The position numbers and the translations under genes were made by a program. Shown in pieces: positions 1 through 64,000 of a stretch of DNA of 64,000 nucleotides (positions within the stretch are counted from its first letter, which is position 1; every line of letters begins with the position of its first letter). The notes beneath the pieces were generated by a model, which was not told the origin of the DNA, ran no database searches, and saw only the letters and a list, made by a program, of their open reading frames with translations. The stretch is from assembly GCF_008086205.1 (NCBI RefSeq), contig NZ_VSKK01000001.1, positions 1,860,001 to 1,924,000 on the forward strand, given 5' to 3'. This DNA comes from Bizionia myxarmorum. GTDB lineage: Bacteria > Bacteroidota > Bacteroidia > Flavobacteriales > Flavobacteriaceae.

Positions 1-1929
1 AGCGAAATGTTGACTAATAATCCATTATATGACATCATGGATCAGAAAAACTGGAATTGGGTTCAGTTTGCGCTTTCTATTCCGGTTGTTTTTTATGCGA
101 CCTGGATGTTTTTCGAGCGTGCTTATAAAAGTATCAAAACATGGAATCTCAATATGTTTACGCTTATTGGTATCGGAGCAGGAGTCGCTTGGTTGTTTAG
201 TGTGTTCGGGATGTTTTTCCCCGATGTATTTCCAAGCCAATTTAGATCGGAATCCGGAGCAGTACACGTGTATTTTGAAGCAGCCACCGTAATATTAACA
301 TTGGTGCTTTTAGGACAGCTTTTAGAAGCGCGTGCACACAGTAAAACCAATTCAGCCGTAAAAGAGTTGCTGAAATTAGCGCCCAATAAAGCCACAAAAG
401 TAGTGAATGGCGAAGATGTTGAGGTCAGTATTGATAATATTGAGCTAAATGATATACTAAAAGTAAAGCCGGGTGATAAAATCCCTGTAGATGGCGTGAT
501 AACCGAAGGCGTTACTACGATTGATGAATCTATGATTACAGGCGAACCTGTTCCTGTTGATAAAACAGAAGGCGATAAAGTGAGCAGCGGAACTATTAAC
601 GGTAATCAATCCTTTTTAATGAAAGCTGAAAAAGTAGGTAGCGATACCTTATTGTCTCAAATTATTCATATGGTTAATACTGCCAGTAGAAGTCGCGCGC
701 CTATTCAAAATTTAGCGGATAAAGTGTCTGGTTATTTTGTGCCTGTTGTAGTTTTAATATCTTTAATAACGTTTGCCGTTTGGGCTATTTGGGGTCCAGA
801 ACCTGCTTATGTATATGCTTTAGTCAATGCTATTGCCGTATTAATAATTGCTTGCCCTTGCGCTTTAGGACTAGCAACACCCATGTCTGTTATGGTTGGG
901 GTTGGGAAAGGTGCTCAAAATGGTGTTTTGATTAAAAATGCGGAGGCTCTCGAGAAATTAGACAAGGTAGATACTTTAATCGTTGATAAAACAGGAACCA
1001 TTACCGAAGGAAAACCAACCGTTGAAAAAATGGGTGCTTTCAGTGATGTTTATAGTGAAAGCGATGTGTTACAATATATCGTATCACTAAATAGTAATAG
1101 TGAACATCCATTAGCCGAGGCTACCGTGAAATATGGTAAAGAACAAAAAGCTGAAATTATAAAATCAGACGCCTTTAGTGCTGTTACTGGCAAAGGAGTT
1201 GAAGCTACTATCAACAATAAAAAAGTAGCCTTGGGTAATCCTAAAATGATGGAATATGCACAAGCAGAAATTACTTCACAAATGCAAGATGAAGCTAAAA
1301 CCTATCAAAAACAAGGGAAAACTGTTTCGTATTTAGCTATAGATAAAATCGTTATTGGCTATGTGGTTATTGGCGATAAAATTAAAGCAACAAGCGCTAA
1401 AGCTATTAAGGAACTTCAAGATAAAAGTATTGCAGTAATCATGTTGACAGGCGATAATCATGATACAGCGCAAGCTGTAGCATCCGAACTTAATCTAGCC
1501 GATTTTAAAGCCAGTATGCTTCCAGAAGATAAACTTAAAGAAGTAGAGAAACTACAAAAAGAAGGTAAGGTAGTTGCCATGGCTGGCGATGGAATAAACG
1601 ATGCGCCAGCATTAGCAAAAAGTGATGTCGGTATTGCTATGGGCACGGGTACAGATGTAGCAATTGAAAGCGCCATGATAACTTTGGTGAAAGGCGATTT
1701 AAACGGTATTGTAAAAGCAAAACATTTAAGTCATGCTGTTATGAAAAACATCAAGCAAAATCTGTTTTTCGCACTTATTTATAACACATTGGGTGTTCCT
1801 ATAGCAGCAGGTGTATTGTTTCCGATTTTTGGAATTTTATTATCCCCAATGATTGCAGCACTTGCCATGAGTTTTAGCTCGGTTTCTGTGATTGCAAATG
1901 CCTTAAGATTAAGAACTATTAAAATATAA
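1..1929 (+). CDS. copA: Copper-translocating P1B-type ATPase, 5' end outside window
   Basis: This pumps monovalent copper out of the cytoplasm at the cost of ATP. The frame is open from base 1, and the first codons continue the alignment with the complete copy at 25023-27524, so the gene begins upstream of the window. Visible family landmarks are the actuator TGEP loop, the membrane CPC metal site (ACPCALGLATP), the phosphorylation site DKTGT, the SEHPLAEA motif of the nucleotide domain, MLTGDN, and the hinge GDGINDAPALA. It ends six bases before a DUF305 gene, which suggests a single transcript with the metal genes that follow. It is very similar to the second ATPase throughout the shared part, so the two are recent paralogs. 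Copper rather than silver specificity is inferred from the CPC motif and the neighbours. Confidence 0.93.
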   Translation, partial: SEMLTNNPLYDIMDQKNWNWVQFALSIPVVFYATWMFFERAYKSIKTWNLNMFTLIGIGAGVAWLFSVFGMFFPDVFPSQFRSESGAVHVYFEAATVILTLVLLGQLLEARAHSKTNSAVKELLKLAPNKATKVVNGEDVEVSIDNIELNDILKVKPGDKIPVDGVITEGVTTIDESMITGEPVPVDKTEGDKVSSGTINGNQSFLMKAEKVGSDTLLSQIIHMVNTASRSRAPIQNLADKVSGYFVPVVVLISLITFAVWAIWGPEPAYVYALVNAIAVLIIACPCALGLATPMSVMVGVGKGAQNGVLIKNAEALEKLDKVDTLIVDKTGTITEGKPTVEKMGAFSDVYSESDVLQYIVSLNSNSEHPLAEATVKYGKEQKAEIIKSDAFSAVTGKGVEATINNKKVALGNPKMMEYAQAEITSQMQDEAKTYQKQGKTVSYLAIDKIVIGYVVIGDKIKATSAKAIKELQDKSIAVIMLTGDNHDTAQAVASELNLADFKASMLPEDKLKEVEKLQKEGKVVAMAGDGINDAPALAKSDVGIAMGTGTDVAIESAMITLVKGDLNGIVKAKHLSHAVMKNIKQNLFFALIYNTLGVPIAAGVLFPIFGILLSPMIAALAMSFSSVSVIANALRLRTIKI

Positions 1930-1935
1930 TTAATT

Positions 1936-2418
1936 ATGGAAAACACAAAACATCACTCTAGTAAAGGAAGTTATAAAACATTTTTATTAATGCTGGTTTG
2001 TTCATTTGTCGCTATGTATGTCACTATGTATTTAAATACATACGCTATAGATCATGTGTATTTTAGCTTAACCCGTTTTTATATGACCTGTTTGGGTATT
2101 TCAGCAATGGCAGTAATCATGTGGTTTTTTATGCGAAAAATGTATCAAAATAAAAAAAAGAACATCGCTATTCTTGCAGGTAGCTTGATTCTGTTTGTGA
2201 GTGCATTAAGTTTGGTTCGCGCGCAAAAACCTATAGTAGGCGATTTACTTTGGTTACGCGCTATGATTCCGCATCATTCTATTGCTATATTAACCAGTGA
2301 AAGAGCCAATATTCAAGATCCAGAAGTGAAAAAACTGGCAAATGATATTATTGAAGCACAACGAAAAGAAATAGAAGAAATGAAAATGATGATAAAACGT
2401 TTAGAAAATAAGAAGTAG
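1936..2418 (+). CDS. DUF305 membrane protein of the copper cluster
   Basis: This is a 160-residue protein with about three hydrophobic segments in the N-terminal 100 residues. A hydrophilic C-terminal helix bundle follows and holds the DUF305 signature: the motif LRAMIPHHSIAILTSER is followed by a charged helix rich in Glu, Lys and Met. The paired histidines and methionines of DUF305 proteins are thought to bind metal. Family members sit very often next to copper ATPases, as here, where only six bases separate it from the ATPase stop. Role inferred: membrane-bound metal binding on the outer face of the inner membrane. No catalytic activity can be assigned. Confidence 0.8.
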   Translation: MENTKHHSSKGSYKTFLLMLVCSFVAMYVTMYLNTYAIDHVYFSLTRFYMTCLGISAMAVIMWFFMRKMYQNKKKNIAILAGSLILFVSALSLVRAQKPIVGDLLWLRAMIPHHSIAILTSERANIQDPEVKKLANDIIEAQRKEIEEMKMMIKRLENKK

Positions 2419-2423
2419 ATTTT

Positions 2424-2450
2424 GGATTTGCGGATGCGAGGATTTGCGGA
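2424..2450 (+). repeat. Short direct repeat between DUF305 and four-helix-bundle genes
   Basis: The 11-mer GGATTTGCGGA occurs twice, exactly, at 2424-2434 and 2440-2450. More degenerate GATG/GATTTG-like copies run on to about 2470. This simple-sequence patch fills the only sizeable gap in the otherwise tight metal-resistance run and precedes a four-helix-bundle gene. Confidence 0.5.
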
Positions 2451-2495
2451 ATTGTAGATGTGTGGATGAGTAGTTTTTTAATTTAGATTAGAATT

Positions 2496-2846
2496 ATGAT
2501 TAAAAGAAATGAATTACTGGAGGTTACTATGGAGTTGGCGCTTCAAGTAATAATATATTGTGAAATACTTGAAGGAAGTCGTAAGTATGTGATTGCGCGT
2601 CAGCTTTTGAAATCAGGTACTTCTGTTGGAGCGAACGCTAGAGAAGCGCAAGGTGCCGAGAGTAAAGCGGATTTTATACATAAATTAAAAATTGCTTATA
2701 AGGAAGCGGTAGAAACAGAATATTGGATTGCTCTTTGTGAGAAATCTGATTCTTATCAAAACCCAACAGAAATACTAAAAAGTAATCTTAGTTCAAGTAT
2801 TAAATTACTAGGCAAAATAATATCGACTTCAAAAAATATAAAATAA
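2496..2846 (+). CDS. Four-helix-bundle protein (S23/IVS-type family)
   Basis: This is a 116-residue protein of the four-helix-bundle family first seen encoded in 23S rRNA intervening sequences. Its markers are the ELALQVIIYCEIL start, the segment RQLLKSGTSVGANAREA and the later KIAYKEAVETEYWI. Family members are small, form homo-pentamers in known structures, and have no established function. They are scattered as single copies in Bacteroidota genomes, often beside simple repeats as here. The stop codon overlaps the next start in TAATG, so it is translationally joined to the adaptor gene even though nothing links it to metal transport. It is probably a later insertion into the operon. Confidence 0.8.
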   Translation: MIKRNELLEVTMELALQVIIYCEILEGSRKYVIARQLLKSGTSVGANAREAQGAESKADFIHKLKIAYKEAVETEYWIALCEKSDSYQNPTEILKSNLSSSIKLLGKIISTSKNIK

Positions 2847-4621
2847 TGAAAAAATATACAGTTTATATAATTCTAGTTATTGCGGGAATAGTATTGGGAG
2901 GTCTTATAGTCAATTTTATTTCTGGCAGCAGCTCTAATTCTCAAGCGGGCGATTCATCTTCTCATTCGCATATCGAACAATCCAAAAATCAAGACATGTG
3001 GACCTGCTCCATGCATCCACAAATTATGCAACCAGAACCTGGCGATTGCCCGATTTGCGGGATGGATTTAATTCCTGCAGAAAGTAGTGCAGACGGTTTG
3101 TTGGCTGATGAATTTAAGTTAACCGAAAACGCTATGGCCTTGGCCAACATACAAACATCTATTGTGGGTTCAGGTATTGAAAATGATAATTTTATAAAAT
3201 TATCAGGAAAAATTGTTGAAAATGAAGAAGCTAATGCGGTTCAAGTCAGTTATTTTTCTGGAAGAATTGAGCGCTTAAATGTCAATTTTACGGGTGAAAC
3301 TATAGCGAAAGGTCAATTATTAGCCACTATTTATTCTCCGGAATTGTTTGCGGCACAACAAGAGTTACTTACTGCGGCTTCTATAAAAGAAGCGCAACCG
3401 GCTTTATATAAAGCAGTCCGGAATAAGTTGAAATTATGGAAACTTTCTGAAAATCAGATAAACCAAATTGAAGCATCTGGTAAAGTCAAAGAAAACATGC
3501 CCATTTATGCTACTGTTTCTGGAACCGTCACGGAAAAGTTAGTTGAGCAAGGCGATTATGTAAAACAAGGTCAACCTTTATTGAAAATCGCCAATTTAAG
3601 TTCCGTTTGGGGAAATTTTGATGTGTATGAAAATCAGATAGATTTATTTAAAAAAGGACAAGACGTTACAGTCACTACAAATGCTTATGCCAATAAAGAA
3701 TTTACAGGTAAAGTGGACTTTATAAACCCCACCTTAAATAGCGCAACACGAACCGTAACTTTGCGTGTTGTTTTGGATAACAAGGAAGGTGAATTTAAGC
3801 CCGGCATGTTTTTACAAGCCATTATTGAAAACGTTTCAAGTAATAAAGAGGAACAGGTAACTATTCCATCTTCAGCCGTTTTATGGACAGGAGAACGTTC
3901 AGTCGTTTATGTTAAAACAAATCCGAAAGAACCTATTTTCGAAATGAAAGAAGTGGTATTAGGGAGTAAAATTGGTGATAACTACGAGATAAGTTCTGGA
4001 TTATCTAATGGTGATGAAATAGTTACCAACGGCACCTTTACTGTGGATGCTGCGGCGCAATTACAAGGCAAAAAATCCATGATGAATAATAAAGGAGATT
4101 CAAAAACAACCAATCATGCAGATCATCAAGAAACAGATTCTCCAGTTTTTAATACCAATGAACGCGTAGAAGTGTCTGCCGATTTTCAAAAGCAATTAAA
4201 AGTCGTTTTTAACGATTATATCAATTTGAAAGATGCTCTAGTCCAGGATGATGCGAAAACCGTATCTATAGAAGCTGAAAAACTGTTAACGCATGTATCT
4301 AAAATGGATATGAAATTGCTTTCAGGAGAAAAAGCACATAAGCAATGGATGACTTTAGAAAAAGAAATAAAAATGTATGCCAATTCAATTGCCTACGACC
4401 AAGACTTAGCAAAACAAAGAAATCATTTTAAGCCGTTGTCATCCTATATGGCAAATGCTTTGGAAGTGTTTGGAATTAACGAAAAAGTGTACCATCAGTT
4501 TTGTCCTATGGCAGATAATGACAGGGGCGCGTATTGGTTAAGTAGGGAAGAGCATGTAATAAATCCGTATTTTGGCGATGAAATGTTAAAATGTGGCGAA
4601 GTAAAACAAATCATAGAATAA
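2846..4621 (+). CDS. Efflux RND periplasmic adaptor (CusB-like) with heavy-metal-binding and DUF3347 domains
   Basis: This is the membrane-fusion subunit that links an inner-membrane RND pump to an outer-membrane channel for metal efflux. In order it has an N-terminal membrane anchor (residues about 5-27), a heavy-metal-binding domain with the pattern TCSMHP...CPICGMDL (about 52-75), and the adaptor barrel-sandwich and beta-barrel domains (about 105-400). The C-terminal DUF3347 domain (about 430-590) contains the Cys/Met-containing motif FCPMADNDRGAYWL. The start overlaps the previous stop. No RND pump or outer-membrane factor lies downstream, so its partner is either upstream of the window or elsewhere. 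Copper or silver is the likely substrate. Confidence 0.9.
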   Translation: MKKYTVYIILVIAGIVLGGLIVNFISGSSSNSQAGDSSSHSHIEQSKNQDMWTCSMHPQIMQPEPGDCPICGMDLIPAESSADGLLADEFKLTENAMALANIQTSIVGSGIENDNFIKLSGKIVENEEANAVQVSYFSGRIERLNVNFTGETIAKGQLLATIYSPELFAAQQELLTAASIKEAQPALYKAVRNKLKLWKLSENQINQIEASGKVKENMPIYATVSGTVTEKLVEQGDYVKQGQPLLKIANLSSVWGNFDVYENQIDLFKKGQDVTVTTNAYANKEFTGKVDFINPTLNSATRTVTLRVVLDNKEGEFKPGMFLQAIIENVSSNKEEQVTIPSSAVLWTGERSVVYVKTNPKEPIFEMKEVVLGSKIGDNYEISSGLSNGDEIVTNGTFTVDAAAQLQGKKSMMNNKGDSKTTNHADHQETDSPVFNTNERVEVSADFQKQLKVVFNDYINLKDALVQDDAKTVSIEAEKLLTHVSKMDMKLLSGEKAHKQWMTLEKEIKMYANSIAYDQDLAKQRNHFKPLSSYMANALEVFGINEKVYHQFCPMADNDRGAYWLSREEHVINPYFGDEMLKCGEVKQIIE

Positions 4622-4672
4622 GTAAAACAAGTAAAGTAAGAAATCAATTATTAACAATTAAATTTTTTAAAA

Positions 4673-5122
4673 ATGAAGAAAGTAATTTTAAGTGTGGCTG
4701 TTATAGCTGCAATGGGTTTAACAAGTTGTAAAGAAAATGCTAACCAAGAAACAGAAGTAATGACAGAAGCACCAACGGAGATGTCCAATGACATAGCTAT
4801 GGCAGACGTTTCTTTTGGTGTAAGAGGTAATTGCGGTATGTGTAAAACAACTATCGAAAAAGCAGCTAATGCTGTTGAAGGTGTTTCCATGGCCAATTGG
4901 GATGTTGATAAAAAGAAAATCGATGTCGCTTTTGACGATACCAAAACAGATGAAATGGCAATCCATAACGCCATTGCAGCATCCGGTTATGACACTGAAA
5001 AAGCAACTAGGAATTTAGAAGCTTATGAAAATTTACCAGGTTGTTGTAAATACGACCACGAGATGATGATGAATCAGTCTGGCGACGTAAAAGCAGATGA
5101 TCATTCAGAAAGCGACATGTAA
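4673..5122 (+). CDS. Heavy-metal-associated (HMA) domain lipoprotein
   Basis: This is a 149-residue exported protein. The N-terminus is a lipoprotein signal ending in LTSC (lipid cysteine at about residue 19), followed by an acidic Glu/Thr-rich linker. A single HMA fold follows (about 42-112), whose metal loop reads GNCGMCKTT, a variant of the usual MxCxxC. The C-terminal tail holds CC and several His, Met and Asp residues. It probably captures copper in the periplasm and passes it to the neighbouring adaptor. It lies 51 bases after the adaptor and immediately before a strong terminator, so it is the last gene of the run. Confidence 0.85.
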   Translation: MKKVILSVAVIAAMGLTSCKENANQETEVMTEAPTEMSNDIAMADVSFGVRGNCGMCKTTIEKAANAVEGVSMANWDVDKKKIDVAFDDTKTDEMAIHNAIAASGYDTEKATRNLEAYENLPGCCKYDHEMMMNQSGDVKADDHSESDM

Positions 5123-5124
5123 AA

Positions 5125-5157
5125 AAAAAAGAGTCCTTTTAAAGGGCTCTTTTTTTT
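5125..5157 (+). terminator. Rho-independent terminator of the metal-resistance run
   Basis: The stem AAAAGAGTCCTTT / AAAGGGCTCTTTT (one G-T pair) with a tail of T residues begins right after the HMA lipoprotein stop codon. The A-rich left arm also makes it usable from the opposite strand for the convergent peptidase gene. Confidence 0.85.
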
Positions 5158-5229
5158 ATGATAAGATTTCAAAAACTATAATTTTGGAATTAAAAAGACT
5201 GTCTCACCAAAAAGTATGACAGATTATAT

Positions 5230-6438
5230 TTAAACGCCAAATGGATTTTCAATACTATGGGCAGGTTCTGTAAACCATTTCGGTCCATTTTCAGTCATAT
5301 AAATATGATCTTCCAAACGCACGCCGAATTCATCAGGAACCACAATCATGGGCTCGATACTAAAAGCCATGCCTGCTTGTAGTTTAATATCATTTCCTCT
5401 AAGAATAAACGGATGTTCATGAATTTCAAGTCCAATACCATGGCCGGTTCTGTGTGGTAATCCCGGTAAATCATAATCAGGTCCTAGTCCATCTTTCTTT
5501 AATTGCACACGAACTTGATCATCAATATGTCCGCAAGGTTTACCTAATTGCGCGGCATCAAAAGCGGCTAATTGCGCTGCTTTTTCGTTTTTCCATATTT
5601 TTCGTTCTTTTTCTGTAGCATCTCCATAAATGTAGGTTCTGGTTATATCAGACAAATAGCCTTCATATTTACAACCGGTATCCACTAAAACGATATCATT
5701 TTCTACCAATGATTTTGGTGATTTTACACCATGTGGAAAACTAGAATCTTTCCCAAATAATACAATGCAAAAGTAAGAGCCACTGGCTATACCCAGTTTT
5801 TGATGCGCTTTATGAATAAAACTTTCTACTTCAGCAGTAGTGATACCCGGTTTTAAAATCCTAGCGGCTGCTTGATGTACTTGCAGGGTTAAATTCATCG
5901 GGTATTGAATGTGTGCAATTTCGGCGTCACTTTTAATAATCCTGATGTCTCTAATTAAATCTTCAGCAGAGCTAATTATAAATTGTTTGTGTTCTTGAAA
6001 ACGTGACACATTTGTAAATCTGGTTGCATCATCAATTGCTAAACGTGTGCCTTCAGGTACGACTTCGGCAATTTTCTGAACTGGCGATTCGTGCTCTGCC
6101 CATTTAATAATCTCGCCATCCATTCCAATAAAATCATGGAAAGTACCAATTTCAAATTCTGGTACGACATATTTCAGTATTCCATTGGCAAAAAGAAGTG
6201 CGCCAACTAAACGTTCAGAAGGATTCCAGAGTGTGTTGGTAAAATACTGTAAATTGGTGCCTGCATTGATGTATAAAGCATCTAATCCGCTTGTTTTTAA
6301 AGCTGCACAGGCTTTATCAAGTCTGTTTTGGTACTCTTTATTATCAATAGGGGCTGGTTTTATGGTTGGCTCATTTAATTTTAAAAGCTCTGCTTCTGCT
6401 GTACTGCCACCGATACCGTATTTTCTGTTGCTATTCAT
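5230..6438 (-). CDS. M24-family metallopeptidase (Xaa-Pro aminopeptidase type)
   Basis: This 402-residue cytoplasmic enzyme is predicted to remove N-terminal residues next to proline. The N-terminal creatinase-like domain covers about residues 35-170 and the pita-bread catalytic domain about 175-395. Metal ligands are visible in DTGCKYEGYLSDITRTY (two Asp), in the His of HRTGHGIGLEIHEHP, and in the Glu residues of FSIEPMIV and VRLEDHIY. There is no signal peptide. It is a single gene, convergent with the metal-resistance run and separated from it by the bidirectional terminator. M24 members without biochemical work cannot be told apart as aminopeptidase or dipeptidase. Confidence 0.9.
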   Translation of the reverse strand: MNSNRKYGIGGSTAEAELLKLNEPTIKPAPIDNKEYQNRLDKACAALKTSGLDALYINAGTNLQYFTNTLWNPSERLVGALLFANGILKYVVPEFEIGTFHDFIGMDGEIIKWAEHESPVQKIAEVVPEGTRLAIDDATRFTNVSRFQEHKQFIISSAEDLIRDIRIIKSDAEIAHIQYPMNLTLQVHQAAARILKPGITTAEVESFIHKAHQKLGIASGSYFCIVLFGKDSSFPHGVKSPKSLVENDIVLVDTGCKYEGYLSDITRTYIYGDATEKERKIWKNEKAAQLAAFDAAQLGKPCGHIDDQVRVQLKKDGLGPDYDLPGLPHRTGHGIGLEIHEHPFILRGNDIKLQAGMAFSIEPMIVVPDEFGVRLEDHIYMTENGPKWFTEPAHSIENPFGV

Positions 6439-6781
6439 TGGATATATATTTATGCTGATTTTTTTAGTGAATTGAGTTTTTAATAAAGCCCATTGCTAGA
6501 ATTGAATATGGCGTTGTTAGACTTATACGAAACATAATCACAAGTTCTTAAATTTTAAATACATGTTGGCTGGATTTAACTTTTATTTTCTTGTTGATGT
6601 AAAATGGGAAATCCAAGTGATGCACAGCTTTAAATAATTATGCAGATGCCAAATGGCTTAAATGAACAGGTATTAAGTTGGGAATTAGAAAACCAATAGC
6701 AAATAGATTATTTTTGTATGAATTATTAGTGGGTGACTTTCAGAAGAAATATTAATAACAACTAGAAAAAATTATGAATTA
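6439..6781. other. Non-coding stretch between M24 peptidase and DUF2237 remnant
   Basis: No credible ORF on either strand. A TATTTTTG box, the Bacteroidota -7 type, occurs near 6709 in the plus direction, a suitable place for a promoter of the decayed DUF2237 gene. No convincing -33 TTG accompanies it. Confidence 0.4.
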
Positions 6782-7135
6782 AATGTATTGGGCAGTCCAT
6801 TACAAGCTTGCTGCTAAGATCCATCAACCGGCTATTTTAGAGATGGTTTTTGCAGGACGATGGCAGAAGATTCAGGAACCCATATTTTATGTGCGATTAT
6901 GACTTCAGAATTTTTAGAATATACCAAAACAAGAGGTAATGATTTGAGTACGCCCAAACCAGAATGGCAATTTCCTGGACTTCTGGCCGGATCCAAATGG
7001 TGTTTGTGCATATCCAGATGGCTGGAAGCGGAAAAAGCAGGTGTAGCGCCATTTGTTGTATTAGAAAGCACCCTTGCCAAGGCTTTAGATTATACAACTT
7101 TGGATCTTTTAAAACAGTACGAAGCTAAACTTTAA
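6782..7135 (+). pseudogene. DUF2237 protein gene inactivated by a stop codon
   Basis: The frame reads NVLGSPLQACC, then a TAA stop (6815-6817), then DPSTGYFRDGFCRTMAEDSG and on to the normal C-terminus. This is the DUF2237 family from end to end, with its typical pattern of Cys residues, GNDLSTP, FPGL and WCLC. No ATG precedes the N-terminal part in this frame, which closes at TGA 6734-6736. Translation from the internal ATG at 6860 would give 91 residues lacking the conserved N-terminal third. Either the gene is decaying or the stop is a sequencing error. The function of the family is unknown. Confidence 0.75.
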
Positions 7136-7154
7136 GAGCCAAGCTCTTTCGTGC

Positions 7155-8411
7155 CTATTTTAAATCGGCATTTGAAAGCGCTTCAATAACACCTAATGCT
7201 GCACTTTCACCCGAAAGCATGGCAGCATTTAAAGAACTGTTTAATTGCAAATCACCAGCCAGGAAAATATGCCTGGATGCCTGCGTTTCAGAAGGTTTTA
7301 GTTGATATTTTAAATTATTTAGTTTCGGTAATGCTTTCGAAATGCTATACTGCTTTAAAAATTTATAAGAATTCGCACCGCAGTACTTTTGTAATTCACT
7401 TTCAACTTGATTCTTTAAGGTTTCCGTATCTAAACCATGGTTTTTAACCACCGTAACGGATAGCAATTCTTGATTTCCACTGGATTCGGTTTCCAAACTG
7501 GTATGATAAAATATATTGTTTATCAGTGCGTCTTCATTGGAAATTAAACCAATAAATGGTTTTTGAATGGCTCTGCTAGGCGCTTCGAAATAAAGCGTTT
7601 CACAAGATTTCCACTCCGTTTCTTTCTTTATTAGATTTGGAATAAGTCGACTTGGGTCTGTTGCAATAATCGTAGAATGACTTTCTAATGCCGTTCCATC
7701 ATCTAAAATTATTTGGTTTTCTGCAACTGATTTAACATTTGTATTAAATTGAAACGTCGTCTGTTTAAGATTTGCTTTTAATTGTTTTGGAATGGCTTCA
7801 ATACCGGCTTTAGGTAATGCTGCAAAACCTTCACCAAACATTTTATACACAAACTCAAACATTCTGCTAGACGTTTCTAGCGCTGGCTCTAAAAATATTC
7901 CCGCAAAGAAAGGTTTGAAAAAGCTTAAAATTATATCGTCTGAAAACCCCAAATCTTTCAAATACTGCAAAGTAGTTTTTTCTGGTTTTGTGAAAATAGC
8001 TTCCAATGTTGTTTTCTTTAACTTCGTATTCAGTTTCAGAATTTTAAACTTATCGGAGATATTTCCTATGCCTGAAAACAAGGTCGGAAACAGTAAAGAG
8101 ATGTTTCTCAACGGATCGCCCATAATTTTTTGACTACCATTTTTATAAATCGCCGCACCAGAAATAAAATGTTGCAGATTTAAAGCCTCGAAATTCAAAT
8201 ATTTTTGTGCGGCAGGGTAGGCGGTAAGTAGCACTTGAAAACCATGATCTAATTGGTAATTCTCAAAACGGTCTGTTTTAACACGGCCACCAACACGATC
8301 TGTTGCTTCGATAATTATCGGGCTATAGCCATTGTTTTCCAAAACTTGAGCAGCTATTAAACCGCTTACGCCGGCTCCTATAATGTGAATTTTATATGCT
8401 TCTTTTTTCAT
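7155..8411 (-). CDS. FAD-dependent amine oxidase / protoporphyrinogen oxidase-like oxidoreductase
   Basis: This 418-residue flavoprotein starts with a Rossmann dinucleotide-binding motif, IIGAGVSGLIAAQVLE, and the following strand ends in E. The amine-oxidase family signature DRVGGRVKTD comes next, and a C-terminal FAD motif FLAGDLQLNSSLNAAMLSGE closes the cofactor site. The general layout resembles phytoene desaturases and protoporphyrinogen oxidases, but the substrate cannot be read from sequence. The start lies six bases after the stop of the upstream small membrane-protein gene, so the two are probably cotranscribed. There is no signal peptide, so it is cytoplasmic or loosely membrane-bound. 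Confidence 0.88.
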   Translation of the reverse strand: MKKEAYKIHIIGAGVSGLIAAQVLENNGYSPIIIEATDRVGGRVKTDRFENYQLDHGFQVLLTAYPAAQKYLNFEALNLQHFISGAAIYKNGSQKIMGDPLRNISLLFPTLFSGIGNISDKFKILKLNTKLKKTTLEAIFTKPEKTTLQYLKDLGFSDDIILSFFKPFFAGIFLEPALETSSRMFEFVYKMFGEGFAALPKAGIEAIPKQLKANLKQTTFQFNTNVKSVAENQIILDDGTALESHSTIIATDPSRLIPNLIKKETEWKSCETLYFEAPSRAIQKPFIGLISNEDALINNIFYHTSLETESSGNQELLSVTVVKNHGLDTETLKNQVESELQKYCGANSYKFLKQYSISKALPKLNNLKYQLKPSETQASRHIFLAGDLQLNSSLNAAMLSGESAALGVIEALSNADLK

Positions 8412-8417
8412 TTTTAT

Positions 8418-8831
8418 TTAGTGTAGATGACTGAATATACTCCAACAAAATATAAGCGTCCATAAAATGGTTCGCCACCAATTTCGTTTTACAAGCCGTT
8501 TTAATAAGCTTTCTGATGCTAAATTTTGGGTGATTTTATTATGAATGGGTACGAATTGCAAAAACGTTATAATCCAAACCGCCATAACTAATATAAGATT
8601 TATTATGTTTTGAGCGGTGGCTAATTGTATACATTGCATAGAAGCTATAATTAACTGTCCAAACATTAAAGGCATAACAATCATGGAAATTCCCGCGGTA
8701 TACTTTTTGTGCCATATCAGTAAATTTTGTTTTTCATAATATAAAAAGCTCGGATATACTACTAGTTGCACCAGCCATATAAGCACCAAAAGCCCTGAAT
8801 CAAATACTAATCTAATTATTTGAATATCCAT
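8418..8831 (-). CDS. Small four-helix membrane protein, unknown function
   Basis: This is a 137-residue hydrophobic protein with about four membrane segments (roughly residues 8-27, 47-67, 76-96 and 117-135). Polar loops contain HKKY and HNKI. I do not recognise a named family with certainty. It belongs to the small integral-membrane proteins often found beside FAD oxidoreductases and lipid- or pigment-related genes. The gene runs into the oxidoreductase with a six-base gap, so a shared transcript and a membrane-linked redox role are plausible but unproven. Confidence 0.72.
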   Translation of the reverse strand: MDIQIIRLVFDSGLLVLIWLVQLVVYPSFLYYEKQNLLIWHKKYTAGISMIVMPLMFGQLIIASMQCIQLATAQNIINLILVMAVWIITFLQFVPIHNKITQNLASESLLKRLVKRNWWRTILWTLIFCWSIFSHLH

Positions 8832-8987
8832 TATTTATATGTAATGCTGCTCTATGGTTTAGTCAACTCGCTATTATTTCAAAATTTTTAAAATTAGTCA
8901 GAATTAAGCATATTATTGCTATTTTCTAATTTTTCTAATAGCAGGTTATTCTATAAAGATAAATAGAAAGCTAAAAAATCACAGAAC

Positions 8988-9012
8988 AAAACCCTTATAA
9001 ATTAAGGGTTTT
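8988..9012 (-). terminator. Terminator downstream of ferritin
   Basis: A perfect 10-bp stem AAAACCCTTA / TAAGGGTTTT encloses a five-base loop, 30 bases past the ferritin stop codon. Confidence 0.75.
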
Positions 9013-9043
9013 ATGTTTTAAAAAGTATAAAATAATTTTTTTG

Positions 9044-9598
9044 TTATTCTGGATTTTCCATGCTAGCGTCTCTAGCTAGAGGTGCAGAGTCTGGTTCTTT
9101 TCCTAATTGCGTATCTAAAGTCAATAAAGATTCATTAGAGGCATTTGGACCACCGGCAATTTTTAATTTATCCAATAATTCCATAACTAATTTCTCCTCT
9201 TCTATTTGTTCTTTCACAAACCATTGCGCGAAATTATAAGTTGCCCAATCTTTTTCTTCATGAGCTAAATTCACAATGTCATAAATAGCATTGGTATTAT
9301 CCACTTCATGTTTAAAGGTTTTTTCAAAACATTCTTGCAAGTTTTTTGGATTGGCTGGAGGTGCTTTAATAGCTTTAATTTGTACCGTTCCACCACGTTC
9401 CATGATATATTGCATAACCTTCATCATATGGTCGCGTTCTTCCTGGCAATGACGAAATAGGAAATTGGCTATACCGCCATAACCTTCACTGTCTGCCCAG
9501 CACCCGTAAGATAAATATATCTGTGCGGCTTCAGCTTCTTTAGTAACTTGAAAGTTTAAGATTTCTTCTATTTTTTTGGATAATCGATTGGTATTCAT
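9044..9598 (-). CDS. ftnA: Non-heme ferritin
   Basis: This iron-storage protein assembles into a 24-subunit shell and oxidises Fe(II). The 184 residues include the ferritin four-helix bundle (about 5-155), with ferroxidase-centre residues visible in QVTKEAEAAQIYLSYG, in EERDHMMKVMQYI (Glu and His pair) and in HEEKDWATYNFAQWFVKEQ. The C-terminal 25 residues are an acidic, Pro-rich tail that exceeds the usual bacterial ferritin end. It is a single gene with its own terminator. No Fur-type box was recognised upstream. Confidence 0.93.
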   Translation of the reverse strand: MNTNRLSKKIEEILNFQVTKEAEAAQIYLSYGCWADSEGYGGIANFLFRHCQEERDHMMKVMQYIMERGGTVQIKAIKAPPANPKNLQECFEKTFKHEVDNTNAIYDIVNLAHEEKDWATYNFAQWFVKEQIEEEKLVMELLDKLKIAGGPNASNESLLTLDTQLGKEPDSAPLARDASMENPE

Positions 9599-9973
9599 AA
9601 TATGTGATTTTTAATTTCTATAAAGTACCGAATTTTGACCTAATTATTTAAACTATTTAGAATTAAATTTTAACTCAAATACGGAATTCATCTTAATAAA
9701 AAAATCTAATCTTTCACATTATTCTTTCAATTGTTCATTACTTTGAAACTGTAATGTGTTTAAAAATAATTTAGATTTGGTAATATAACTTTTAAAAATA
9801 TAATGATAAATGTCTCAAATTCAATCGAATTTATAGTTTCTTAAAATGCAGGCAAATAAGATACTCCTCATTTTAAAAATAAAACCACCTCCAAATAGTG
9901 ATTCACTTTTTGAAGGCAGTTTATGAAAACAATTTAATAATTTGTTTAAATGCTGTTATATTGAAAATACGTG
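9599..9973. other. Intergenic region between ferritin and lipoprotein cluster
   Basis: No supported gene. It holds the ferritin promoter region (very AT-rich, no clear box) and the terminator at 9882-9922 serving the lipoprotein gene to its right. Confidence 0.5.
9882..9922 (-). terminator. Long hairpin terminator downstream of the 9974 lipoprotein gene
   Basis: Read on the minus strand, the arms AAACTGCCTTCAAA and TTTGGAGGTGGTTT pair through two wobbles. An inner AGTGA/TCACT stem extends them, and a T-rich run follows. Confidence 0.65.
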
Positions 9974-10537
9974 TTACATTTTTTTAACAACTTGTTGTGC
10001 TAAAGCCGTGGTTTTGTCAATCATTTCATCTGTACTTAATGGGTTGTCCTTATTTGGCGTTACAAAAAAGGATACAAAAAAGATATAACCGTTGTTAGAA
10101 ACGCGTAATTGTCCGCCACCTATTTTACTCCATGTGGCTATATCTCCCACGCCAGAAACCTCTTGAAAGCCATTTTTTTTATAGACTTTTTCGTTTTGAA
10201 ATTCCCAGATTTTTTCAATTTCACTAGCACTTCGTCTATCACCACGCGCAAAGTTTAGTTTAACACCGTAAAAAAGTTTATGCTCACTGGGCATCTTCCA
10301 ATCAAATGATGAAATAGCGCTTTTCTTTTCCTTATGTTCTATTTCTATGTCTTTATTCAAATCGAATATGGTGCGGATGTCCGTTTCCGTAATAAGCTTT
10401 GAAATATCATCACGCTGGCTAGAGCCAAGATAACTGCCTTTGTTTTTTTCTTCCTCTTTGCAAGAGCTTGCTACACTTATTAAGAAAAGAAAGAGTAGTA
10501 GTTGGGTGACTTTGGGTAATTTAGCTAGTGTTTTCAT
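9974..10537 (-). CDS. Lipoprotein of unknown function
   Basis: This is a 187-residue exported lipoprotein. The signal peptide ends in VASSC (lipid cysteine at about residue 26) and is followed by KEEEKNKG, an acidic run of the kind that marks surface lipoproteins in Flavobacteriia. The mature part has no domain I recognise. It contains FDWKMPSEHKLFYGVKLNF and a later VSGVGDIATWSK, a pattern seen in small stand-alone solute-facing domains. It differs from the rest of the cluster in its signal and lacks the SSDDD motif. It follows the 10586 gene closely (48 bases), so the two are probably cotranscribed. Confidence 0.78.
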   Translation of the reverse strand: MKTLAKLPKVTQLLLFLFLISVASSCKEEEKNKGSYLGSSQRDDISKLITETDIRTIFDLNKDIEIEHKEKKSAISSFDWKMPSEHKLFYGVKLNFARGDRRSASEIEKIWEFQNEKVYKKNGFQEVSGVGDIATWSKIGGGQLRVSNNGYIFFVSFFVTPNKDNPLSTDEMIDKTTALAQQVVKKM

Positions 10538-10585
10538 TATAATTAGGTTTATTTTTATTAAAAAAAATGATTCATGTTGGAAAGG

Positions 10586-11308
10586 TTACTCTTTTAAAAG
10601 CGTGTATATAGAACTGTTACCTGTATCGAGAACCATTTGAGTGTCCGTAACCGAAAGCACATATTGTTGATATATGTTTCCATCGCTTCTAGTAGTTGTT
10701 ATTTCATTTTGCCCTGTTAAATCGTAGGTTCCATTAGTTTCAGTCCAAGGAAGACAATCACCGTTATCATTTTCAAGGAAAAATTTAGTAGTATACGTAC
10801 CATTGTTTAAGAACTCAAAATACCCTTGTTTATCGCAGTTTGTAAAGGGTGGTGCACCTTCTGCACTATCAATAAACCATTTGCCCAATATTAGGTTTGG
10901 ATCTACGGTTGCTTGTGTTGTAAACGAGTAGGTGCTACTTTCTGTTATGCCACCATTATTATCTTTAGCGATTACTTTCCAAAAATAGGTTGTATCATAA
11001 TCCAAGCTGTCTTGAAGCATAAAACTGGTTTCTGATAAATTGGCTGCTAATTTTGTTGTTGGCGGATTATTTGTGTCTAAATAAAAATCATGACTAACGC
11101 TATCGCCATTAGTATCTGGCGCGATATTCCAAGAAAATATGGGTTGAAGCGCTACGTTTGTATCATTATCTGCAACTTTAATGAGCGTTAAAGCACCTGG
11201 TTCTTGGTTTATTGCAGGACTGTCATCACCACTACTACAACTGTTTAAGGCAAAGCCTGCGCAGAGTAATAGTAGTAGAATTTTAAAATAATTTTGATGT
11301 GCTTTCAT
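10586..11308 (-). CDS. Surface lipoprotein, fibronectin-III-like plus lipocalin-like domain
   Basis: This is a 240-residue lipoprotein. The signal ends in LNSC (cysteine at about residue 24), followed by SSGDD, the acidic export motif of flavobacterial surface lipoproteins. An N-terminal fibronectin-III-like module (about 40-130) has the repeating phrase YLDTNNPPTTKLAANLSE and YFWKVIAKDNNGG. A C-terminal lipocalin-like barrel (about 140-238) begins LILGKWFIDS. It has the same plan as the 15970 gene and as the decayed first half of the pseudogene at 13762-14648, so the three are paralogs. A role in binding at the cell surface is inferred only. Confidence 0.82.
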   Translation of the reverse strand: MKAHQNYFKILLLLLCAGFALNSCSSGDDSPAINQEPGALTLIKVADNDTNVALQPIFSWNIAPDTNGDSVSHDFYLDTNNPPTTKLAANLSETSFMLQDSLDYDTTYFWKVIAKDNNGGITESSTYSFTTQATVDPNLILGKWFIDSAEGAPPFTNCDKQGYFEFLNNGTYTTKFFLENDNGDCLPWTETNGTYDLTGQNEITTTRSDGNIYQQYVLSVTDTQMVLDTGNSSIYTLLKE

Positions 11309-11438
11309 TTTTCAGTTTTTTTTAGTGATAGTTTGAGGTTTTGTTTGTTCAGTATTAATTCCGACTTGAACCAATTTACTAGTCACATTTCTACTTTTAT
11401 TAATAAAGCAGATTATTGGTTTTGATAAAAGTTACTAT

Positions 11439-12764
11439 TTACTCTGGGGTAATTTTGCGAATTTTGTTATTATTTCTATCCGAAACATAAAGATTGTCTT
11501 GGTTATCTATTATTATTTTAAGAGGGAAATAAAATTGAGCACTTGCTCCTATTCCGTCTGTATAACCTGGGGAGCTACCAGCTATGGTACTAACAAGACC
11601 ACTAGGCGTGATTTTTCGAATTCTGTGATTATAGCTGTCTGCTATATAAAGGTTGCCTTGACTATCCAAAGTTATTCCAATTGGAATATAAAATTGTGCA
11701 TCAATTCCCGTTCCATCTGCATTACCTTCGATACTTCCAGCTATAGTCGTAACTTCACCACTTGAGTTGATTTTTCGTATTTTATGATTACCAGAATCAG
11801 CTATGTAAAGATTTCCTTGGCTATCTGCGGTTATTTCTTGTGGACCATAAAATTGTGCGTTAGTTCCTGTTCCATCCGTATCACCAGGATTACTACCTGC
11901 TACTGTACTAACCATCCCATTTTGGGTGACTTTGCGAATTTTATTGTTACGATTATCCGCTACATAGAGATTGTCTTGATTATCAACAGTTATTCCTGTC
12001 GGGCCGTAAAATTGCGCATCTGCACCGGTCCCATCAGCGTAGCCAGCTGTATTTCCTGCTAAAGTCGTGACTGCACCATTTGGTGTAATTTTTCGTATTT
12101 TATTATTGTCTCTATCAGCGATATAGAGGTTACCTTGACTATCAATAGCTATTCCTTCTGGAGCATTAAATTGTGCATTAGTACCTGTTCCATCAGCATC
12201 ACCTTCGATACTTCCTGCTATGGTACTTACTGTTCCATTAGGATTTATTTTCCTGATTTTATGATTTTCGGTGTCTGCAATATAAAAGTTTCCTGCATTA
12301 TCGATGGTTATTCCCCTTGGAGAATCAAATTGTGCATCAATACCTGTTCCATCTGCAAAACCATTAGTACTTCCTGCAAACGTACTTACTTGAAATTCTG
12401 AAATAATATACTTAAATTCTGGACCTATTAATTCCGTGCTATTAACCATAACTTTTAACAAGCCAGTATAAGCTCTTGCTGGTACGGCTGCAGTAATTTC
12501 TGTGTTGGTTACTGCTTGGACAGTAGCTTCAACATCGTTAAAATATACGGTAATATTATTAATGTCTGTTCCAAAATGGCTTCCGTTAATAGTAACAACG
12601 GTTCCTTTGGGTCCGCTATCTGGCACCATATTATTTAAGGTTGCTGTTGGAGTAGGCGTTGGTTTTGCATCATCAGCATCATCATCACTACTACAGGCAC
12701 TAAAGATGAAGCCTATTGCTAGCACAACAAATAAAGATTTGAAATTAAATTGTAAACTTTTCAT
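11439..12764 (-). CDS. Surface lipoprotein with IPT/TIG domain and six NHL repeats
   Basis: This is a 441-residue lipoprotein. The leader ends in FSAC followed by SSDDDADD. An IPT/TIG immunoglobulin-like domain lies at about 40-125. Six tandem NHL repeats of 53 residues follow, each built on GxADGTGxxAQFxxPxGI, then NLYIAD and NKIRKI, and together they should close a six-bladed beta-propeller. The DNA repeats (159 bp each) are similar enough to recombine and cause long shadow ORFs on the other strand. Its upstream region carries the 21-bp-spaced direct repeats shared with the 16845 gene and lies the same distance from the start codon. The ligand is unknown. Confidence 0.88.
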   Translation of the reverse strand: MKSLQFNFKSLFVVLAIGFIFSACSSDDDADDAKPTPTPTATLNNMVPDSGPKGTVVTINGSHFGTDINNITVYFNDVEATVQAVTNTEITAAVPARAYTGLLKVMVNSTELIGPEFKYIISEFQVSTFAGSTNGFADGTGIDAQFDSPRGITIDNAGNFYIADTENHKIRKINPNGTVSTIAGSIEGDADGTGTNAQFNAPEGIAIDSQGNLYIADRDNNKIRKITPNGAVTTLAGNTAGYADGTGADAQFYGPTGITVDNQDNLYVADNRNNKIRKVTQNGMVSTVAGSNPGDTDGTGTNAQFYGPQEITADSQGNLYIADSGNHKIRKINSSGEVTTIAGSIEGNADGTGIDAQFYIPIGITLDSQGNLYIADSYNHRIRKITPSGLVSTIAGSSPGYTDGIGASAQFYFPLKIIIDNQDNLYVSDRNNNKIRKITPE

Positions 12765-13136
12765 GTTTATTTTTATTTAAGAAATTAACAATAGCTTTTT
12801 AAAACTAATTTTAATTGTTTTTCTGCACAATATGTAGACAATATTTGTTACGAATTAATTAGTATTTGTAACGTTTTAATTAGTATTCAGCATTACTGTT
12901 ATTTTAATTATAGTTTAAAAAACTATTTTTACGGTATACCTTAAAAACATGTATGTTTTTATCATCATAAAAGTTTGTATTATGGTACTTTCATGTTTTT
13001 AAAAACAGAATGGCTAACAAAATTAGTTAAAAAGACCTCTGTTGGGGGAAGTGTTTTTTTTTGTTTTTAAGAGTGATGAAGGTTAACTCTTGTATGACTA
13101 CTTTATAGAATCATAGGATTACTAAAAAGATAGTAT
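12765..13136. other. Regulatory intergenic region upstream of the NHL lipoprotein
   Basis: No ORF. It holds three 21-bp-phased direct repeats (12842-12891). On the minus strand, the flanking sequence with CAAATATTGTCTACATATTG is clearly related to the region upstream of the 16845 gene. An ACATGTATGTTTTTA-type inverted patch lies near 12945. Confidence 0.6.
12842..12891 (-). promoter_or_regulatory. Candidate LytTR-type operator: three direct repeats, 21-bp period
   Basis: On the plus strand, TATTTG starts at 12842 and 12863 and TATTCAGC at 12884, exactly 21 bp apart, the last two preceded by TTAG. The block begins 78 bp upstream of the NHL lipoprotein start. LytTR regulators bind direct repeats with about this period, and such a regulator is encoded at 19504-20262. 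Binding is inferred. Confidence 0.5.
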
Positions 13137-13703
13137 TTAATATCCAGGTGGCAAATTAATAGATATGGTTCCTGAAGCGTTGGTTGTTTTAAGGTCACCA
13201 TTGTCATCAGTATAACTGAATATACCGTCAAATTCCATGTCAAGTTCAGACATTGGAGGCATTCCAAGTTGTTGACCGACAATTACTTTAGCGGTTCCTG
13301 ATTGGGAAGCATATCCTATATCTCTGTTTGGGGCAAATTCTAATGTGGAATCTGAATTGGAATCTAAAGAGATATTGTTGTCTTGTCCGTCTGGGTATTC
13401 AAAAGTACCAGCTATCCATATATCGTTATTGTATAAACTAATACCGATTATGGTTTTACCATTATCATGACCATATGTGGAAACAGCTGTAATAGCACCA
13501 TTTTCGCCCTCGGTTCCAAACACATTGTCTACTTCACCATTATACCGCTGACCATTGACGGTAATATCATAGGTGTGATTTGTTCCAGAATTATTAGGTG
13601 GTGTAGCTGACGGATTGTCATCATCGCTACTGCAATTTAGAAAAGCGCAGCTTATTAGTATTAAAAATAGTAAGGGTTTGAATTTAAATGTTATCATTTT
13701 CAT
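13137..13703 (-). CDS. Surface lipoprotein, beta-rich, unknown function
   Basis: This is a 188-residue lipoprotein with a leader ending in FLNC followed by SSDDDNPS, the same export motif as its neighbours. The mature part is short and beta-rich. It starts with HTYDITVNGQRYNG and later has FDGIFSYTDDNGD, resembling the small one-domain surface lipoproteins common in marine flavobacteria, but I cannot name a family. The stop is followed by the long regulatory region of the NHL gene. It is transcribed in the same direction as the rest of the cluster, with a 58-base gap after the chimeric pseudogene. Confidence 0.78.
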   Translation of the reverse strand: MKMITFKFKPLLFLILISCAFLNCSSDDDNPSATPPNNSGTNHTYDITVNGQRYNGEVDNVFGTEGENGAITAVSTYGHDNGKTIIGISLYNNDIWIAGTFEYPDGQDNNISLDSNSDSTLEFAPNRDIGYASQSGTAKVIVGQQLGMPPMSELDMEFDGIFSYTDDNGDLKTTNASGTISINLPPGY

Positions 13704-13761
13704 ATTTAAAATATTTATAATGGTTTAATATTTAGAGTTAGTGCTGGTGAAATTATTATTT

Positions 13762-14648
13762 TTATGGGCAGTTGCCCCAGTCTGGTTTATTATCATTACT
13801 CAAAGCGCTACCGGAAGCAAAATCATCAGGTTCAGTAGGAATATTCAAAACGCACTAGCTGTTGAGATTTTGATTAAATGTGTAGGCAATTTGAAACATA
13901 TAGTCCATATCTATTGCATTGCTGACATTCCAACCACTTATGTCTGAATTAAACGCGCGAGCACCACTAAACATACTATTCATAATAGTTACATTACCAA
14001 CATCCCAGTTGCTAATATCGCCATTAAAGATTTTCGCATTAAAAAACATAGCATCCATATTAGTTACGTTGCTAACATTCCAACTGTTGAGACTTTGATT
14101 AAGGGCATTGGCATCCATAAACAAAGCCTCCATGTTTGTTACGTTGCTTACATCCCAACTGCTAATATTGCCGTTAAAAATGGTTGCTTGGTGAAACATA
14201 TGATTCATATCAGTTACATTACTAACATCCCAGTTATTGAGATCTCCGTTAAATTGGTTAGTACCCCAAAACATAAAACTCATATTGGTTACATGGCTTA
14301 CATTCCAGTTATTGAGATTTTGATTAAATGAACTGGCCTCATAAAACATTTGTTACATCAACAATTGTGTTATTGATAACTGAAGTAAATTTTGTTGTTG
14401 GTGGATTGTTAGTGCCCACAGATAGATCATAGCTTACAACATTGCCACTTGGAGTTTAAGCGGCACTCCATTAAAAAATAGGTTTTAAATCTACATTTTG
14501 CGAGCCGTTTGCTATTTCAAGTAAATTAAAATTGCTAGGTGTTTGGTTTACAGTAAAACCATGGATATAACTTTTATGGATGGTTAAAGCGAAACCTAGA
14601 GTTATTAAAAAAAAGTAGGGATTTGAAACTGATTTGACGTTTTTTCAT
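13762..14648 (-). pseudogene. Chimeric decayed lipoprotein: FN3-type head joined to BspA-type (DUF285) tail
   Basis: Read on the minus strand from ATG 14648, the start (MKKRQISFKSLLFF) is a lipoprotein leader that shifts frame and meets stops. It then continues as NQTPSNFNLLEIANGS and NNPPTKF, matching the fibronectin-like half of the 10586 and 15970 genes. Near 14349 the sequence changes abruptly into BspA-type repeats of the form FNGDISNWDVSNVTNM (open frame 13855-14349). At 13855 a TAG stands where the family has TGG, but the frame beyond it gives a perfect family C-terminus ending in NKPDWGNCP. At least one frameshift and three stops are present, so no functional product is expected. Confidence 0.85.
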
Positions 14649-14738
14649 CCTTATTGTTTAATTATATAAGATCGGTTTTTTATGATAGTCCAAACAGTGT
14701 CTAGTTTAGCAATTTCTTATTGATAGCTCATGCACGTT

Positions 14739-15896
14739 TTATGGACAGGTGCCCCATATTGGTTTATTGCTACTGCTTAAAGGGCTGCCCGAGGCAAAAT
14801 CGTTGGGTTCTGATGTTAGATTTGTCACACACCAACCGCTGATATTTTGGTTAAAGGAAGTCGCATCAGCAAACATGCGTAACATATTCGTAACATTACC
14901 TACATTCCAATTACTAATATCTCTATTGAAGTTACTAGCCTCATTAAACATAAAATCCATAGCTGTGACGTTGCTCACATTCCAATCAGTAATATCGCCA
15001 TTAAAGGAACTAGCATTAAAAAACATCCATCCGGTATTTGTTACGCTGCTCATATCCCAACTATGCAGGTCTGAATTAAATGAGCTGGCTCCATTAAACA
15101 TAGATCTCATTGTTGTAACATTACTTACGTCCCAATTACTTAAGTCTGCGTTAAAGGATGTAGCTGCACCAAATACACCATTCATGACCGTTACGCTAGA
15201 GACGTCCCAATTACTGAGGTCGGAATTAAAAACCAGTGCATTATTAAATAAAGTGCCCATATTCGTTACGCTGCTTACATCCCAATTGCTCAAGTCTGCA
15301 TTGAAGACATCGGTGCTTTGAAACATATTATTCATATTAGTTACGGTACTCACATCCCAATGACTGATATCTCCATTAAAGGTATTGGCGGCATTAAATA
15401 AGTTACTCATATCTGTGATGCCACTGGTGCAGGTTGTTTCAGCATTTTCGGGTGTTATTTGGTCCACAGTGCGTTTTGTGTATGTAATGCCATTTATTAC
15501 CCCAGTACCTCCCACAGCTGCGTTTGGTGCCATGATGGTTACCCCGTTATCTGCTAAATAAAATAAGTCTCTTTCAAAGACGGCTGTTATATTTTTAGTT
15601 GCATTTACCGCAAATTGAATAGGGTTATCGATACCTGTAACATCTCCTTGCCATTCTTTAAATTCCCAGCCTTGCACTGGTGTTGCGGTTATGTTTATTA
15701 CTTGATCTTTTTCAAATTCACCGCTTTGTGGGGATACGGTTCCGCCATTACTTGGGGACGCGTTTATGGAAACCTGATAGGATGTTGGTTCAGGGCTTGT
15801 AGGCGAATTATCATCATCGCTGTTACAACTTGTAAAAGCGAATCCAGCTAATACTAAAAACAGCAAAGGCTTAAAATTATTTTGTAAACGTTTCAT
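14739..15896 (-). CDS. BspA-family surface lipoprotein with DUF285 repeats
   Basis: This lipoprotein has a leader ending in FTSC followed by NSDDDNSP. I start it at the ATG at 15896 (MKRLQNNFK) because the 13 in-frame codons before it do not belong to a signal peptide. An InlB B-repeat-like domain comes next (about residues 40-105, with TPVQGWEFKEWQGDV). About ten 25-residue DUF285 repeats follow, of the form FNSDLSNWDVSSVTNM, and the C-terminus is NKPIWGTCP. Proteins of this type stick out from the cell and bind host, polymer or partner-cell surfaces. It is the intact relative of the tail of the neighbouring pseudogene. Confidence 0.87.
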   Translation of the reverse strand: MKRLQNNFKPLLFLVLAGFAFTSCNSDDDNSPTSPEPTSYQVSINASPSNGGTVSPQSGEFEKDQVINITATPVQGWEFKEWQGDVTGIDNPIQFAVNATKNITAVFERDLFYLADNGVTIMAPNAAVGGTGVINGITYTKRTVDQITPENAETTCTSGITDMSNLFNAANTFNGDISHWDVSTVTNMNNMFQSTDVFNADLSNWDVSSVTNMGTLFNNALVFNSDLSNWDVSSVTVMNGVFGAATSFNADLSNWDVSNVTTMRSMFNGASSFNSDLHSWDMSSVTNTGWMFFNASSFNGDITDWNVSNVTAMDFMFNEASNFNRDISNWNVGNVTNMLRMFADATSFNQNISGWCVTNLTSEPNDFASGSPLSSSNKPIWGTCP

Positions 15897-15969
15897 ATTT
15901 ATTTTATTACTCATTGTTGAATTAAAATAGGCCATCCTAAATTTATAATTGAAACGGCCTCATTTTTAA

Positions 15970-16677
15970 TTATGCTTTAATAAATGTTATTATTGTTCCA
16001 ACATAATTCACTACCAGTTCGGTTGATGAAATAGACTGAATATTCCAAATTTCAGTAGTGCCATTCCCTGTCACCTCAAACTGAAATCTATCAATTACTT
16101 GGTAGGTACCATTTGCACTATTCATTAGCACACAGTTTCCATCAGTATCTTCGTCATAGTTAGTTATTTGAAAGAATAGGTCCTCTGTGAAATTGATAAA
16201 GGCATTTTTTTTACATTCTGACAACGGCGGTGATCCAGCCTGACTTTCAAAATACCATTTTCCTATTAAGGTCTCTCCAGTAGTGAGCTCTCTGGTTGTA
16301 AACGTATCGATATTACTTTGGGTTGTATTTCCATTTGCATCTTTTGCTATAACCATCCAGTAATATGTGGTTTCTGGTTGTAAATCCGTTTGTATGCTAT
16401 AAGTAGTTGCATTCAAGTTATTAGCAATTGCCATTTGGGGTGGATTTTGAGTATCCAAATAAACTTGGTAGCTAATTGCATCGCCTTCTGGGTCTGTTGC
16501 TGTTTCCCAAGATAATTGAAGTTGTAAATCGGCATCATTAGCCACATCCACGACATTAAAGTTATTTGGTGCTTGGTTTGCTATTGAACCGTCATCATCA
16601 GAACTACAACTATTAAGTACAAAGCCTAGAAGCAATGAGAAAAGTAAAAAATTAAATTTGTTTTTAAATATTTTCAT
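15970..16677 (-). CDS. Surface lipoprotein, fibronectin-III-like plus lipocalin-like domain
   Basis: This is a paralog of the 10586 gene with the same two-domain plan. The leader (starting at ATG 16677, MKIFKNKFNF) ends in LNSC followed by SSDDDGS. The first module holds YLDTQNPPQMAIANNLNATTY and YYWMVIAKDANGNTTQS, and the second begins LIGKWYFES. The ATG at 16677 is preferred over the upstream in-frame start because it gives a normal signal peptide. A terminator-like hairpin separates it from the beta-helix gene upstream, so it probably has its own promoter. Confidence 0.82.
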   Translation of the reverse strand: MKIFKNKFNFLLFSLLLGFVLNSCSSDDDGSIANQAPNNFNVVDVANDADLQLQLSWETATDPEGDAISYQVYLDTQNPPQMAIANNLNATTYSIQTDLQPETTYYWMVIAKDANGNTTQSNIDTFTTRELTTGETLIGKWYFESQAGSPPLSECKKNAFINFTEDLFFQITNYDEDTDGNCVLMNSANGTYQVIDRFQFEVTGNGTTEIWNIQSISSTELVVNYVGTIITFIKA

Positions 16678-16707
16678 TTTTATAATATTTTGTTTGTTAA
16701 TCCTAAA

Positions 16708-16768
16708 AAAAAGCACCTTTGTGTTTTATTAACACGTGTGTTTCGCGAAAGTACATAAGGTGCTTTTA
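16708..16768 (-). terminator. Terminator downstream of the beta-helix lipoprotein gene
   Basis: The 10-bp arms AAAGCACCTT (16710-16719) and AAGGTGCTTT (16757-16766) flank a long loop that itself contains TTTCGCGAAA. Read on the minus strand it is followed by eight T residues. Confidence 0.7.
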
Positions 16769-16844
16769 TTTAGGAACGGTTTATAAACTCTATTAGATTA
16801 ACCACGAGGTGAGAAATAAACCATTTTATTTATAATGATGATCA

Positions 16845-18080
16845 TTAAGGGTTTGTCACTTCAACTCCATTATGATCAGAAAATAGTTTTGGCGTATTGT
16901 CCAAACTTAAGTTGCTATAATCTAAACTAAAATTATAACCATGGCCATAATTAAGGCTAACACCATATTCAAAGCAATTAATAAAATTAACATCGTGCAA
17001 CTTTAAAAAAACGCTTTTCCCTAATTTTATAGCGCCATTTGGATCCCCAATAGTTTCACCAGCGTTGGAAATATCTAAAAATCTGACTTCATTAAGCGGG
17101 CTGTCAGATAAAATACTTAACCCTTTCCAGTAACCAGCAACATCTTCTTTTCCTTTAATGGTAATTCTGTCATTCGGGGTACCAACCATTATCGTTTCGT
17201 GTTGATACCTGAATGCACCTTGAAAATACATTTCGCTTCCTGCATCCATTAGTATTGTAACACCTGGTTTAAATGTAAATGTGCGTTTAGCTGAATTATT
17301 AGGATTTAAACCGTTGGAGAAAAAAGGTATGTCAATATTATGGAATGTAATGTCTTTATCCGCGCCAGTATGTTCCAATCGAATATAATCGTTTACATTA
17401 CCCGAATAAGTACTACTTTCATCAATAGAATTGATGTGATTTGCATTGGTTACAATTGGCACATCGTTTCTAGTAAAGGTTGAGTTTGCTAACGTTAAAT
17501 TACCAGCACGAGCTTCCCAATGCAAGCCTATTTCTTGGCAATCTCGAATGGAAACATTATTAAAATCCATAACGCCTCCCCAAGCACCAATTACGGCGCC
17601 TTTATAATTCCAGCCACCAGGACGTATTTGACCGGCATATTCAACCGTTACATGATTCATAACATTTGAAGCATTATCAGTAGATAATAATAAGCCTCTC
17701 CAATGACCTTTAATTTTTTCTGTTCCTGTTAGAATAATTGGGTTTTGAGATGTACCTTTCATTTCTATTTTGTAATTGGCATCATCAATAAATTGTAAAC
17801 CTGCATTTTTTTCGAATGCAATAACAACGCCAGCATCTATAAGTATATCGCCTTTAATTTTTGGGTCACAACTTATAATGTAGTCTATGGGAGCACCAGG
17901 AACGTTTTCTAAATGAATATTACCTGAACTGAAATAATCACAGTCCAAAACTATGGCGGGATTATTAGCTTGAGGCGGCTCTTCAGTTAAGGGGTCATCG
18001 TCACTACTACAACTAGAAAAGGCGAAGCCCATTAATAATAGTAACAGCACTGGTTTAAATGTAATCTTTAGGGTTTTCAT
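16845..18080 (-). CDS. Surface lipoprotein with right-handed beta-helix
   Basis: This is a 411-residue lipoprotein with a leader ending in FSSC followed by SSDDDPLTEEP. The mature part consists of short imperfect rungs with phrases such as VTVEYAGQI, MDFNNVSIRDC and VFLKLHDVNFINC. This pattern is typical of right-handed parallel beta-helix proteins that are either structural or carbohydrate-active. No catalytic triad of a known lyase can be pointed out. Its upstream region shares sequence and the 21-bp-phased repeats with the NHL lipoprotein gene at the same distance from ATG, which suggests common control. Confidence 0.82.
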   Translation of the reverse strand: MKTLKITFKPVLLLLLMGFAFSSCSSDDDPLTEEPPQANNPAIVLDCDYFSSGNIHLENVPGAPIDYIISCDPKIKGDILIDAGVVIAFEKNAGLQFIDDANYKIEMKGTSQNPIILTGTEKIKGHWRGLLLSTDNASNVMNHVTVEYAGQIRPGGWNYKGAVIGAWGGVMDFNNVSIRDCQEIGLHWEARAGNLTLANSTFTRNDVPIVTNANHINSIDESSTYSGNVNDYIRLEHTGADKDITFHNIDIPFFSNGLNPNNSAKRTFTFKPGVTILMDAGSEMYFQGAFRYQHETIMVGTPNDRITIKGKEDVAGYWKGLSILSDSPLNEVRFLDISNAGETIGDPNGAIKLGKSVFLKLHDVNFINCFEYGVSLNYGHGYNFSLDYSNLSLDNTPKLFSDHNGVEVTNP

Positions 18081-18474
18081 GTTTATTATATATTTATTTA
18101 ATTAATAATAGCTTAACAAAAATAGCATCTGTAATTTCCTACACAATACATAGACCGTATTTGGAGCGTATCAAAGAGTATTTGATTCATTTGAATTAGA
18201 ATTCAGCTTGATATCTATTTCAATTAAGCTGTTTATTTCAAAATTCGAGTTTTTCGAATAATGTTTTTTTAGTGGGAATGCATTCTCCAATAGATTTATG
18301 TTTTTAAATAAGAATGGTTAACATAAATTAAAACAATTTTTTAAAAATGGAAATCAACGTTAATAAAAACAGGATGAATTGTGTTTTCAATATTCTAGCA
18401 ACGCGTATTCAAGACTCAAAGAATTCTGTAATCTAATCAGCATTTTAAATTGAAAGATTCTAAGATTTAAAATT
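18081..18474. other. Regulatory intergenic region upstream of the beta-helix lipoprotein
   Basis: No ORF is supported. It contains phased repeats at 18158-18207 and sequence related to 12765-13020, including ACACAATACATAGAC against ACACAATATGTAGAC. The right end is plain AT-rich sequence downstream of the DUF4412 gene. Confidence 0.6.
18158..18207 (-). promoter_or_regulatory. Candidate LytTR-type operator: three direct repeats, 21-bp period
   Basis: TATTTG starts at 18158 and 18179 and AATTCAGC at 18200, each 21 bp apart, beginning 78 bp upstream of the beta-helix gene start. Order, spacing and distance equal those at 12842-12891. Function inferred. Confidence 0.5.
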
Positions 18475-19326
18475 TTACAATTGCCCTAAAATATCGCTTA
18501 CTTTATAATCACTTAAGTCAAAATAAATTGGATCTGATGATTTTTTAAAGGTTGTAATATCCATTTGCATGCTTGGTGTATCACCATTTTTATCAAAATA
18601 AATGCCTCTTACCATCATGCCTCTTGGGAAGTTTTCATCAATCTTTTTAGTGGACTTTTCAGATGACAGATTAGAAAAATCTCTAATCTGTCCGCCAAAA
18701 AGATGATTACCACTTAAATCGATACTAATATCTTGTGTAACCCAGGCATGCATTTTAGTTTTTTCCTTATCATTTGTGTATATATATTTAATACACTTAT
18801 GCCCATGTATTTCCTGTTTTTCGTCAGTGCGTTGCCATTTACCCGCATCATCATCCAAATCTGTATTATGTCTTGCCATTCTTTCAGCCATTTTTTGAAA
18901 GTTTATCATGGGCATTTTGGTCGCTGTTTTTTGCTTCGTGTTAATCATATAAGTAGCCGCACCTTTATAATCGAAAAGCATGCGCGTTTCATTTTTTTCG
19001 CCTTCGTTCATGATCATACATTCGCCAGTTTCACCAAAAACTAATTTAACAGTCATGGTTTCCTTTAGTTTACCATTATTCTTATAATTACGAGTTTCCA
19101 TAACCATAGTAGCTTGCACTGGATTTTCTGGAATGGGGTAGCGGGAATCGTTTTCATAAGTAATATCTTCCAAAGCTTCTCGACCTTTCTCTTTTTGTGG
19201 TTCGGCATATTTCTCCTTCATATCCTTCTTTATTTTCCGTTTTATAAAGCCACGTTGTGCTTGTAACGGCGCCATAAAGGCGAAAATTAGGAATGTTATT
19301 ATTGATAATAAATAAATTTTTCTCAT
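18475..19326 (-). CDS. DUF4412 domain protein, exported
   Basis: This is a 283-residue protein with a cleavable signal peptide ending in PLQAQ. A basic, Lys-rich linker (residues about 25-55) follows, and then a DUF4412-type beta domain recognised by VMETRNYKNNGKLKETMTV, by TKMPMINFQKM and by HKCIKYIYTNDKEKTKMHAWV. The family is periplasmic or outer-membrane attached and of unknown function. The gene lies directly after the LytTR/LytS pair on the same strand. A match to the 21-bp-phased motif sits 81 bases upstream of its start, so it is a good candidate target of that regulator. Confidence 0.82.
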   Translation of the reverse strand: MRKIYLLSIITFLIFAFMAPLQAQRGFIKRKIKKDMKEKYAEPQKEKGREALEDITYENDSRYPIPENPVQATMVMETRNYKNNGKLKETMTVKLVFGETGECMIMNEGEKNETRMLFDYKGAATYMINTKQKTATKMPMINFQKMAERMARHNTDLDDDAGKWQRTDEKQEIHGHKCIKYIYTNDKEKTKMHAWVTQDISIDLSGNHLFGGQIRDFSNLSSEKSTKKIDENFPRGMMVRGIYFDKNGDTPSMQMDITTFKKSSDPIYFDLSDYKVSDILGQL

Positions 19327-19406
19327 GCTCTTTAAGTTTTAAGGCGTTAATTACTAGGTATTTACAAACCTAGCCATCAGGCACAAAGAATCCAATGGTC
19401 ATTTAG

Positions 19407-19434
19407 TATTTGACAGCTATGGGTTAGAATTAGG
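19407..19434 (-). promoter_or_regulatory. Candidate LytTR-type operator upstream of DUF4412 gene
   Basis: TTTAGTATTTG (TATTTG at 19407) is followed 21 bp later by TTAGAATTAGG (AATTAGG at 19428). It matches the second and third units of the operators at 12842 and 18158. Confidence 0.42.
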
Positions 19435-19455
19435 TAAACTTTTGGAGTAATTAAG

Positions 19456-19485
19456 TTTGAATTTGAATTTGAACTTGAATTTGAA
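19456..19485. repeat. Hexamer microsatellite TTTGAA, five copies
   Basis: Four exact copies and one with C in place of the first T (third from right), between the regulator stop codon and the DUF4412 promoter region. It is non-coding. Confidence 0.75.
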
Positions 19486-19503
19486 GAAGTAATTGATTAT
19501 GAA

Positions 19504-20262
19504 CTATTTAAAGCGTAGCATGGTTTTAAGTATTTCGTTTATCTGTTTAGATTTTTGTCTGGAAACAGGAATCTCGGCCTCGTCATGCATTATTAAGCTT
19601 CCGCCATCTTGTTTTAAAATACCGTTTACAAATTTTGGATTTATTAAATGAGATTGATGTACCCGAATAAAACCGTGATTTGTTAGTAATTCTTCAATTT
19701 CTTTTAAGGTTCGACTGATTAAAACCTTATTGTTATCCTTACAGAAAATATACGTGTAATTGCTGTCTGATTGGCAACGCATAATATTTTGAATTTCCAC
19801 AATTTGGTATCCAACTCCCGTAGGTAAGGCTATTTGAAAACAGTCTTTACTGGAATCTTTTAAATGATCTTGCAATAGCTGCCATTGTTTAGTACTTGTT
19901 TTATTCCGGCGTTTTTCCCAGTTAGATAGTGTTTTAACAATGTTTTTTTCGGATATCGGTTTTAATAGATAATTAATGGCGCTATATTGAAATGCTTTTA
20001 TAGCATATTGATCATAAGCCGTTGTAAAAATTACATCAAAATCTATTGGTAGTAAATTGTCCAACAAAGAAAAACCGTTGAGGTTGGGCATTTCAATATC
20101 CAGAAATAATAAATCTGGTGGATTCCTTTTAATAAACTCTAAACCTTCTAAAGGATTTGTGAAAACCCCAATAATTGTATAATCAGCATGAACTTTCTGT
20201 ATTAAATTCTCCAGCACATTTATGCAATGATTTTCGTCGTCAATGATTATAATTTTTGTCAT
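19504..20262 (-). CDS. LytTR-family response regulator
   Basis: This 252-residue DNA-binding regulator is paired with the kinase at 20266. The receiver domain (about 1-120) has the acidic pocket DDE at 8-10, the phosphorylation aspartate D55 in LLFLDIEMPN, and the lysine in YLLKPIS. The LytTR DNA-binding domain (about 145-250) shows the family signature with RTLKEIEELL, FIRVHQSHLIN and VSRQK. LytTR proteins bind two or three direct repeats about 21 bp apart, which is the spacing found in four nearby upstream regions. Only three bases separate the two genes, so they form one operon. Confidence 0.93.
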   Translation of the reverse strand: MTKIIIIDDENHCINVLENLIQKVHADYTIIGVFTNPLEGLEFIKRNPPDLLFLDIEMPNLNGFSLLDNLLPIDFDVIFTTAYDQYAIKAFQYSAINYLLKPISEKNIVKTLSNWEKRRNKTSTKQWQLLQDHLKDSSKDCFQIALPTGVGYQIVEIQNIMRCQSDSNYTYIFCKDNNKVLISRTLKEIEELLTNHGFIRVHQSHLINPKFVNGILKQDGGSLIMHDEAEIPVSRQKSKQINEILKTMLRFK

Positions 20263-20265
20263 GGC

Positions 20266-22293
20266 TTAATTATTATAAGTTAAAGTAATTCGTGTTCCTA
20301 ATGAAGTGTCACCCTCTGCCAAGTCTGTTATTTTGAATCGGATATTATGTTCATTTAAATGATTATATAATGTTAACCGGTCTTGTACAATTGTTGTACC
20401 CATAGATTCATGCAGCTTTTTCTTTTTAGCACTTTCCTTTCTACCTATGCCATTATCCTCAATAATTATTTTTAAATTTCGGGTTGTATCAAATATAATA
20501 TCCAATTTTTTATGGGCTTTTAAGCTGGGCTGAAGACCATGCCAAATAGCATTTTCAACTATTGGTTGTAATAAAAGTGGGGGAATCTCATATTGTGAAA
20601 GTGTTTCTTTTGATTCTACCTGAATGGTGTAATTAAAATTAGGGCCTATTCTACTTTTTTCTATGGAGAGGTATAAATCTAAAATTTCTAATTCTTCTTC
20701 AACTGTAATTTTTTGTCGATTACTGTTTTGTAAAATTCCACGCAGCAGGCTTGAAAAATCGTCGAGATAGGAAATCGCATCATCATTTCGTTGGGTCATT
20801 ATTAAGCTTTTAATAGCGCTCATACTATTAAAGATGAAATGCGGATTCATCTGGGAGCGTAATGCTATCATTTCTGTTTCCCGAATTTTTTGGGTGAAAT
20901 CATCCTTTATTTTTTGCTCCCGTTCTCGTTCTATTTCTGAATACAATTGAATAAGCTCATCCGTCTTTTTTTGAACTTTTCCATCTAATTCTAAATTCAT
21001 GGCTCGCTGTAGCATTTGATTTTCTTGCAACTGTTTTATCAATGCATCGTTAGTTTCCGCTTTTTCTTTCTGAAGTATAAGCACATTTTTGACTAAAGCC
21101 AAGGAGAAGCAAAATACTTCGGCTAACAAGCCGATTTGAAATATAATATTTGGTGATTCCTTAAAGTTAAAGAAATGACCAGTAACAAAATGTAAGTTGT
21201 TGTAGGCTATGTAAGTGCTCAATAGCGCACCCACAAAAAAGCAGGTTTGACCTATTATAAAATAATTAAGCAAGGGATGTTTAACTTTATAAATTACCCA
21301 GAAAATAAGAATGAAATTTATAGGAAGTATAATGAATCTGACAATGGTAAAGATTATTACATAGTATTTACCACCCAGTATAAAATAACTAAAAGCTAGA
21401 TTAGTAACGGCGTATACTAAACAAATGATGCCGAGATAATGCAGGGTTTTTGCCAGTAAATGATCATATCTTTTTACTTGTAAAAGTTGCATTATAAATA
21501 GTATATAAAAGCCAATAAATATGAACTGAACGGGTTCAAATAAGTTGTATGCTAGATTTGGTGTGTACTTAAAAAAATTAGGGAACGGTGCTAGAGTATA
21601 ATTAAGCACTAAAAAACCATAGATAATTTGAAAGAACAAATAACCTATATAGTACAGGTAGAGTTTTTTATTTAAACGAAACCAAAACACTAAAGAAAAA
21701 ACAAGGATGGTGGCAAGAGCAATAATATAAAAGTAAATAAAACCAATGGAATTTTGTTGGTCGTTATACATACTTGAAACAGATTTCCAATATCCTATTT
21801 CCGAGTAAATAGCCGGCGTTTGATGTGCTTTTACTCTTTTAATATCCATTCGGACATATATTTGAGATTTTTGAAACGGTGGAACAATTACCTCCGTAAA
21901 AACTCGTTCTTTTTTATTGGTACGTTCTGTTAAGGGTATATGCAAACCATTTTTGAAATTTTTATAGTCCTTGTTTATTTGCTGATAAATAAGCGTATAC
22001 GCATGGTCACTAAACAGGTAGACTGAAATCGTATCCTTGGAGCTATTTTCAATTTCAAATTTTAGCCAAAGAGATTTTTCTATAGATGCCGTATAACTTG
22101 CATCATAAGGTTTCCAAATGGTTTGTTCTTGTATTTCCTTAAAAGTGCTGCTTTTGTCAGTGCGGATTGCCGTTACATGTTTATTGTTAATTAATTCCAG
22201 TTTAATTGGAATAGAATCGGCCATAACTTGCCCAAAGAGTGGCGTAAACCCAAAAGAAAGAAAACAAATAACTAAAGTGATGGTTTTGATCAT
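20266..22293 (-). CDS. LytS-type sensor histidine kinase with 7TMR-DISM sensor
   Basis: This is a 675-residue membrane kinase. It has a signal peptide (1-22), an extracytoplasmic 7TMR-DISM domain (about 30-175) and seven membrane helices (about 185-400). A coiled coil (about 405-465) leads to a HisKA-type LytS core with the phosphoacceptor His in LRSQMNPHFIFNSM. The ATPase domain has VENAIWHGLQ (N-box) and IIEDNGIGRKES. 7TMR-DISM receptors are thought to sense small extracellular carbohydrates or peptides, which would suit control of surface lipoproteins. It phosphorylates the LytTR regulator encoded immediately downstream. A repeat motif like that of the proposed targets lies 47-75 bases upstream, suggesting autoregulation. 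Confidence 0.93.
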   Translation of the reverse strand: MIKTITLVICFLSFGFTPLFGQVMADSIPIKLELINNKHVTAIRTDKSSTFKEIQEQTIWKPYDASYTASIEKSLWLKFEIENSSKDTISVYLFSDHAYTLIYQQINKDYKNFKNGLHIPLTERTNKKERVFTEVIVPPFQKSQIYVRMDIKRVKAHQTPAIYSEIGYWKSVSSMYNDQQNSIGFIYFYIIALATILVFSLVFWFRLNKKLYLYYIGYLFFQIIYGFLVLNYTLAPFPNFFKYTPNLAYNLFEPVQFIFIGFYILFIMQLLQVKRYDHLLAKTLHYLGIICLVYAVTNLAFSYFILGGKYYVIIFTIVRFIILPINFILIFWVIYKVKHPLLNYFIIGQTCFFVGALLSTYIAYNNLHFVTGHFFNFKESPNIIFQIGLLAEVFCFSLALVKNVLILQKEKAETNDALIKQLQENQMLQRAMNLELDGKVQKKTDELIQLYSEIEREREQKIKDDFTQKIRETEMIALRSQMNPHFIFNSMSAIKSLIMTQRNDDAISYLDDFSSLLRGILQNSNRQKITVEEELEILDLYLSIEKSRIGPNFNYTIQVESKETLSQYEIPPLLLQPIVENAIWHGLQPSLKAHKKLDIIFDTTRNLKIIIEDNGIGRKESAKKKKLHESMGTTIVQDRLTLYNHLNEHNIRFKITDLAEGDTSLGTRITLTYNN

Positions 22294-22339
22294 TATAGCT
22301 AAAATACCATTCTTAAACGAAACATTTAATCGTTTTTAG

Positions 22340-22366
22340 AATTCCGCTGTTTTGATTTAGTATTTG
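22340..22366 (-). promoter_or_regulatory. Candidate LytTR-type operator upstream of the kinase operon
   Basis: TTTAGAATTCCGC (AATTCCGC at 22340) and TTTAGTATTTGG (TATTTG at 22361) are direct repeats 21 bp apart, matching the half-sites in the other three regions in reversed order. Confidence 0.4.
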
Positions 22367-22487
22367 GTCATTTGAAATTTCCTGAAAATTGGTGTCATCT
22401 TTCAAAACGCATCAACTTATGATATGTCTTGAAATGTGATAATGATATGCGATATAGAAGATTATAAACGAAACAAAGAATGTTTAT

Positions 22488-24725
22488 TTAGCGATTACTT
22501 TCAACAAAAACCTTGCTGTAACGGCCAGTTGCTTTCTTCAAATTTTCAGAAAGCGAAATTAACCAAACCAATTGATTTGAAATTAAATAGGCTTCTTGTA
22601 AATGATGTAATGTTTTTTTACTCATTTTAGTGAGCCCTTTTTCAATGTTTTCATCACGAGAAAGTGATAAATCATGATAGGTTTTTAAGAGTTTTTCTTG
22701 AGCGTCTGCTATGGTTTCTGGATCTGTTTTCTTTTCAATAGGTAGGCCTTCCAGCAAATCGCAAGACATTTGTAGGGTATTAGTAATTTTCAGAATCATG
22801 GCATCAAATTCTTTTGAAACCGGCGTGGTATTATGATTCATAATAAAACTACCAATAGAAGCAATGGCCGAAACCATGGTTTGGTTTAACGTGACCAAAT
22901 TATATATTAATTGAAATTCCTTCTGTTTCGATTTTGGGTCTTGGGTAAGTCGTTGAAAAGCCGCGTTTAAATTGCTAATAGCTAAGAAAACTTCTTTTCT
23001 AGCAATTTTATAGTTTAACTGATTTTCATTTTTATCGTGGTACAATTCCTTGGTCGCCAACAAGTAATTTTTATTTTTCTTGAGCGCATTTAAAAGCACA
23101 TCCTTTAAATTGTTGGTTTCCCAACTTGGCCATAAGGTGTAATTAGCAATAATAGCAATGGCGGCGCCAATTACCGTGTCTATAATTCGGTATTGAATAA
23201 CTTGAAAGGCATCTGGATTAATTATAGAATAGACAAAAATGATGTTAAGTGTAATTAAGGCAGCTCCTGATTTATAATTTTGCTGAATTAGGGCAAAAGC
23301 CAATGTCAAAGAAATAACCGCTAATACACTGTAAATAATAACATTCTGGGTTAATAAAACAATACCAAATGCCACTGCAGCGCCTATCAATGTGCCAATA
23401 ACACGGTCTTTGGATCGTTCTTTGGTTAACCCATAATTAGGCCTCATAATCACGATAATACTTAAAAGAATCCAGTAGGTATTATGAATTTCTAAAATAG
23501 TTCCTAAGGTAAAACCGAAAATCATAGCCGCAGTAAAGCGCAGTGCATGTCGGAAAAGCGTGGATTTAAAACTTAAATTTTGAAAAATAACGTTTATGCG
23601 ATATTCTTGCAGCGTTAAAAACTGACTTCCATCTTGACGTTTAAAGGATACTTTAGATGCATCGGTTACATTCTCCATAACACGACGAATGGCTCTTATT
23701 TCATCTAGTAATAATTTTTGATAATCGTAAAGGTTTCTTAAAACCAGCGCACCTTCTCGTGCCTTTGGAAGTTTTACATCTTCCACATATTGTGTAATGG
23801 CGCTGTTGGCTCTTGTTAAAGCCTTGAGCAATGCGTTTTTACTGGTTAATTTATCTTTTTGAATGAGTAATTCTGATAAGGTAATCAAGTGATTGCCCAT
23901 CACTTTATTCAGTTTTTTAGCTGCTTTTAAATAACGTTTTTTACCTAAAAACAAGCGGTCTATTTCATTATAGTCTAAATGTTTAGCTTCAACAAGCTCA
24001 AAAATGTTGACTGTAGATATAAAAATAAGCAAATGCTTTTCATCATAATGTGAACGTCCAGAGCGTTTTCGACCTGTAAACAGCACTTCTCTTAAAGTTT
24101 CATGTTTCTCATTAATTTGAGTTTGAAGTACAAAGGCTTGCTGAATAAGTTCTTCGCGCTTATTTTTCTTGGTAAGCAATCTGGCTCGAAGTTTTAAATA
24201 GTCGCCAATAAGTTGAAGCGTATCTGAAAGCAATTGGTTCTCATCCTTATTAGGCGCTATTTTTTGAAATATAAAGGATACTAATAAATACCAAAGTCCT
24301 CCAATTCCCATTAAAGCTACATGTGTAAAGATTTCTGAAGCCGTATCTTTAGCAATAGCAAAAGCAATAACCATAGATAACAAACCAGAAAATGATACTA
24401 GTGAGGCGCGGAAACCGTAAATAGATAATAAGGAAACCACAAAAGTTATAATACCAATAGCAACAAATAAAAGTGGCGTATAAGGTTTTAAAAAGAGAAT
24501 AATGGTGGTAATAAGCATGGTTAAACCAATGCTGATTAAAATGGCATTAACTTTTCGTTTTAAACTTCCAGGAATATCACCTGTAGCATTTAAAAAAGCA
24601 CCCATAATAATGGGTGGTGCCAACTCTGTAAAGCCTAAAAAATATAAAACGACCAAGGGCATTAAAACTGCGAACGTAATTTTAATGCCCTTATAAAAGT
24701 TGGAGCCTTTTAAAAAGAGCTCCAT
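22488..24725 (-). CDS. FUSC-family inner-membrane protein (YccS/YhfK type)
   Basis: This is a membrane protein of about 745 residues with two sets of membrane helices (about 5-165 and 405-535). A long soluble helical region separates them (about 190-390) and a cytoplasmic C-terminal helical domain follows (to 745). Duplicated PNYGLTKERSKDRVIGTLIG and LIQQNYKSG phrases mark the FUSC/YccS family, which is related to aromatic-acid efflux proteins (AaeB). I start it at the ATG at 24725 because a TATCTTTG -7 box (24765-24772) overlaps the longer in-frame start. The substrate is unknown. It is divergently transcribed from the copper ATPase. Confidence 0.88.
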   Translation of the reverse strand: MELFLKGSNFYKGIKITFAVLMPLVVLYFLGFTELAPPIIMGAFLNATGDIPGSLKRKVNAILISIGLTMLITTIILFLKPYTPLLFVAIGIITFVVSLLSIYGFRASLVSFSGLLSMVIAFAIAKDTASEIFTHVALMGIGGLWYLLVSFIFQKIAPNKDENQLLSDTLQLIGDYLKLRARLLTKKNKREELIQQAFVLQTQINEKHETLREVLFTGRKRSGRSHYDEKHLLIFISTVNIFELVEAKHLDYNEIDRLFLGKKRYLKAAKKLNKVMGNHLITLSELLIQKDKLTSKNALLKALTRANSAITQYVEDVKLPKAREGALVLRNLYDYQKLLLDEIRAIRRVMENVTDASKVSFKRQDGSQFLTLQEYRINVIFQNLSFKSTLFRHALRFTAAMIFGFTLGTILEIHNTYWILLSIIVIMRPNYGLTKERSKDRVIGTLIGAAVAFGIVLLTQNVIIYSVLAVISLTLAFALIQQNYKSGAALITLNIIFVYSIINPDAFQVIQYRIIDTVIGAAIAIIANYTLWPSWETNNLKDVLLNALKKNKNYLLATKELYHDKNENQLNYKIARKEVFLAISNLNAAFQRLTQDPKSKQKEFQLIYNLVTLNQTMVSAIASIGSFIMNHNTTPVSKEFDAMILKITNTLQMSCDLLEGLPIEKKTDPETIADAQEKLLKTYHDLSLSRDENIEKGLTKMSKKTLHHLQEAYLISNQLVWLISLSENLKKATGRYSKVFVESNR

Positions 24726-24764
24726 ATTTTTAAGTTGTTTTTTCAAAATAAGGATTCTAGTTGG

Positions 24765-24772
24765 CAAAGATA
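24765..24772 (-). promoter_or_regulatory. Bacteroidota -7 box (TATCTTTG) for the FUSC gene
   Basis: The minus strand reads TATCTTTG, a match to the TAnnTTTG element, 40 bases upstream of ATG 24725. No clear -33 TTG at the ideal distance. Its position excludes the longer TTG start at 24767. Confidence 0.5.
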
Positions 24773-24923
24773 CTATAATCCAAGTGTCATCCTTTTTAGA
24801 TGTGAAAAATTAAATTTAAACTTAAGTAAAGTTGCAAGTGTTATCGTAAAATAACTTCGTTTTCTTCATGAGAATTCAACTAAATAACTGAGATGCTACC
24901 TCTCATTTTATAACGTAAACGTC

Positions 24924-24931
24924 TATCTTTG
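24924..24931 (+). promoter_or_regulatory. Bacteroidota -7 box (TATCTTTG) for the copper ATPase
   Basis: TATCTTTG lies 92 bases upstream of the ATPase start in the divergent intergenic region. The -33 element is not evident. No copper-regulator operator was recognised. Confidence 0.45.
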
Positions 24932-25022
24932 TAAGCCATTAATCTCATATTATTTTCATATATTATGATTCAGGTTCATATACGAATCTTATCATATAAA
25001 GTAATATTTCAATACCCTACAA

Positions 25023-27524
25023 ATGAAACATACCTATCATATCCATGGCATGACTTGCGGCGGTTGTTGCGCTCATGTTGAAAACATATTATCTAAAGTT
25101 GAAAACGTAACGCATGCAGACGTTAATCTGGAAAAGTCTGAAGCTACAATTGAAATGACTTCTCATATTCCTATAGAAAAATTTCAAACGGCACTTAAAA
25201 ATGATGGCGGCAGTTACAGCATTCACAAACCGGGAGAGGAGCCAGATCCAGCCGAATTGAAAAAGAAAAAGAAACCAACAGGACAAGGCACGGGAACTTT
25301 TTATTGCCCTATGCATTGTGAAGGCGATAAAACCTATGATAAACCTGGCGATTGTCCTGTTTGTGGTATGGATTTAGTGGAAGAGCAAAATTTATCAGCT
25401 CTAGCATCAGACCAGTGGACATGCCCCATGCATCCTGAAATTGTGGAGGATGAGGCAGGCGCTTGCCCCATTTGTGGAATGGATTTAGTGCCCTTAGAAC
25501 CCGATTTATCTGCCGAAGAAAAAACCTATAATAAACTTCTTAAGAAATTCTGGATAGCACTAGCATTTACAATTCCTATTTTTATAATCGCCATGAGCGA
25601 AATGATTCCCAATAACCCCTTATACGATGTGTTGGATCAAAAATATTGGAATTGGGTTCAGTTTGGACTTTCTATTCCTGTGGTATTTTACGCTACTTGG
25701 ATGTTTTTTGAGCGCGCCTATAAAAGTATCCTAACGTGGAATTTGAATATGTTTACGTTGGTTGGCATTGGTGCTGGTGTGGCTTGGTTATTTAGCGTTT
25801 TTGGCTTGCTTTTTCCGGACTTTTTTCCGGCACAATTTAAAACCGAAGCGGGCGCTGTACATGTCTATTTTGAAGCAGCAACCGTAATTTTAACCTTGGT
25901 TTTAATGGGTCAAGTTTTGGAAGCGCGCGCGCATAGTAAGACGAATTCAGCTATTAAATCTTTGTTGAAATTGGCTCCAAATAAAGCCATTAAAGTAGTG
26001 GATGGTGAAGAAATAGAAGTGAGCATTGATAAAATTGAAGTAAATGATATTTTGAAAGTCAAACCTGGCGATAAAATCCCAGTTGATGGATCCATAACCG
26101 AAGGCGAAAGTACAATAGATGAATCCATGATTACCGGAGAACCGATTCCTGTAAGTAAATCCGTTGGAGATACGGTAAGCAGCGGAACCATAAACGGGAA
26201 TCAATCCTTTTTGATGAAAGCTGAAAAGGTAGGAAGTGATACCCTATTATCACAAATCATTAATTTGGTTAATAATGCCAGCCGAAGTCGCGCACCTATT
26301 CAGAAATTAGCAGATACAGTTTCTGGTTATTTTGTGCCAGTAGTCGTAATTATTGCTGTACTAACCTTTATAGCTTGGTCTATATGGGGTCCAGAACCTG
26401 CTTATGTGTATGCCTTGGTAAATGCCATTGCCGTTTTAATTATTGCGTGTCCTTGCGCATTAGGTCTGGCAACACCCATGTCTATTATGGTTGGAGTTGG
26501 TCGTGGTGCTCAAAATGGGGTTTTGATAAAAAATGCCGAAGCACTTGAGAAAATGGATAAAGTAGATGTTTTAATTATAGATAAAACAGGAACTATTACC
26601 GAAGGAAAACCAACGGTAGAAAAAGTCGGCAGTTTTAATAACGATTATGATGACAGAGCGGTTTTAAAATTAATAGCTTCTATAAATTCTAATAGTGAGC
26701 ACCCTTTAGCAGAAGCGACTGTTAAATATGGTAAAGAGCAAAAAACGGAAATTATAAAAGTGGATGGATTTAATGCCGTAACCGGAAAAGGCGTTGAAGC
26801 CACACTAGAAAATAAGCAAGTAGCTTTAGGTAATCCGAAAATGATGGAACATGCTCATGCGGAAATCACTTCTGAAATGCATGATGAAGCGCAAACGTTT
26901 CAAAAGCAAGGTAAAACAGTTTCGTTTTTATCTGTTGATAAACTGGTTATTGGATATGTCGTTATTGGCGATAAAATAAAAGCAACCAGCGCCAAAGCCA
27001 TTAAAGAACTCCAAGACAAAGGAATTGAAGTTATGATGTTAACGGGCGATAATCATGATACAGCTCAAGCAGTTGCCAAAGAATTGAATTTGGCCGACTT
27101 TAAAGCGGGTATGTTACCAGAAGATAAGTTGAAAGAAGTAGAAGCTTTGCAGAAGCAAGGTAAAATAGTGGCAATGGCTGGCGATGGAATTAATGATGCG
27201 CCAGCTTTAGCGAAAAGTGATGTGGGTATTGCCATGGGCACCGGAACTGATGTTGCCATTGAAAGTGCCATGATTACGTTGGTAAAAGGCGATTTGCACG
27301 GCATTGTAAAAGCACGACATTTAAGTGTAGCGGTCATGAAAAACATAAAACAAAACCTGTTTTTTGCACTAATTTACAACACATTAGGTGTTCCCGTTGC
27401 AGCAGGTGTTTTATTTCCGTTTTTCGGATTGTTATTATCTCCTATGATTGCTGCTTTGGCTATGAGTTTTAGTTCGGTTTCAGTTATTGCTAATGCCTTG
27501 CGTTTACGTAGTGCTAAAATATAA
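25023..27524 (+). CDS. copA: Copper-translocating P1B-type ATPase with HMA and two heavy-metal-binding domains
   Basis: This is an 833-residue copper exporter. An N-terminal HMA domain (1-66) has a GMTCGGCC loop. Two heavy-metal-binding domains follow (about 94-123 and 136-165), each with a CPMH...CPVCGMDL or CPICGMDL pattern. The membrane and catalytic parts have TGEP in the actuator, ACPCALGLATP (about 473-483), DKTGT (about 520), SEHPLAEA, MLTGDN (about 671) and GDGINDAPALA (about 719). It is complete and almost repeats the truncated ATPase at 1-1929. It stands alone with its own promoter region, divergent from the FUSC gene. Cu(I) efflux is inferred from the family. Confidence 0.95.
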   Translation: MKHTYHIHGMTCGGCCAHVENILSKVENVTHADVNLEKSEATIEMTSHIPIEKFQTALKNDGGSYSIHKPGEEPDPAELKKKKKPTGQGTGTFYCPMHCEGDKTYDKPGDCPVCGMDLVEEQNLSALASDQWTCPMHPEIVEDEAGACPICGMDLVPLEPDLSAEEKTYNKLLKKFWIALAFTIPIFIIAMSEMIPNNPLYDVLDQKYWNWVQFGLSIPVVFYATWMFFERAYKSILTWNLNMFTLVGIGAGVAWLFSVFGLLFPDFFPAQFKTEAGAVHVYFEAATVILTLVLMGQVLEARAHSKTNSAIKSLLKLAPNKAIKVVDGEEIEVSIDKIEVNDILKVKPGDKIPVDGSITEGESTIDESMITGEPIPVSKSVGDTVSSGTINGNQSFLMKAEKVGSDTLLSQIINLVNNASRSRAPIQKLADTVSGYFVPVVVIIAVLTFIAWSIWGPEPAYVYALVNAIAVLIIACPCALGLATPMSIMVGVGRGAQNGVLIKNAEALEKMDKVDVLIIDKTGTITEGKPTVEKVGSFNNDYDDRAVLKLIASINSNSEHPLAEATVKYGKEQKTEIIKVDGFNAVTGKGVEATLENKQVALGNPKMMEHAHAEITSEMHDEAQTFQKQGKTVSFLSVDKLVIGYVVIGDKIKATSAKAIKELQDKGIEVMMLTGDNHDTAQAVAKELNLADFKAGMLPEDKLKEVEALQKQGKIVAMAGDGINDAPALAKSDVGIAMGTGTDVAIESAMITLVKGDLHGIVKARHLSVAVMKNIKQNLFFALIYNTLGVPVAAGVLFPFFGLLLSPMIAALAMSFSSVSVIANALRLRSAKI

Positions 27525-27656
27525 TTTATAAGGGAAATGAATTCAGTTTATAGAAACCTTAAGTTTTTGGACATGTAATTAGTTGCTCTACTATTGTAAC
27601 AAATTTTGATATTAACCGTCTTATAAATACATTAATCTAATAAAATAACCATCACG

Positions 27657-27995
27657 ATGCGCGAAGATAATCAACTCCTAGTTTTAACACATTTAAGTCA
27701 GCTGCTCACCGCTATTACAGGTTTCGGCGGATTAATTGTTCCCTTAATTATTTGGGTTACTCAAAAAGATAAGGTTTTTAAAATGGATGAACACGGCAAG
27801 CAAATTATAAACTTTCAAATTAGTCTGTTTATTTATGCCCTTTTATGTGTTCCAGCTATTTTTCTTTTCGGTTTAGGACTTATAGCATTAATTGTTGTTG
27901 CCATTATTGCTTTAGTGTTTCCTATTATGAATGCTATTAAAGCCAGTAATGGAGAGCCGACTAATTATCCCTTATCTATTACTTTTTTGAAGTAA
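27657..27995 (+). CDS. DUF4870 small membrane protein
   Basis: This is a 112-residue protein with about three hydrophobic stretches. It contains the DUF4870 hallmarks: an N-terminal LTHLSQLL, then LIVPLIIWVTQKDK, and later HGKQIINFQISLFIYAL. The function of the family is unknown. These small proteins occur widely as single genes in Bacteroidota and Firmicutes. The gene has its own leader (133 bases after the ATPase stop) and is followed at once by a good terminator, so it is probably a one-gene unit. Confidence 0.87.
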   Translation: MREDNQLLVLTHLSQLLTAITGFGGLIVPLIIWVTQKDKVFKMDEHGKQIINFQISLFIYALLCVPAIFLFGLGLIALIVVAIIALVFPIMNAIKASNGEPTNYPLSITFLK

Positions 27996-28029
27996 ACATT
28001 TAGAAGAAAATAATAAATAAGTTCAATTA

Positions 28030-28058
28030 AAAACCACAACGTTTAGTTGTGGTTTTTT
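28030..28058 (+). terminator. Terminator after DUF4870 gene
   Basis: The perfect stem AAAACCACAAC / GTTGTGGTTTT with a GTTTA-type loop is followed by T residues. Confidence 0.85.
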
Positions 28059-28076
28059 ATATATAATGAGATCCCT

Positions 28077-28092
28077 CCCAATAGCTATCGGG
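28077..28092. repeat. Palindromic 16-mer CCCAATAGCTATCGGG
   Basis: An inverted repeat with one mismatch, centred on AGCT, between the DUF4870 terminator and dnaN. CCCGATAGCTATCGGG-type palindromes are common intergenic elements in flavobacterial genomes. It may also end dnaN transcription. Confidence 0.55.
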
Positions 28093-28109
28093 ATTCGAAG
28101 GAATTTGGA

Positions 28110-29228
28110 TTAATTGTTAAGCATAACAGGCATTACTAACATGGTTACCTGTTCGCCTTCATCCAAGCCATCAACAGGTGTTAAAATCCCTGCGCGGTTT
28201 GGTAAACTCATTTCTAATTGCACATCATCACTCGTTAAATTGTTTAACATTTCTGTTAAGAAACGCGAATTGAAACCAATTTGCATATCATCACCTTGGT
28301 AATCACAAGTTAAACGCTCTTCTGCTTTGTTTGAATAATCAATATCTTCGGCAGAAATATTTAATTCAGCACCTGCAATTTTTAAACGAATTTGGTGCGT
28401 CGTTTTATTCGAAAAAATACTCACACGACGAACCGAGTTTAAAAACTGGTTACGATTAATAACTAATTTGTTTGGATTCTCTTTTGGAATTACCGCTTCA
28501 TAGTTAGGATATTTCCCATCAATTAAACGACAAATCAAGATCACGTTTTCAAAAGTGAATTTGGCGTTAGAATCGTTGTATTCAATAATTACGTCATCAA
28601 CACTAGCAGCTAAAATACCTTTCAATAAATTTAAAGGTTTTTTAGGCATAATGAATTCTGTAACTTCTGATGCTTGCACATCTTGACGCGAATATTTTAC
28701 CAATTTATGAGCGTCTGTTGCTACAAATGTTAAACCTTCTGTAGAAAACTGAAAGAATACGCCACTCATTACTGGGCGTAAATCGTCATTTCCAGCAGCA
28801 AAAATAGTTTTGTTAATAGCTGTTGCTAAAATATCACCATTTAAAGTCGTTGCAGATGCATCTTCTAATGTAACTGGTTTAGGAAATTCCGCACCATCGG
28901 CATATGCCAAAGCATATTTACCGTGATTAGAACTGATTTCAATCGTGTTATTTTCTTCAACAACAAACGTTAAGGGTTGTTCTGGAAATGTCTTTAAAGT
29001 ATCTAATAATAGTCTTGCAGGAACTGCAACGCTACCACTATTGTCACTTTCTACCTGCAGTTTAGAAGACATAGTTGTTTCTAAATCACTAGCAGATATA
29101 ATAAGTTCAGATTGGTTTAATTCGAATAAGAAATTATCTAAAATCGGTAAGGTGTTTGAACTGTTTATAACACCACCAAGAACTTGTAGTTGTTTCAGTA
29201 AATAGGTACTTGATACTATAAATTTCAT
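28110..29228 (-). CDS. dnaN: DNA polymerase III subunit beta (sliding clamp)
   Basis: The 372-residue protein forms the ring-shaped homodimer that tethers the replicative polymerase to DNA. Length and the three repeated clamp domains fit the family. The N-terminal MKFIVSSTYLLKQLQVLGGVI, the motif IEISSNHGKYAL, the hydrophobic-pocket region with FVATDAHKLV, and the C-terminal LVMPVMLNN are characteristic. It is a lone gene here, away from dnaA, as is common in Bacteroidota. A TATATTTG box sits 41 bases upstream of the start. Confidence 0.96.
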   Translation of the reverse strand: MKFIVSSTYLLKQLQVLGGVINSSNTLPILDNFLFELNQSELIISASDLETTMSSKLQVESDNSGSVAVPARLLLDTLKTFPEQPLTFVVEENNTIEISSNHGKYALAYADGAEFPKPVTLEDASATTLNGDILATAINKTIFAAGNDDLRPVMSGVFFQFSTEGLTFVATDAHKLVKYSRQDVQASEVTEFIMPKKPLNLLKGILAASVDDVIIEYNDSNAKFTFENVILICRLIDGKYPNYEAVIPKENPNKLVINRNQFLNSVRRVSIFSNKTTHQIRLKIAGAELNISAEDIDYSNKAEERLTCDYQGDDMQIGFNSRFLTEMLNNLTSDDVQLEMSLPNRAGILTPVDGLDEGEQVTMLVMPVMLNN

Positions 29229-29268
29229 CTATGAAAATACGTTTATGAGTTCAATAAGTTAATCATAC

Positions 29269-29276
29269 AAATATAT
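29269..29276 (-). promoter_or_regulatory. Bacteroidota -7 box (TATATTTG) of dnaN
   Basis: The minus strand reads TATATTTG, with a TTTG about 24 bases further upstream that could serve as the -33 element. Confidence 0.5.
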
Positions 29277-29357
29277 CCTAAACCGTTTAAAATAGGAAAC
29301 AAACTTATTAACATTAATTCCTAGTAAAATAAGAATTCTTTTGAACTTAACAGGTGC

Positions 29358-31742
29358 TTATTTCGCGTATTTCCGCTTTCTAAAAAAGTTGAATAAAAAC
29401 CCGAAGATAGCCAAGAACACTAATGGTAAGACAATATTAATAATCTGCCATTTGGTTTTTTCGTCGGCTACTTTTTGGTAGTCTAAAAATGCAATAGAAA
29501 TATCTTTGGAGCGAATGTTTATAAGTCCATTATCGTCTAAAAGATAATTCACGGCATTCAGTAAGAAATCCTTATTCCCATAATTTTGTCCTGTCCAACG
29601 ATCAAAACCGAGTTCTAATGGACCGTTTCTGCCGATATCGTTTTTAATGACGTCACCATCAGCAATCACAATCATTTTGGTAGAACTGCTCGTGTTTATG
29701 AAATTTGCAATTTCAAAAGGTTTTACGCGGTTATTATAAGCTGATGTAAAGTTTCCTTCCAACAACACTGCTAAATTCTGTGGACCATTACTGTATTGCT
29801 GTGGATCTGGTTCTTGATTGGTCATGTCCAAACTGACTTCACGCGGTGTGCCATCAATTTTTGTTAGCATGGAACTTTGCAATAAAACTATTTTTTGAAC
29901 GTCGTTTTTTAAGGTATCAATTTGATTGGCAAAATCGAATTTTATTAAATTCAAATTATTAACAATAGGATGCTTGGATGTGGCATTTACCAAAGGGGAA
30001 TAATACCAAGGTAATTGCTGAAATTGCGACTGGCTACCATCACCCGTTGCCAAAGTAATAGGAGCGGAGTACAAATCATTTATTAATACGGGATTTAAAC
30101 GCACACCGTATTTAAAGAAGAAATCCGTTAGGTTTAAACCGCGCGCAACGGCAATATTTTTCCCTTCGGCATTAAACAAACTGTCTTGCTCAATAGCCAC
30201 GCGGTCCAATAACCATAAGCTTTTTCCGCCAGCCATGGTAAATTGATCTAATACCAATTTTTCGGCTTCATTAAACGCTTCTGTTGGTTTGGCTGAAATA
30301 ATTAAGTCGTAGGTTTTTAAATCGTCTAATGTTTTTTGTGGATTTTTTTGAACGCTATCTAAAGTGAAAGCGGCTATGAAATAATAATCTTTTATGGTTT
30401 TTACGAAATCGAAAATCTGACCATCATTTAGCTGTTTATTTCCTTTTAAAATGGCGATTTTCTTGCGCTTCGGATTTACCAATTTGCTAAAGCCGTCCGC
30501 AAAGGCATATTCCAAATGCTGAATGGAATTACTAGCCATGGCTTGAACATCTTCACCAATTTTATTTTTTATCAGCGGAATTTTAACCGTTTCATCATTA
30601 TAACTGGCCAAAGCCCAAGGGAAAATAACTTCTTGACTGGATTTGCCGGCTTCCTGAACCGTGACTTGCATAGGTTTTAAACCCCGATCATTTAATTTTT
30701 GGATATTTTGTTCTCGTTTGGCAGCATCCTCCAAAGGATTAATAAAGTTGAAATGAATTTGATTATTTTCTGACTTAAATTCTTCTAACAACTGACGCGT
30801 CTCCGTTTGAAGTCGTCTGAATTCTGAAGGTAAATTGGTGCCGTCTAAAAAAACATCTACGATAATTGGAGATTCTACAGGTTCCACAATGGAAATAGAC
30901 GCGGGACTTAAGGTGTAACGTTGGTCTTGAGTTAAATCAAAACGCTCATAAATTCCGTGGGTATAAATATTTAAAAGTAATAAGCCAATTGACAGAGCTA
31001 AATAAGCAGTTAATTCCTTTTTATGAAAAGTTTTGGTACTGATAAACCGAACCGTAACAAATAGAAAAAAGCTAATAATACTGATAAAATAAAGTACATC
31101 ACGCGTATCCAAAACACCACGGCTAATACTTTTATAATGCGCACTCATGCCTAATTGATCAATAAAATTACTATTTGTGAAATCGGCAATGCCTTCCAAA
31201 CCAATATAGAAAAAGAAACATAAGAAAATGGCGATTATAAAAGCCACTATCTGATTATCCGATAAACTTGAAGCAAAAATGCCTATAGCGGTGTAAGCTG
31301 CCGCTAAAAAAAGCAAACCTAAATAGGAACCGAATGTACTTCCAAAATCGATATTGCCAATTGGATTTCCTAATTGATAAACCGTGTAAACGTATAATAG
31401 GGTAGGAAGTAAGGCTAATAAAATTAAGATAAAAGCACCCAAATATTTCCCTAAAACAATTTTAATTAAACTCACGGGTTTGGTCAGTAGTAATTCTAAA
31501 GTGCCTTGTTTTTTTTCATCTGAAAAACTGCGCATGGTTACGGCAGGAATTAGAAATAACAAAATCCAAGGGGCTAATAAAAAGAAGCTGGATAAATCGG
31601 CAAATCCATTGTCGAGAATATTGAATTCACCTTGAAACAACCAGAGAAATAATCCGTTTAAAATTAAGAATATGGCAATCACCAAATAGCCAATGGATGA
31701 GGCAAAAAAGGCATTTATTTCTTTCTTCAGGATTGCAAACAT
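29358..31742 (-). CDS. Fused GldF-GldG gliding-type ABC transporter protein
   Basis: This is a single 794-residue reading frame that joins two proteins usually encoded separately. Residues 1 to about 240 are the permease GldF (six helices, with MRSFSDEKKQGTLELLLTKP). After a membrane helix at about 247-265 comes GldG, with YERFDLTQDQRYTLS, a substrate-binding-like periplasmic domain, and a C-terminal anchor followed by RKRKYAK. In gliding flavobacteria GldF and GldG work with the ATPase GldA and are needed for motility, though not in all species. The matching ATPase gene is not in this window. A TACCTAA heptamer array sits immediately in front of the start codon. Confidence 0.85.
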   Translation of the reverse strand: MFAILKKEINAFFASSIGYLVIAIFLILNGLFLWLFQGEFNILDNGFADLSSFFLLAPWILLFLIPAVTMRSFSDEKKQGTLELLLTKPVSLIKIVLGKYLGAFILILLALLPTLLYVYTVYQLGNPIGNIDFGSTFGSYLGLLFLAAAYTAIGIFASSLSDNQIVAFIIAIFLCFFFYIGLEGIADFTNSNFIDQLGMSAHYKSISRGVLDTRDVLYFISIISFFLFVTVRFISTKTFHKKELTAYLALSIGLLLLNIYTHGIYERFDLTQDQRYTLSPASISIVEPVESPIIVDVFLDGTNLPSEFRRLQTETRQLLEEFKSENNQIHFNFINPLEDAAKREQNIQKLNDRGLKPMQVTVQEAGKSSQEVIFPWALASYNDETVKIPLIKNKIGEDVQAMASNSIQHLEYAFADGFSKLVNPKRKKIAILKGNKQLNDGQIFDFVKTIKDYYFIAAFTLDSVQKNPQKTLDDLKTYDLIISAKPTEAFNEAEKLVLDQFTMAGGKSLWLLDRVAIEQDSLFNAEGKNIAVARGLNLTDFFFKYGVRLNPVLINDLYSAPITLATGDGSQSQFQQLPWYYSPLVNATSKHPIVNNLNLIKFDFANQIDTLKNDVQKIVLLQSSMLTKIDGTPREVSLDMTNQEPDPQQYSNGPQNLAVLLEGNFTSAYNNRVKPFEIANFINTSSSTKMIVIADGDVIKNDIGRNGPLELGFDRWTGQNYGNKDFLLNAVNYLLDDNGLINIRSKDISIAFLDYQKVADEKTKWQIINIVLPLVFLAIFGFLFNFFRKRKYAK

Positions 31743-31748
31743 GTAATT

Positions 31749-31803
31749 TTAGGTATTAGGTATTAGGTATTAGGTATTAGGTATTAGGTATTAGGTATTA
31801 GGT
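31749..31803. repeat. Heptamer array TTAGGTA, about 7.9 copies
   Basis: Seven exact copies (31749-31797) and a six-base partial copy, starting six bases upstream of the fused gldFG start codon. The array occupies the ribosome-binding and leader region, so changes in copy number would alter the leader of that gene. Confidence 0.9.
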
Positions 31804-31856
31804 TTGAGTTGGAAAAGAGAGGGGATTCTTTTATTCTTAATATGGAAAAATTAAAT

Positions 31857-31905
31857 TTCTCTATTCTCTATTCTCTATTCTCTATTCTCTATTCTCTATT
31901 CTCTA
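31857..31905. repeat. Heptamer array TTCTCTA, seven exact copies
   Basis: Seven head-to-tail TTCTCTA units. The TAG stop of the monooxygenase gene (31903-31905 on the minus strand) lies within the last unit. Confidence 0.9.
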
Positions 31906-32199
31906 TTGAAGCGATTCTAATTTGTCCACACTCCAGGCTTCCGGCTTCATATTAAAAAGTGGTTTCGTAAAAGCCCATACGCCTTTAAAGAGCTCCGAAT
32001 GTCTGTAGTTTTCTAAATCCGCTTCGCTTTGCCAATAACTATACGTGAAAAACACGCTTGTATTGTTTTTATCACGATATAATTCTAAAAATTCACAACC
32101 TTTAAAATTCCGAATGGCATTTTTGTTTTTATGAAAATTCTCTAAAAAAGTTTCAATGTGTTGGTCTTCAAAACCAAGTTTTACAATACGTACAAGCAT
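31903..32199 (-). CDS. Putative antibiotic biosynthesis monooxygenase (ABM) domain protein
   Basis: This is a 98-residue single-domain protein of the ABM/quinol monooxygenase-like family. It has the dimeric alpha-beta barrel layout, with LVRIVKLGFEDQH, then KGCEFLELYRDKNN, then SYWQSEADLENYRHSELF. It has no cofactor site of its own, and family members oxidise quinones or degrade heme-like rings only in a few tested cases. Two bases separate it from the SAM hydroxide adenosyltransferase gene, so they share a transcript. The stop codon is inside a microsatellite, so copy-number change could alter the C-terminus. Confidence 0.8.
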   Translation of the reverse strand: MLVRIVKLGFEDQHIETFLENFHKNKNAIRNFKGCEFLELYRDKNNTSVFFTYSYWQSEADLENYRHSELFKGVWAFTKPLFNMKPEAWSVDKLESLQ

Positions 32200-32201
32200 G
32201 T

Positions 32202-33038
32202 TTATTCTTTTTTGAAGTTAATAGTTACAGTGTCCATTAAATCCAACCCTAAAAGTGATGAGGCGCTGCCAACCGTTTTGGGGTTACTTTTATAAACAGC
32301 AATTTCAATATAACTGCCCGAGCTATAAACGGCCATGCCGCGACCTTCAATGTTGCGTTTTTCAGGAGGGATATTAAAATCGACTATATCACTATATTTA
32401 TTATAAATGGTATCAAAGGTTTTATTTCGAGCTGAAATTTCAAAAGGTCGACCACGCTGAATTTTCTCAAAAAAGGACCGTTTAATATTCGTTATAACAT
32501 TACCGTAATTATCAATATAAACGATATGTCCAATAATTTGGGTCTGATCATCATTAACAAATGGAATAATATTTCGGATGGGTTTTATAGAATCAATCAC
32601 TTTGCCCACGACTTCCAAAGTTCCGCCGCGCGCAATATGGCAAGCAACTTTCACAAAAACATCCAAAACAGGGAAACTGGTTTGTATCTTATCATGAATA
32701 TTAATTTCGACAATTTTTTCAGGTGCAATTTCGGCACAAATCATACTCATAATGCCATTGTTGGCACATATAAAATAATGACCATCTAACTTAACGGCTA
32801 TATGCTTATTTTCCTCATTTAACTCGGAATCCACGCCAATAATATGGATGGTGCCTTCGGGAAAACTGCTATAAGCGTTTAAAATGATATAAGCCGCTTC
32901 GGGAATACTAAATGGCGAGATAGAATGTGAGATATCAACAATTTTCACGTCCGGCAATTCGCAATAAATTGCTCCTTTGGTCGCGCCCGCAAAGTGATCT
33001 CTCTCACCAAAGTCTGTTGTTAATGTAATAATTGCCAT
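32202..33038 (-). CDS. SAM hydroxide adenosyltransferase (DUF62 family)
   Basis: This enzyme splits S-adenosylmethionine with water into adenosine and methionine, and it is related to the chlorinase and fluorinase. I begin it at ATG 33038 (MAIITLTTDFGERDHF), since the 21 longer codons do not match the family. Typical markers are TTDFG, VDISHSISPF, the long loop ending in FICANNGIMSM, and a C-terminal beta-barrel with GSYIEIAVYKSNP. The final position that selects halide over hydroxide cannot be called safely without alignment. It is divergent from phoH. Confidence 0.88.
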   Translation of the reverse strand: MAIITLTTDFGERDHFAGATKGAIYCELPDVKIVDISHSISPFSIPEAAYIILNAYSSFPEGTIHIIGVDSELNEENKHIAVKLDGHYFICANNGIMSMICAEIAPEKIVEINIHDKIQTSFPVLDVFVKVACHIARGGTLEVVGKVIDSIKPIRNIIPFVNDDQTQIIGHIVYIDNYGNVITNIKRSFFEKIQRGRPFEISARNKTFDTIYNKYSDIVDFNIPPEKRNIEGRGMAVYSSGSYIEIAVYKSNPKTVGSASSLLGLDLMDTVTINFKKE

Positions 33039-33148
33039 GTATAATTGTTGATATTTTTTTAACAGAACACGAATTAAAATTGTGTATTTTTGTTTAAGCA
33101 CAAAACTAATAAAACTTAACAGATAAATTTAATTAAATCTCCTAGCTT

Positions 33149-34102
33149 TTGAACGAAATCATAATCGAACTTGAAGAGGTGTCTCCAAAGGAATTTTTTG
33201 GCGCACAAAATGCTAATATTGAACTTCTAAAAAAGTATTATCCCAAACTAAAAATTGTTGCCAGAGGTAATAAAATAATGGCCTACGGCGATGAGGATTT
33301 GTTGGAAGAATTTGATAAACGACTTAACATGCTTATGGAGCATTTTGCAAAATACAACAAGCTCGACGAAAATGTGGTGGAACGTATTTTAACCAGTGAA
33401 AGTAAGGAAGATTATTCCACAAGTAAAAGTAGTGGCGACGTGCTTGTTCACGGCGTAAATGGACGTTTAATTAAAGCGCAAACAGCTAACCAACGTAAAC
33501 TTGTAGAGCTTATGCGTAAAAACGATATGGTTTTTGCTATTGGTCCAGCCGGAACAGGAAAAACTTATATGGGTGTGGCTTTAGCTGTACAAGCTTTAAA
33601 AAACAAAGAGGTTAAACGCATTATTTTAACACGTCCTGCTGTAGAAGCAGGAGAGAATTTAGGGTTTCTTCCTGGCGATTTAAAGGAAAAGTTAGATCCT
33701 TATATGCAACCGCTCTACGATGCCTTACGTGATATGATTGCGCCTGAAAAATTAGCGCATTATATTGAAAATGGTACCATTCAAATTGCACCGTTGGCTT
33801 TTATGCGAGGGCGAACTTTAGATCATGCCTTTGTTATTTTAGATGAAGGTCAGAATACTACTCATGCTCAAATGAAGATGTTTTTAACACGTATGGGGAA
33901 GGACGCTAAATTTTTATTGACTGGTGATCCAGGTCAAATAGATTTACCAAGACGCACTATCTCCGGACTAAAAGAAGCCTTATTAATTTTAAAGAACGTG
34001 GAAGGTGTAGGCATGATATTTTTAGATGATAAAGATGTTATACGTCATAAATTGGTTAAAAAAGTTATTGAAGCTTACAGAAGTATTGAGAATATAGATT
34101 AA
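33149..34102 (+). CDS. phoH: PhoH-family ATPase
   Basis: This is a 317-residue cytoplasmic ATPase of the PhoH/YbeZ type, linked in other bacteria to RNA metabolism and ribosome maturation, often beside YbeY. An N-terminal KH-like region (about 1-110) precedes the P-loop domain, which has Walker A GPAGTGKT (about 134-141), Walker B VILDEGQNTT, and LTGDPGQIDLPR. The start codon is TTG; no ATG precedes the conserved N-terminus (NEIIIELEE). A TATTTTTG box at 33085-33092 may serve it, and a terminator follows. Confidence 0.92.
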   Translation: MNEIIIELEEVSPKEFFGAQNANIELLKKYYPKLKIVARGNKIMAYGDEDLLEEFDKRLNMLMEHFAKYNKLDENVVERILTSESKEDYSTSKSSGDVLVHGVNGRLIKAQTANQRKLVELMRKNDMVFAIGPAGTGKTYMGVALAVQALKNKEVKRIILTRPAVEAGENLGFLPGDLKEKLDPYMQPLYDALRDMIAPEKLAHYIENGTIQIAPLAFMRGRTLDHAFVILDEGQNTTHAQMKMFLTRMGKDAKFLLTGDPGQIDLPRRTISGLKEALLILKNVEGVGMIFLDDKDVIRHKLVKKVIEAYRSIENID

Positions 34103-34127
34103 TCATACATTTATATAGTATTAAGCA

Positions 34128-34153
34128 AAAGCCAGTTTATTAAAGCTGGCTTT
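34128..34153 (+). terminator. Terminator after phoH
   Basis: The stem AAAGCCAG / CTGGCTTT is followed by GTTATTT. Confidence 0.7.
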
Positions 34154-34310
34154 GTTATTTATGGATTTTAGGCTTTTTAATTGATTATCAATATTTTAGG
34201 TTGTTTCTAGAGTTTATTCCTTTATAATTCTATAAACTTTGCCCAAAATCGTATAACTATTATGTGAAAAATGTATCGCATCTTTGCGGTGTAATCAAAT
34301 AACAAACAAA

Positions 34311-34850
34311 ATGAAAAAATTATTTTTAGTTGCAGCTTTAATAGGTTTAAGTCCAATTTTCGCACAAGAGAATACGGAAATTACACCAGATAATTCATGG
34401 TTAAAAGTAGGTCTAACAGCTGGGGTTCCAGTTGGGGATGCTAGTGATGCTTCATCATTTGCATTAGGTGCTGACATTAGAGGTCAATACTTATTTAATC
34501 CAAATGTAGGAGTTGGTATCGCTTCAGGTTACACTAATTACTTTGGAAAAGATGGTGTTGATGATTTCGGTATCGTGCCATTAGCTGGATTCTTTCGTTA
34601 TTATTTCACACCAAGTGGTTTATTTTTAGGTGTTGATTTAGGTTACGGATTTTTAACTAACGTTGATTATTACGATACATCAACTGGTAAAGTTGAAAGT
34701 AATGATGGTGGATTATATGTTAACCCGCAAATTGGTTACCATAACAGAGACTGGAATATCTACGCTTATTACCAAAACACGTTTGCTGATAACGATTTAA
34801 ACGTTTCAAACGTAGGTGTTGGTGTTACATATAACATTCGTTTCAACTAA
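34311..34850 (+). CDS. Small outer-membrane beta-barrel protein
   Basis: This is a 179-residue protein, started at ATG 34311 because MKKLFLVAALIGLSPIFAQ is a clear signal peptide. The mature part alternates polar and hydrophobic residues in about eight strands (for example VGIASGYTNYFG and GLFLGVDLGYGFL) and ends in a final strand VGVTYNIRFN with a terminal aromatic residue before the last Asn. It belongs to the porin-like beta-barrel family often called outer-membrane beta-barrel protein. The ligand or channel activity is unknown. It is a single gene followed by a strong terminator. Confidence 0.85.
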   Translation: MKKLFLVAALIGLSPIFAQENTEITPDNSWLKVGLTAGVPVGDASDASSFALGADIRGQYLFNPNVGVGIASGYTNYFGKDGVDDFGIVPLAGFFRYYFTPSGLFLGVDLGYGFLTNVDYYDTSTGKVESNDGGLYVNPQIGYHNRDWNIYAYYQNTFADNDLNVSNVGVGVTYNIRFN

Positions 34851-34873
34851 TAAAGCATTAAACATATACATTG

Positions 34874-34904
34874 AAAGGAGAAATATTTATTTCTCCTTTT
34901 TTTA
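34874..34904 (+). terminator. Strong terminator after beta-barrel gene
   Basis: A perfect 12-bp stem AAAGGAGAAATA / TATTTCTCCTTT with a two-base loop is followed by a long T run. Confidence 0.9.
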
Positions 34905-34911
34905 TTTACGC

Positions 34912-34942
34912 TTGTTTGGTTTTACGAAACAAATTACATTTG
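34912..34942 (+). promoter_or_regulatory. Bacteroidota promoter of purC
   Basis: TTG at 34912-34914, 20 bases, then TACATTTG at 34935-34942: both elements of the sigma-ABfr consensus at the normal spacing. The start codon follows 25 bases later. Confidence 0.7.
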
Positions 34943-34967
34943 CTAAACAAACAATTAGCCGCTACTC

Positions 34968-35915
34968 ATGAATACGATTATCGATACCAATTTTAATTTT
35001 CCTAGTCAAAAAAGTCTTTACAAAGGTAAAGTTAGAGAGGTTTACACTTTAAATAATGATCAATTGGTGATGGTTGCTACTGATAGACTTTCGGCATTTG
35101 ATGTGGTTATGCCAAAAGGAATTCCCTACAAAGGTCAAATTCTGAATCAGATTGCTACTAAAATGATGAAAGCTACGGAAGATGTAGTTCCAAATTGGCT
35201 TATTGCCACCCCAGATCCTAATGTAGCTATTGGACATCTATGTGTCCCTTTTAAGGTTGAAATGGTTATTCGTGGCTATTTGTCAGGTCATGCAGCTCGA
35301 GAATATAAAGCGGGTAAACGACTGATCTGCGGCGTTGAAATGCCAGAAGGCATGAAAGAAAATGACCAGTTTCCTAATCCTATAATTACGCCAGCTACCA
35401 AAGCCGAAATGGGTGATCATGATGAAGATATTTCAAGAGAACATATTATTTCAAGAGCTATTGTTTCAGAAGCTGATTATCTAGTTTTAGAAGATTATAC
35501 AAGAAAACTATTTAAAAGAGGAACCGAAATTGCCGCTTCTAGAGGGTTGATTTTAGTAGATACCAAATATGAATTTGGAAAAACGCAAGATGGAAAAATT
35601 GTGTTAATTGATGAAATTCATACACCTGATTCATCACGCTATTTTTATGCAGACGGCTATCAAGAGCGTCAAGATAAAGGTGAAGACCAAAAACAATTAT
35701 CTAAAGAGTTTGTGCGTCAATGGTTAATAGCTAATAATTTTCAAGGATTGGAAGGTCAAACGGTTCCAGAAATGAGTGATGACTATATCCAATCTGTAAG
35801 CGAGCGCTATATTGAATTATACGAAAACATAACAGGTGAAACTTTTGTGAAAGGAGATTTATCAGATATTTATAATCGGATCAAAACTAATGTGGAAAAC
35901 TATTTGAGTAAATAG
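34968..35915 (+). CDS. purC: Phosphoribosylaminoimidazolesuccinocarboxamide synthase
   Basis: This catalyses ATP-dependent ligation of CAIR to aspartate to form SAICAR in purine synthesis. The 315 residues match the long, eukaryote-like or plant-like PurC class rather than the shorter E. coli type. Visible motifs are [49 protein letters not shown], and the metal-substrate region [14 protein letters not shown]. It is a single gene with its own promoter and a terminator 27 bases after the stop. No other purine genes are nearby. Confidence 0.95.
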
Positions 35916-35942
35916 GATTTTATATTTTAAAAAATATAAAAT

Positions 35943-35967
35943 GACACTAATTTAGTGTCGTTTTTTT
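35943..35967 (+). terminator. Terminator after purC
   Basis: The stem GACACTAA / TTAGTGTC with a one-base loop is followed by GTTTTTTT. Confidence 0.85.
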
Positions 35968-36148
35968 ACGGGATTTTTGGAGGTTGGCTTATCGAAATGA
36001 TAAGAAATCGTTTAAATGTTTTATATCTGATGATAAGCGAAGTTCGGCATTAAATTATTAAAATTAAACTGTCTTATTTGTTTTGAGCTATATACTTTTT
36101 AACAATAGTTGATAGTTGTAAATTCTTTTAAACTTCAAAAATATCTTA

Positions 36149-36190
36149 TGGAACAACTCAATGAATTTATTGCTATTCAGGACGAATAAT
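36149..36190 (+). pseudogene. Fragment of a duplicated AGCS symporter start
   Basis: ATG 36149 begins a frame reading MEQLNEFIAIQDE before a stop. The first ten codons match the start of the intact symporter at 37222 (MEKLNEFIAD) at nearly every base. The preceding leader, with AGTTGTAA and a TTTTAA stretch, is also similar. The 36227 lipoprotein gene lies between the two copies. The likely origin is a partial duplication or a break caused by the insertion of that gene. Confidence 0.5.
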
Positions 36191-36226
36191 TTCAAGCATT
36201 TATTAGTTATTGATAAGGCAATGAAT

Positions 36227-37051
36227 TTAATTATATTGAAATTTATATTTTAATATCATTTGTAATTCATCATTATCATAATGTCTTTTTTCAATACAAT
36301 TATCGTGTTCATCATATAAAAATTCTGTCTTATTATCACTAACTAATTTGGTTTCATCATCTTTTACATTAAATTTTTGAAAACGGATTTTATCACCTTC
36401 AGTATTATAAGTTGATTCATAATAAGTTTTTAGTTTATTATCAGAGGTATACCATTTACTATGAGTTTGATGGTTATTCTCATCATAGAAAAATTCAATT
36501 CTAGATTTTTGTTCACCTGAAGCAATAAAGGTGGTTAATTCAATTTCTCGCCAATTTGTATCATATTTTATTTTAGTACTATCACGGAAGATGCTATCGT
36601 TTTTAATCATATTTGAGATGCAAACTTTATTTTTACGATCATAAACACGATTTGTAATTGTCGTTTCATTTTCCCTTGCATGTACTTTTTTAATAATTTG
36701 GCCATACTTGTTATAATGATAATTAATTTTAGAAGAAATTATATTTTCAGAATTAAAGTTGGTAGCAACTACTAAATTCCCATACATATCAAAATTAAAA
36801 TTGCTGTGTATTGATTTTGATCCGTCTGACTTAAACGATTGTGTTTTTGTTAATCTTCCTTTTATATCGTAATACGAAATCCTTTTGGAGGACGGCATAA
36901 TGGTTTCTATACTGTCTTTATAAGTCACTAAAAAATATTGTAATTCTACTTCTTTAGGATTGTTATTATAACCTTCGAAAGCAGTTAGGTGTTTTAAATT
37001 TGAGCAACTATTGAAAATTATCAGCAGTATTAATAGGTATTTAATTTTCAT
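36227..37051 (-). CDS. Lipoprotein with YD/RHS-like repeats, unknown function
   Basis: This is a 274-residue lipoprotein with leader MKIKYLLILLIIFNSC (lipid cysteine 16). The mature part consists of imperfect repeats of about 20 residues of the form YDxxGxxxxxxxF, for example YDIKGRLTKTQSF, FDMYGNLVVATNF and YNKYGQIIKKVH, ending with FLYDEHDNCIEKRHYDND. This resembles the beta-repeats of RHS/YD proteins, but the gene is far too short for a toxin delivery protein. I know of no function. Its base composition is lower in GC than the neighbours, and it sits between the two copies of the symporter start. Confidence 0.7.
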   Translation of the reverse strand: MKIKYLLILLIIFNSCSNLKHLTAFEGYNNNPKEVELQYFLVTYKDSIETIMPSSKRISYYDIKGRLTKTQSFKSDGSKSIHSNFNFDMYGNLVVATNFNSENIISSKINYHYNKYGQIIKKVHARENETTITNRVYDRKNKVCISNMIKNDSIFRDSTKIKYDTNWREIELTTFIASGEQKSRIEFFYDENNHQTHSKWYTSDNKLKTYYESTYNTEGDKIRFQKFNVKDDETKLVSDNKTEFLYDEHDNCIEKRHYDNDELQMILKYKFQYN

Positions 37052-37221
37052 TTAAATAAAGAAGATTAATGAATTCTGATTACAATTAGTTCTCTATTGA
37101 ATACCAAAATTAAAACTTATTATTTTGAAAGTAATCGATAAACACTAGTAGTTATCTAAACTTTTAAACATTCACTTTAAAGTTGTAATTAGTTTATTAC
37201 TTTTAAGACTACAATCAACGT

Positions 37222-38595
37222 ATGGAAAAACTCAACGAATTTATTGCCGATTTCGCCTCTCTAGCTTGGGGATTACCCTTACTTATTTTGTTAATAGGTG
37301 GCGGATTCTACTTATTACTATTATCACGATTTTTACCCTTTCGCTTTTTCAGACATGCCATTCAAGTACTTCGTGGGAAATATGATAACCCCGATGATCC
37401 CGGAGAAATCAGTCACTTTCAAGCATTAACAACCGCTTTGTCTTCCACCATTGGTATGGGCAATATTGCCGGCGTGGCAGTAGCCATTTCCATTGGAGGT
37501 CCAGGTGCTGTTTTTTGGATGTGGGTGAGTGCCGTAATAGGTATGTCTACCAAATTTTTCACATCTACTTTGGCTATTATGTATCGCGGAAAAGATAGTG
37601 CAGGCCAATTGCAAGGTGGACCTATGTATTTCATAACGGAAGGCCTTGGGAAATCATGGAAACCATTAGCCGTATTTTTCAGTATAGCCGGCTTGGTGGG
37701 TGCGTTACCTGTTTTTAATGTGAATCAATTAACACAAGCCATTAATGATATTTTATTAAGACCAAACGGCGTTGAAGTCGGATTTTCATCAAATCTAATA
37801 ATCGGAATTATTTTAGTCGCCATCACTTCTGTCGTCATTTTAGGCGGCTTAAATAGAATTAGTAAAACGGCTTCTAAATTGGTGCCAGCCATGGTGCTGT
37901 TATATTTTGTTTCGGTTATGATTATTTTGGCGGTGAATTACCAAGAAGTACCCAAATATTTAAGTCTCATTTTTACCGATGCTTTTAGCGCTAGTTTTTA
38001 TAAAGGCGATACCTTTTTAGGCGGCGTTGTAGGTGGTTTAATGTTATTAGGTATTCGTCGTGGTGCATTCTCTAATGAAGCCGGAATTGGTACCGCTCCT
38101 ATGGCTCATGGCGCCGCAAAAACGTCCGAACCTGTGCGTGAAGGTTTAGTCGCCATGCTTGGTCCAGCCATTGATACTTTAGTGGTTTGTACCTTAACAG
38201 CATTGGCTATTTTGGTAACAGGTGTTTGGCAATCGTCAGATGCCAATGGTGTGAGTTTAACCGCATCCGCTTTTGGCAATGCTATGCCAGGTTTTGGGAA
38301 GTATTTATTATTACTCTGTATTGCCGTTTTTAGTATTTCATCCTTATTCTCATATTCTTACTATGGTAGTAAATGTTTATCATTTTTAATAGGTGATGAT
38401 AAAAAGCATTACTATAATTATATCTATATTGTCAGTATTATTTTAGGAGCCACAACCTCTTTAAGTTTAATGATTAATCTCATTGATGGCTTTTTTGCCC
38501 TAATGGCGTTTCCAACTATGTTAACCACACTAATGCTGGCGCCGCGGGTAGTCAAAGAAATTAAGGCCTATAAAAAACGAACCTTCCCAAACTAA
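37222..38595 (+). CDS. Sodium/alanine symporter (AGCS family)
   Basis: This is a 457-residue inner-membrane transporter that takes up alanine or glycine with sodium or protons. About eleven helices can be traced. AGCS hallmarks are STIGMGNIAGVAVAISIGGPGAVFWMW, which forms the sodium and substrate site, and later SNEAGIGTAPMAHGAAKT. The C-terminus ends in a short basic tail. It is followed after 86 bases by acetyl-CoA synthetase in the same direction. The exact substrate within the family is not decidable from sequence. Confidence 0.92.
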   Translation: MEKLNEFIADFASLAWGLPLLILLIGGGFYLLLLSRFLPFRFFRHAIQVLRGKYDNPDDPGEISHFQALTTALSSTIGMGNIAGVAVAISIGGPGAVFWMWVSAVIGMSTKFFTSTLAIMYRGKDSAGQLQGGPMYFITEGLGKSWKPLAVFFSIAGLVGALPVFNVNQLTQAINDILLRPNGVEVGFSSNLIIGIILVAITSVVILGGLNRISKTASKLVPAMVLLYFVSVMIILAVNYQEVPKYLSLIFTDAFSASFYKGDTFLGGVVGGLMLLGIRRGAFSNEAGIGTAPMAHGAAKTSEPVREGLVAMLGPAIDTLVVCTLTALAILVTGVWQSSDANGVSLTASAFGNAMPGFGKYLLLLCIAVFSISSLFSYSYYGSKCLSFLIGDDKKHYYNYIYIVSIILGATTSLSLMINLIDGFFALMAFPTMLTTLMLAPRVVKEIKAYKKRTFPN

Positions 38596-38681
38596 AATAG
38601 CCCCAAGTTTGATTTTTTAAACCTATTTTTTTTAAATACCATTTAGAAGTATTAAATTGAAAAGTATAATAACGTGTAAAC

Positions 38682-40589
38682 ATGAGCAATTATCACATCA
38701 AGCATCTAGAAGAATATTATCAAATTTATAGAAAGTCCATTCGTGAACCCGAAAATTTTTGGGAAGAAGTAGCTGAAGAACATTTTTTATGGCGAAAAAA
38801 ATGGGATAAAGTATTGAGTTGGGATTTTGCCAAACCTGAAATTAAATGGTTTGAAGGCGCTAAACTAAATATCACAGAAAACTGTATAGACAGGCATTTG
38901 GTAACCCGCGGTGAAAAAACCGCTATCCTTTTCGAACCCAATAATCCGGATGAGCCAGCTCAACATATTACCTATCAGCAATTATTTGAGCGCGTTAATA
39001 AAATGGCGAATGTGCTAAAAAGTCAAGGCATAAAAAAAGGCGATCGGGTTTGTATTTACGTACCTATGATTCCCGAACTGGCCATTGCTATTTTAGCTTG
39101 TGCGCGAATTGGTGCCATTCATTCCGTGGTGTTCGCTGGGTTTTCTGCGACGGCTTTATTAACCCGAATCAATGATTCCGATTGTAAAATGGTCATTACA
39201 TCAGATGGTTCTTATCGTGGTGCCAAAACTATAGATCTTAAAGGTATCGTAGATGAAGCCTTGGAATCCTGTCCAGGCATAGAAAAAGTACTAGTGGTAA
39301 AACGAACGGGTGGTAATATTACCATGAAAGAAGGTCGGGATATGTGGTTACAACCGTTATTGGATGAGGCATCAAAACAATGTCCTGCCGAAATTATGGA
39401 TGCCGAAGATCCGTTGTTTATTCTCTACACTTCCGGTTCCACGGGGCAACCAAAAGGCATGGTGCATACTACGGCCGGTTATATGGTGTACACCGCTTAT
39501 TCCTTTAAAAATGCCTTTCAGTACCGTGAAAATGATGTGTACTGGTGTACAGCAGATATCGGCTGGATTACGGGACATAGTTATATTATTTACGGACCGC
39601 TAGCAAATGGCGCCACCACCGTTTTATTTGAAGGTGTACCAAGCTATCCAGATTTTGGTCGTTTTTGGGAAATAATTGATAAACATAAAGTCAATCAGTT
39701 TTATACTGCTCCAACGGCCATTCGTGCTTTGGCAAAACAGGGCTCCGAAATGGTGGAGAAATTCGATTTATCGTCAATTAAAGTTTTAGGCTCCGTTGGC
39801 GAACCTATTAATGAGGAAGCTTGGCATTGGTATAATGATAATGTGGGGAAAAAGAAAAGTCCTATTATTGATACCTGGTGGCAAACAGAAACGGGCGCTA
39901 TCATGATTACACCTATTCCATTCGTAACGCCAACAAAACCCACCTATGCCACATTACCATTCATTGGGGTGCAACCCGCTATTGTTAATGAAGCAGGTGA
40001 AGAGTTAAAAGGCAATCAAGTAGAAGGAAGGCTGTGTATTAAATTTCCATGGCCTAGTATGGCGCGCACTATTTGGCGAAACCATAAACGGTATAAAGAA
40101 ACCTATTTTTCTACTTATAAAAATATGTATTTCACAGGTGATGGTGCGTTGCGGGACGAAGTTGGTTACTACCGAATTACGGGTAGAGTAGACGATGTAA
40201 TCATCGTTTCTGGTCACAATCTCGGAACGGCACCTATTGAAGATGCCATCAACGAACATCCAGCCGTAGCAGAATCCGCCATAGTAGGTTTCCCACATGA
40301 TATAAAAGGAACAGCTTTATATGCGTTTGTCACGCTAAAAGATGCGGGTGAAAGCCGAATTCATGAAAACCTCCGCAAAGAAATCAACCAACTCATCACA
40401 GAACGTATCGGGCCCATTGCGAAATTGGACAAAATTCAATTCACCGCCGGACTACCAAAAACCCGATCTGGTAAAATTATGCGTCGAATTCTTCGGAAAA
40501 TTGCCGAAAAAGATACATCTAATTTAGGCGATATCAGTACCTTATTAAACCCAGAATGTGTGAAGGAAATTATGGATGAGGCGCTTTAA
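38682..40589 (+). CDS. acs: Acetate--CoA ligase (acetyl-CoA synthetase)
   Basis: This converts acetate, ATP and CoA to acetyl-CoA through acetyl-AMP. The 635 residues cover the full AMP-forming ligase: the Acs-specific N-terminus with FWEEVAEEHFLW, the phosphate loop YTSGSTGQPKGM, the core YWCTADIGWITGHSY, and the adenylate site DTWWQTETG. The C-terminal domain carries PKTRSGKIMRRILR, whose lysine is the usual acetylation target. A 3' segment with EDAINEHPAVAESAIVGFPHDIKGTALYAFV is complete. It is cytoplasmic and probably transcribed with or separately from the symporter upstream. Confidence 0.95.
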   Translation: MSNYHIKHLEEYYQIYRKSIREPENFWEEVAEEHFLWRKKWDKVLSWDFAKPEIKWFEGAKLNITENCIDRHLVTRGEKTAILFEPNNPDEPAQHITYQQLFERVNKMANVLKSQGIKKGDRVCIYVPMIPELAIAILACARIGAIHSVVFAGFSATALLTRINDSDCKMVITSDGSYRGAKTIDLKGIVDEALESCPGIEKVLVVKRTGGNITMKEGRDMWLQPLLDEASKQCPAEIMDAEDPLFILYTSGSTGQPKGMVHTTAGYMVYTAYSFKNAFQYRENDVYWCTADIGWITGHSYIIYGPLANGATTVLFEGVPSYPDFGRFWEIIDKHKVNQFYTAPTAIRALAKQGSEMVEKFDLSSIKVLGSVGEPINEEAWHWYNDNVGKKKSPIIDTWWQTETGAIMITPIPFVTPTKPTYATLPFIGVQPAIVNEAGEELKGNQVEGRLCIKFPWPSMARTIWRNHKRYKETYFSTYKNMYFTGDGALRDEVGYYRITGRVDDVIIVSGHNLGTAPIEDAINEHPAVAESAIVGFPHDIKGTALYAFVTLKDAGESRIHENLRKEINQLITERIGPIAKLDKIQFTAGLPKTRSGKIMRRILRKIAEKDTSNLGDISTLLNPECVKEIMDEAL

Positions 40590-40870
40590 TGTGAGATTTT
40601 AGTTACTTTACAGATTAAATATGATTAAAAAACATTCAGATATAGAGGATAAATTTGGAAACGTTGTAGAAAAGAAAGCTACCAACAATTTGACTCACTA
40701 TTATCAAAATCATAAAAATGGTGTTTCACATTATTACAAACGACCTGCAACCAAAATTTAACCGAACTTTACGAAGAATTAAATATTATGCAAAAACCAG
40801 ATTTTCAATTTTATTTTAGGAACTCACAAAAAGGATTACCACTTCAATCCAAAAAGCAAAACGTAGCATA
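40590..40870. other. Decayed ORFs upstream of the HNH gene
   Basis: ATG 40621 opens a 44-codon frame (MIKKHSDIEDKFGNVV...) ending in a stop at about 40758. In another frame a segment reads NLTELYEELNIMQKPDFQFY and ends in a TAA (40869-40871) that overlaps the HNH start in TAATG. The overlap is what one expects of a coding gene in an operon, so this is probably the broken remnant of an upstream partner such as a restriction-modification component. I cannot name the family. Confidence 0.5.
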
Positions 40871-41626
40871 ATGGCAAAGAATAACTGGACAAGAGAAGAA
40901 ACTATTGTAGCCTTTAATGTGTATTGTAAAATCCCATTTAAAAGCAGCAGTAAATCCAATCCAACAGTAATAAAATATGCCAATATTATTGGAAGATCGC
41001 CTTCGGCATTAAATATGAAAATCGGTAATTTCGGAAGACTTGACCCAGAGTTGAAGAAAAAAGGAATTACAGGTTTAATCAACGGCAGTAAACTGGAAGA
41101 AGTTGTTTGGAATGAATTCAATGGAAATTGGGAAAGATTAGCTTATGAAAGTGAAGAATTAATTGCCAAGTTTCAAAATAAGGAAATTGAAGAAATTAGT
41201 TTTGAAAATTTTCCAAAGGGTAAAGAAAGAGAAACTACTATAAAGGCAAGGGTTAATCAAAGTTTTTTTAGAAGTACTATTTTATCCTCATATAATCTAA
41301 AGTGTTGCATTACGGGTCTTTCCATTCCAGATTTTTTAGTTGCAAGTCATATTAAACCCTGGTCAAAAGATATTGATAATCGAACAAATCCTCACAATGG
41401 ATTATGTTTGAACTCAATACATGATAAAGCGTTCGATAAAGGCTTTATAACTGTAACTCCTGATTTCAAAGTAAACGTTTCAAAGTACTTTGATGATTAT
41501 TCTAATGATAAATCTGTAAATGATTTCTTTATAAAGTATAACACACAAAGTATTTTAAAGCCTGAAAGATTTTTACCTAAAAAAGAATTTTTAGATTATC
41601 ATTTCCAAAATATATTTATCAAATGA
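40871..41626 (+). CDS. HNH endonuclease (restriction-type)
   Basis: This is a 251-residue protein. The N-terminal half has a TREETIVAFNVYCKIPF motif typical of a family of putative HNH restriction endonucleases. The C-terminal HNH_2 domain (about residues 125-215) has CCITGLSIPDFLVASHIKPW and RTNPHNGLCLNSIHDKAFDKGF, supplying the His, Asn and His of the active site. Expected role: cutting foreign DNA, though self-targeting or accessory nuclease roles cannot be excluded. No methyltransferase gene is intact nearby. Its stop overlaps the start of the next small gene in ATGA. It lies on a lower-GC island. Confidence 0.82.
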   Translation: MAKNNWTREETIVAFNVYCKIPFKSSSKSNPTVIKYANIIGRSPSALNMKIGNFGRLDPELKKKGITGLINGSKLEEVVWNEFNGNWERLAYESEELIAKFQNKEIEEISFENFPKGKERETTIKARVNQSFFRSTILSSYNLKCCITGLSIPDFLVASHIKPWSKDIDNRTNPHNGLCLNSIHDKAFDKGFITVTPDFKVNVSKYFDDYSNDKSVNDFFIKYNTQSILKPERFLPKKEFLDYHFQNIFIK

Positions 41627-41871
41627 ATACGTTTCAAAATATAAATACAGATTATATCAAATCTTCAAGGTCAATAGAAACTGTCCTTGTATCAAATGAA
41701 AATTTAAAGAAGCTTTTCTTCATCTATAATTATGAAGGAAATTCATTTAGAGTGTTTGAAAACCATTTAGATTTAATCAACTTCTTTCAAAATAAAGCTG
41801 AATGCAACTTTCACTTTAATTCAGAAATCGAACTTGATTCCTTTCTTTCCAAAGTGAAAATTGCTAATTAA
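41623..41871 (+). CDS. Small protein coupled to the HNH endonuclease, unknown function
   Basis: This is an 82-residue protein whose ATG overlaps the HNH stop (ATGA). It looks mixed alpha/beta and polar, with no motif I know: FFIYNYEGNSFRVFENHLDLINFFQNK, then a tail rich in Phe, Glu and Asp. Strict translational coupling suggests a functional partner of the nuclease (an immunity, specificity or regulatory protein). This is inference from position only. Confidence 0.62.
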   Translation: MNTFQNINTDYIKSSRSIETVLVSNENLKKLFFIYNYEGNSFRVFENHLDLINFFQNKAECNFHFNSEIELDSFLSKVKIAN

Positions 41872-41969
41872 AATGTCCCCTTATTAGTTATACATAATTC
41901 CCTACCCATAGCTACTCTTAAAAGTTAATTCACTACATTTATTTGTATTAACATCTAAAAATCAACACT

Positions 41970-42701
41970 ATGGCTTCAACATCAGAAGTAGGACACGCAA
42001 AAAATGTAGCAAACTTTCAAGACCTTATAGCCTTCGTCAACGGCTATGGTCCAACCTATAACCCAACAAAAAACAGTCTGCTACTACCACAACTGGAAAC
42101 ACTGTATACCAATTCAGAAACCAGTTTAAATAACGTTTTAACTAAAAACACAGACTTTAATAACATCATTAATCAACGCCTGGATGCCTTTGCAAATTTA
42201 CGTTCCCTTTCCACCCGATTAATAAGTGCATTAGAAACCACCAATGCCACAGACGAGATAATTAAAGACGCTAAAAGTTTCAACAGAAAACTACAAGGAA
42301 AAAGAGCCTCCAAAATAGAACAACCCACAGACCCAAACCAACCGGCACCCAAAACAATCAGCTCCAGCCAACAATCCTATGACCAGCTTATTCAGCATTT
42401 TGAAGGCCTCATTTCAGTTTTACAATCAGAACCAAGTTACGCACCCAACGAAACAGACCTGCAAGTAGCAACACTGCAAACACAACTTCAAGACCTAAAA
42501 GACAAAAATAAACAAGTATCAAACGCCTATGCCCAAGTAAGCAAAGCCCGTCTAGAAAGAAACAAGGTATTATATGAAGCAGAAACGAGTTTGGTAAACA
42601 CCGCAGCAGAAGTGAAAAAATACGTCAAATCCGTTTACGGAGCAACCAGCCCAGAATTTGGTCAAATAACAATAATAAAATTCACAAAGAAAAAAGATTA
42701 G
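41970..42701 (+). CDS. Bacteroidota helical-repeat protein of unknown function (243 aa)
   Basis: This is a 243-residue, probably all-helical protein. It consists of two similar halves: FQDLIAFVNGYGPTYNPTKN (about 16-35) resembles FEGLISVLQSEPSYAPNETD in the second half, and each is followed by three helices of similar length. A Pro/Asn/Gln linker (about 117-135) joins them. The C-terminus has YVKSVYGATSPEFGQI and a basic tail. There is no signal peptide or membrane segment. I recall members of this family as common in Bacteroidota with no known function. The coding strand is unusually rich in A and C (many ACA, CAA, AAC codons), unlike the neighbours. A 21-bp repeat array lies directly downstream. 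Confidence 0.72.
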   Translation: MASTSEVGHAKNVANFQDLIAFVNGYGPTYNPTKNSLLLPQLETLYTNSETSLNNVLTKNTDFNNIINQRLDAFANLRSLSTRLISALETTNATDEIIKDAKSFNRKLQGKRASKIEQPTDPNQPAPKTISSSQQSYDQLIQHFEGLISVLQSEPSYAPNETDLQVATLQTQLQDLKDKNKQVSNAYAQVSKARLERNKVLYEAETSLVNTAAEVKKYVKSVYGATSPEFGQITIIKFTKKKD

Positions 42702-42744
42702 CAAAACACCAAATTAAAAACCCCTAATCCTTTTAAAAAAATAT

Positions 42745-42779
42745 CCAATTGCAGTCCAATATACCGGCACGGCAATTGG
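42745..42779. repeat. Inverted repeat before the array
   Basis: CCAATTGC (42745-42752) and GCAATTGG (42772-42779) are perfect 8-bp inverted repeats around a 19-base loop. Confidence 0.7.
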
Positions 42780-42810
42780 AAATTTAATTGCTGAAAATAG
42801 AAATAGCCCT

Positions 42811-43062
42811 CCCGCATTTAGAAATAACGCTCCCGCATTTAGAAATATCTCTCCCGCATTTAGAAATATCTCTCCCACATTTAGAAATATCGCGCCCGTA
42901 TTTAGAAATATTAAACCCGCATTTAGAATTATCGCTCCCTCATTTAGAATTATCGCTCCCGCATTTAGAAATATTGCTCCCGTATTTAGAATTTTCCCTC
43001 CCGCATTTAGAAATATTGCTCCCGTATTTAGAATTATCCCTCCCGCATTTAGAATACTGGCA
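42811..43062. repeat. Twelve-unit tandem array of a 21-bp repeat
   Basis: Units begin at 42811 and every 21 bases thereafter, with no insertion or deletion in 252 bp. The core CCCNNATTTAGAA is conserved, and most change is in the last eight bases. Because 21 is a multiple of three, several frames stay open. The best two read LPHLEIS and PAFRNIS repeats, but neither has a convincing ATG start: the first is blocked by a TAA just before a TTG, the second has no start codon after a stop at 42715. Protein coding is therefore unproven. It is not a CRISPR array, since there are no unique spacers. Confidence 0.93.
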
Positions 43063-43262
43063 ACGGCAAAACAAAAAATGAAACCAATATAAAAACCACT
43101 GATAATTTAAACCATATTTAAAATAGCAGCAGGCTAATACCTAATAAAACAAAGCAAATTAAGCCATATCATCTGCAACAAATTAAAAACTGATACTATT
43201 TTATGGAAAATACTACCCACTTTATTAACTTTACAAAATACCTATCTAACTAAAATAATACC

Positions 43263-44036
43263 ATGGATATTAAACTTGCAGTGTTAATTGATGGCGACAA
43301 TATTCCGTCTGCCTACGTAAAAGAAATGATGGAAGAAATTGCCAAATACGGCAACCCAACCATTAAACGTATTTATGGCGATTGGACCAAACCACACCTT
43401 TCCAAATGGAAAAACATGCTGCTTGAAAATGCCATTACACCCATTCAACAATATGGTTACACCACTGGAAAGAATGCCACAGATAGCGCCATGATTATTG
43501 ATGCTATGGATATTCTTTACAGTGAAAAAGTAAACGGTTTTTGCCTGGTTTCTAGTGATAGTGATTTTACGCGTTTGGCAACCAGACTGCGTGAAGCCGG
43601 AATGCAAGTGTATGGAATAGGTGAAAAGAAAACGCCAAAACCCTTTATTGTAGCCTGTGATAAATTCATCTACATTGAAATTTTAAAACAAGCCTCCACA
43701 AACACCGATTCGGATTTGGATTCAGAAGATGACAAAAAAGTCAAAAAAGATTCTTACGATAAAATTACCGCCAAGGATATTCAATTTATATCCCAAACCA
43801 TAGAAGATTTGGCCGATGATGATGGTTGGGCCTTTTTAGGAGATGTTGGTAGTTTACTTCAAAAGAAACAACCAAACTTCGATTCGCGTAACTATGGTTT
43901 CGCAAAACTAACGCCGTTAATTAATTCCATTGACGATTTCGAAATTGATAAGCGCGAAAGTGGAAATGGCCGTTTCAAGCTCGTGTACGTGCGCATTGAT
44001 GAAAAAAAACCAAAGCAGCGTTCCCGAAGAAAGTAA
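43263..44036 (+). CDS. NYN-domain protein with C-terminal OST-HTH/LOTUS domain
   Basis: This is a 257-residue protein. The N-terminal NYN (LabA/DUF88-like) domain shows the acidic nuclease residues in LIDGDNIPSAYV, in GKNATDSAMIIDAMD and in VSSDSDFTRLA. The fold is a PIN-like RNase. A charged linker (about 140-165) leads to a winged-helix OST-HTH (LOTUS) domain, with WAFLGDVGSLLQKKQPNFDSRNYGF, that binds RNA. It probably cleaves or processes RNA in the cytoplasm. It stands alone after the repeat array. A link to the array is suggested only by position. Confidence 0.86.
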   Translation: MDIKLAVLIDGDNIPSAYVKEMMEEIAKYGNPTIKRIYGDWTKPHLSKWKNMLLENAITPIQQYGYTTGKNATDSAMIIDAMDILYSEKVNGFCLVSSDSDFTRLATRLREAGMQVYGIGEKKTPKPFIVACDKFIYIEILKQASTNTDSDLDSEDDKKVKKDSYDKITAKDIQFISQTIEDLADDDGWAFLGDVGSLLQKKQPNFDSRNYGFAKLTPLINSIDDFEIDKRESGNGRFKLVYVRIDEKKPKQRSRRK

Positions 44037-44124
44037 GTTGAAAATTTAACCATAACAACATCCTAATTTAAAATTGCCCTAACGTACAACCTGATAAAAA
44101 GTAGTGAATTTGTAGTAAAAAACT

Positions 44125-44757
44125 ATGGATTTATTTTTAGTCAGTTTCGGAGCGTTATTCTCCATCATGAACCCACTCGGAACCGTGCCGGTATTTGTAG
44201 GGTTAACTCAAGAAAACACCAAAAAGGAACGTGCAGTAACCGCATTTTGGACGGCCTTTAATGTGTGTATAATTCTGTTGCTTTCGTTTTTTGCAGGAAA
44301 GTATATTTTATCCTTTTTCGGAATAAGCTTAAACGCTTTAAAAATTGCTGGTGGACTCATTATAGCGTCTTCAGGTTTTGCATTGCTAACAGGTAAATTC
44401 AAGGAACATAAAGGTATGAAACCCGATACAGTTCAAGAAGATATTCATACTCGAGATGCCATTTCTTTAACACCTTTGGCTATTCCTATGTTGGCAGGAC
44501 CGGGAACTATTTCATTGCTTATTACTTTCAATCAGGAATATCAGTCCACACTTCAAATCGGTATTATAGTATCCGCCATGTTATTTACAACCGTCTTAAT
44601 TTACCTTATATTGAAATCGTCACATTTAATAGTGACCTTTTTAGGCGCATCAGGAATTAATGCTTTATCAAGAATTATCGGGTTTATTGTAATTGCTATT
44701 GGTGTGGAATATATAATTTCATCTGTAGTATCCGTTATTGAGGCACTACAATTTTAG
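44125..44757 (+). CDS. MarC-family integral membrane protein
   Basis: This is a 210-residue inner-membrane protein with six helices. Family motifs are FSIMNPLGTVPVFVGLT, the duplicated half at PLAIPMLAGPGTISLLI, and KIAGGLIIASSGF. MarC was once linked to multidrug resistance but its function is unknown; members may export small metabolites. The gene overlaps the end of the MFS exporter gene by 23 bases tail to tail. A second MarC copy is at 61497-62126. Confidence 0.88.
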   Translation: MDLFLVSFGALFSIMNPLGTVPVFVGLTQENTKKERAVTAFWTAFNVCIILLLSFFAGKYILSFFGISLNALKIAGGLIIASSGFALLTGKFKEHKGMKPDTVQEDIHTRDAISLTPLAIPMLAGPGTISLLITFNQEYQSTLQIGIIVSAMLFTTVLIYLILKSSHLIVTFLGASGINALSRIIGFIVIAIGVEYIISSVVSVIEALQF

Positions 44758-45955
44758 CGGTGTTTTTAACCGAAAGAAATAAAACAACAGACAAAATACC
44801 ACAAATGGAGAATCCAATAAATAAAGGCAAAACACTTTCGGAAATAAAGCTTCCAATAAAGCTAGCTATCGGTACAGCCATAATGGTACTGAAAAAGCCA
44901 TTAATGGCAGCGCCAACCCCAGCAATATGCCCAATAGGTTCCATAGCTAGAGAACGTAAATTACCAAATAAGAACCCGATAGCGGTGAATTGTAAAACGA
45001 AGAAAATAACTAAAACCGATAAATCTGGATTTATTCCTGATGAAAATATCAGAACATATAGTACAGAAACAATACTATAACATATAGCAGCTGTAAAGGC
45101 AATCTTTTTCATGCCGAAACGCAAAACCAAGGTGCTGTTTAAAAATGTTGAAAATCCAATGGAAATAGCAAGACTGGCAAAAATATAAGGGAATAATTCC
45201 GCCAAATTATATTGATGCTCAAAAATTTGTTGCGAGGTACTTAAATACACCATAAAAGAACCTGTTATTAAACCAGAAATCACGGTATAAGCGACAGCAT
45301 CTTTATGACGGTAAAATTCTTTAGCACCTTCCATAAAAAGGCTAGGAGTTAGTTTGGTTCGATGCGCTTTTAAATGGGTTTCTGGTTGTTTCTTCCAAAA
45401 CCAAAACATAACTAAAACACCAAAAATAAGGTTGACATAAAATATAGAATGCCAGTCATAAAATGTAATTAGAAACTGTCCTAATGTGGGTGCTATTACA
45501 GGAACCAAAATAAAAATCATGACCACGAAAGACATCACTTTAGCCATATAATCCCCACTGTAAGAATCCCGAACCATGGCAATACTAATAGTTCGCGGTG
45601 CCGCCAAACCTACTCCTTGCAGTATCCGGCCCACAATCATCCATTCAAAACTAACCGCAGTAACACATAAAATACTCGCTAAAACAAACAGTAAAAAACC
45701 GACATAGATTATGGGTTTACGTCCAAAACTATCCGAAAGGGGCCCAAAAATAAGCTGACCAAAACCCAATCCTAAAAAAATCATGGTAATTAACAACTGA
45801 TTTTTAGAAACATCGGTAACATCTAAATCGCGAGCAATATCGGGTAGGGCAGGAAGCAAAGCGTCAATAGAAAGCGCAACAATAGCCATTAAAGAGGCCA
45901 TAAGGGCAATAAATTCGAGGTTTACTTTTTCGTTAGTTGGTGTTTCAATAGGCAT
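44735..45955 (-). CDS. Bcr/CflA-family MFS drug exporter
   Basis: This is a 406-residue proton-driven exporter with twelve helices. Markers are SIDALLPALPDIARDL in the first loop, LGLGFGQLIFGPLSDSFGRKP, and RILQGVGLAAPRTISIAMVRD, the motif C that identifies drug/H+ antiporters. It belongs to the Bcr/CflA subfamily (bicyclomycin or chloramphenicol efflux, sulfonamide). The 3' end overlaps the MarC 3' end by 23 bases on the other strand. The next gene to the right is a divergent histidine kinase. Confidence 0.9.
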   Translation of the reverse strand: MPIETPTNEKVNLEFIALMASLMAIVALSIDALLPALPDIARDLDVTDVSKNQLLITMIFLGLGFGQLIFGPLSDSFGRKPIIYVGFLLFVLASILCVTAVSFEWMIVGRILQGVGLAAPRTISIAMVRDSYSGDYMAKVMSFVVMIFILVPVIAPTLGQFLITFYDWHSIFYVNLIFGVLVMFWFWKKQPETHLKAHRTKLTPSLFMEGAKEFYRHKDAVAYTVISGLITGSFMVYLSTSQQIFEHQYNLAELFPYIFASLAISIGFSTFLNSTLVLRFGMKKIAFTAAICYSIVSVLYVLIFSSGINPDLSVLVIFFVLQFTAIGFLFGNLRSLAMEPIGHIAGVGAAINGFFSTIMAVPIASFIGSFISESVLPLFIGFSICGILSVVLFLSVKNTAKIVVPQ

Positions 45956-46106
45956 TAGGCAAAATTACTTTAAAAGAAAAGAGTTTTAACTATGCTAAAT
46001 TATAAGAGATTGTTAATTCTTTTTAATTTAATTTATCAAACCCAATGTTTTTGATTAATCAACAGTAAATCAACCCAAAATCTGACTTCATGCTAATTAA
46101 AATCTG

Positions 46107-46114
46107 TATTTTTG
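46107..46114 (+). promoter_or_regulatory. Bacteroidota -7 box (TATTTTTG) of the kinase/NtrC-like operon
   Basis: TATTTTTG ends 18 bases before ATG 46133. It excludes the longer TTG start at 46112. The -33 element is not clear. Confidence 0.5.
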
Positions 46115-46132
46115 TGTTATAAAATCTACTAT

Positions 46133-47233
46133 ATGTCGCCGTTAATTTCAGCTGAAGAAAAGTTAAATGAACGAATAAAAGAACTCACCTGCTTATATAC
46201 GGTAAGTTCCTATATAGCAAATTGCAATTTGGACGATTTGCATCCCACATTAAAAGCTATTTCCCGAAGTTTACAGGGTGCTGTTTTATATTCTGAAGAT
46301 GCCTCTGTAGAAATAAAAGTAGAGGAAGCTTTATTTTTCGCTGGAAAAAAATCAGAGGATCAAGTTTTTATTGTTTCGGCTATTAAAGCGTTCAATATTC
46401 CCATTGGTTCTATAAAAGTGGGCTATTTAAAATCTAAATTTTCGGCAAATACATTTTTAAATGAAGAAAAACAACTGCTAAATAAAGTAGCTTCAGAAAT
46501 TGGTAATTTAATTGAGCGTAAGCAAATTATTGAAAAAGAAGCCATGTCTAGACGTCAGATAGAACGTGCTGACAGGTTATCAATTTTAGGTGAAATTACA
46601 GCCGGAATTGCCCATGAACTTAATACCCCTTTGGCTAATATCTTAGGTTATTCAGAATTGCTAAAAGATCAATTTGAAGGCGATAAGACCGCCATCAACG
46701 ATTTAGATAAAATTATGAATAGTGCTATTTATTCACGAGAAGTTGTTAAAAAACTAATGTTCTTTTCCTGTGATATGCCTCAACAAATGGCGCTGACCAA
46801 TATTACGCCTATAATAAAGGATGCTATTAGTTTATTGAAACCGAACTTTTCAAAAAAACATATTGTTTGCAATGTGGATATTGAAGATGCTCAAATTCCA
46901 TTTCGCGTGGATGCCATTCAACTTACGCAGGTTATTTTTAATTTGGTTATAAACGCCATTTATTTCTCACCAGAACGTGGTTTAATTAATGTTGAAGTTA
47001 TTCAAAACGCAACACAGATTATCATTGAAATTAGTGATGAGGGTTCAGGTATTAATCCCGAAAAAGGGGAGAATATTTTCAATCCTTTTTTTACTACAAA
47101 ACCAGTTGGAGAAGGTTCCGGATTGGGCTTAAGTGTGGTGCATGGCATTGTGAAAAGTCATAAAGGAAGTATAAAACATAGGCCCAATTCACCAAAAGGC
47201 ACTATTTTTACCATTAGCTTTCCAAAAAACTAA
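46133..47233 (+). CDS. Cytosolic sensor histidine kinase
   Basis: This is a 366-residue kinase started at ATG 46133. It has no membrane segment, so it senses an internal signal through an N-terminal GAF-like domain (about 5-135). A coil with the H-box GEITAGIAHELNTPLANILG follows, then the ATPase domain with NLVINAIYFSPE (N-box), EISDEGSGINPE and FFTTKPVGEGSGLGLSVVHG. This is the typical partner of NtrC-type regulators. The regulator gene starts three bases after its stop. The pair therefore resembles NtrB/NtrC, with the difference that the sensory domain is not PAS-like by eye. Confidence 0.9.
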   Translation: MSPLISAEEKLNERIKELTCLYTVSSYIANCNLDDLHPTLKAISRSLQGAVLYSEDASVEIKVEEALFFAGKKSEDQVFIVSAIKAFNIPIGSIKVGYLKSKFSANTFLNEEKQLLNKVASEIGNLIERKQIIEKEAMSRRQIERADRLSILGEITAGIAHELNTPLANILGYSELLKDQFEGDKTAINDLDKIMNSAIYSREVVKKLMFFSCDMPQQMALTNITPIIKDAISLLKPNFSKKHIVCNVDIEDAQIPFRVDAIQLTQVIFNLVINAIYFSPERGLINVEVIQNATQIIIEISDEGSGINPEKGENIFNPFFTTKPVGEGSGLGLSVVHGIVKSHKGSIKHRPNSPKGTIFTISFPKN

Positions 47234-47236
47234 AAT

Positions 47237-48562
47237 ATGGGATTTAATCGTGAAAATATTCTGTTAGTTGATGATGATGTTCATATTCTTGAACTACTTC
47301 AGCGGCATTTACAGACTTTAAATTACCATACTTTTAAAGCTGTTTCTGTTAAAGAAGCGATTGCCATTTTGCAAGATCAAAGTATCGATTTATTGATAAC
47401 CGATTTAAAAATGCCTGGTGTAGATGGATTAGAACTGGTAAAATATGTTTCTGAACATTTCCCGAGTATTCCCAAATTAGTAGTAACAGGTTATCCATCT
47501 ATTGATGGTGCTTTAGAGGTTATGAAATCTGGGGTAATGGAATATTTAACTAAACCTTTCACCAAAGAAGAACTTAAAAGTGCCGTAGCTAAAGCTTTTG
47601 AAGGTCGTCCTAAAAAAGCATCTATCCCGCAAGAAGATTCAGACAAAAAATCATATGGCGAGCTCATTGGCAAATCTGATGCTATAAAAAAAGTAACCGA
47701 TGTTATAGATCGCGTTAAAAATAATAAAGCCACTATTTTTATTAGTGGTGAAAGTGGTACAGGAAAGGAATTAGTGGCACGCTCCATTCATTATATGGGG
47801 AAATATGCCACAGCGCCATTTATTGCCGTGAATTGTGGCGCTATTCCTGAAAGTTTGTTAGAAGCCGAATTATTTGGATACACTAAGGGAGCATTTACAG
47901 GTGCCGATGAGAATAGAAATGGTTTTTTTCAAGCCGCACATAAAGGCACTGTCTTTTTAGATGAAATTGGAAATGCTTCATTAGCTACCCAAGCGCGATT
48001 GTTGCGCGTGCTTCAAGAAAAGGAAGTTACACGGGTGGGTTCACAAAAGGTAGAAGCTATTGACGTTCGTGTGATAGCTGCAACTAATGTGGATTTGAAA
48101 GATTTAATAGCCCAAGGACGTTTTCGCGAAGATTTATATTACCGATTAACCGTGGTTGAGGTTTCTGTTCCGCCTTTAAAAGAGCGTAAAGAGGATATTG
48201 GTTTATTAACCAATAAATTCCTGTTTAAATATGGTGTCGAATTTAAAGATCGTTTGGTAACCATTTCAGAAGAGGCTTTACATGCTTTGGAACGCTATGA
48301 TTGGCCTGGAAACATTCGGGAATTAGAAAATGTTATTCAACGCGCGGTTATCATGTGTGATAAGCAGGTAACGATTGCCGATTTACCAGATCAATTAAAA
48401 TATCATATAACATTTCCAAAGGAAAGCTTAACGCTATTGCCATTAAAAGAAATGGAGAAAGCTTATATACTGCAAGTTTTAGAAGCAACCAACAATAATA
48501 AAACCAAAGCAGCGAAAATATTACAGATCGATCGAAAAACGCTTGGTGAAAAAATAAAATAA
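47237..48562 (+). CDS. Sigma-54-dependent response regulator (NtrC-like)
   Basis: This is a 441-residue enhancer-binding protein. The receiver (1-120) has DDD at 12-14 and phospho-acceptor D56 in LITDLKMPG. The central AAA+ domain has Walker A GESGTGKE, the sigma-54 contact loop GAFTGA, and LFLDEIGN-type Walker B (VFLDEIGNA). The C-terminal Fis-type helix-turn-helix is ATNNNKTKAAKILQIDRKTLG. It remodels sigma-54 RNA polymerase at enhancer-dependent promoters. A textbook sigma-54 promoter with a palindrome upstream lies 23-151 bases after this gene, so it very likely controls the downstream glutamate dehydrogenase operon. Confidence 0.93.
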   Translation: MGFNRENILLVDDDVHILELLQRHLQTLNYHTFKAVSVKEAIAILQDQSIDLLITDLKMPGVDGLELVKYVSEHFPSIPKLVVTGYPSIDGALEVMKSGVMEYLTKPFTKEELKSAVAKAFEGRPKKASIPQEDSDKKSYGELIGKSDAIKKVTDVIDRVKNNKATIFISGESGTGKELVARSIHYMGKYATAPFIAVNCGAIPESLLEAELFGYTKGAFTGADENRNGFFQAAHKGTVFLDEIGNASLATQARLLRVLQEKEVTRVGSQKVEAIDVRVIAATNVDLKDLIAQGRFREDLYYRLTVVEVSVPPLKERKEDIGLLTNKFLFKYGVEFKDRLVTISEEALHALERYDWPGNIRELENVIQRAVIMCDKQVTIADLPDQLKYHITFPKESLTLLPLKEMEKAYILQVLEATNNNKTKAAKILQIDRKTLGEKIK

Positions 48563-48584
48563 GTTACACTTTAAGTGTGTAGTT

Positions 48585-48602
48585 ATTACGCGGTTGCGTA
48601 AT
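48585..48602. promoter_or_regulatory. Palindrome, candidate enhancer site for the NtrC-like regulator
   Basis: ATTACGC (48585-48591) and GCGTAAT (48596-48602) are perfect inverted 7-mers around GGTT, 97 bases upstream of the sigma-54 -24 element. The site looks like a typical upstream activator-binding site; binding by this regulator is inferred. Confidence 0.6.
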
Positions 48603-48698
48603 TTTACCACAAGCCGCAAATCTATCATTTCTCAATATTGATATAGAAAGCACTGTAAATCACTGGTTTAATCGTATTTTAAATATTATGTTTTTATG

Positions 48699-48713
48699 TG
48701 GCACGGCCATTGC
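48699..48713 (+). promoter_or_regulatory. Sigma-54 (-24/-12) promoter
   Basis: TGGCACGGCCATTGC matches the sigma-54 consensus TGGCACG-N4-TTGC exactly. The start codon of the next gene lies 34 bases further, leaving a short leader. A sigma-54 activator is encoded just upstream. Confidence 0.9.
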
Positions 48714-48746
48714 TTATTAGTGATTAGATAAAAATGGCTAGTTTTA

Positions 48747-48944
48747 ATGAGTGAAGCAGTGGAAAATAGTTTGTGTCAAGATTGCAAGTTTATGGACACC
48801 TGCATTTTAACCACCAATAAAAGTTTTATCTGGTCGTGTAGTGAATTTCAAATTAGTGCTAAAAGTATACTTAAAAACCAATCCCAATTTAAAGCAAAAC
48901 CGGTCAATCATAAATTGAAAAAGGCTGCTATTGAACTTATTTAA
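48747..48944 (+). CDS. Small Cys-rich protein, first gene of the sigma-54 operon
   Basis: This is a 65-residue protein with four cysteines in the pattern CxxC-x5-C-x11-C (CQDCKFMDTC then WSC followed by SEF), suited to a zinc site or iron-sulfur cluster. I have seen similar patterns in small stand-alone proteins from anaerobes and Bacteroidota, but no function is assigned. The tail is basic. It lies 34 bases past a sigma-54 promoter and ten bases before the dehydrogenase start, so it is the leading gene of that unit and may report redox or metal state. Confidence 0.72.
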   Translation: MSEAVENSLCQDCKFMDTCILTTNKSFIWSCSEFQISAKSILKNQSQFKAKPVNHKLKKAAIELI

Positions 48945-48954
48945 ATATAAAAAA

Positions 48955-50250
48955 ATGACATTAACAAAAGAAGTAAAGAAGAAAAAGCAACCTAAACAGG
49001 GCATGTTAGAGAATGTTATGAAACAATTCGATGCTGCTGCAGAAATGGTTCAATTAAATCCAAACATTAAAAAAATATTAGCCGTTACAAACAACGAGCT
49101 AATTATTCACTTTCCAGTTCGTATGGACAATGGCGAAGTTGAAATTTTTAAAGGATATCGCGTTCAACATAATAACGCTTTAGGTCCTTATAAAGGTGGA
49201 TTACGTTATCATCCAACAATTGACATTGACTCTGTAAAGGCTTTAGCTATGTGGATGACATGGAAAACGTCATTAGCAGGTTTACCTTACGGTGGTGCCA
49301 AAGGTGGAATTCAAATGGATCCAACCAAATATTCAATTACAGAATTAGAGCGTATTACAAGACGTTTTACCTATGCTTTAGGTGAAAACATAGGACCAGA
49401 ACATGATATTCCTGCTCCAGATGTTAATACCAATGCACAAACAATGGCTTGGATTGCAGATACGTATATGTCTACAAAAGCGCCATCTGAACGTTCTAAA
49501 AATCAGCACGTAGTTACTGGAAAACCAACTGGATCAGGTGGTTTAGAAGGACGTGATAGAGCAACAGGTTTTGGTGTATTCTTAACTATTAAGTATTGGG
49601 CTGAAAGTAAAGATATAGACTTAAATGGTAAACGTTTTATTGTTCAAGGTTTTGGAAATGTAGGTTATTGGGCAGCACACTTTTTGGAAACAGTAGGTGC
49701 TAAAATGGTTGCAGTTCAAGATGCATTTGGAACAATTAGTAATTCAGAAGGTCTTTCTGTTGCTGATTTATTTGAATATACGAAAGATAATAAAGGCTCT
49801 ATAGTTGGTTTTGCAGGTTCTACTGAAGTTGCTAAAGAGGATTTCTTCGGATTAGATTGTGATATCTGTATTCCAGCAGCTTTAGGAAACCAAATTACTG
49901 CAGAAAATGCAACTCAAATTAAAGCATTTTTAATTGCTGAAGGTGCAAATGGACCAACAACAGTTGAAGCTGAAAAAATATTAATGGATAAAGGAATTAC
50001 TATTATTCCGGACATTTTATGTAACTCTGGTGGTGTAATTGGAAGTTATTTCGAATGGTTACAAAACCGTAATGGTGAACTTTGGGAACTTGATGAAATT
50101 TTAGCTAAAATTGATAAAAAGATTAAAGAAGTTTTTAGAAAAGTTTCTCAAACATCTGAAGAGAAAGGAATAGACATGCGTTCAGCTGCTTATTTTATTG
50201 CTATTCAGCGTATTGAAAAAGCATATATTCAACGTGGAATTTTTCCATAA
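48955..50250 (+). CDS. Glu/Leu/Phe/Val-family dehydrogenase (glutamate dehydrogenase type)
   Basis: This oxidises an amino acid with NAD(P), most likely glutamate to 2-oxoglutarate and ammonia, in the cytoplasm. Started at ATG 48955 it is 431 residues. The substrate domain shows PYKGGLRYHPTIDIDSVKALA and the catalytic lysine in LPYGGAKGGI. The nucleotide domain starts at VQGFGNVGYWAA. An 18-residue insertion-like segment (HVVTGKPTGSGGLEGRDRATG) is normal in GDH. A sigma-54 promoter and NtrC-like regulator upstream fit nitrogen control. Coenzyme specificity and amino-acid preference cannot be told from sequence. Confidence 0.9.
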   Translation: MTLTKEVKKKKQPKQGMLENVMKQFDAAAEMVQLNPNIKKILAVTNNELIIHFPVRMDNGEVEIFKGYRVQHNNALGPYKGGLRYHPTIDIDSVKALAMWMTWKTSLAGLPYGGAKGGIQMDPTKYSITELERITRRFTYALGENIGPEHDIPAPDVNTNAQTMAWIADTYMSTKAPSERSKNQHVVTGKPTGSGGLEGRDRATGFGVFLTIKYWAESKDIDLNGKRFIVQGFGNVGYWAAHFLETVGAKMVAVQDAFGTISNSEGLSVADLFEYTKDNKGSIVGFAGSTEVAKEDFFGLDCDICIPAALGNQITAENATQIKAFLIAEGANGPTTVEAEKILMDKGITIIPDILCNSGGVIGSYFEWLQNRNGELWELDEILAKIDKKIKEVFRKVSQTSEEKGIDMRSAAYFIAIQRIEKAYIQRGIFP

Positions 50251-50267
50251 ATAAAACTTTATGCGAC

Positions 50268-50681
50268 ATGAAATACGGAAATTTGATTTTAGAGAAAAAG
50301 GAGTATGTTGTTTTAAAAAGCCTATTGAATTTATCTAAAAATTATAAAGAAGATACGCGGAAATACTCTGTAAAAAGACTGGAAACTGAATTAGAAAATG
50401 CTATCATCCATGATGAAGAATTAGTTCCTCAAGATGTTATTAGATTTAATTCTATAATAACCGTTGCAACGGATGATGGTTGGGAAAACACCTTTGAATT
50501 AGTAACGCCTAACGAAAAAAACCCGCAAGGTAATAAGGTCTCAGTGTTAACGCCTATGGGATCTGCTGTTTTTGGGTATGCTCAAGGCGATGTTATTGAT
50601 TGGGAATTTCCTGGTGGTATCAAAAAACTGCGTATTATAAATGTAACGCAAAATAAATCGAACAAACAATATCAAGTATAA
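50268..50681 (+). CDS. GreA/GreB-C-terminal (Rnk-like) domain protein
   Basis: This is a 137-residue protein with a short helical N-terminus and a C-terminal GreA/GreB FKBP-like domain (about 60-135), with PMGSAVFGYAQGDVIDWEFPGGIKKLRI. The Gre coiled-coil tip is missing, so it should bind RNA polymerase without the transcript-cleavage activity, as Rnk does. The stop overlaps the next start (TAATG). It follows the dehydrogenase after 17 bases, within the sigma-54 operon. How it would link nitrogen state and RNA polymerase is unknown. Confidence 0.82.
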   Translation: MKYGNLILEKKEYVVLKSLLNLSKNYKEDTRKYSVKRLETELENAIIHDEELVPQDVIRFNSIITVATDDGWENTFELVTPNEKNPQGNKVSVLTPMGSAVFGYAQGDVIDWEFPGGIKKLRIINVTQNKSNKQYQV

Positions 50682-51061
50682 TGGAATTAAACCCTTTATT
50701 AAATCATAATACAGATGAAGAAATCATTCTAGCCAAGCGCACACAAGAGCTTGATGTTTGGCTTTCTCATTTAAGTTATGTTACAGATGAGAGTGATTGG
50801 TTAGCCAAAATAGCTTCGAATAAATTGAATGATAAAGTATTACGCGATAGTTTTTTAGAGAAATCTGAACAAAATACCGTAATTATGAATGAGTTACACA
50901 ATTATAGAAGTTCCATTGAAAAATATAATGAATGTGACGATTTAGAATGCGATGTTTATTATGTGAATTTACACGATACCTATTGTACCAAGTATTTGAA
51001 ACATTTGGAAACCTATCGTACACTAAAAAATGACCTATATTTAAAAATACTTACAAGTTAG
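50681..51061 (+). CDS. Helical protein coupled to the Rnk-like gene, unknown function
   Basis: This is a 126-residue, charged, mostly helical protein. Its start overlaps the preceding stop, so it is translationally coupled. It has LDVWLSHLSYVTDESDWLAK and a Cys-containing ECDDLECDVYY segment. I recognise no family; the coiled-coil look could allow it to pair with the Rnk-like protein. It ends the sigma-54 operon before a terminator. Confidence 0.68.
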   Translation: MELNPLLNHNTDEEIILAKRTQELDVWLSHLSYVTDESDWLAKIASNKLNDKVLRDSFLEKSEQNTVIMNELHNYRSSIEKYNECDDLECDVYYVNLHDTYCTKYLKHLETYRTLKNDLYLKILTS

Positions 51062-51084
51062 TTTTTTAATAATTAGTAATGTTT

Positions 51085-51121
51085 AACAAGCCATGCATGA
51101 AAATGTATGGCTTGTTTTTTT
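51085..51121 (+). terminator. Terminator of the sigma-54 operon
   Basis: The stem AACAAGCCATGCAT / ATGTATGGCTTGTT (one G-T pair) is followed by seven T. It is convergent with the carboxylase operon. Confidence 0.9.
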
Positions 51122-51143
51122 ATGAAATATAATAATTGAAATC

Positions 51144-52685
51144 TTATAGCGGAATATTCCCATGCTTGCGTTTTGGTCTTTCAACTTGCTTATCTTCTAG
51201 CATAGCAAACGCTTTTATTAATTTACGTCTGGTAGTTTCGGGTAAAATTACTTCATCAATAAAACCACGCTCTGCTGCACTATAAGGGTTAGCGAATAAT
51301 TCAGCATATTCAGCTTCTTTTTCTTTCCATTTTGCTTCACTGTCAGCAGCCGCATTAATTTCTTTTTTAAAAATTATTTCCGCGGCACCTTTTGCACCCA
51401 TTACGGCGATTTCAGCACTTGGCCATGCATAATTCATGTCCGCACCAATATGTTTAGAATTCATTACATCATAAGCGCCACCATAAGCTTTTCGGGTAAT
51501 TACGGTAACTCTTGGCACCGTAGCTTCGGAAAATGCGTAAAGCAATTTCGCGCCATGAACAATAATACCATTCCATTCTTGATCGGTTCCTGGTAGAAAT
51601 CCTGGAACGTCTTCTAAAACAAGTAAAGGAATATTAAAAGCATCGCAAAAACGAACAAATCGCGCCGCTTTCTTCGCGCTATTCACATCTAAAACACCTG
51701 CTAAAAACATCGGTTGATTGGCGACAATACCAATACTTTTTCCACCTAATCTGGCAAAACCTACAATGATATTTTCGGCATGATCTTTATGGATTTCGAA
51801 AAAAGAATCTGCATCAATAATGCCTGAAATAACCGCATGCATATCATAAGGTTTGTTGGCATTATCGGGAATAATTTTCGTTAACTCTTCGCGTACTTCA
51901 TCCGCTAATTCAAAAGGAAAATCTTTCGCTTTTTCGGTATTATTTTGAGGTAAATAACTCAATAATTTCTTAATATCTTCCAAACATTCTACATCATTCG
52001 TGGACGTTATATGAGCGACACCCGATTTTGTGGAATGTGCACTGGCACCACCTAATTCTTCACTAGTTACGTTCTCATTGGTAACGGTTTTCACCACATT
52101 TGGGCCTGTAACAAACATATAACTGGTGTCTTGCACCATTAAGGTGAAATCCGTCATAGCTGGCGAGTAAACAGCACCTCCAGCACAAGGACCCATGATA
52201 GCAGATAATTGTGGAATAACTCCTGATGCCTGCACATTGCGATAGAAAATATCAGCATAACCACCAAGCGAGCGAACGCCTTCTTGAATTCGGGCGCCTC
52301 CAGAATCATTTAAGCCTATAATTGGAGCACCTACTTTTACGGCTAAATCCATCACTTTGCAGATTTTTTCGGCATGTGTTTCAGAAAGTGAACCACCAAA
52401 AACGGTAAAATCTTGAGCAAAAACATAAATTAAACGCCCAGAAATTGTTCCATATCCTGTTACCACACCATCACCATAAAACTGTTGCTTGTCCATGCCG
52501 AAATCTTTCGTTCGGTGAGTAACCAATGCGCCAATTTCTTCAAAGGAGCCTTCATCTAATAAATACAAAACGCGTTCGCGAGCGGTTAATTTTTTATTAG
52601 CATGTTGTTTCTCTATGCGTTTTTCGCCACCACCTAAATAGGCTAGGGCTAATTTTTTATTTAAATCTTCTATTTTGGATTCCAT
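51144..52685 (-). CDS. Acyl-CoA carboxylase beta subunit (carboxyltransferase, propionyl-CoA type)
   Basis: This transfers carboxybiotin's CO2 to an acyl-CoA, most likely propionyl-CoA. I start it at ATG 52685 ([12 protein letters not shown]); the longer frame runs into the leader and a microsatellite. The 513 residues have the two crotonase-like halves with the oxyanion glycine pairs in [12 protein letters not shown] and [13 protein letters not shown], and in [18 protein letters not shown]. The C-terminus is KRKHGNIPL, the usual end of PccB. Substrate (propionyl- or acetyl-CoA) is inferred from resemblance to PccB. Genes for the biotin carboxylase and biotin carrier follow upstream in the same operon. 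Confidence 0.92.
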
Positions 52686-52785
52686 ATATACTGTTTGTTG
52701 TATGGTTGTTATTTTCTCGCGAAGGCACAAAGGTGCAAAGCTATCTTGATTAATTCTTTTATTACTGCTGCAGAATTTTTTTTTA

Positions 52786-52820
52786 ACTGAACACTGAACA
52801 CTGAACACTGAACACTGAAC
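52786..52820. repeat. Heptamer array ACTGAAC, five copies
   Basis: Five exact head-to-tail units lie in the 136-base gap between the biotin carboxylase stop (52822-52824) and the carboxyltransferase start. The TAG stop begins two bases after the last unit. Further upstream, GCACAAAGGTGCAAAG is another simple repeat. Confidence 0.9.
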
Positions 52821-52821
52821 A

Positions 52822-54264
52822 CTACTTCACTGGTATTCGTAATAATTTTTGTTCAGCCATATAATGCTTAACTGCAATCATAGCCGCTAATTTGGCTTCT
52901 GCTTCTTGTTCGTCTTTGAGCGCTTCAGGTGAATAATATTTTTTCACAAAATGGGTGTCGAAATTACCGGAACGAAAAGCATCATGCTTAAAAACAAAGG
53001 TTCCGAAGGGTAAAGTTGTTTCAATTCCTTGAATATGATAATCGGCAATGGCAGAAATCATCAATTCGATAGCTTCTTCGCGTGTTTTGCCGTAAGTGAT
53101 AAGTTTTGCCAGCATCGGATCATAATAAATAGGGACATCCATACCTTCTACAAAACCATTATCTACACGAATGCCCGGTCCTTCAGGAAGTTTATAAACT
53201 TCTAAATTACCAACGCTGGGCAGGAAATCATTTAAAGGATCTTCGGCATACACACGCAATTCTAATGCATGACCGGTAATTTTTAAATCGGTTTGTTTGA
53301 TGGCTAATTCTTCACCACGAGCCACCCTAATTTGTAGTTCTACCAAATCTGTTCCACTAATTAATTCAGTCACGGGATGTTCTACTTGCAAACGCGTATT
53401 CATTTCTAAAAAGTAGAAATTATGTTTTTCATCCAATAGAAATTCTACCGTTCCAGCGCCTAAATAATTACAGGCCTTGGCCACTTTTATGGCGGCTTCA
53501 CCCATTTCATTTCGTAGTTCAGGAGTTAATACAGATGATGGTGCTTCTTCTACTACTTTTTGATGGCGACGTTGAATACTACATTCACGTTCAAAAAGAT
53601 GTATAATATTGCCATGAGAATCTGCCATAATTTGAATTTCAATATGACGAGGTGAGCTCACATATTTTTCAATAAAAACCGATCCATCACCAAAAGCATT
53701 TACGGCTTCACTAATGGCACGATCCATTTGCGATTCGAAATCGGATTCTTTTTCAACAATTCGCATGCCTTTTCCGCCACCACCAGCGGAGGCTTTTATT
53801 AGAATTGGAAACCCAATTTCTTTGGCTATTTTTTTTGCAGCAGGAATATCCGTAATGGCTTCTTCCGTTCCTGGAACCATAGGAATGTTGTAATGTTTAA
53901 CGGCTTCTTTAGCTGCTAATTTACTTCCCATAACGCGAATGGCATCCGATTTCGGACCAATAAAAATGATATTATTGGCTTCACAAAGTTCTGCGAATTC
54001 TGCATTTTCTGATAAAAATCCATATCCAGGATGAATGGCATCTACGTTAAGACTTTTTGCGACTTCAATAATTTTATCGCCTTTTAAATACGATTGATTG
54101 GAAGGTGCTTCACCAATTAAAACGGCTTCATCAGCATATTTCACATGTGGTGCATTCCGATCAGCTGTGGAAAAAACAGCAACCGTTTTAATGCCCATTT
54201 TTTTAGCGGTTCGCATCACGCGAATGGCAATTTCTCCTCTATTTGCTATAAGTATTTTTTTCAT
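52822..54264 (-). CDS. accC: Biotin carboxylase subunit of acyl-CoA carboxylase
   Basis: This carboxylates biotin with bicarbonate and ATP. I start it at ATG 54264 ([15 protein letters not shown]), six bases inside the longest frame. Markers are the N-terminal [15 protein letters not shown], the [10 protein letters not shown] glycine-rich loop (about 161-170), the [12 protein letters not shown] site, [14 protein letters not shown], and a full C-terminal domain. It sits between the carrier gene (at 54358) and the carboxyltransferase gene on one strand; an 87-base gap and 136-base gap keep them loosely spaced. With the CT subunit it resembles the propionyl-CoA carboxylase alpha subunit split into separate genes. 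Confidence 0.93.
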
Positions 54265-54357
54265 TCCCATCCTAACCTTCCCAAAGGGAAGGGATTTTGT
54301 TTATTTTTAAGTATAAAACGTCAAATTTTACGCTTTGCAATTTTTATAATTTCACTT

Positions 54358-54846
54358 TTATGCCTCAAACTCTATTAACAATTGACTCTTATCAACCGCA
54401 TCACCTTGTTTAACCGAAATGGATTTAATAAAACCGCTTCTAGGTGACGTGATCACGTTTTCCATTTTCATAGCTTCTAAAATAAGTAAGGTGTCGTTTT
54501 CTTCCACCTCTTGGCCAACTTGAACTGCTATATCCAAAATTAATCCAGGCATAGGTGCTTTAATGTCATTAACTTGTTTGGATGCGCCAATTTCAAAACC
54601 TAAATCCTTAATTAACGTATCTAAATGATCTTCTATGGCGATGCTATATAAATTGCCATTAATTTTCATTTGATAGTGTTTGGTAATAAAATTTGATGAT
54701 ACAATTTCAGCTTTATAATTTGTATCATTATTTATAATATGATAATTACTGTTGGTTTCTTTAACCGAATCTAAAGCTTCAACAGCTTCTTGAGTTAATT
54801 CGAAATCGTACGTATTATTAACTTTAGTCTGATAAATTGGACTCAT
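54358..54846 (-). CDS. Biotin/lipoyl carrier protein of acyl-CoA carboxylase
   Basis: This is the carrier that moves carboxybiotin between the two catalytic subunits. It has 162 residues, with an N-terminal domain (about 1-85) resembling the PCC BT domain. A C-terminal biotinyl domain starts at KAPMPGLILDI and carries the biotin-attachment site EAMKMEN, whose lysine is modified by biotin ligase. It is first in the three-gene operon and is followed 93 bases later by the biotin carboxylase. Confidence 0.9.
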   Translation of the reverse strand: MSPIYQTKVNNTYDFELTQEAVEALDSVKETNSNYHIINNDTNYKAEIVSSNFITKHYQMKINGNLYSIAIEDHLDTLIKDLGFEIGASKQVNDIKAPMPGLILDIAVQVGQEVEENDTLLILEAMKMENVITSPRSGFIKSISVKQGDAVDKSQLLIEFEA

Positions 54847-54914
54847 TTTTTTATTTTTAGAATTGTAAATATAAGAAATATGAAACGTTTAATTAAATAG
54901 CAAATTAGAATTTA

Positions 54915-55586
54915 CTAAACCTTGAAATGTGAATTTGCTTGATGACGTCTAATAGCATTTCGAGATAAAACAACACCAATAAAAAGCGACACAAAGGCTC
55001 CAATCCAAACGCCAGGAATAAAATCGATAAATAGAAAAAAGTCATAAGCACCATGAAACAGGATGGCTAGTAATAATCCGACCAAATTTAAAAGTCGTTT
55101 ATTTTTTGAAAACTTGGCTTTTCCCATATAATAACCCATTAAAATACCAAAAGTGGCATGAGCAGGCACGGCTGTAAACGCTCGTAATACGGCAACTTCA
55201 TAACCGCCTTCTAGCACATATATAATGTTTTCAGTTGCTGCAAAACCCATGGAAACCATAACCGCATATACAATACCATCAAAAGGTTCATTGAATTCTT
55301 CTTTAGTTTGTGCATAATACCTAACAATGATGTATTTGCTAAATTCTTCAATGAAACCTACTATAAAAAAGGCTCTTATAAATTGCTGAAAAACGCTAGC
55401 TTTTTCTAAAAGGAAGTAATAATCAAATAAAAAATATAAAATTGTGGTTAATAAAACACTGGCAAATGCACCGAATAAAAAGGAATAGATGAGCAATAAA
55501 ATAGGCTCTTTTTCATATTTGTCTTTGAAATAGATGTAAAATATAATGATGCAAACAGGCGCAATTGCTACTAGGAATAAATTCAT
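54915..55586 (-). CDS. prsW: PrsW-family intramembrane metalloprotease
   Basis: This is a 223-residue membrane protein with about seven helices. PrsW/CAAX-like active-site motifs are present: GFIEEFSKYI (EExxK), FAATENIIY, HATFGILMGY and FHGAYDF. In Bacillus, PrsW cleaves an anti-sigma factor, but the target here is not known. The gene is 13 bases after the flippase stop, so both share a transcript. It ends before the carboxylase operon. Confidence 0.88.
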   Translation of the reverse strand: MNLFLVAIAPVCIIIFYIYFKDKYEKEPILLLIYSFLFGAFASVLLTTILYFLFDYYFLLEKASVFQQFIRAFFIVGFIEEFSKYIIVRYYAQTKEEFNEPFDGIVYAVMVSMGFAATENIIYVLEGGYEVAVLRAFTAVPAHATFGILMGYYMGKAKFSKNKRLLNLVGLLLAILFHGAYDFFLFIDFIPGVWIGAFVSLFIGVVLSRNAIRRHQANSHFKV

Positions 55587-55599
55587 GGGTGAAAGATAA

Positions 55600-56856
55600 T
55601 TAATTTCGATATAGAATTTGTTTTCTAGTTTCGGAATCGATAAAAAGATAGATAATATTGGTGAAAATATGACTAACTAAAACGGCAATAGCTGCTCCTA
55701 TAACATCATATTTCGGAATTAAAATGATGCATAGAATAACGTTAATTACGCAGCCTAAAATAAAGCGATAGATATTTTGGTTTAGCCGATTGGTGTTGAG
55801 TAGGTGTTTTTCGTAAATCATACCAATAAAAACGAACACAGGTGCCCAACAAAATATAAATAAGGGGGTTTTGGCTTCTGCATATTTTTCACTGAAATAC
55901 CTTTCCAATATCAATGGACCTAAAAATGTGTAAAAAAGAGCAATTCCTATTCCAAGCCCAACCATTATAAACGTTAATTGTCTTAATTTTTTTAGGTATA
56001 TAATGCGATTTCCGTTAAATGATTCCGCTAATGAAGGATATAATGCTGTAATTATTGAAAATCCAATATTCCAGCTTAATGCGATTACCAAAAACTGTAC
56101 ACTCGCAAAAATGCCATTTGCATGATCATTATGGTAATATTTTAAAAATATTTCATCTATAGTTACATAAAATATAATGAGACTATTCGAAATAATTAAG
56201 GGATAAGACATTTTTAGCAACGATTTTCCAAGTGGCCAGGAAAATTTCCATTCCTGCCATTTTAAAGTCCCTTGAAATTTCAGAATAGCAAAATAAAATA
56301 GGCCTTGAATTCCAAAATCTAGGGCCATTAGTTTCGCAAAATAAAATACATCCAATTGATTCCTGATGCCGTAATACTGTAAGACCACAATAATAATAAG
56401 GGTTGAAATTTTACTTATAAAAATATATTTGGTCCATTTTTTCGCTATTAAATAATATTCAAAAACATCAGTAAGTTTAAATAGGTAGCTGAATGCAATT
56501 ATTAGATAAAGAACGGTTATTGAATTATTAGGATTCAAATAAAAATAGAGTAGGAGACCAGAAAAAATAAGCATCCAACTTATAAGTCGAAGATAAAAAG
56601 CAGTGGCAAGAATCTGCGTACTTTTTTTAGGATTGTATACAATTTCGCGAATGCAAACAACCGCTAACCCTAAAAAGAACAACGGCGTGAGCATCGCTAT
56701 AACAGACTCTGCAAGTTTTAGCTTACCCATGTCCACCGTTCCAAGCGAACTGAAAATTTTAGGAACAATCAAAATGCCGATAACCAATTGAATAAGTTTC
56801 TCGAGGGTAAACCATTTGGTGGCAATAAAGTCCTTTTTACTAAAAACCGATGTCAT
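55600..56856 (-). CDS. Oligosaccharide flippase-family membrane protein
   Basis: This is a 418-residue protein with about twelve to fourteen hydrophobic helices of the MATE/Wzx-like polysaccharide-export superfamily. The first helices contain KWFTLEKLIQLVIGILIVPK, and the central parts have paired hydrophobic repeats. It would flip lipid-linked sugars across the inner membrane. No glycosyltransferase genes are around, so its substrate is unknown and it could serve an orphan O-antigen or teichoic-type pathway. Confidence 0.85.
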   Translation of the reverse strand: MTSVFSKKDFIATKWFTLEKLIQLVIGILIVPKIFSSLGTVDMGKLKLAESVIAMLTPLFFLGLAVVCIREIVYNPKKSTQILATAFYLRLISWMLIFSGLLLYFYLNPNNSITVLYLIIAFSYLFKLTDVFEYYLIAKKWTKYIFISKISTLIIIVVLQYYGIRNQLDVFYFAKLMALDFGIQGLFYFAILKFQGTLKWQEWKFSWPLGKSLLKMSYPLIISNSLIIFYVTIDEIFLKYYHNDHANGIFASVQFLVIALSWNIGFSIITALYPSLAESFNGNRIIYLKKLRQLTFIMVGLGIGIALFYTFLGPLILERYFSEKYAEAKTPLFIFCWAPVFVFIGMIYEKHLLNTNRLNQNIYRFILGCVINVILCIILIPKYDVIGAAIAVLVSHIFTNIIYLFIDSETRKQILYRN

Positions 56857-56945
56857 GGAGCAGGTTGAGTTTTCAAATATATAAAAACCGACTTCGTATT
56901 AGTCATTTAAAACTTTATTATTATTTTAGTTTCTCAAACCAAGAT

Positions 56946-57926
56946 ATGACACCAGAATTTCTTCGTCGTTATTATATTTTACGTATTATTTCCAACCCAA
57001 AAGTATATGGTGTTGAAAAAAATGGATTTGTTACGCTAGAAGATTTGCAAAATTCTTTAGACCAATTGCGCTCCAATAATATTGATGATCCACTTTATGA
57101 TAAATTGAACCAATACAGTCAGAAAACCGTTAAACGTGATTTGGATAAAATTAAATCATATTATCATACGCTTATTTTACACAAGCGTCATTCTGGATAT
57201 TATATAGATAGTTATGAAATCACCGAAGCTTTAAAGGAGGTTTACGATAAAACGGAACTTTATTTATTGCACCATCACGCACATTTATGGAAAGATCATT
57301 TTACAGCTTCTAGAAGTTCCTTGAGTCTTCAAGTGGATTTGGTGCCGCTAATTAATGCTATTGAACAGCAGTTTCTAGTGGAAATAAGCTATTCAGGTTG
57401 GTATGACGATAATGGCTTTCAAATAATATCAGGCTTTTTTCAGCCTCTACACATAAAAGAAATTAACCAAGCTTGGTATTTAATAGCCCATAATGAACAA
57501 TACGGTATTTATGCTTTTTGTTTAGATGATCGTATCAAGGCTTTAAAAATTAGTAAACAAATCGTCAAGCAGCCTGTCGATTTTAGTCCGTCTGAATATT
57601 TTAAAAATGTAATAGGCATTTTAAAAACGGGATTGAAACCGGAATGGATTCATATTCAAGTTGCAAACCATCATTTTAAATATTTGGAAGGGAATCCGTT
57701 GCATCATTCCCAACAAATTGTTTCACGACCAAAAGAGCTCGACACACCAAGTTTAGATTATACTGATCCTCACATTTGGGGCGAAATAAAAGTTTTTTTA
57801 GAACCCAATTATGAGTTTTTAATGACTATTTATAAATATAATCTTTGGGTTAAAGTTGTTAGTCCGGTACATGTGATGGCGGATGTTAAAAACCATTTGG
57901 AGTTAATGTTGGGGTATTATAATTAA
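56946..57926 (+). CDS. WYL-domain transcriptional regulator
   Basis: This is a 326-residue regulator begun at ATG 56946 (MTPEFLRRYYIL); the longer frame overlaps the divergent flippase. The N-terminal helical DNA-binding part (about 1-85) has RRYYILRIISNP and KTVKRDLDKIK. A WYL domain (about 125-230) holds the invariant W/Y/L pattern in AWYLIAHNEQYGIYAF and DRIKALKI, followed by the WCX region. WYL domains bind single-stranded nucleic acid or nucleotides in several defence and DNA-damage regulators. Targets here are not evident. It is divergent from the flippase gene. Confidence 0.87.
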   Translation: MTPEFLRRYYILRIISNPKVYGVEKNGFVTLEDLQNSLDQLRSNNIDDPLYDKLNQYSQKTVKRDLDKIKSYYHTLILHKRHSGYYIDSYEITEALKEVYDKTELYLLHHHAHLWKDHFTASRSSLSLQVDLVPLINAIEQQFLVEISYSGWYDDNGFQIISGFFQPLHIKEINQAWYLIAHNEQYGIYAFCLDDRIKALKISKQIVKQPVDFSPSEYFKNVIGILKTGLKPEWIHIQVANHHFKYLEGNPLHHSQQIVSRPKELDTPSLDYTDPHIWGEIKVFLEPNYEFLMTIYKYNLWVKVVSPVHVMADVKNHLELMLGYYN

Positions 57927-58159
57927 AGTATTTAACACCCTCGAATATTTTAAGTTTTACAAATGATATTTATTTATAGTGGTTCTTAACAGTTAATGTT
58001 TACTAATGTTTTCGCCCTGTTAATGAGTAATTTTACTTATATTTTAATAAAATGTATGAGAAGCGTTTTGTAAACGGACAGGTTTTGTCTGTTTAGAGTG
58101 TACTTTTGAAATTGTATTATTAAATACATAAGCTATTAGTAAATTAAAATTCAAAAACC

Positions 58160-58318
58160 ATGTCTACCTACAAATGCAGAAATTGTGGCACCTATAAAAA
58201 TGACACTGTATCTTCTCAACTTAATACGAGTACCACTTGTAATGCCAAAGAAACTAATATCAAATTGAAATTTCATAATTGGGAGAAGATTGCAGAAGAG
58301 GATTTGGTATGTAGTTAA
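58160..58318 (+). CDS. Small Cys-rich (zinc-ribbon-like) protein, 52 aa
   Basis: ATG 58160 opens a 52-codon frame (MSTYKCRNCGTYKNDT...) ending at TAA 58318. It has CxxC at positions 6-9, then two further Cys (27 and 51), an HNWEKI motif, and many Ser/Thr residues. Similar short proteins beginning MSKYKCRTCG or alike are common in Bacteroidota and Bacteroidota phages and lack known function. It lies in a 460-base gap with no longer ORF in this direction. Coding support is the conserved pattern and a good start context (AACCATG). Confidence 0.6.
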   Translation: MSTYKCRNCGTYKNDTVSSQLNTSTTCNAKETNIKLKFHNWEKIAEEDLVCS

Positions 58319-58387
58319 CACGTTAGTTGAATACATAGTTGTTTCTTAAGCGCAATAATCTTTTAGTGTCTTTATTATTTAAAAAAA

Positions 58388-58942
58388 TCAAGACGTAACT
58401 TTAGAAATCTCTTTCAAAATAAATTCATAATACTCACGATTTGAAGCCACAAAATAAGAATTGGTTTCGCTATTAGCCAAAAGGGACTTATAGGTTCTAA
58501 TCGTGACTAGCTCTAAAGCCTCAACCTCTTCTGGTTGGGGTTTTAATTGTTTTAAAGATACTTGTAATTCTGCTAAATAGGTGTGGTGAAACTCATTATC
58601 TATTATGCCATTTTCATAAGTTTGAAAACATGGAAAAGTGCCTATTTTCTGTAAATCAGATACTGAAATTGTTAAACCTATTTCTTCATGAATTTCGCGC
58701 ATAGCAGCTTCTTCTATTGTTTCGCCAGCATCCACGTGCCCAGCAACGGAAACATCCCAAAGAAGTGGACAAATGGTTTTTGAAGCCGCTCTTTGAGCTA
58801 ATAATATTTCGCCCTTATCCGTATAAAACCAAATATGAGCCGTGTTGTGGTAATAACCTTTACTATGGATTTCAGATTTTAAAGCCGTTTTACCCGTAGG
58901 TTCGCCGGTTTTGGTAACGATGTCAATAATTTCTTCTTCCAT
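58388..58942 (-). CDS. NUDIX hydrolase (IPP-isomerase-like)
   Basis: This is a 184-residue enzyme begun at ATG 58942 (MEEEIIDIV). It resembles the YfcD/isopentenyl-diphosphate isomerase-like branch of NUDIX proteins, with DIVTKTGEPTGKTALKSEIH and YYHNTAHIWFY. The complete NUDIX box is GHVDAGETIEEAAMREIHEE followed by IGL. The true substrate is unknown; it could hydrolyse nucleoside diphosphate derivatives. It lies 53 bases after the M42 peptidase stop on the same strand, with a terminator between. Confidence 0.88.
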   Translation of the reverse strand: MEEEIIDIVTKTGEPTGKTALKSEIHSKGYYHNTAHIWFYTDKGEILLAQRAASKTICPLLWDVSVAGHVDAGETIEEAAMREIHEEIGLTISVSDLQKIGTFPCFQTYENGIIDNEFHHTYLAELQVSLKQLKPQPEEVEALELVTIRTYKSLLANSETNSYFVASNREYYEFILKEISKVTS

Positions 58943-58960
58943 GAAATTAAAATCTATTTT

Positions 58961-58990
58961 AAAAAAAACTCCCACTTTCGTGAGAGTTGG
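58961..58990 (-). terminator. Terminator of the M42 peptidase gene
   Basis: On the minus strand, ACTCTCAC / GTGGGAGT pair (one wobble) around GAAA, followed by eight T, just after the peptidase stop. The downstream NUDIX gene begins about 20 bases further on, so read-through is possible. Confidence 0.8.
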
Positions 58991-58995
58991 GAATA

Positions 58996-60084
58996 TTATT
59001 TAAAATAAGAAAATGTTTCGCCTTCTTCTATTTTCAATAAGGTTTCATAAATCATTTTAATTACGTTTTCCACATCGTCTCTGTGAACCATTTCCACAGT
59101 TGTATGCATATAACGCAACGGTAACGATATTAATGCTGATGGAACACCGCCATTGCTATAAGCAAAAGCATCTGTATCGGTTCCTGTTGCTCTAGATAAG
59201 GCCGCACGCTGGAATGGAATATTGTTAGCTTCTGCAGTTTCAGTAATTAAATCGCGTAATTTTTGTTGTACAGCTGGGGCATAAGCAATAACAGGCCCTA
59301 GACCCATTTCCACATGTCCTTGCACTTTTTGCTCTATCATTGGCGTCGTGGTATCGTGCGTTACATCTGTTACAATAGCTACATTTGGTTTAATGGTTTG
59401 AGTAATCATTTCTGCACCACGTAAGCCAATTTCCTCTTGTACCGAATTGGTAACATAAAGTCCGAAAGGTAATTCTATCTTGTTTTCTTTTAATAAACGC
59501 GCTACTTCCGCGATCATAAAACCACCCATACGGTTGTCTAAAGCGCGACATACAAATTTATCTTTATTTAGAATATGAAATTCATCTGGATAGGTAATTA
59601 CACAACCTACGTGAATATCCATTGCTTCAACTCCCGCTTTATCTTTTGCACCTACATCAATGCAAATATTGTCTGGTTTTGGCGCTTCTTCTTTAGTTTT
59701 GCTTCGTGTATGAATAGCTGGCCATCCAAAAACACCTTTTACAATGCCATTTTTAGTGTGAATATTAACAATTTTACTTGGAGCAATTTGATGATCACTA
59801 CCACCATTTCTAACCACGTAAATTAATCCGTTATCAGATATATAGTTAACATACCAAGAAATTTCGTCAGCGTGGCCTTCAATAACCACTTTATATTTAG
59901 CTTTTGGGTTAATAACGCCAACCGCCGTACCGTAAGTATCGGTAATGAACTCATCCACATAAGGTTTTAGGTAGTCCATCCATATTTTCTGACCTTCCCA
60001 CTCATAGCCCGTAGGCGATGCATTATTTAAATATTTCTCTAAAAAGTCCATTGACTTTTTGTTCAGTATACTCTTTTTTGCCAT
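58996..60084 (-). CDS. M42-family aminopeptidase (glutamyl aminopeptidase/endoglucanase-like)
   Basis: This is a 362-residue di-zinc peptidase, cytoplasmic and expected to form a tetrahedral dodecamer. Metal and catalytic residues can be seen in VVIEGHADEISW (His, Asp), in CRALDNRMGG (Asp), in SVQEEIGLRGA (Glu pair), in VTDVTHD, and in the C-terminal RYMHTTVEMVHRDD (His). It removes N-terminal residues from peptides made by proteolysis. The specificity varies in the family and is not predictable. It is divergent from the DUF4294 gene. Confidence 0.92.
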   Translation of the reverse strand: MAKKSILNKKSMDFLEKYLNNASPTGYEWEGQKIWMDYLKPYVDEFITDTYGTAVGVINPKAKYKVVIEGHADEISWYVNYISDNGLIYVVRNGGSDHQIAPSKIVNIHTKNGIVKGVFGWPAIHTRSKTKEEAPKPDNICIDVGAKDKAGVEAMDIHVGCVITYPDEFHILNKDKFVCRALDNRMGGFMIAEVARLLKENKIELPFGLYVTNSVQEEIGLRGAEMITQTIKPNVAIVTDVTHDTTTPMIEQKVQGHVEMGLGPVIAYAPAVQQKLRDLITETAEANNIPFQRAALSRATGTDTDAFAYSNGGVPSALISLPLRYMHTTVEMVHRDDVENVIKMIYETLLKIEEGETFSYFK

Positions 60085-60196
60085 TTGTATTAATTTTCCA
60101 CTAAATTAACAATATTAATACGATTTTAAGGTTAAAGCTTTTTTAAATTATTAATTTTGCTCACCCTTTGGAACGATTTTGGATTCGTTAAAACCT

Positions 60197-60874
60197 ATGA
60201 AAATACTTGTTTACTTTTTAATGATTTTTCCAGCATTGCTTTTTGCTCAAATAGATGAGGAGGAAGCAGATTCTACCGATGTTGTCTATATTATTGTTGA
60301 AGGCGATTCCATTCCAACTAGTGCCATTAATTTAAATGAAATTCTCTTGTTACACCGACTAAAATTCAGTTCGGATGCGGATAGAAAGCGCTATTTGGTG
60401 GTAAGACGGAAAACCATTAAAGTGTATCCATATGCTAAATTGGCAGCGGAGCGCCTAGAATCTTTAAATGAACGTTTAAATAGTTTGCAAAGTGAGAGTG
60501 AGAAAAGGCGTTATTCTAAATTAATTCAGAAATATATTGAAGAAGAGTTTTCGGAAGAATTAAAAAAACTTTCCAAAACTGAAGGTCAAATTCTTGTCAA
60601 ATTAATCCATCGTCAAACGGGAACAACTACTTTCGATTTAATAAAAAATCTGCGTAGTGGCTGGCGTGCCTTTTGGTTTAATAATACGGCTTTACTATTC
60701 AATATTTCGCTTAAAGAAAAGTTTGATCCTTGGAATGTAAAAGAGGATTATTTAATAGAAGATATCCTAGAACGTAATTTTCAAAGTGGCCGTTTAGAGC
60801 GCCAAAAATCGGCTTTAGATTATGATATTTACGAGCTAACTAATAAATGGTTACACGCCAAAGAAATGCCCTAA
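60197..60874 (+). CDS. DUF4294 protein, exported
   Basis: This is a 225-residue protein begun at ATG 60197, which gives a signal peptide (MKILVYFLMIFPALLFAQ). DUF4294 signatures are INLNEILLLHRLKF, then the arginine-rich YLVVRRKTIKVYPYAKLAAERL, then LVKLIHRQTGTTTFDLIKNLRSGWRAFWF. The family is restricted to Bacteroidota and of unknown function. A TAATTTTG -7 box lies at 60152-60159. The stop overlaps the hemolysin III start in TAATG, so the two are coupled. Confidence 0.85.
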   Translation: MKILVYFLMIFPALLFAQIDEEEADSTDVVYIIVEGDSIPTSAINLNEILLLHRLKFSSDADRKRYLVVRRKTIKVYPYAKLAAERLESLNERLNSLQSESEKRRYSKLIQKYIEEEFSEELKKLSKTEGQILVKLIHRQTGTTTFDLIKNLRSGWRAFWFNNTALLFNISLKEKFDPWNVKEDYLIEDILERNFQSGRLERQKSALDYDIYELTNKWLHAKEMP

Positions 60875-61500
60875 TGCGCGTACAAACTCCATATGAAGAA
60901 CGTTTAAATAGTATTACCCACGCCATTGGAGCGCTTATTGGTATTGTTGCCCTGGTGTTTTTAATTCTTCATGATTCCAATAAAACCAATTGGAGTTTAT
61001 TTAGTGTCATTGTTTATGGACTAACCATAATCCTGCTCTTTAGTTCTTCCACGTTATATCACTTTGTAGAATCTGATAAACCGAAACGTTATTTTCGGAT
61101 TATGGACCACATTAGTATTTACTTTTTAATTGCTGGAACGTATACGCCTGTGGCTTTAATTACACTGGAAGCGAGTAAAGGGTGGCTTTTGTTTTGGACG
61201 GTATGGGGAATTGCCGCTTTCGGCTTTATTTTGAAAGTGTTTTTCACCGGCAAGTTTGAAATTTTTTCGGTGCTACTTTACTTAATAATGGGTTGGCTAG
61301 TTATATTTGATTATTCTTATTTATCCAACATTCTAGGGCCAGACGGCCTTTTTTGGTTATTTGCAGGCGGATTTGCCTACACAGCAGGTATTCTATTTTA
61401 TGCAATTGATAGAATAAAATTCAACCATGTTATTTGGCATCTTTTTGTTCTCGCTGGCGCTATCTGCCACTTCATTATGGTATATTTTTATGTAATTTAA
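60874..61500 (+). CDS. Hemolysin III family protein (PAQR/YqfA type)
   Basis: This is a 208-residue inner-membrane protein begun at ATG 60874, overlapping the DUF4294 stop. It has seven helices and the three PAQR metal-site motifs: SITHAIGALIGI, SSTLYHFV with a conserved His and a Ser, and the C-terminal HVIWHLFVLAGAICHFIMV. The family resembles adiponectin/progestin receptors and alkaline ceramidases and may hydrolyse lipids. A toxin role is not supported in most bacteria. The 3' end overlaps the MarC gene on the other strand by four bases. Confidence 0.9.
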   Translation: MRVQTPYEERLNSITHAIGALIGIVALVFLILHDSNKTNWSLFSVIVYGLTIILLFSSSTLYHFVESDKPKRYFRIMDHISIYFLIAGTYTPVALITLEASKGWLLFWTVWGIAAFGFILKVFFTGKFEIFSVLLYLIMGWLVIFDYSYLSNILGPDGLFWLFAGGFAYTAGILFYAIDRIKFNHVIWHLFVLAGAICHFIMVYFYVI

Positions 61501-62126
61501 AGCGTGTAAAATGGCAAGTCGAAAGCTATTTTAATGCCTTCAATTATCATATTGGTTCCAATTATAGCAATAATTAAACCCATAATTTTCCCTACTACAG
61601 AAATCACATTATTTCCTATTTTACGAACGATAAAATCACTTAATCTAAAGGTGATAAACGTCATTAAACATATTAAAGCGAAAATAATTAGTACTATACC
61701 AATTTGTAAATACGTAGCGTCTGATACAAAGTTCATAGCTGTAACAATTGTTCCAGGACCTGCAAGGATAGGAATAGCTAGAGGTGAAACGGCAATGTTT
61801 TCATCAATATGCGTATTTTTTAAATGCTTTAAATTGGATTTTTTAGATTGAAGCATATCAAAACCTACATAGAAAATTAGAATTCCACCTGTGATTTTAA
61901 ACGCAGGAATAGTCAAGCCAAAAATTTCGAAAATAAATTTTCCCAAAATCGCAAATACACAAACAATGATAAATGCAATGGCAATAGCACGTTTGCTAAT
62001 TCGGCGTTTTGTTTCTTTATCAGCATGACCAACCAACGACAGAAATATCGGCAAATTGGAAATGGGATTCATAATGGCAAAAAAGCCCGTGAATACCGTT
62101 ATTGAAAAAGTAATAAGATGATCCAA
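61497..62126 (-). CDS. MarC-family integral membrane protein (second copy)
   Basis: This is a 209-residue, six-helix membrane protein. It has FFAIMNPISNLPIFLSLVG, KITGGILIFYVGFDMLQ and PLAIPILAGPGTIVTAM, the same family motifs as the 44125 gene. It is convergent with hemolysin III, sharing four bases at the 3' ends. Function of the family is unknown. The two MarC copies differ widely and so are not a recent duplication. Confidence 0.88.
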   Translation of the reverse strand: MDHLITFSITVFTGFFAIMNPISNLPIFLSLVGHADKETKRRISKRAIAIAFIIVCVFAILGKFIFEIFGLTIPAFKITGGILIFYVGFDMLQSKKSNLKHLKNTHIDENIAVSPLAIPILAGPGTIVTAMNFVSDATYLQIGIVLIIFALICLMTFITFRLSDFIVRKIGNNVISVVGKIMGLIIAIIGTNMIIEGIKIAFDLPFYTL

Positions 62127-62336
62127 TATCTAAAAATCTATAAATTTTTCGTTTCAAAAAAATTAATTTTGATACGTGTTTTTTTCAGGATGCAAAACTA
62201 GGAAATCAAAACGATATAATCAGTTGAAAATGATGATTTAAACTATTTTTTTTTAGCAACTTATAATAACGTGGTATTCCCGATCTTTAAAGGATTTAAC
62301 TATCAGAAAAATAGCAATTTAAAGCAAAAGCCTATT

Positions 62337-62765
62337 TTAAGATTTAATAACATCGTAATAATCTTCGAAAAAAGCTTCAAACCGACCCATAGTTTCATTG
62401 AAAAAAACCATCACTTCTTGCCAAGTATTTTTATTGTGGATAGAAACTTTTTGTTCCAATTGCACATAAATTCTGGAAATTTCTTTTCCGTTTTCTAAAA
62501 AAAACGTTTCATCGTAAATAGCTTCAGGTAGGTAGTCTTCTATTAAAATGCTTTTCAGCGCTTCTAATTTTTCCCAAACGTTAATTCTGTTTTCCAAGTC
62601 ATCTTCTAAGTCCAAGGCCACTAAAGCCGTTTTGGTATCAAAATGAAATTTAAAACTCATGCCTTTGGTTTTGGTATCATAAAGAATCCACTTTCGTGGA
62701 AAGGATTTTCCAAAACTGGTCCAAAATATTTGTCGGAGTTGCCGCGATTCTTCTTTTGAAAACAT
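62337..62765 (-). CDS. DUF4268 domain protein
   Basis: This is a 142-residue acidic protein with the DUF4268 pattern. It has a start of FSKEESRQLRQIFWTSFGK, then WILYDTKTKGMSFKFHFDTK, and later FLENGKEISRIYVQLE. In other genomes the domain occurs at the end of restriction- or nuclease-associated proteins and as single proteins like this. No function is known. The start lies nine bases after the ZIP stop, on the same strand. Confidence 0.83.
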   Translation of the reverse strand: MFSKEESRQLRQIFWTSFGKSFPRKWILYDTKTKGMSFKFHFDTKTALVALDLEDDLENRINVWEKLEALKSILIEDYLPEAIYDETFFLENGKEISRIYVQLEQKVSIHNKNTWQEVMVFFNETMGRFEAFFEDYYDVIKS

Positions 62766-62773
62766 AGTACTAA

Positions 62774-63448
62774 TTATATCATATAAGCTGCCGCAATACC
62801 TAAAACAATAGCAATTAATTTGGTGAGATTAAATTTATGCCCTTCGCCACTTTCAAATAAAATAGTGGTGGAAATATGTAAAAAGATACCAATAACAATG
62901 GCATTTATAACACTAATGTATTCTGCAAAAATACTAACATGATTAGAAATATAAGTTCCTAAAGGCGTCATAGAAGCAAAAATAACTAGAAATGAAATGA
63001 CCTGAATTTTGCTAAATTTGGAATGAATTAAAAAACCTGTAATGACCGTAGCAATGGGAATTTTGTGGATTAAAATGCCATAAACCATATCATTGTGTTC
63101 ATGAATAGGAAAGCCTTCTAAAAAACTATGAATACACAAACTTATAAATAGGGCCCAAGGAAAGTCTTCTCCGTCGGTATGCACATGCACGTGCCCATGT
63201 TCGGCACCTTTAGAAAAGAACTCTAAAATAATTTGAATAAGAATGCCAAACATGATGTAAAGTCCTGTTTGTTTAGGATCCAAATGTGCATAAACTTCTG
63301 GTAAAAGTTCAAAAAGCGTTAAGGCCAATAAAAATGCACCACTAAAAGCAAGCAACAATTTAAAGTTGAAATAGGCTTTTTTGCGCGTTAGCAAAACTAA
63401 AGCGGCACCTACAATTACAGCTAAAATGGGTAATAAATATTGCAGCAT
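62774..63448 (-). CDS. ZIP-family metal transporter
   Basis: This is a 224-residue inner-membrane transporter that takes up zinc or related divalent metals. It has about eight helices. A His-rich cytoplasmic loop (HGHVHVHTDGED) lies between helices three and four. The binuclear metal site appears in HSFLEGFPIHEH and in LIHKIPIATVI. The start shares one base with the stop of the methyltransferase gene. No regulatory site was recognised. Confidence 0.9.
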   Translation of the reverse strand: MLQYLLPILAVIVGAALVLLTRKKAYFNFKLLLAFSGAFLLALTLFELLPEVYAHLDPKQTGLYIMFGILIQIILEFFSKGAEHGHVHVHTDGEDFPWALFISLCIHSFLEGFPIHEHNDMVYGILIHKIPIATVITGFLIHSKFSKIQVISFLVIFASMTPLGTYISNHVSIFAEYISVINAIVIGIFLHISTTILFESGEGHKFNLTKLIAIVLGIAAAYMI

Positions 63449-64000
63449 TATTTAAAAATCATAATTAAACGTTCAGAAGCAGTTTTATGGAATTTATGCA
63501 ATTTATAATCGCCAAAAATATCTAATAAATAAACACCGGCTTGCTCAAACAACGCTTCAAAATCGGATAATGTGAAAGCACGAACGCGTTCTTGAAATTT
63601 ATAGTTTTCGCCAGCATCTTCAAATTCAATGTCTTTGATGATATAGCCATCTTCAACAGAACGTTTTAAATGAAAATCAATACCATCAACGGTTTTCAAT
63701 TCTTCAGGGACTAAATTATCAATTACAAAATCACTATTCATAAAGTCAATCACACCAAAACCCGTTTCATTTAAATCAGCTTGAATTGCTTTTATGGTTC
63801 TTAAATTATCAACTTCATTTTCAAAATAACCAAAACTGGTGAATAAATTAAAAACGGCGTCAAACTGCTTGTCAAACGGTTTGCACATATCATGCACTTT
63901 AAAATGCAAGGTGTCATTTTCAAATTGTTTGGCGTGTACTATACTGTTTTCAGATAAATCGGCACCGGTAACATCAAAACCTAAAGAATTTAAGTAAATA
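63448..64000 (-). CDS. Class I SAM-dependent methyltransferase, 5' end outside window
   Basis: The frame is open through base 64000, so the N-terminus with the glycine-rich motif I lies beyond the window. What remains shows the acidic end of strand two in GFDVTGADLSENSI, which contacts SAM, then FKVHDMCKPFDKQFDAVFNLFTSFGYF (motif IV), VIDFMNSDFV and a C-terminal sheet. Family: methyltransferase type 11/25-like; substrate unknown. Its stop overlaps the ZIP start by one base, so they share a transcript. Confidence 0.85.
   Translation of the reverse strand, partial: IYLNSLGFDVTGADLSENSIVHAKQFENDTLHFKVHDMCKPFDKQFDAVFNLFTSFGYFENEVDNLRTIKAIQADLNETGFGVIDFMNSDFVIDNLVPEELKTVDGIDFHLKRSVEDGYIIKDIEFEDAGENYKFQERVRAFTLSDFEALFEQAGVYLLDIFGDYKLHKFHKTASERLIMIFK

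Follow-up and report, generated by a model that had tools for sequence, protein, structure and literature searches.

A gene for a 243-residue basic protein and the array of phased 21-bp repeats adjoining it form one inherited module, and in at least 11 genomes this module occupies the 3′ end of large integron cassettes: after one attC come the cargo genes, then the module gene and its array, and then the next attC. Cassettes that end in this way were seen in Flavobacterium and Epilithonimonas and in some MAGs. The copy in the window, i.e., the 64,000-nucleotide stretch of Bizionia myxarmorum DNA that was analyzed, is best read as another module of this kind that has restriction-type cargo and sits in the chromosome where no attC is recognizable; the integron link is recognizable from the relatives, not from the window alone.

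In the window, the module gene (positions 41970–42701, + strand) encodes a 243-aa protein of pI 8.9 with two helical halves, and a non-coding array on the same strand (42798–43054) follows it. Tandem Repeats Finder described this array as 12.2 copies of a period of 21 with 83% matches and 0% indels, bearing out the first-pass annotation, which had reported a 243-residue gene followed by twelve 21-bp units of unchanged length. The period-21 score was 192.4 for positions 42701–43262, compared to a maximum of 18.8 in 500 mononucleotide shuffles, and the runner-up tiles of the window scored only 60 and 55. The pattern CCCNNATTTAGAA had 14 exact matches in the B. myxarmorum genome, 12 in phase in the window array and 2 elsewhere, and its reversed control pattern had 3. 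An inverted repeat (42739–42785, + strand, two 14-base arms and a 19-base loop) separates gene and array; the terminator scan did not class it as terminator-like and found no + strand terminator in 41800–43300. The window also contains perfect 7-bp microsatellites (31749–31803, 31857–31907, and 52786–52823) and 4.8 copies of a 159-bp tandem repeat (11609–12377). Repeats of 7 bp were seen near several module-gene homologs too, e.g., at loci L019 and L042.

No Pfam, NCBIfam, PHROG or PADLOC model matched the 243-aa protein above cut-off or with a convincing E-value. Its AlphaFold2 model, built from a 38-sequence alignment (A1), had a mean pLDDT of 88.9 and a pTM of 0.77 and shows two halves with eight helices in total, joined by a linker of low confidence (residues ~110–130). 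The earlier label of a helical-repeat protein did not survive this model, which has no solenoid, and no DNA-binding fold was recognized in it. The homologs have a median pI of 9.2 (range 5.4–9.7, n = 50).

The distribution of the module gene is sporadic. Counting the B. myxarmorum genome each time, homologs were found in 3/99 relatives, in 14/397 genomes of the family, and in 9/395 genomes across the phylum. Some genomes carry multiple copies; the highest number of matches in a single genome was 11, counting fragments. A scan of named genomes yielded 54 loci, from Flavobacterium, Aequorivita, Kaistella, Epilithonimonas, Chitinophagaceae, and others. No match was found in 72,556 plasmid records. 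Five congeners do not have the module gene: in one (G004, locus L085), the homology of the two flanking genes is 76 bp apart, against ~2.6 kb in the window, and the remaining four hold other DNA between the flanking positions. A paralog on contig C19 of the B. myxarmorum genome (68% identity) has its own array and is preceded by three same-strand genes; its 5′ leader and that of the window gene (41939–41969) both contain ATTAACATCTAAAAATCAACA right before the start codon. One record labeled as a Neisseriaceae MAG (L053) holds a Bacteroidota-type module with secreted-protein cargo, and its bin label may therefore be wrong.

The first-pass annotation had regarded the gene and the array as a pair, and the homologs strongly support this. 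We scored 82 homolog entries for arrays, the window included, leaving out duplicates (L016, L020, and L022), entries whose contig ends inside the gene (L073 and L074), entries without an alignment (L143 and L098), and the fragments from G488, and keeping the near-identical entries L127/L023, L035/L036, L037–L039, and L070/L072. A period-21 array lies downstream of the gene in 61/82 entries and only upstream in 3 more (L021, L094, and L095). No array was found in 17/82; three of these are truncated genes (L048, L063, and L076) and seven are ~275–315-aa forms from G528, G718, and G736. Locus L017 has a 7/14-bp repeat upstream of the gene. As to array copies at unrelated places, which would have spoken against the pairing, a single orphan was found, on contig C14 of the B. 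myxarmorum genome (C14:151889–152102; L102, L109). It has about ten units, is 77% identical to the window array, and no module-gene homolog was found in the 12 kb around it. A weak attC-like match (27 bits) lies ~1.4 kb upstream of this orphan.

The units differ between species, yet a common motif, approximately CaaCCgCAattAgAAtTaTag, was found in 58 non-redundant arrays, with a relative entropy of 5.20 bits, against 1.75 ± 0.10 (at most 2.02) when the columns were shuffled 100 times. The units have two conserved blocks, CCGC and AGAAATAT, ~10 bp apart. Unit length is rarely altered, a lag of 19, 20, 22 or 23 being preferred in 7/2078 windows and 3/64 arrays. Relative to the stop codon, the motif phase in the 55 downstream arrays was 2 in 23, 5 in 8, 1 in 6, and 11 in 6, so that 37/55 were in phase 1, 2 or 5. 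The more identical two proteins are, the more similar are their units (50 loci, Mantel r 0.67, 0/999 permutations as high); common descent alone could give such a correlation.

No reading frame was consistently stop-free across the arrays tested, and most arrays have stops in every frame; the suggestion that the array might encode a heptad peptide was thus abandoned, as no frame is kept open across relatives. The mean fold z-scores of 56 arrays were nearly equal on the top (−1.08) and bottom (−1.14) strands, which argues that the arrays have no strand-specific RNA structure. TAnnTTTG, the Bacteroidota −7 promoter element, is found up to 80 bp upstream of the gene start in 18/56 loci, where 2.3 are expected, and in the first 120 bp past the stop codon in 2/56, where 2.8 are expected, i.e., no promoter signal was found between gene and array. 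Sigma-70-like matches are present inside the window array, which may therefore be transcribed. Hairpins lie between gene and array at many loci. An Rfam scan of 8 loci gave no match in the module and two matches far from it, both in L056. The 21-bp units are contiguous, with no spacers of the kind found in a CRISPR array.

In pairwise comparisons of the loci, homology was limited to a segment from about −45 bp to +300–500 bp around the gene. Elements of ~130 bp recur on several Flavobacterium contigs; they have matching ends, such as GCCTAAC...GTTAGGC, and complementary arms, and we read them, from their sequence, as putative attC sites. A covariance model built on 13 such sites gave 84 matches over 69 sources, 124 over 16, and 92 over 24, and 3 to 116 matches per genome when run on 12 genomes. 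At L167 and L169, such sites come after a tyrosine-recombinase gene, and integrase-type tyrosine-recombinase genes were counted in 9/12 genomes examined, by reading of the match table. The TIGR02249 model stayed below cut-off in 12/12 genomes and rang in 14/14 controls; NF040815 ('tyrosine recombinase/integron integrase') was above cut-off for the B. myxarmorum protein and L169 and below it for L167. The flavobacterial loci L167, L169, and L170 and genomes G811–G827 encode XerA/integron-type tyrosine recombinases of 347–375 aa with an extra N-terminal part, and their contigs often end inside an attC-like site.

A similar recombinase is encoded on C14 of the B. myxarmorum genome (L170:8863–9990), with two attC-like sites of a second type after it. 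This type, which contains GTGTATAAAAAATGCTTATTTTAGTGCTTAA, was seen at L023:5557–5689, L025:7137–7225, L170:10891–11007, and L170:11298–11415, and in L023 and L025 it lies 3′ of the array. The window has no copy of it. No attC was found in the window either, where the best match of the model (15.9 bits, E 0.41) was at 22009–22116, and none was detected at many homolog loci, the window's among them.

The relation between the module and cassette size was measured over 221 intervals that run from one attC to the next in the loci retrieved, 19 with and 202 without the module. All 19 module intervals exceed 2.5 kb (range 2.8–9.7 kb, median 4.65 kb), compared to 4/202 of the others (median 0.74 kb), a contrast in length with a Mann–Whitney p of 4e-13 and a Fisher p of 7e-24, both uncorrected for relatedness. 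The 19 come from 11 genomes, with seven from F. croceum and three from F. gelidilacus; L035 and L036 are near-identical, and L188 contributes two, one with a partial gene. The count leaves out eight loci with single or duplicate contigs and two weak sites in L053. As contigs were picked for the module or for dense attC, the module's share of the large intervals (19/23) is inflated, while the length contrast is not. The four other intervals that exceed 2.5 kb have no module, so a cassette can be large in its absence.

The module's position in these cassettes is regular. The gene points towards the following attC in 19/19 intervals, and the protein match ends 153–388 bp before that attC in 17/19, the exceptions being L049, where another gene lies between, and L063, where the gene is truncated. 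An array was detected in 16/19 module intervals, ending 7–64 bp before the attC (model R1) in 15/16 and 140 bp before it in L053; the array threshold was also passed by 3/202 non-module intervals, with weak scores of 34–48. In 11 loci searched with E up to 10, no convincing attC was found at the junction of cargo and module, the sole + strand match scoring 10.9 bits (E 6.2).

Without the module, the cargo measures 1.8–8.8 kb (median 3.6 kb), and the longest ORF exceeds 500 aa in 12/19 module intervals compared to 10/202 others. Among the cargo genes are those for type I/IIG restriction-modification systems, GmrSD/HNH and BsuBI/PstI-type endonucleases, and secreted proteins; we claim no enrichment of the cargo for defense, since defense families were found downstream as well. 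In the window, the module is preceded on the + strand by a gene for a 251-aa HNH restriction-type endonuclease (40871–41626; Pfam HNH_2, 3.8e-13; PADLOC HNH model PDLC04132, 3.7e-92), which we infer to be the positional counterpart of cassette cargo, and by an 82-aa ORF (41623–41871, + strand) that overlaps the HNH gene by 4 bases and has no family match above cut-off.

As to function, duplex DNA rather than RNA is favored, indirectly, as the working form of the array, because of the two-turn phasing, the presence of arrays on either side of the gene, and the lack of coding capacity and of strand-specific structure; the missing promoter signal between gene and array points the same way. Our tentative model has the basic protein, with its two helical bundles, bind the array in the form of phased duplex DNA; the resulting complex would help large cassettes to recombine or persist. 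About one monomer would bind each 21-bp unit, as the two-half basic protein and the two conserved blocks a turn apart suggest, with each of the two similar halves facing one of the unit's helical turns. The outcome would be a regular nucleoprotein stretch of ~24 helical turns abutting the attC, comparable to the accessory sites that wrap beside Xer recombination sites. Because the array abuts the attC and the module is restricted to large cassettes, this accessory complex might help a long cassette to join attC recombination, or prevent its loss. A bolder and more doubtful form of the idea is that large cassettes bear their own mobility or maintenance machine, in which a DNA-wrapping protein and a 12-unit, 24-turn array docked at the attC would enable operon-sized capture, e.g., of restriction-modification systems, and the excised circle would possibly replicate or segregate via the array.

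Replication or partition could also be the module's main role, with the protein as initiator or centromere binder and the array as origin or centromere of the excised large cassette circle. Iterons are typically ~19–22 bp, and an iteron-like system would account for a gene adjoining direct repeats of two helical turns, for a basic protein with two similar halves, and for a self-contained unit of mobile habit. However, the protein model is all-helical, no Pfam or NCBIfam replication or partition family matched above cut-off, and the 72,556 plasmid records held no match, so we consider this reading unlikely. It is quite improbable that the module is a toxin–antitoxin-like addiction unit, in which a toxic protein restrained by the repeat RNA fixes costly cargo in the integron. 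This would explain the linkage to cargo, a gene with short tandem repeats does resemble type III toxin–antitoxin loci, and the window array has sigma-70-like matches; yet the repeats are mostly 3′ of the gene (61/82, upstream only in 3), there is no strand-specific folding over the 56 arrays (mean z −1.08 and −1.14), TAnnTTTG is not enriched after the stop codon (2/56 vs 2.8), and the protein has no PADLOC match below E 0.035.

Similarly improbable is a regulatory or insulating element, where protein and array would silence or insulate the cassette or its neighbors. The promoter element often found upstream of the gene (18/56 vs 2.3 expected) and the gene–array hairpins at many loci fit such a role, which nevertheless leaves the restriction of the module to large cassettes unexplained and does not sit well with arrays upstream of the gene in some loci. 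The array might finally be a passive satellite grown by slippage beside a mobile gene, as its variable copy number and the almost homogeneous arrays of loci such as L056 and L062 would allow. This is very improbable, given that period 21 and the common motif are kept in degenerate arrays across diverged proteins.

If duplex binding by the module protein holds true, the module would be a novel case of a small helical protein matched to a phased DNA array. A gene and array at the end of unusually large cassettes suggest that big cargo is moved or kept with the aid of an as yet undescribed system, and a conserved protein-plus-array module ending cassettes several-fold larger than others would be a first handle on operon-sized integron cargo, defense genes included. 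We found no description of such a gene-plus-array module in the literature searched. Integron cassettes are characterized as mobile, non-replicating, and generally made of one reading frame and an attC, with Bacteroidota named among the phyla with integrons (PMC8618304). A second source reports In0 elements and, for the larger of its data sets, a single complete integron from the Bacteroidetes, in Salinibacter (PMC9024848).

Three known systems resemble parts of the module. Type III toxin–antitoxin loci also consist of one gene and a short tandem-repeat array, and there the repeat RNA lies upstream of the toxin gene, whereas the module array is mostly after the gene, gives no RNA structure signal, and accompanies a different protein. 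In the iteron systems of theta plasmids, a protein gene lies beside phased direct repeats of two helical turns, as the module gene does, but the module is chromosomal, its protein is modeled as all-helical, and no replication family matched. PepA and ArgR at cer act at accessory sites of Xer recombination; the module likewise places regular, putatively protein-bindable DNA directly beside a tyrosine-recombinase site, with the differences that it encodes a dedicated protein beside its array and that binding is here a prediction. The closest comparison is with integron gene cassettes themselves. In the relatives, attC sites flank the module, which is oriented as a cassette would be, and candidate tyrosine-recombinase genes of integrase type were counted in 9/12 genomes examined. 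Unlike such cassettes, the window copy has no recognizable attC, and the module cassettes are far larger than their neighbors, carry multi-gene cargo, and share a conserved gene-plus-array end.
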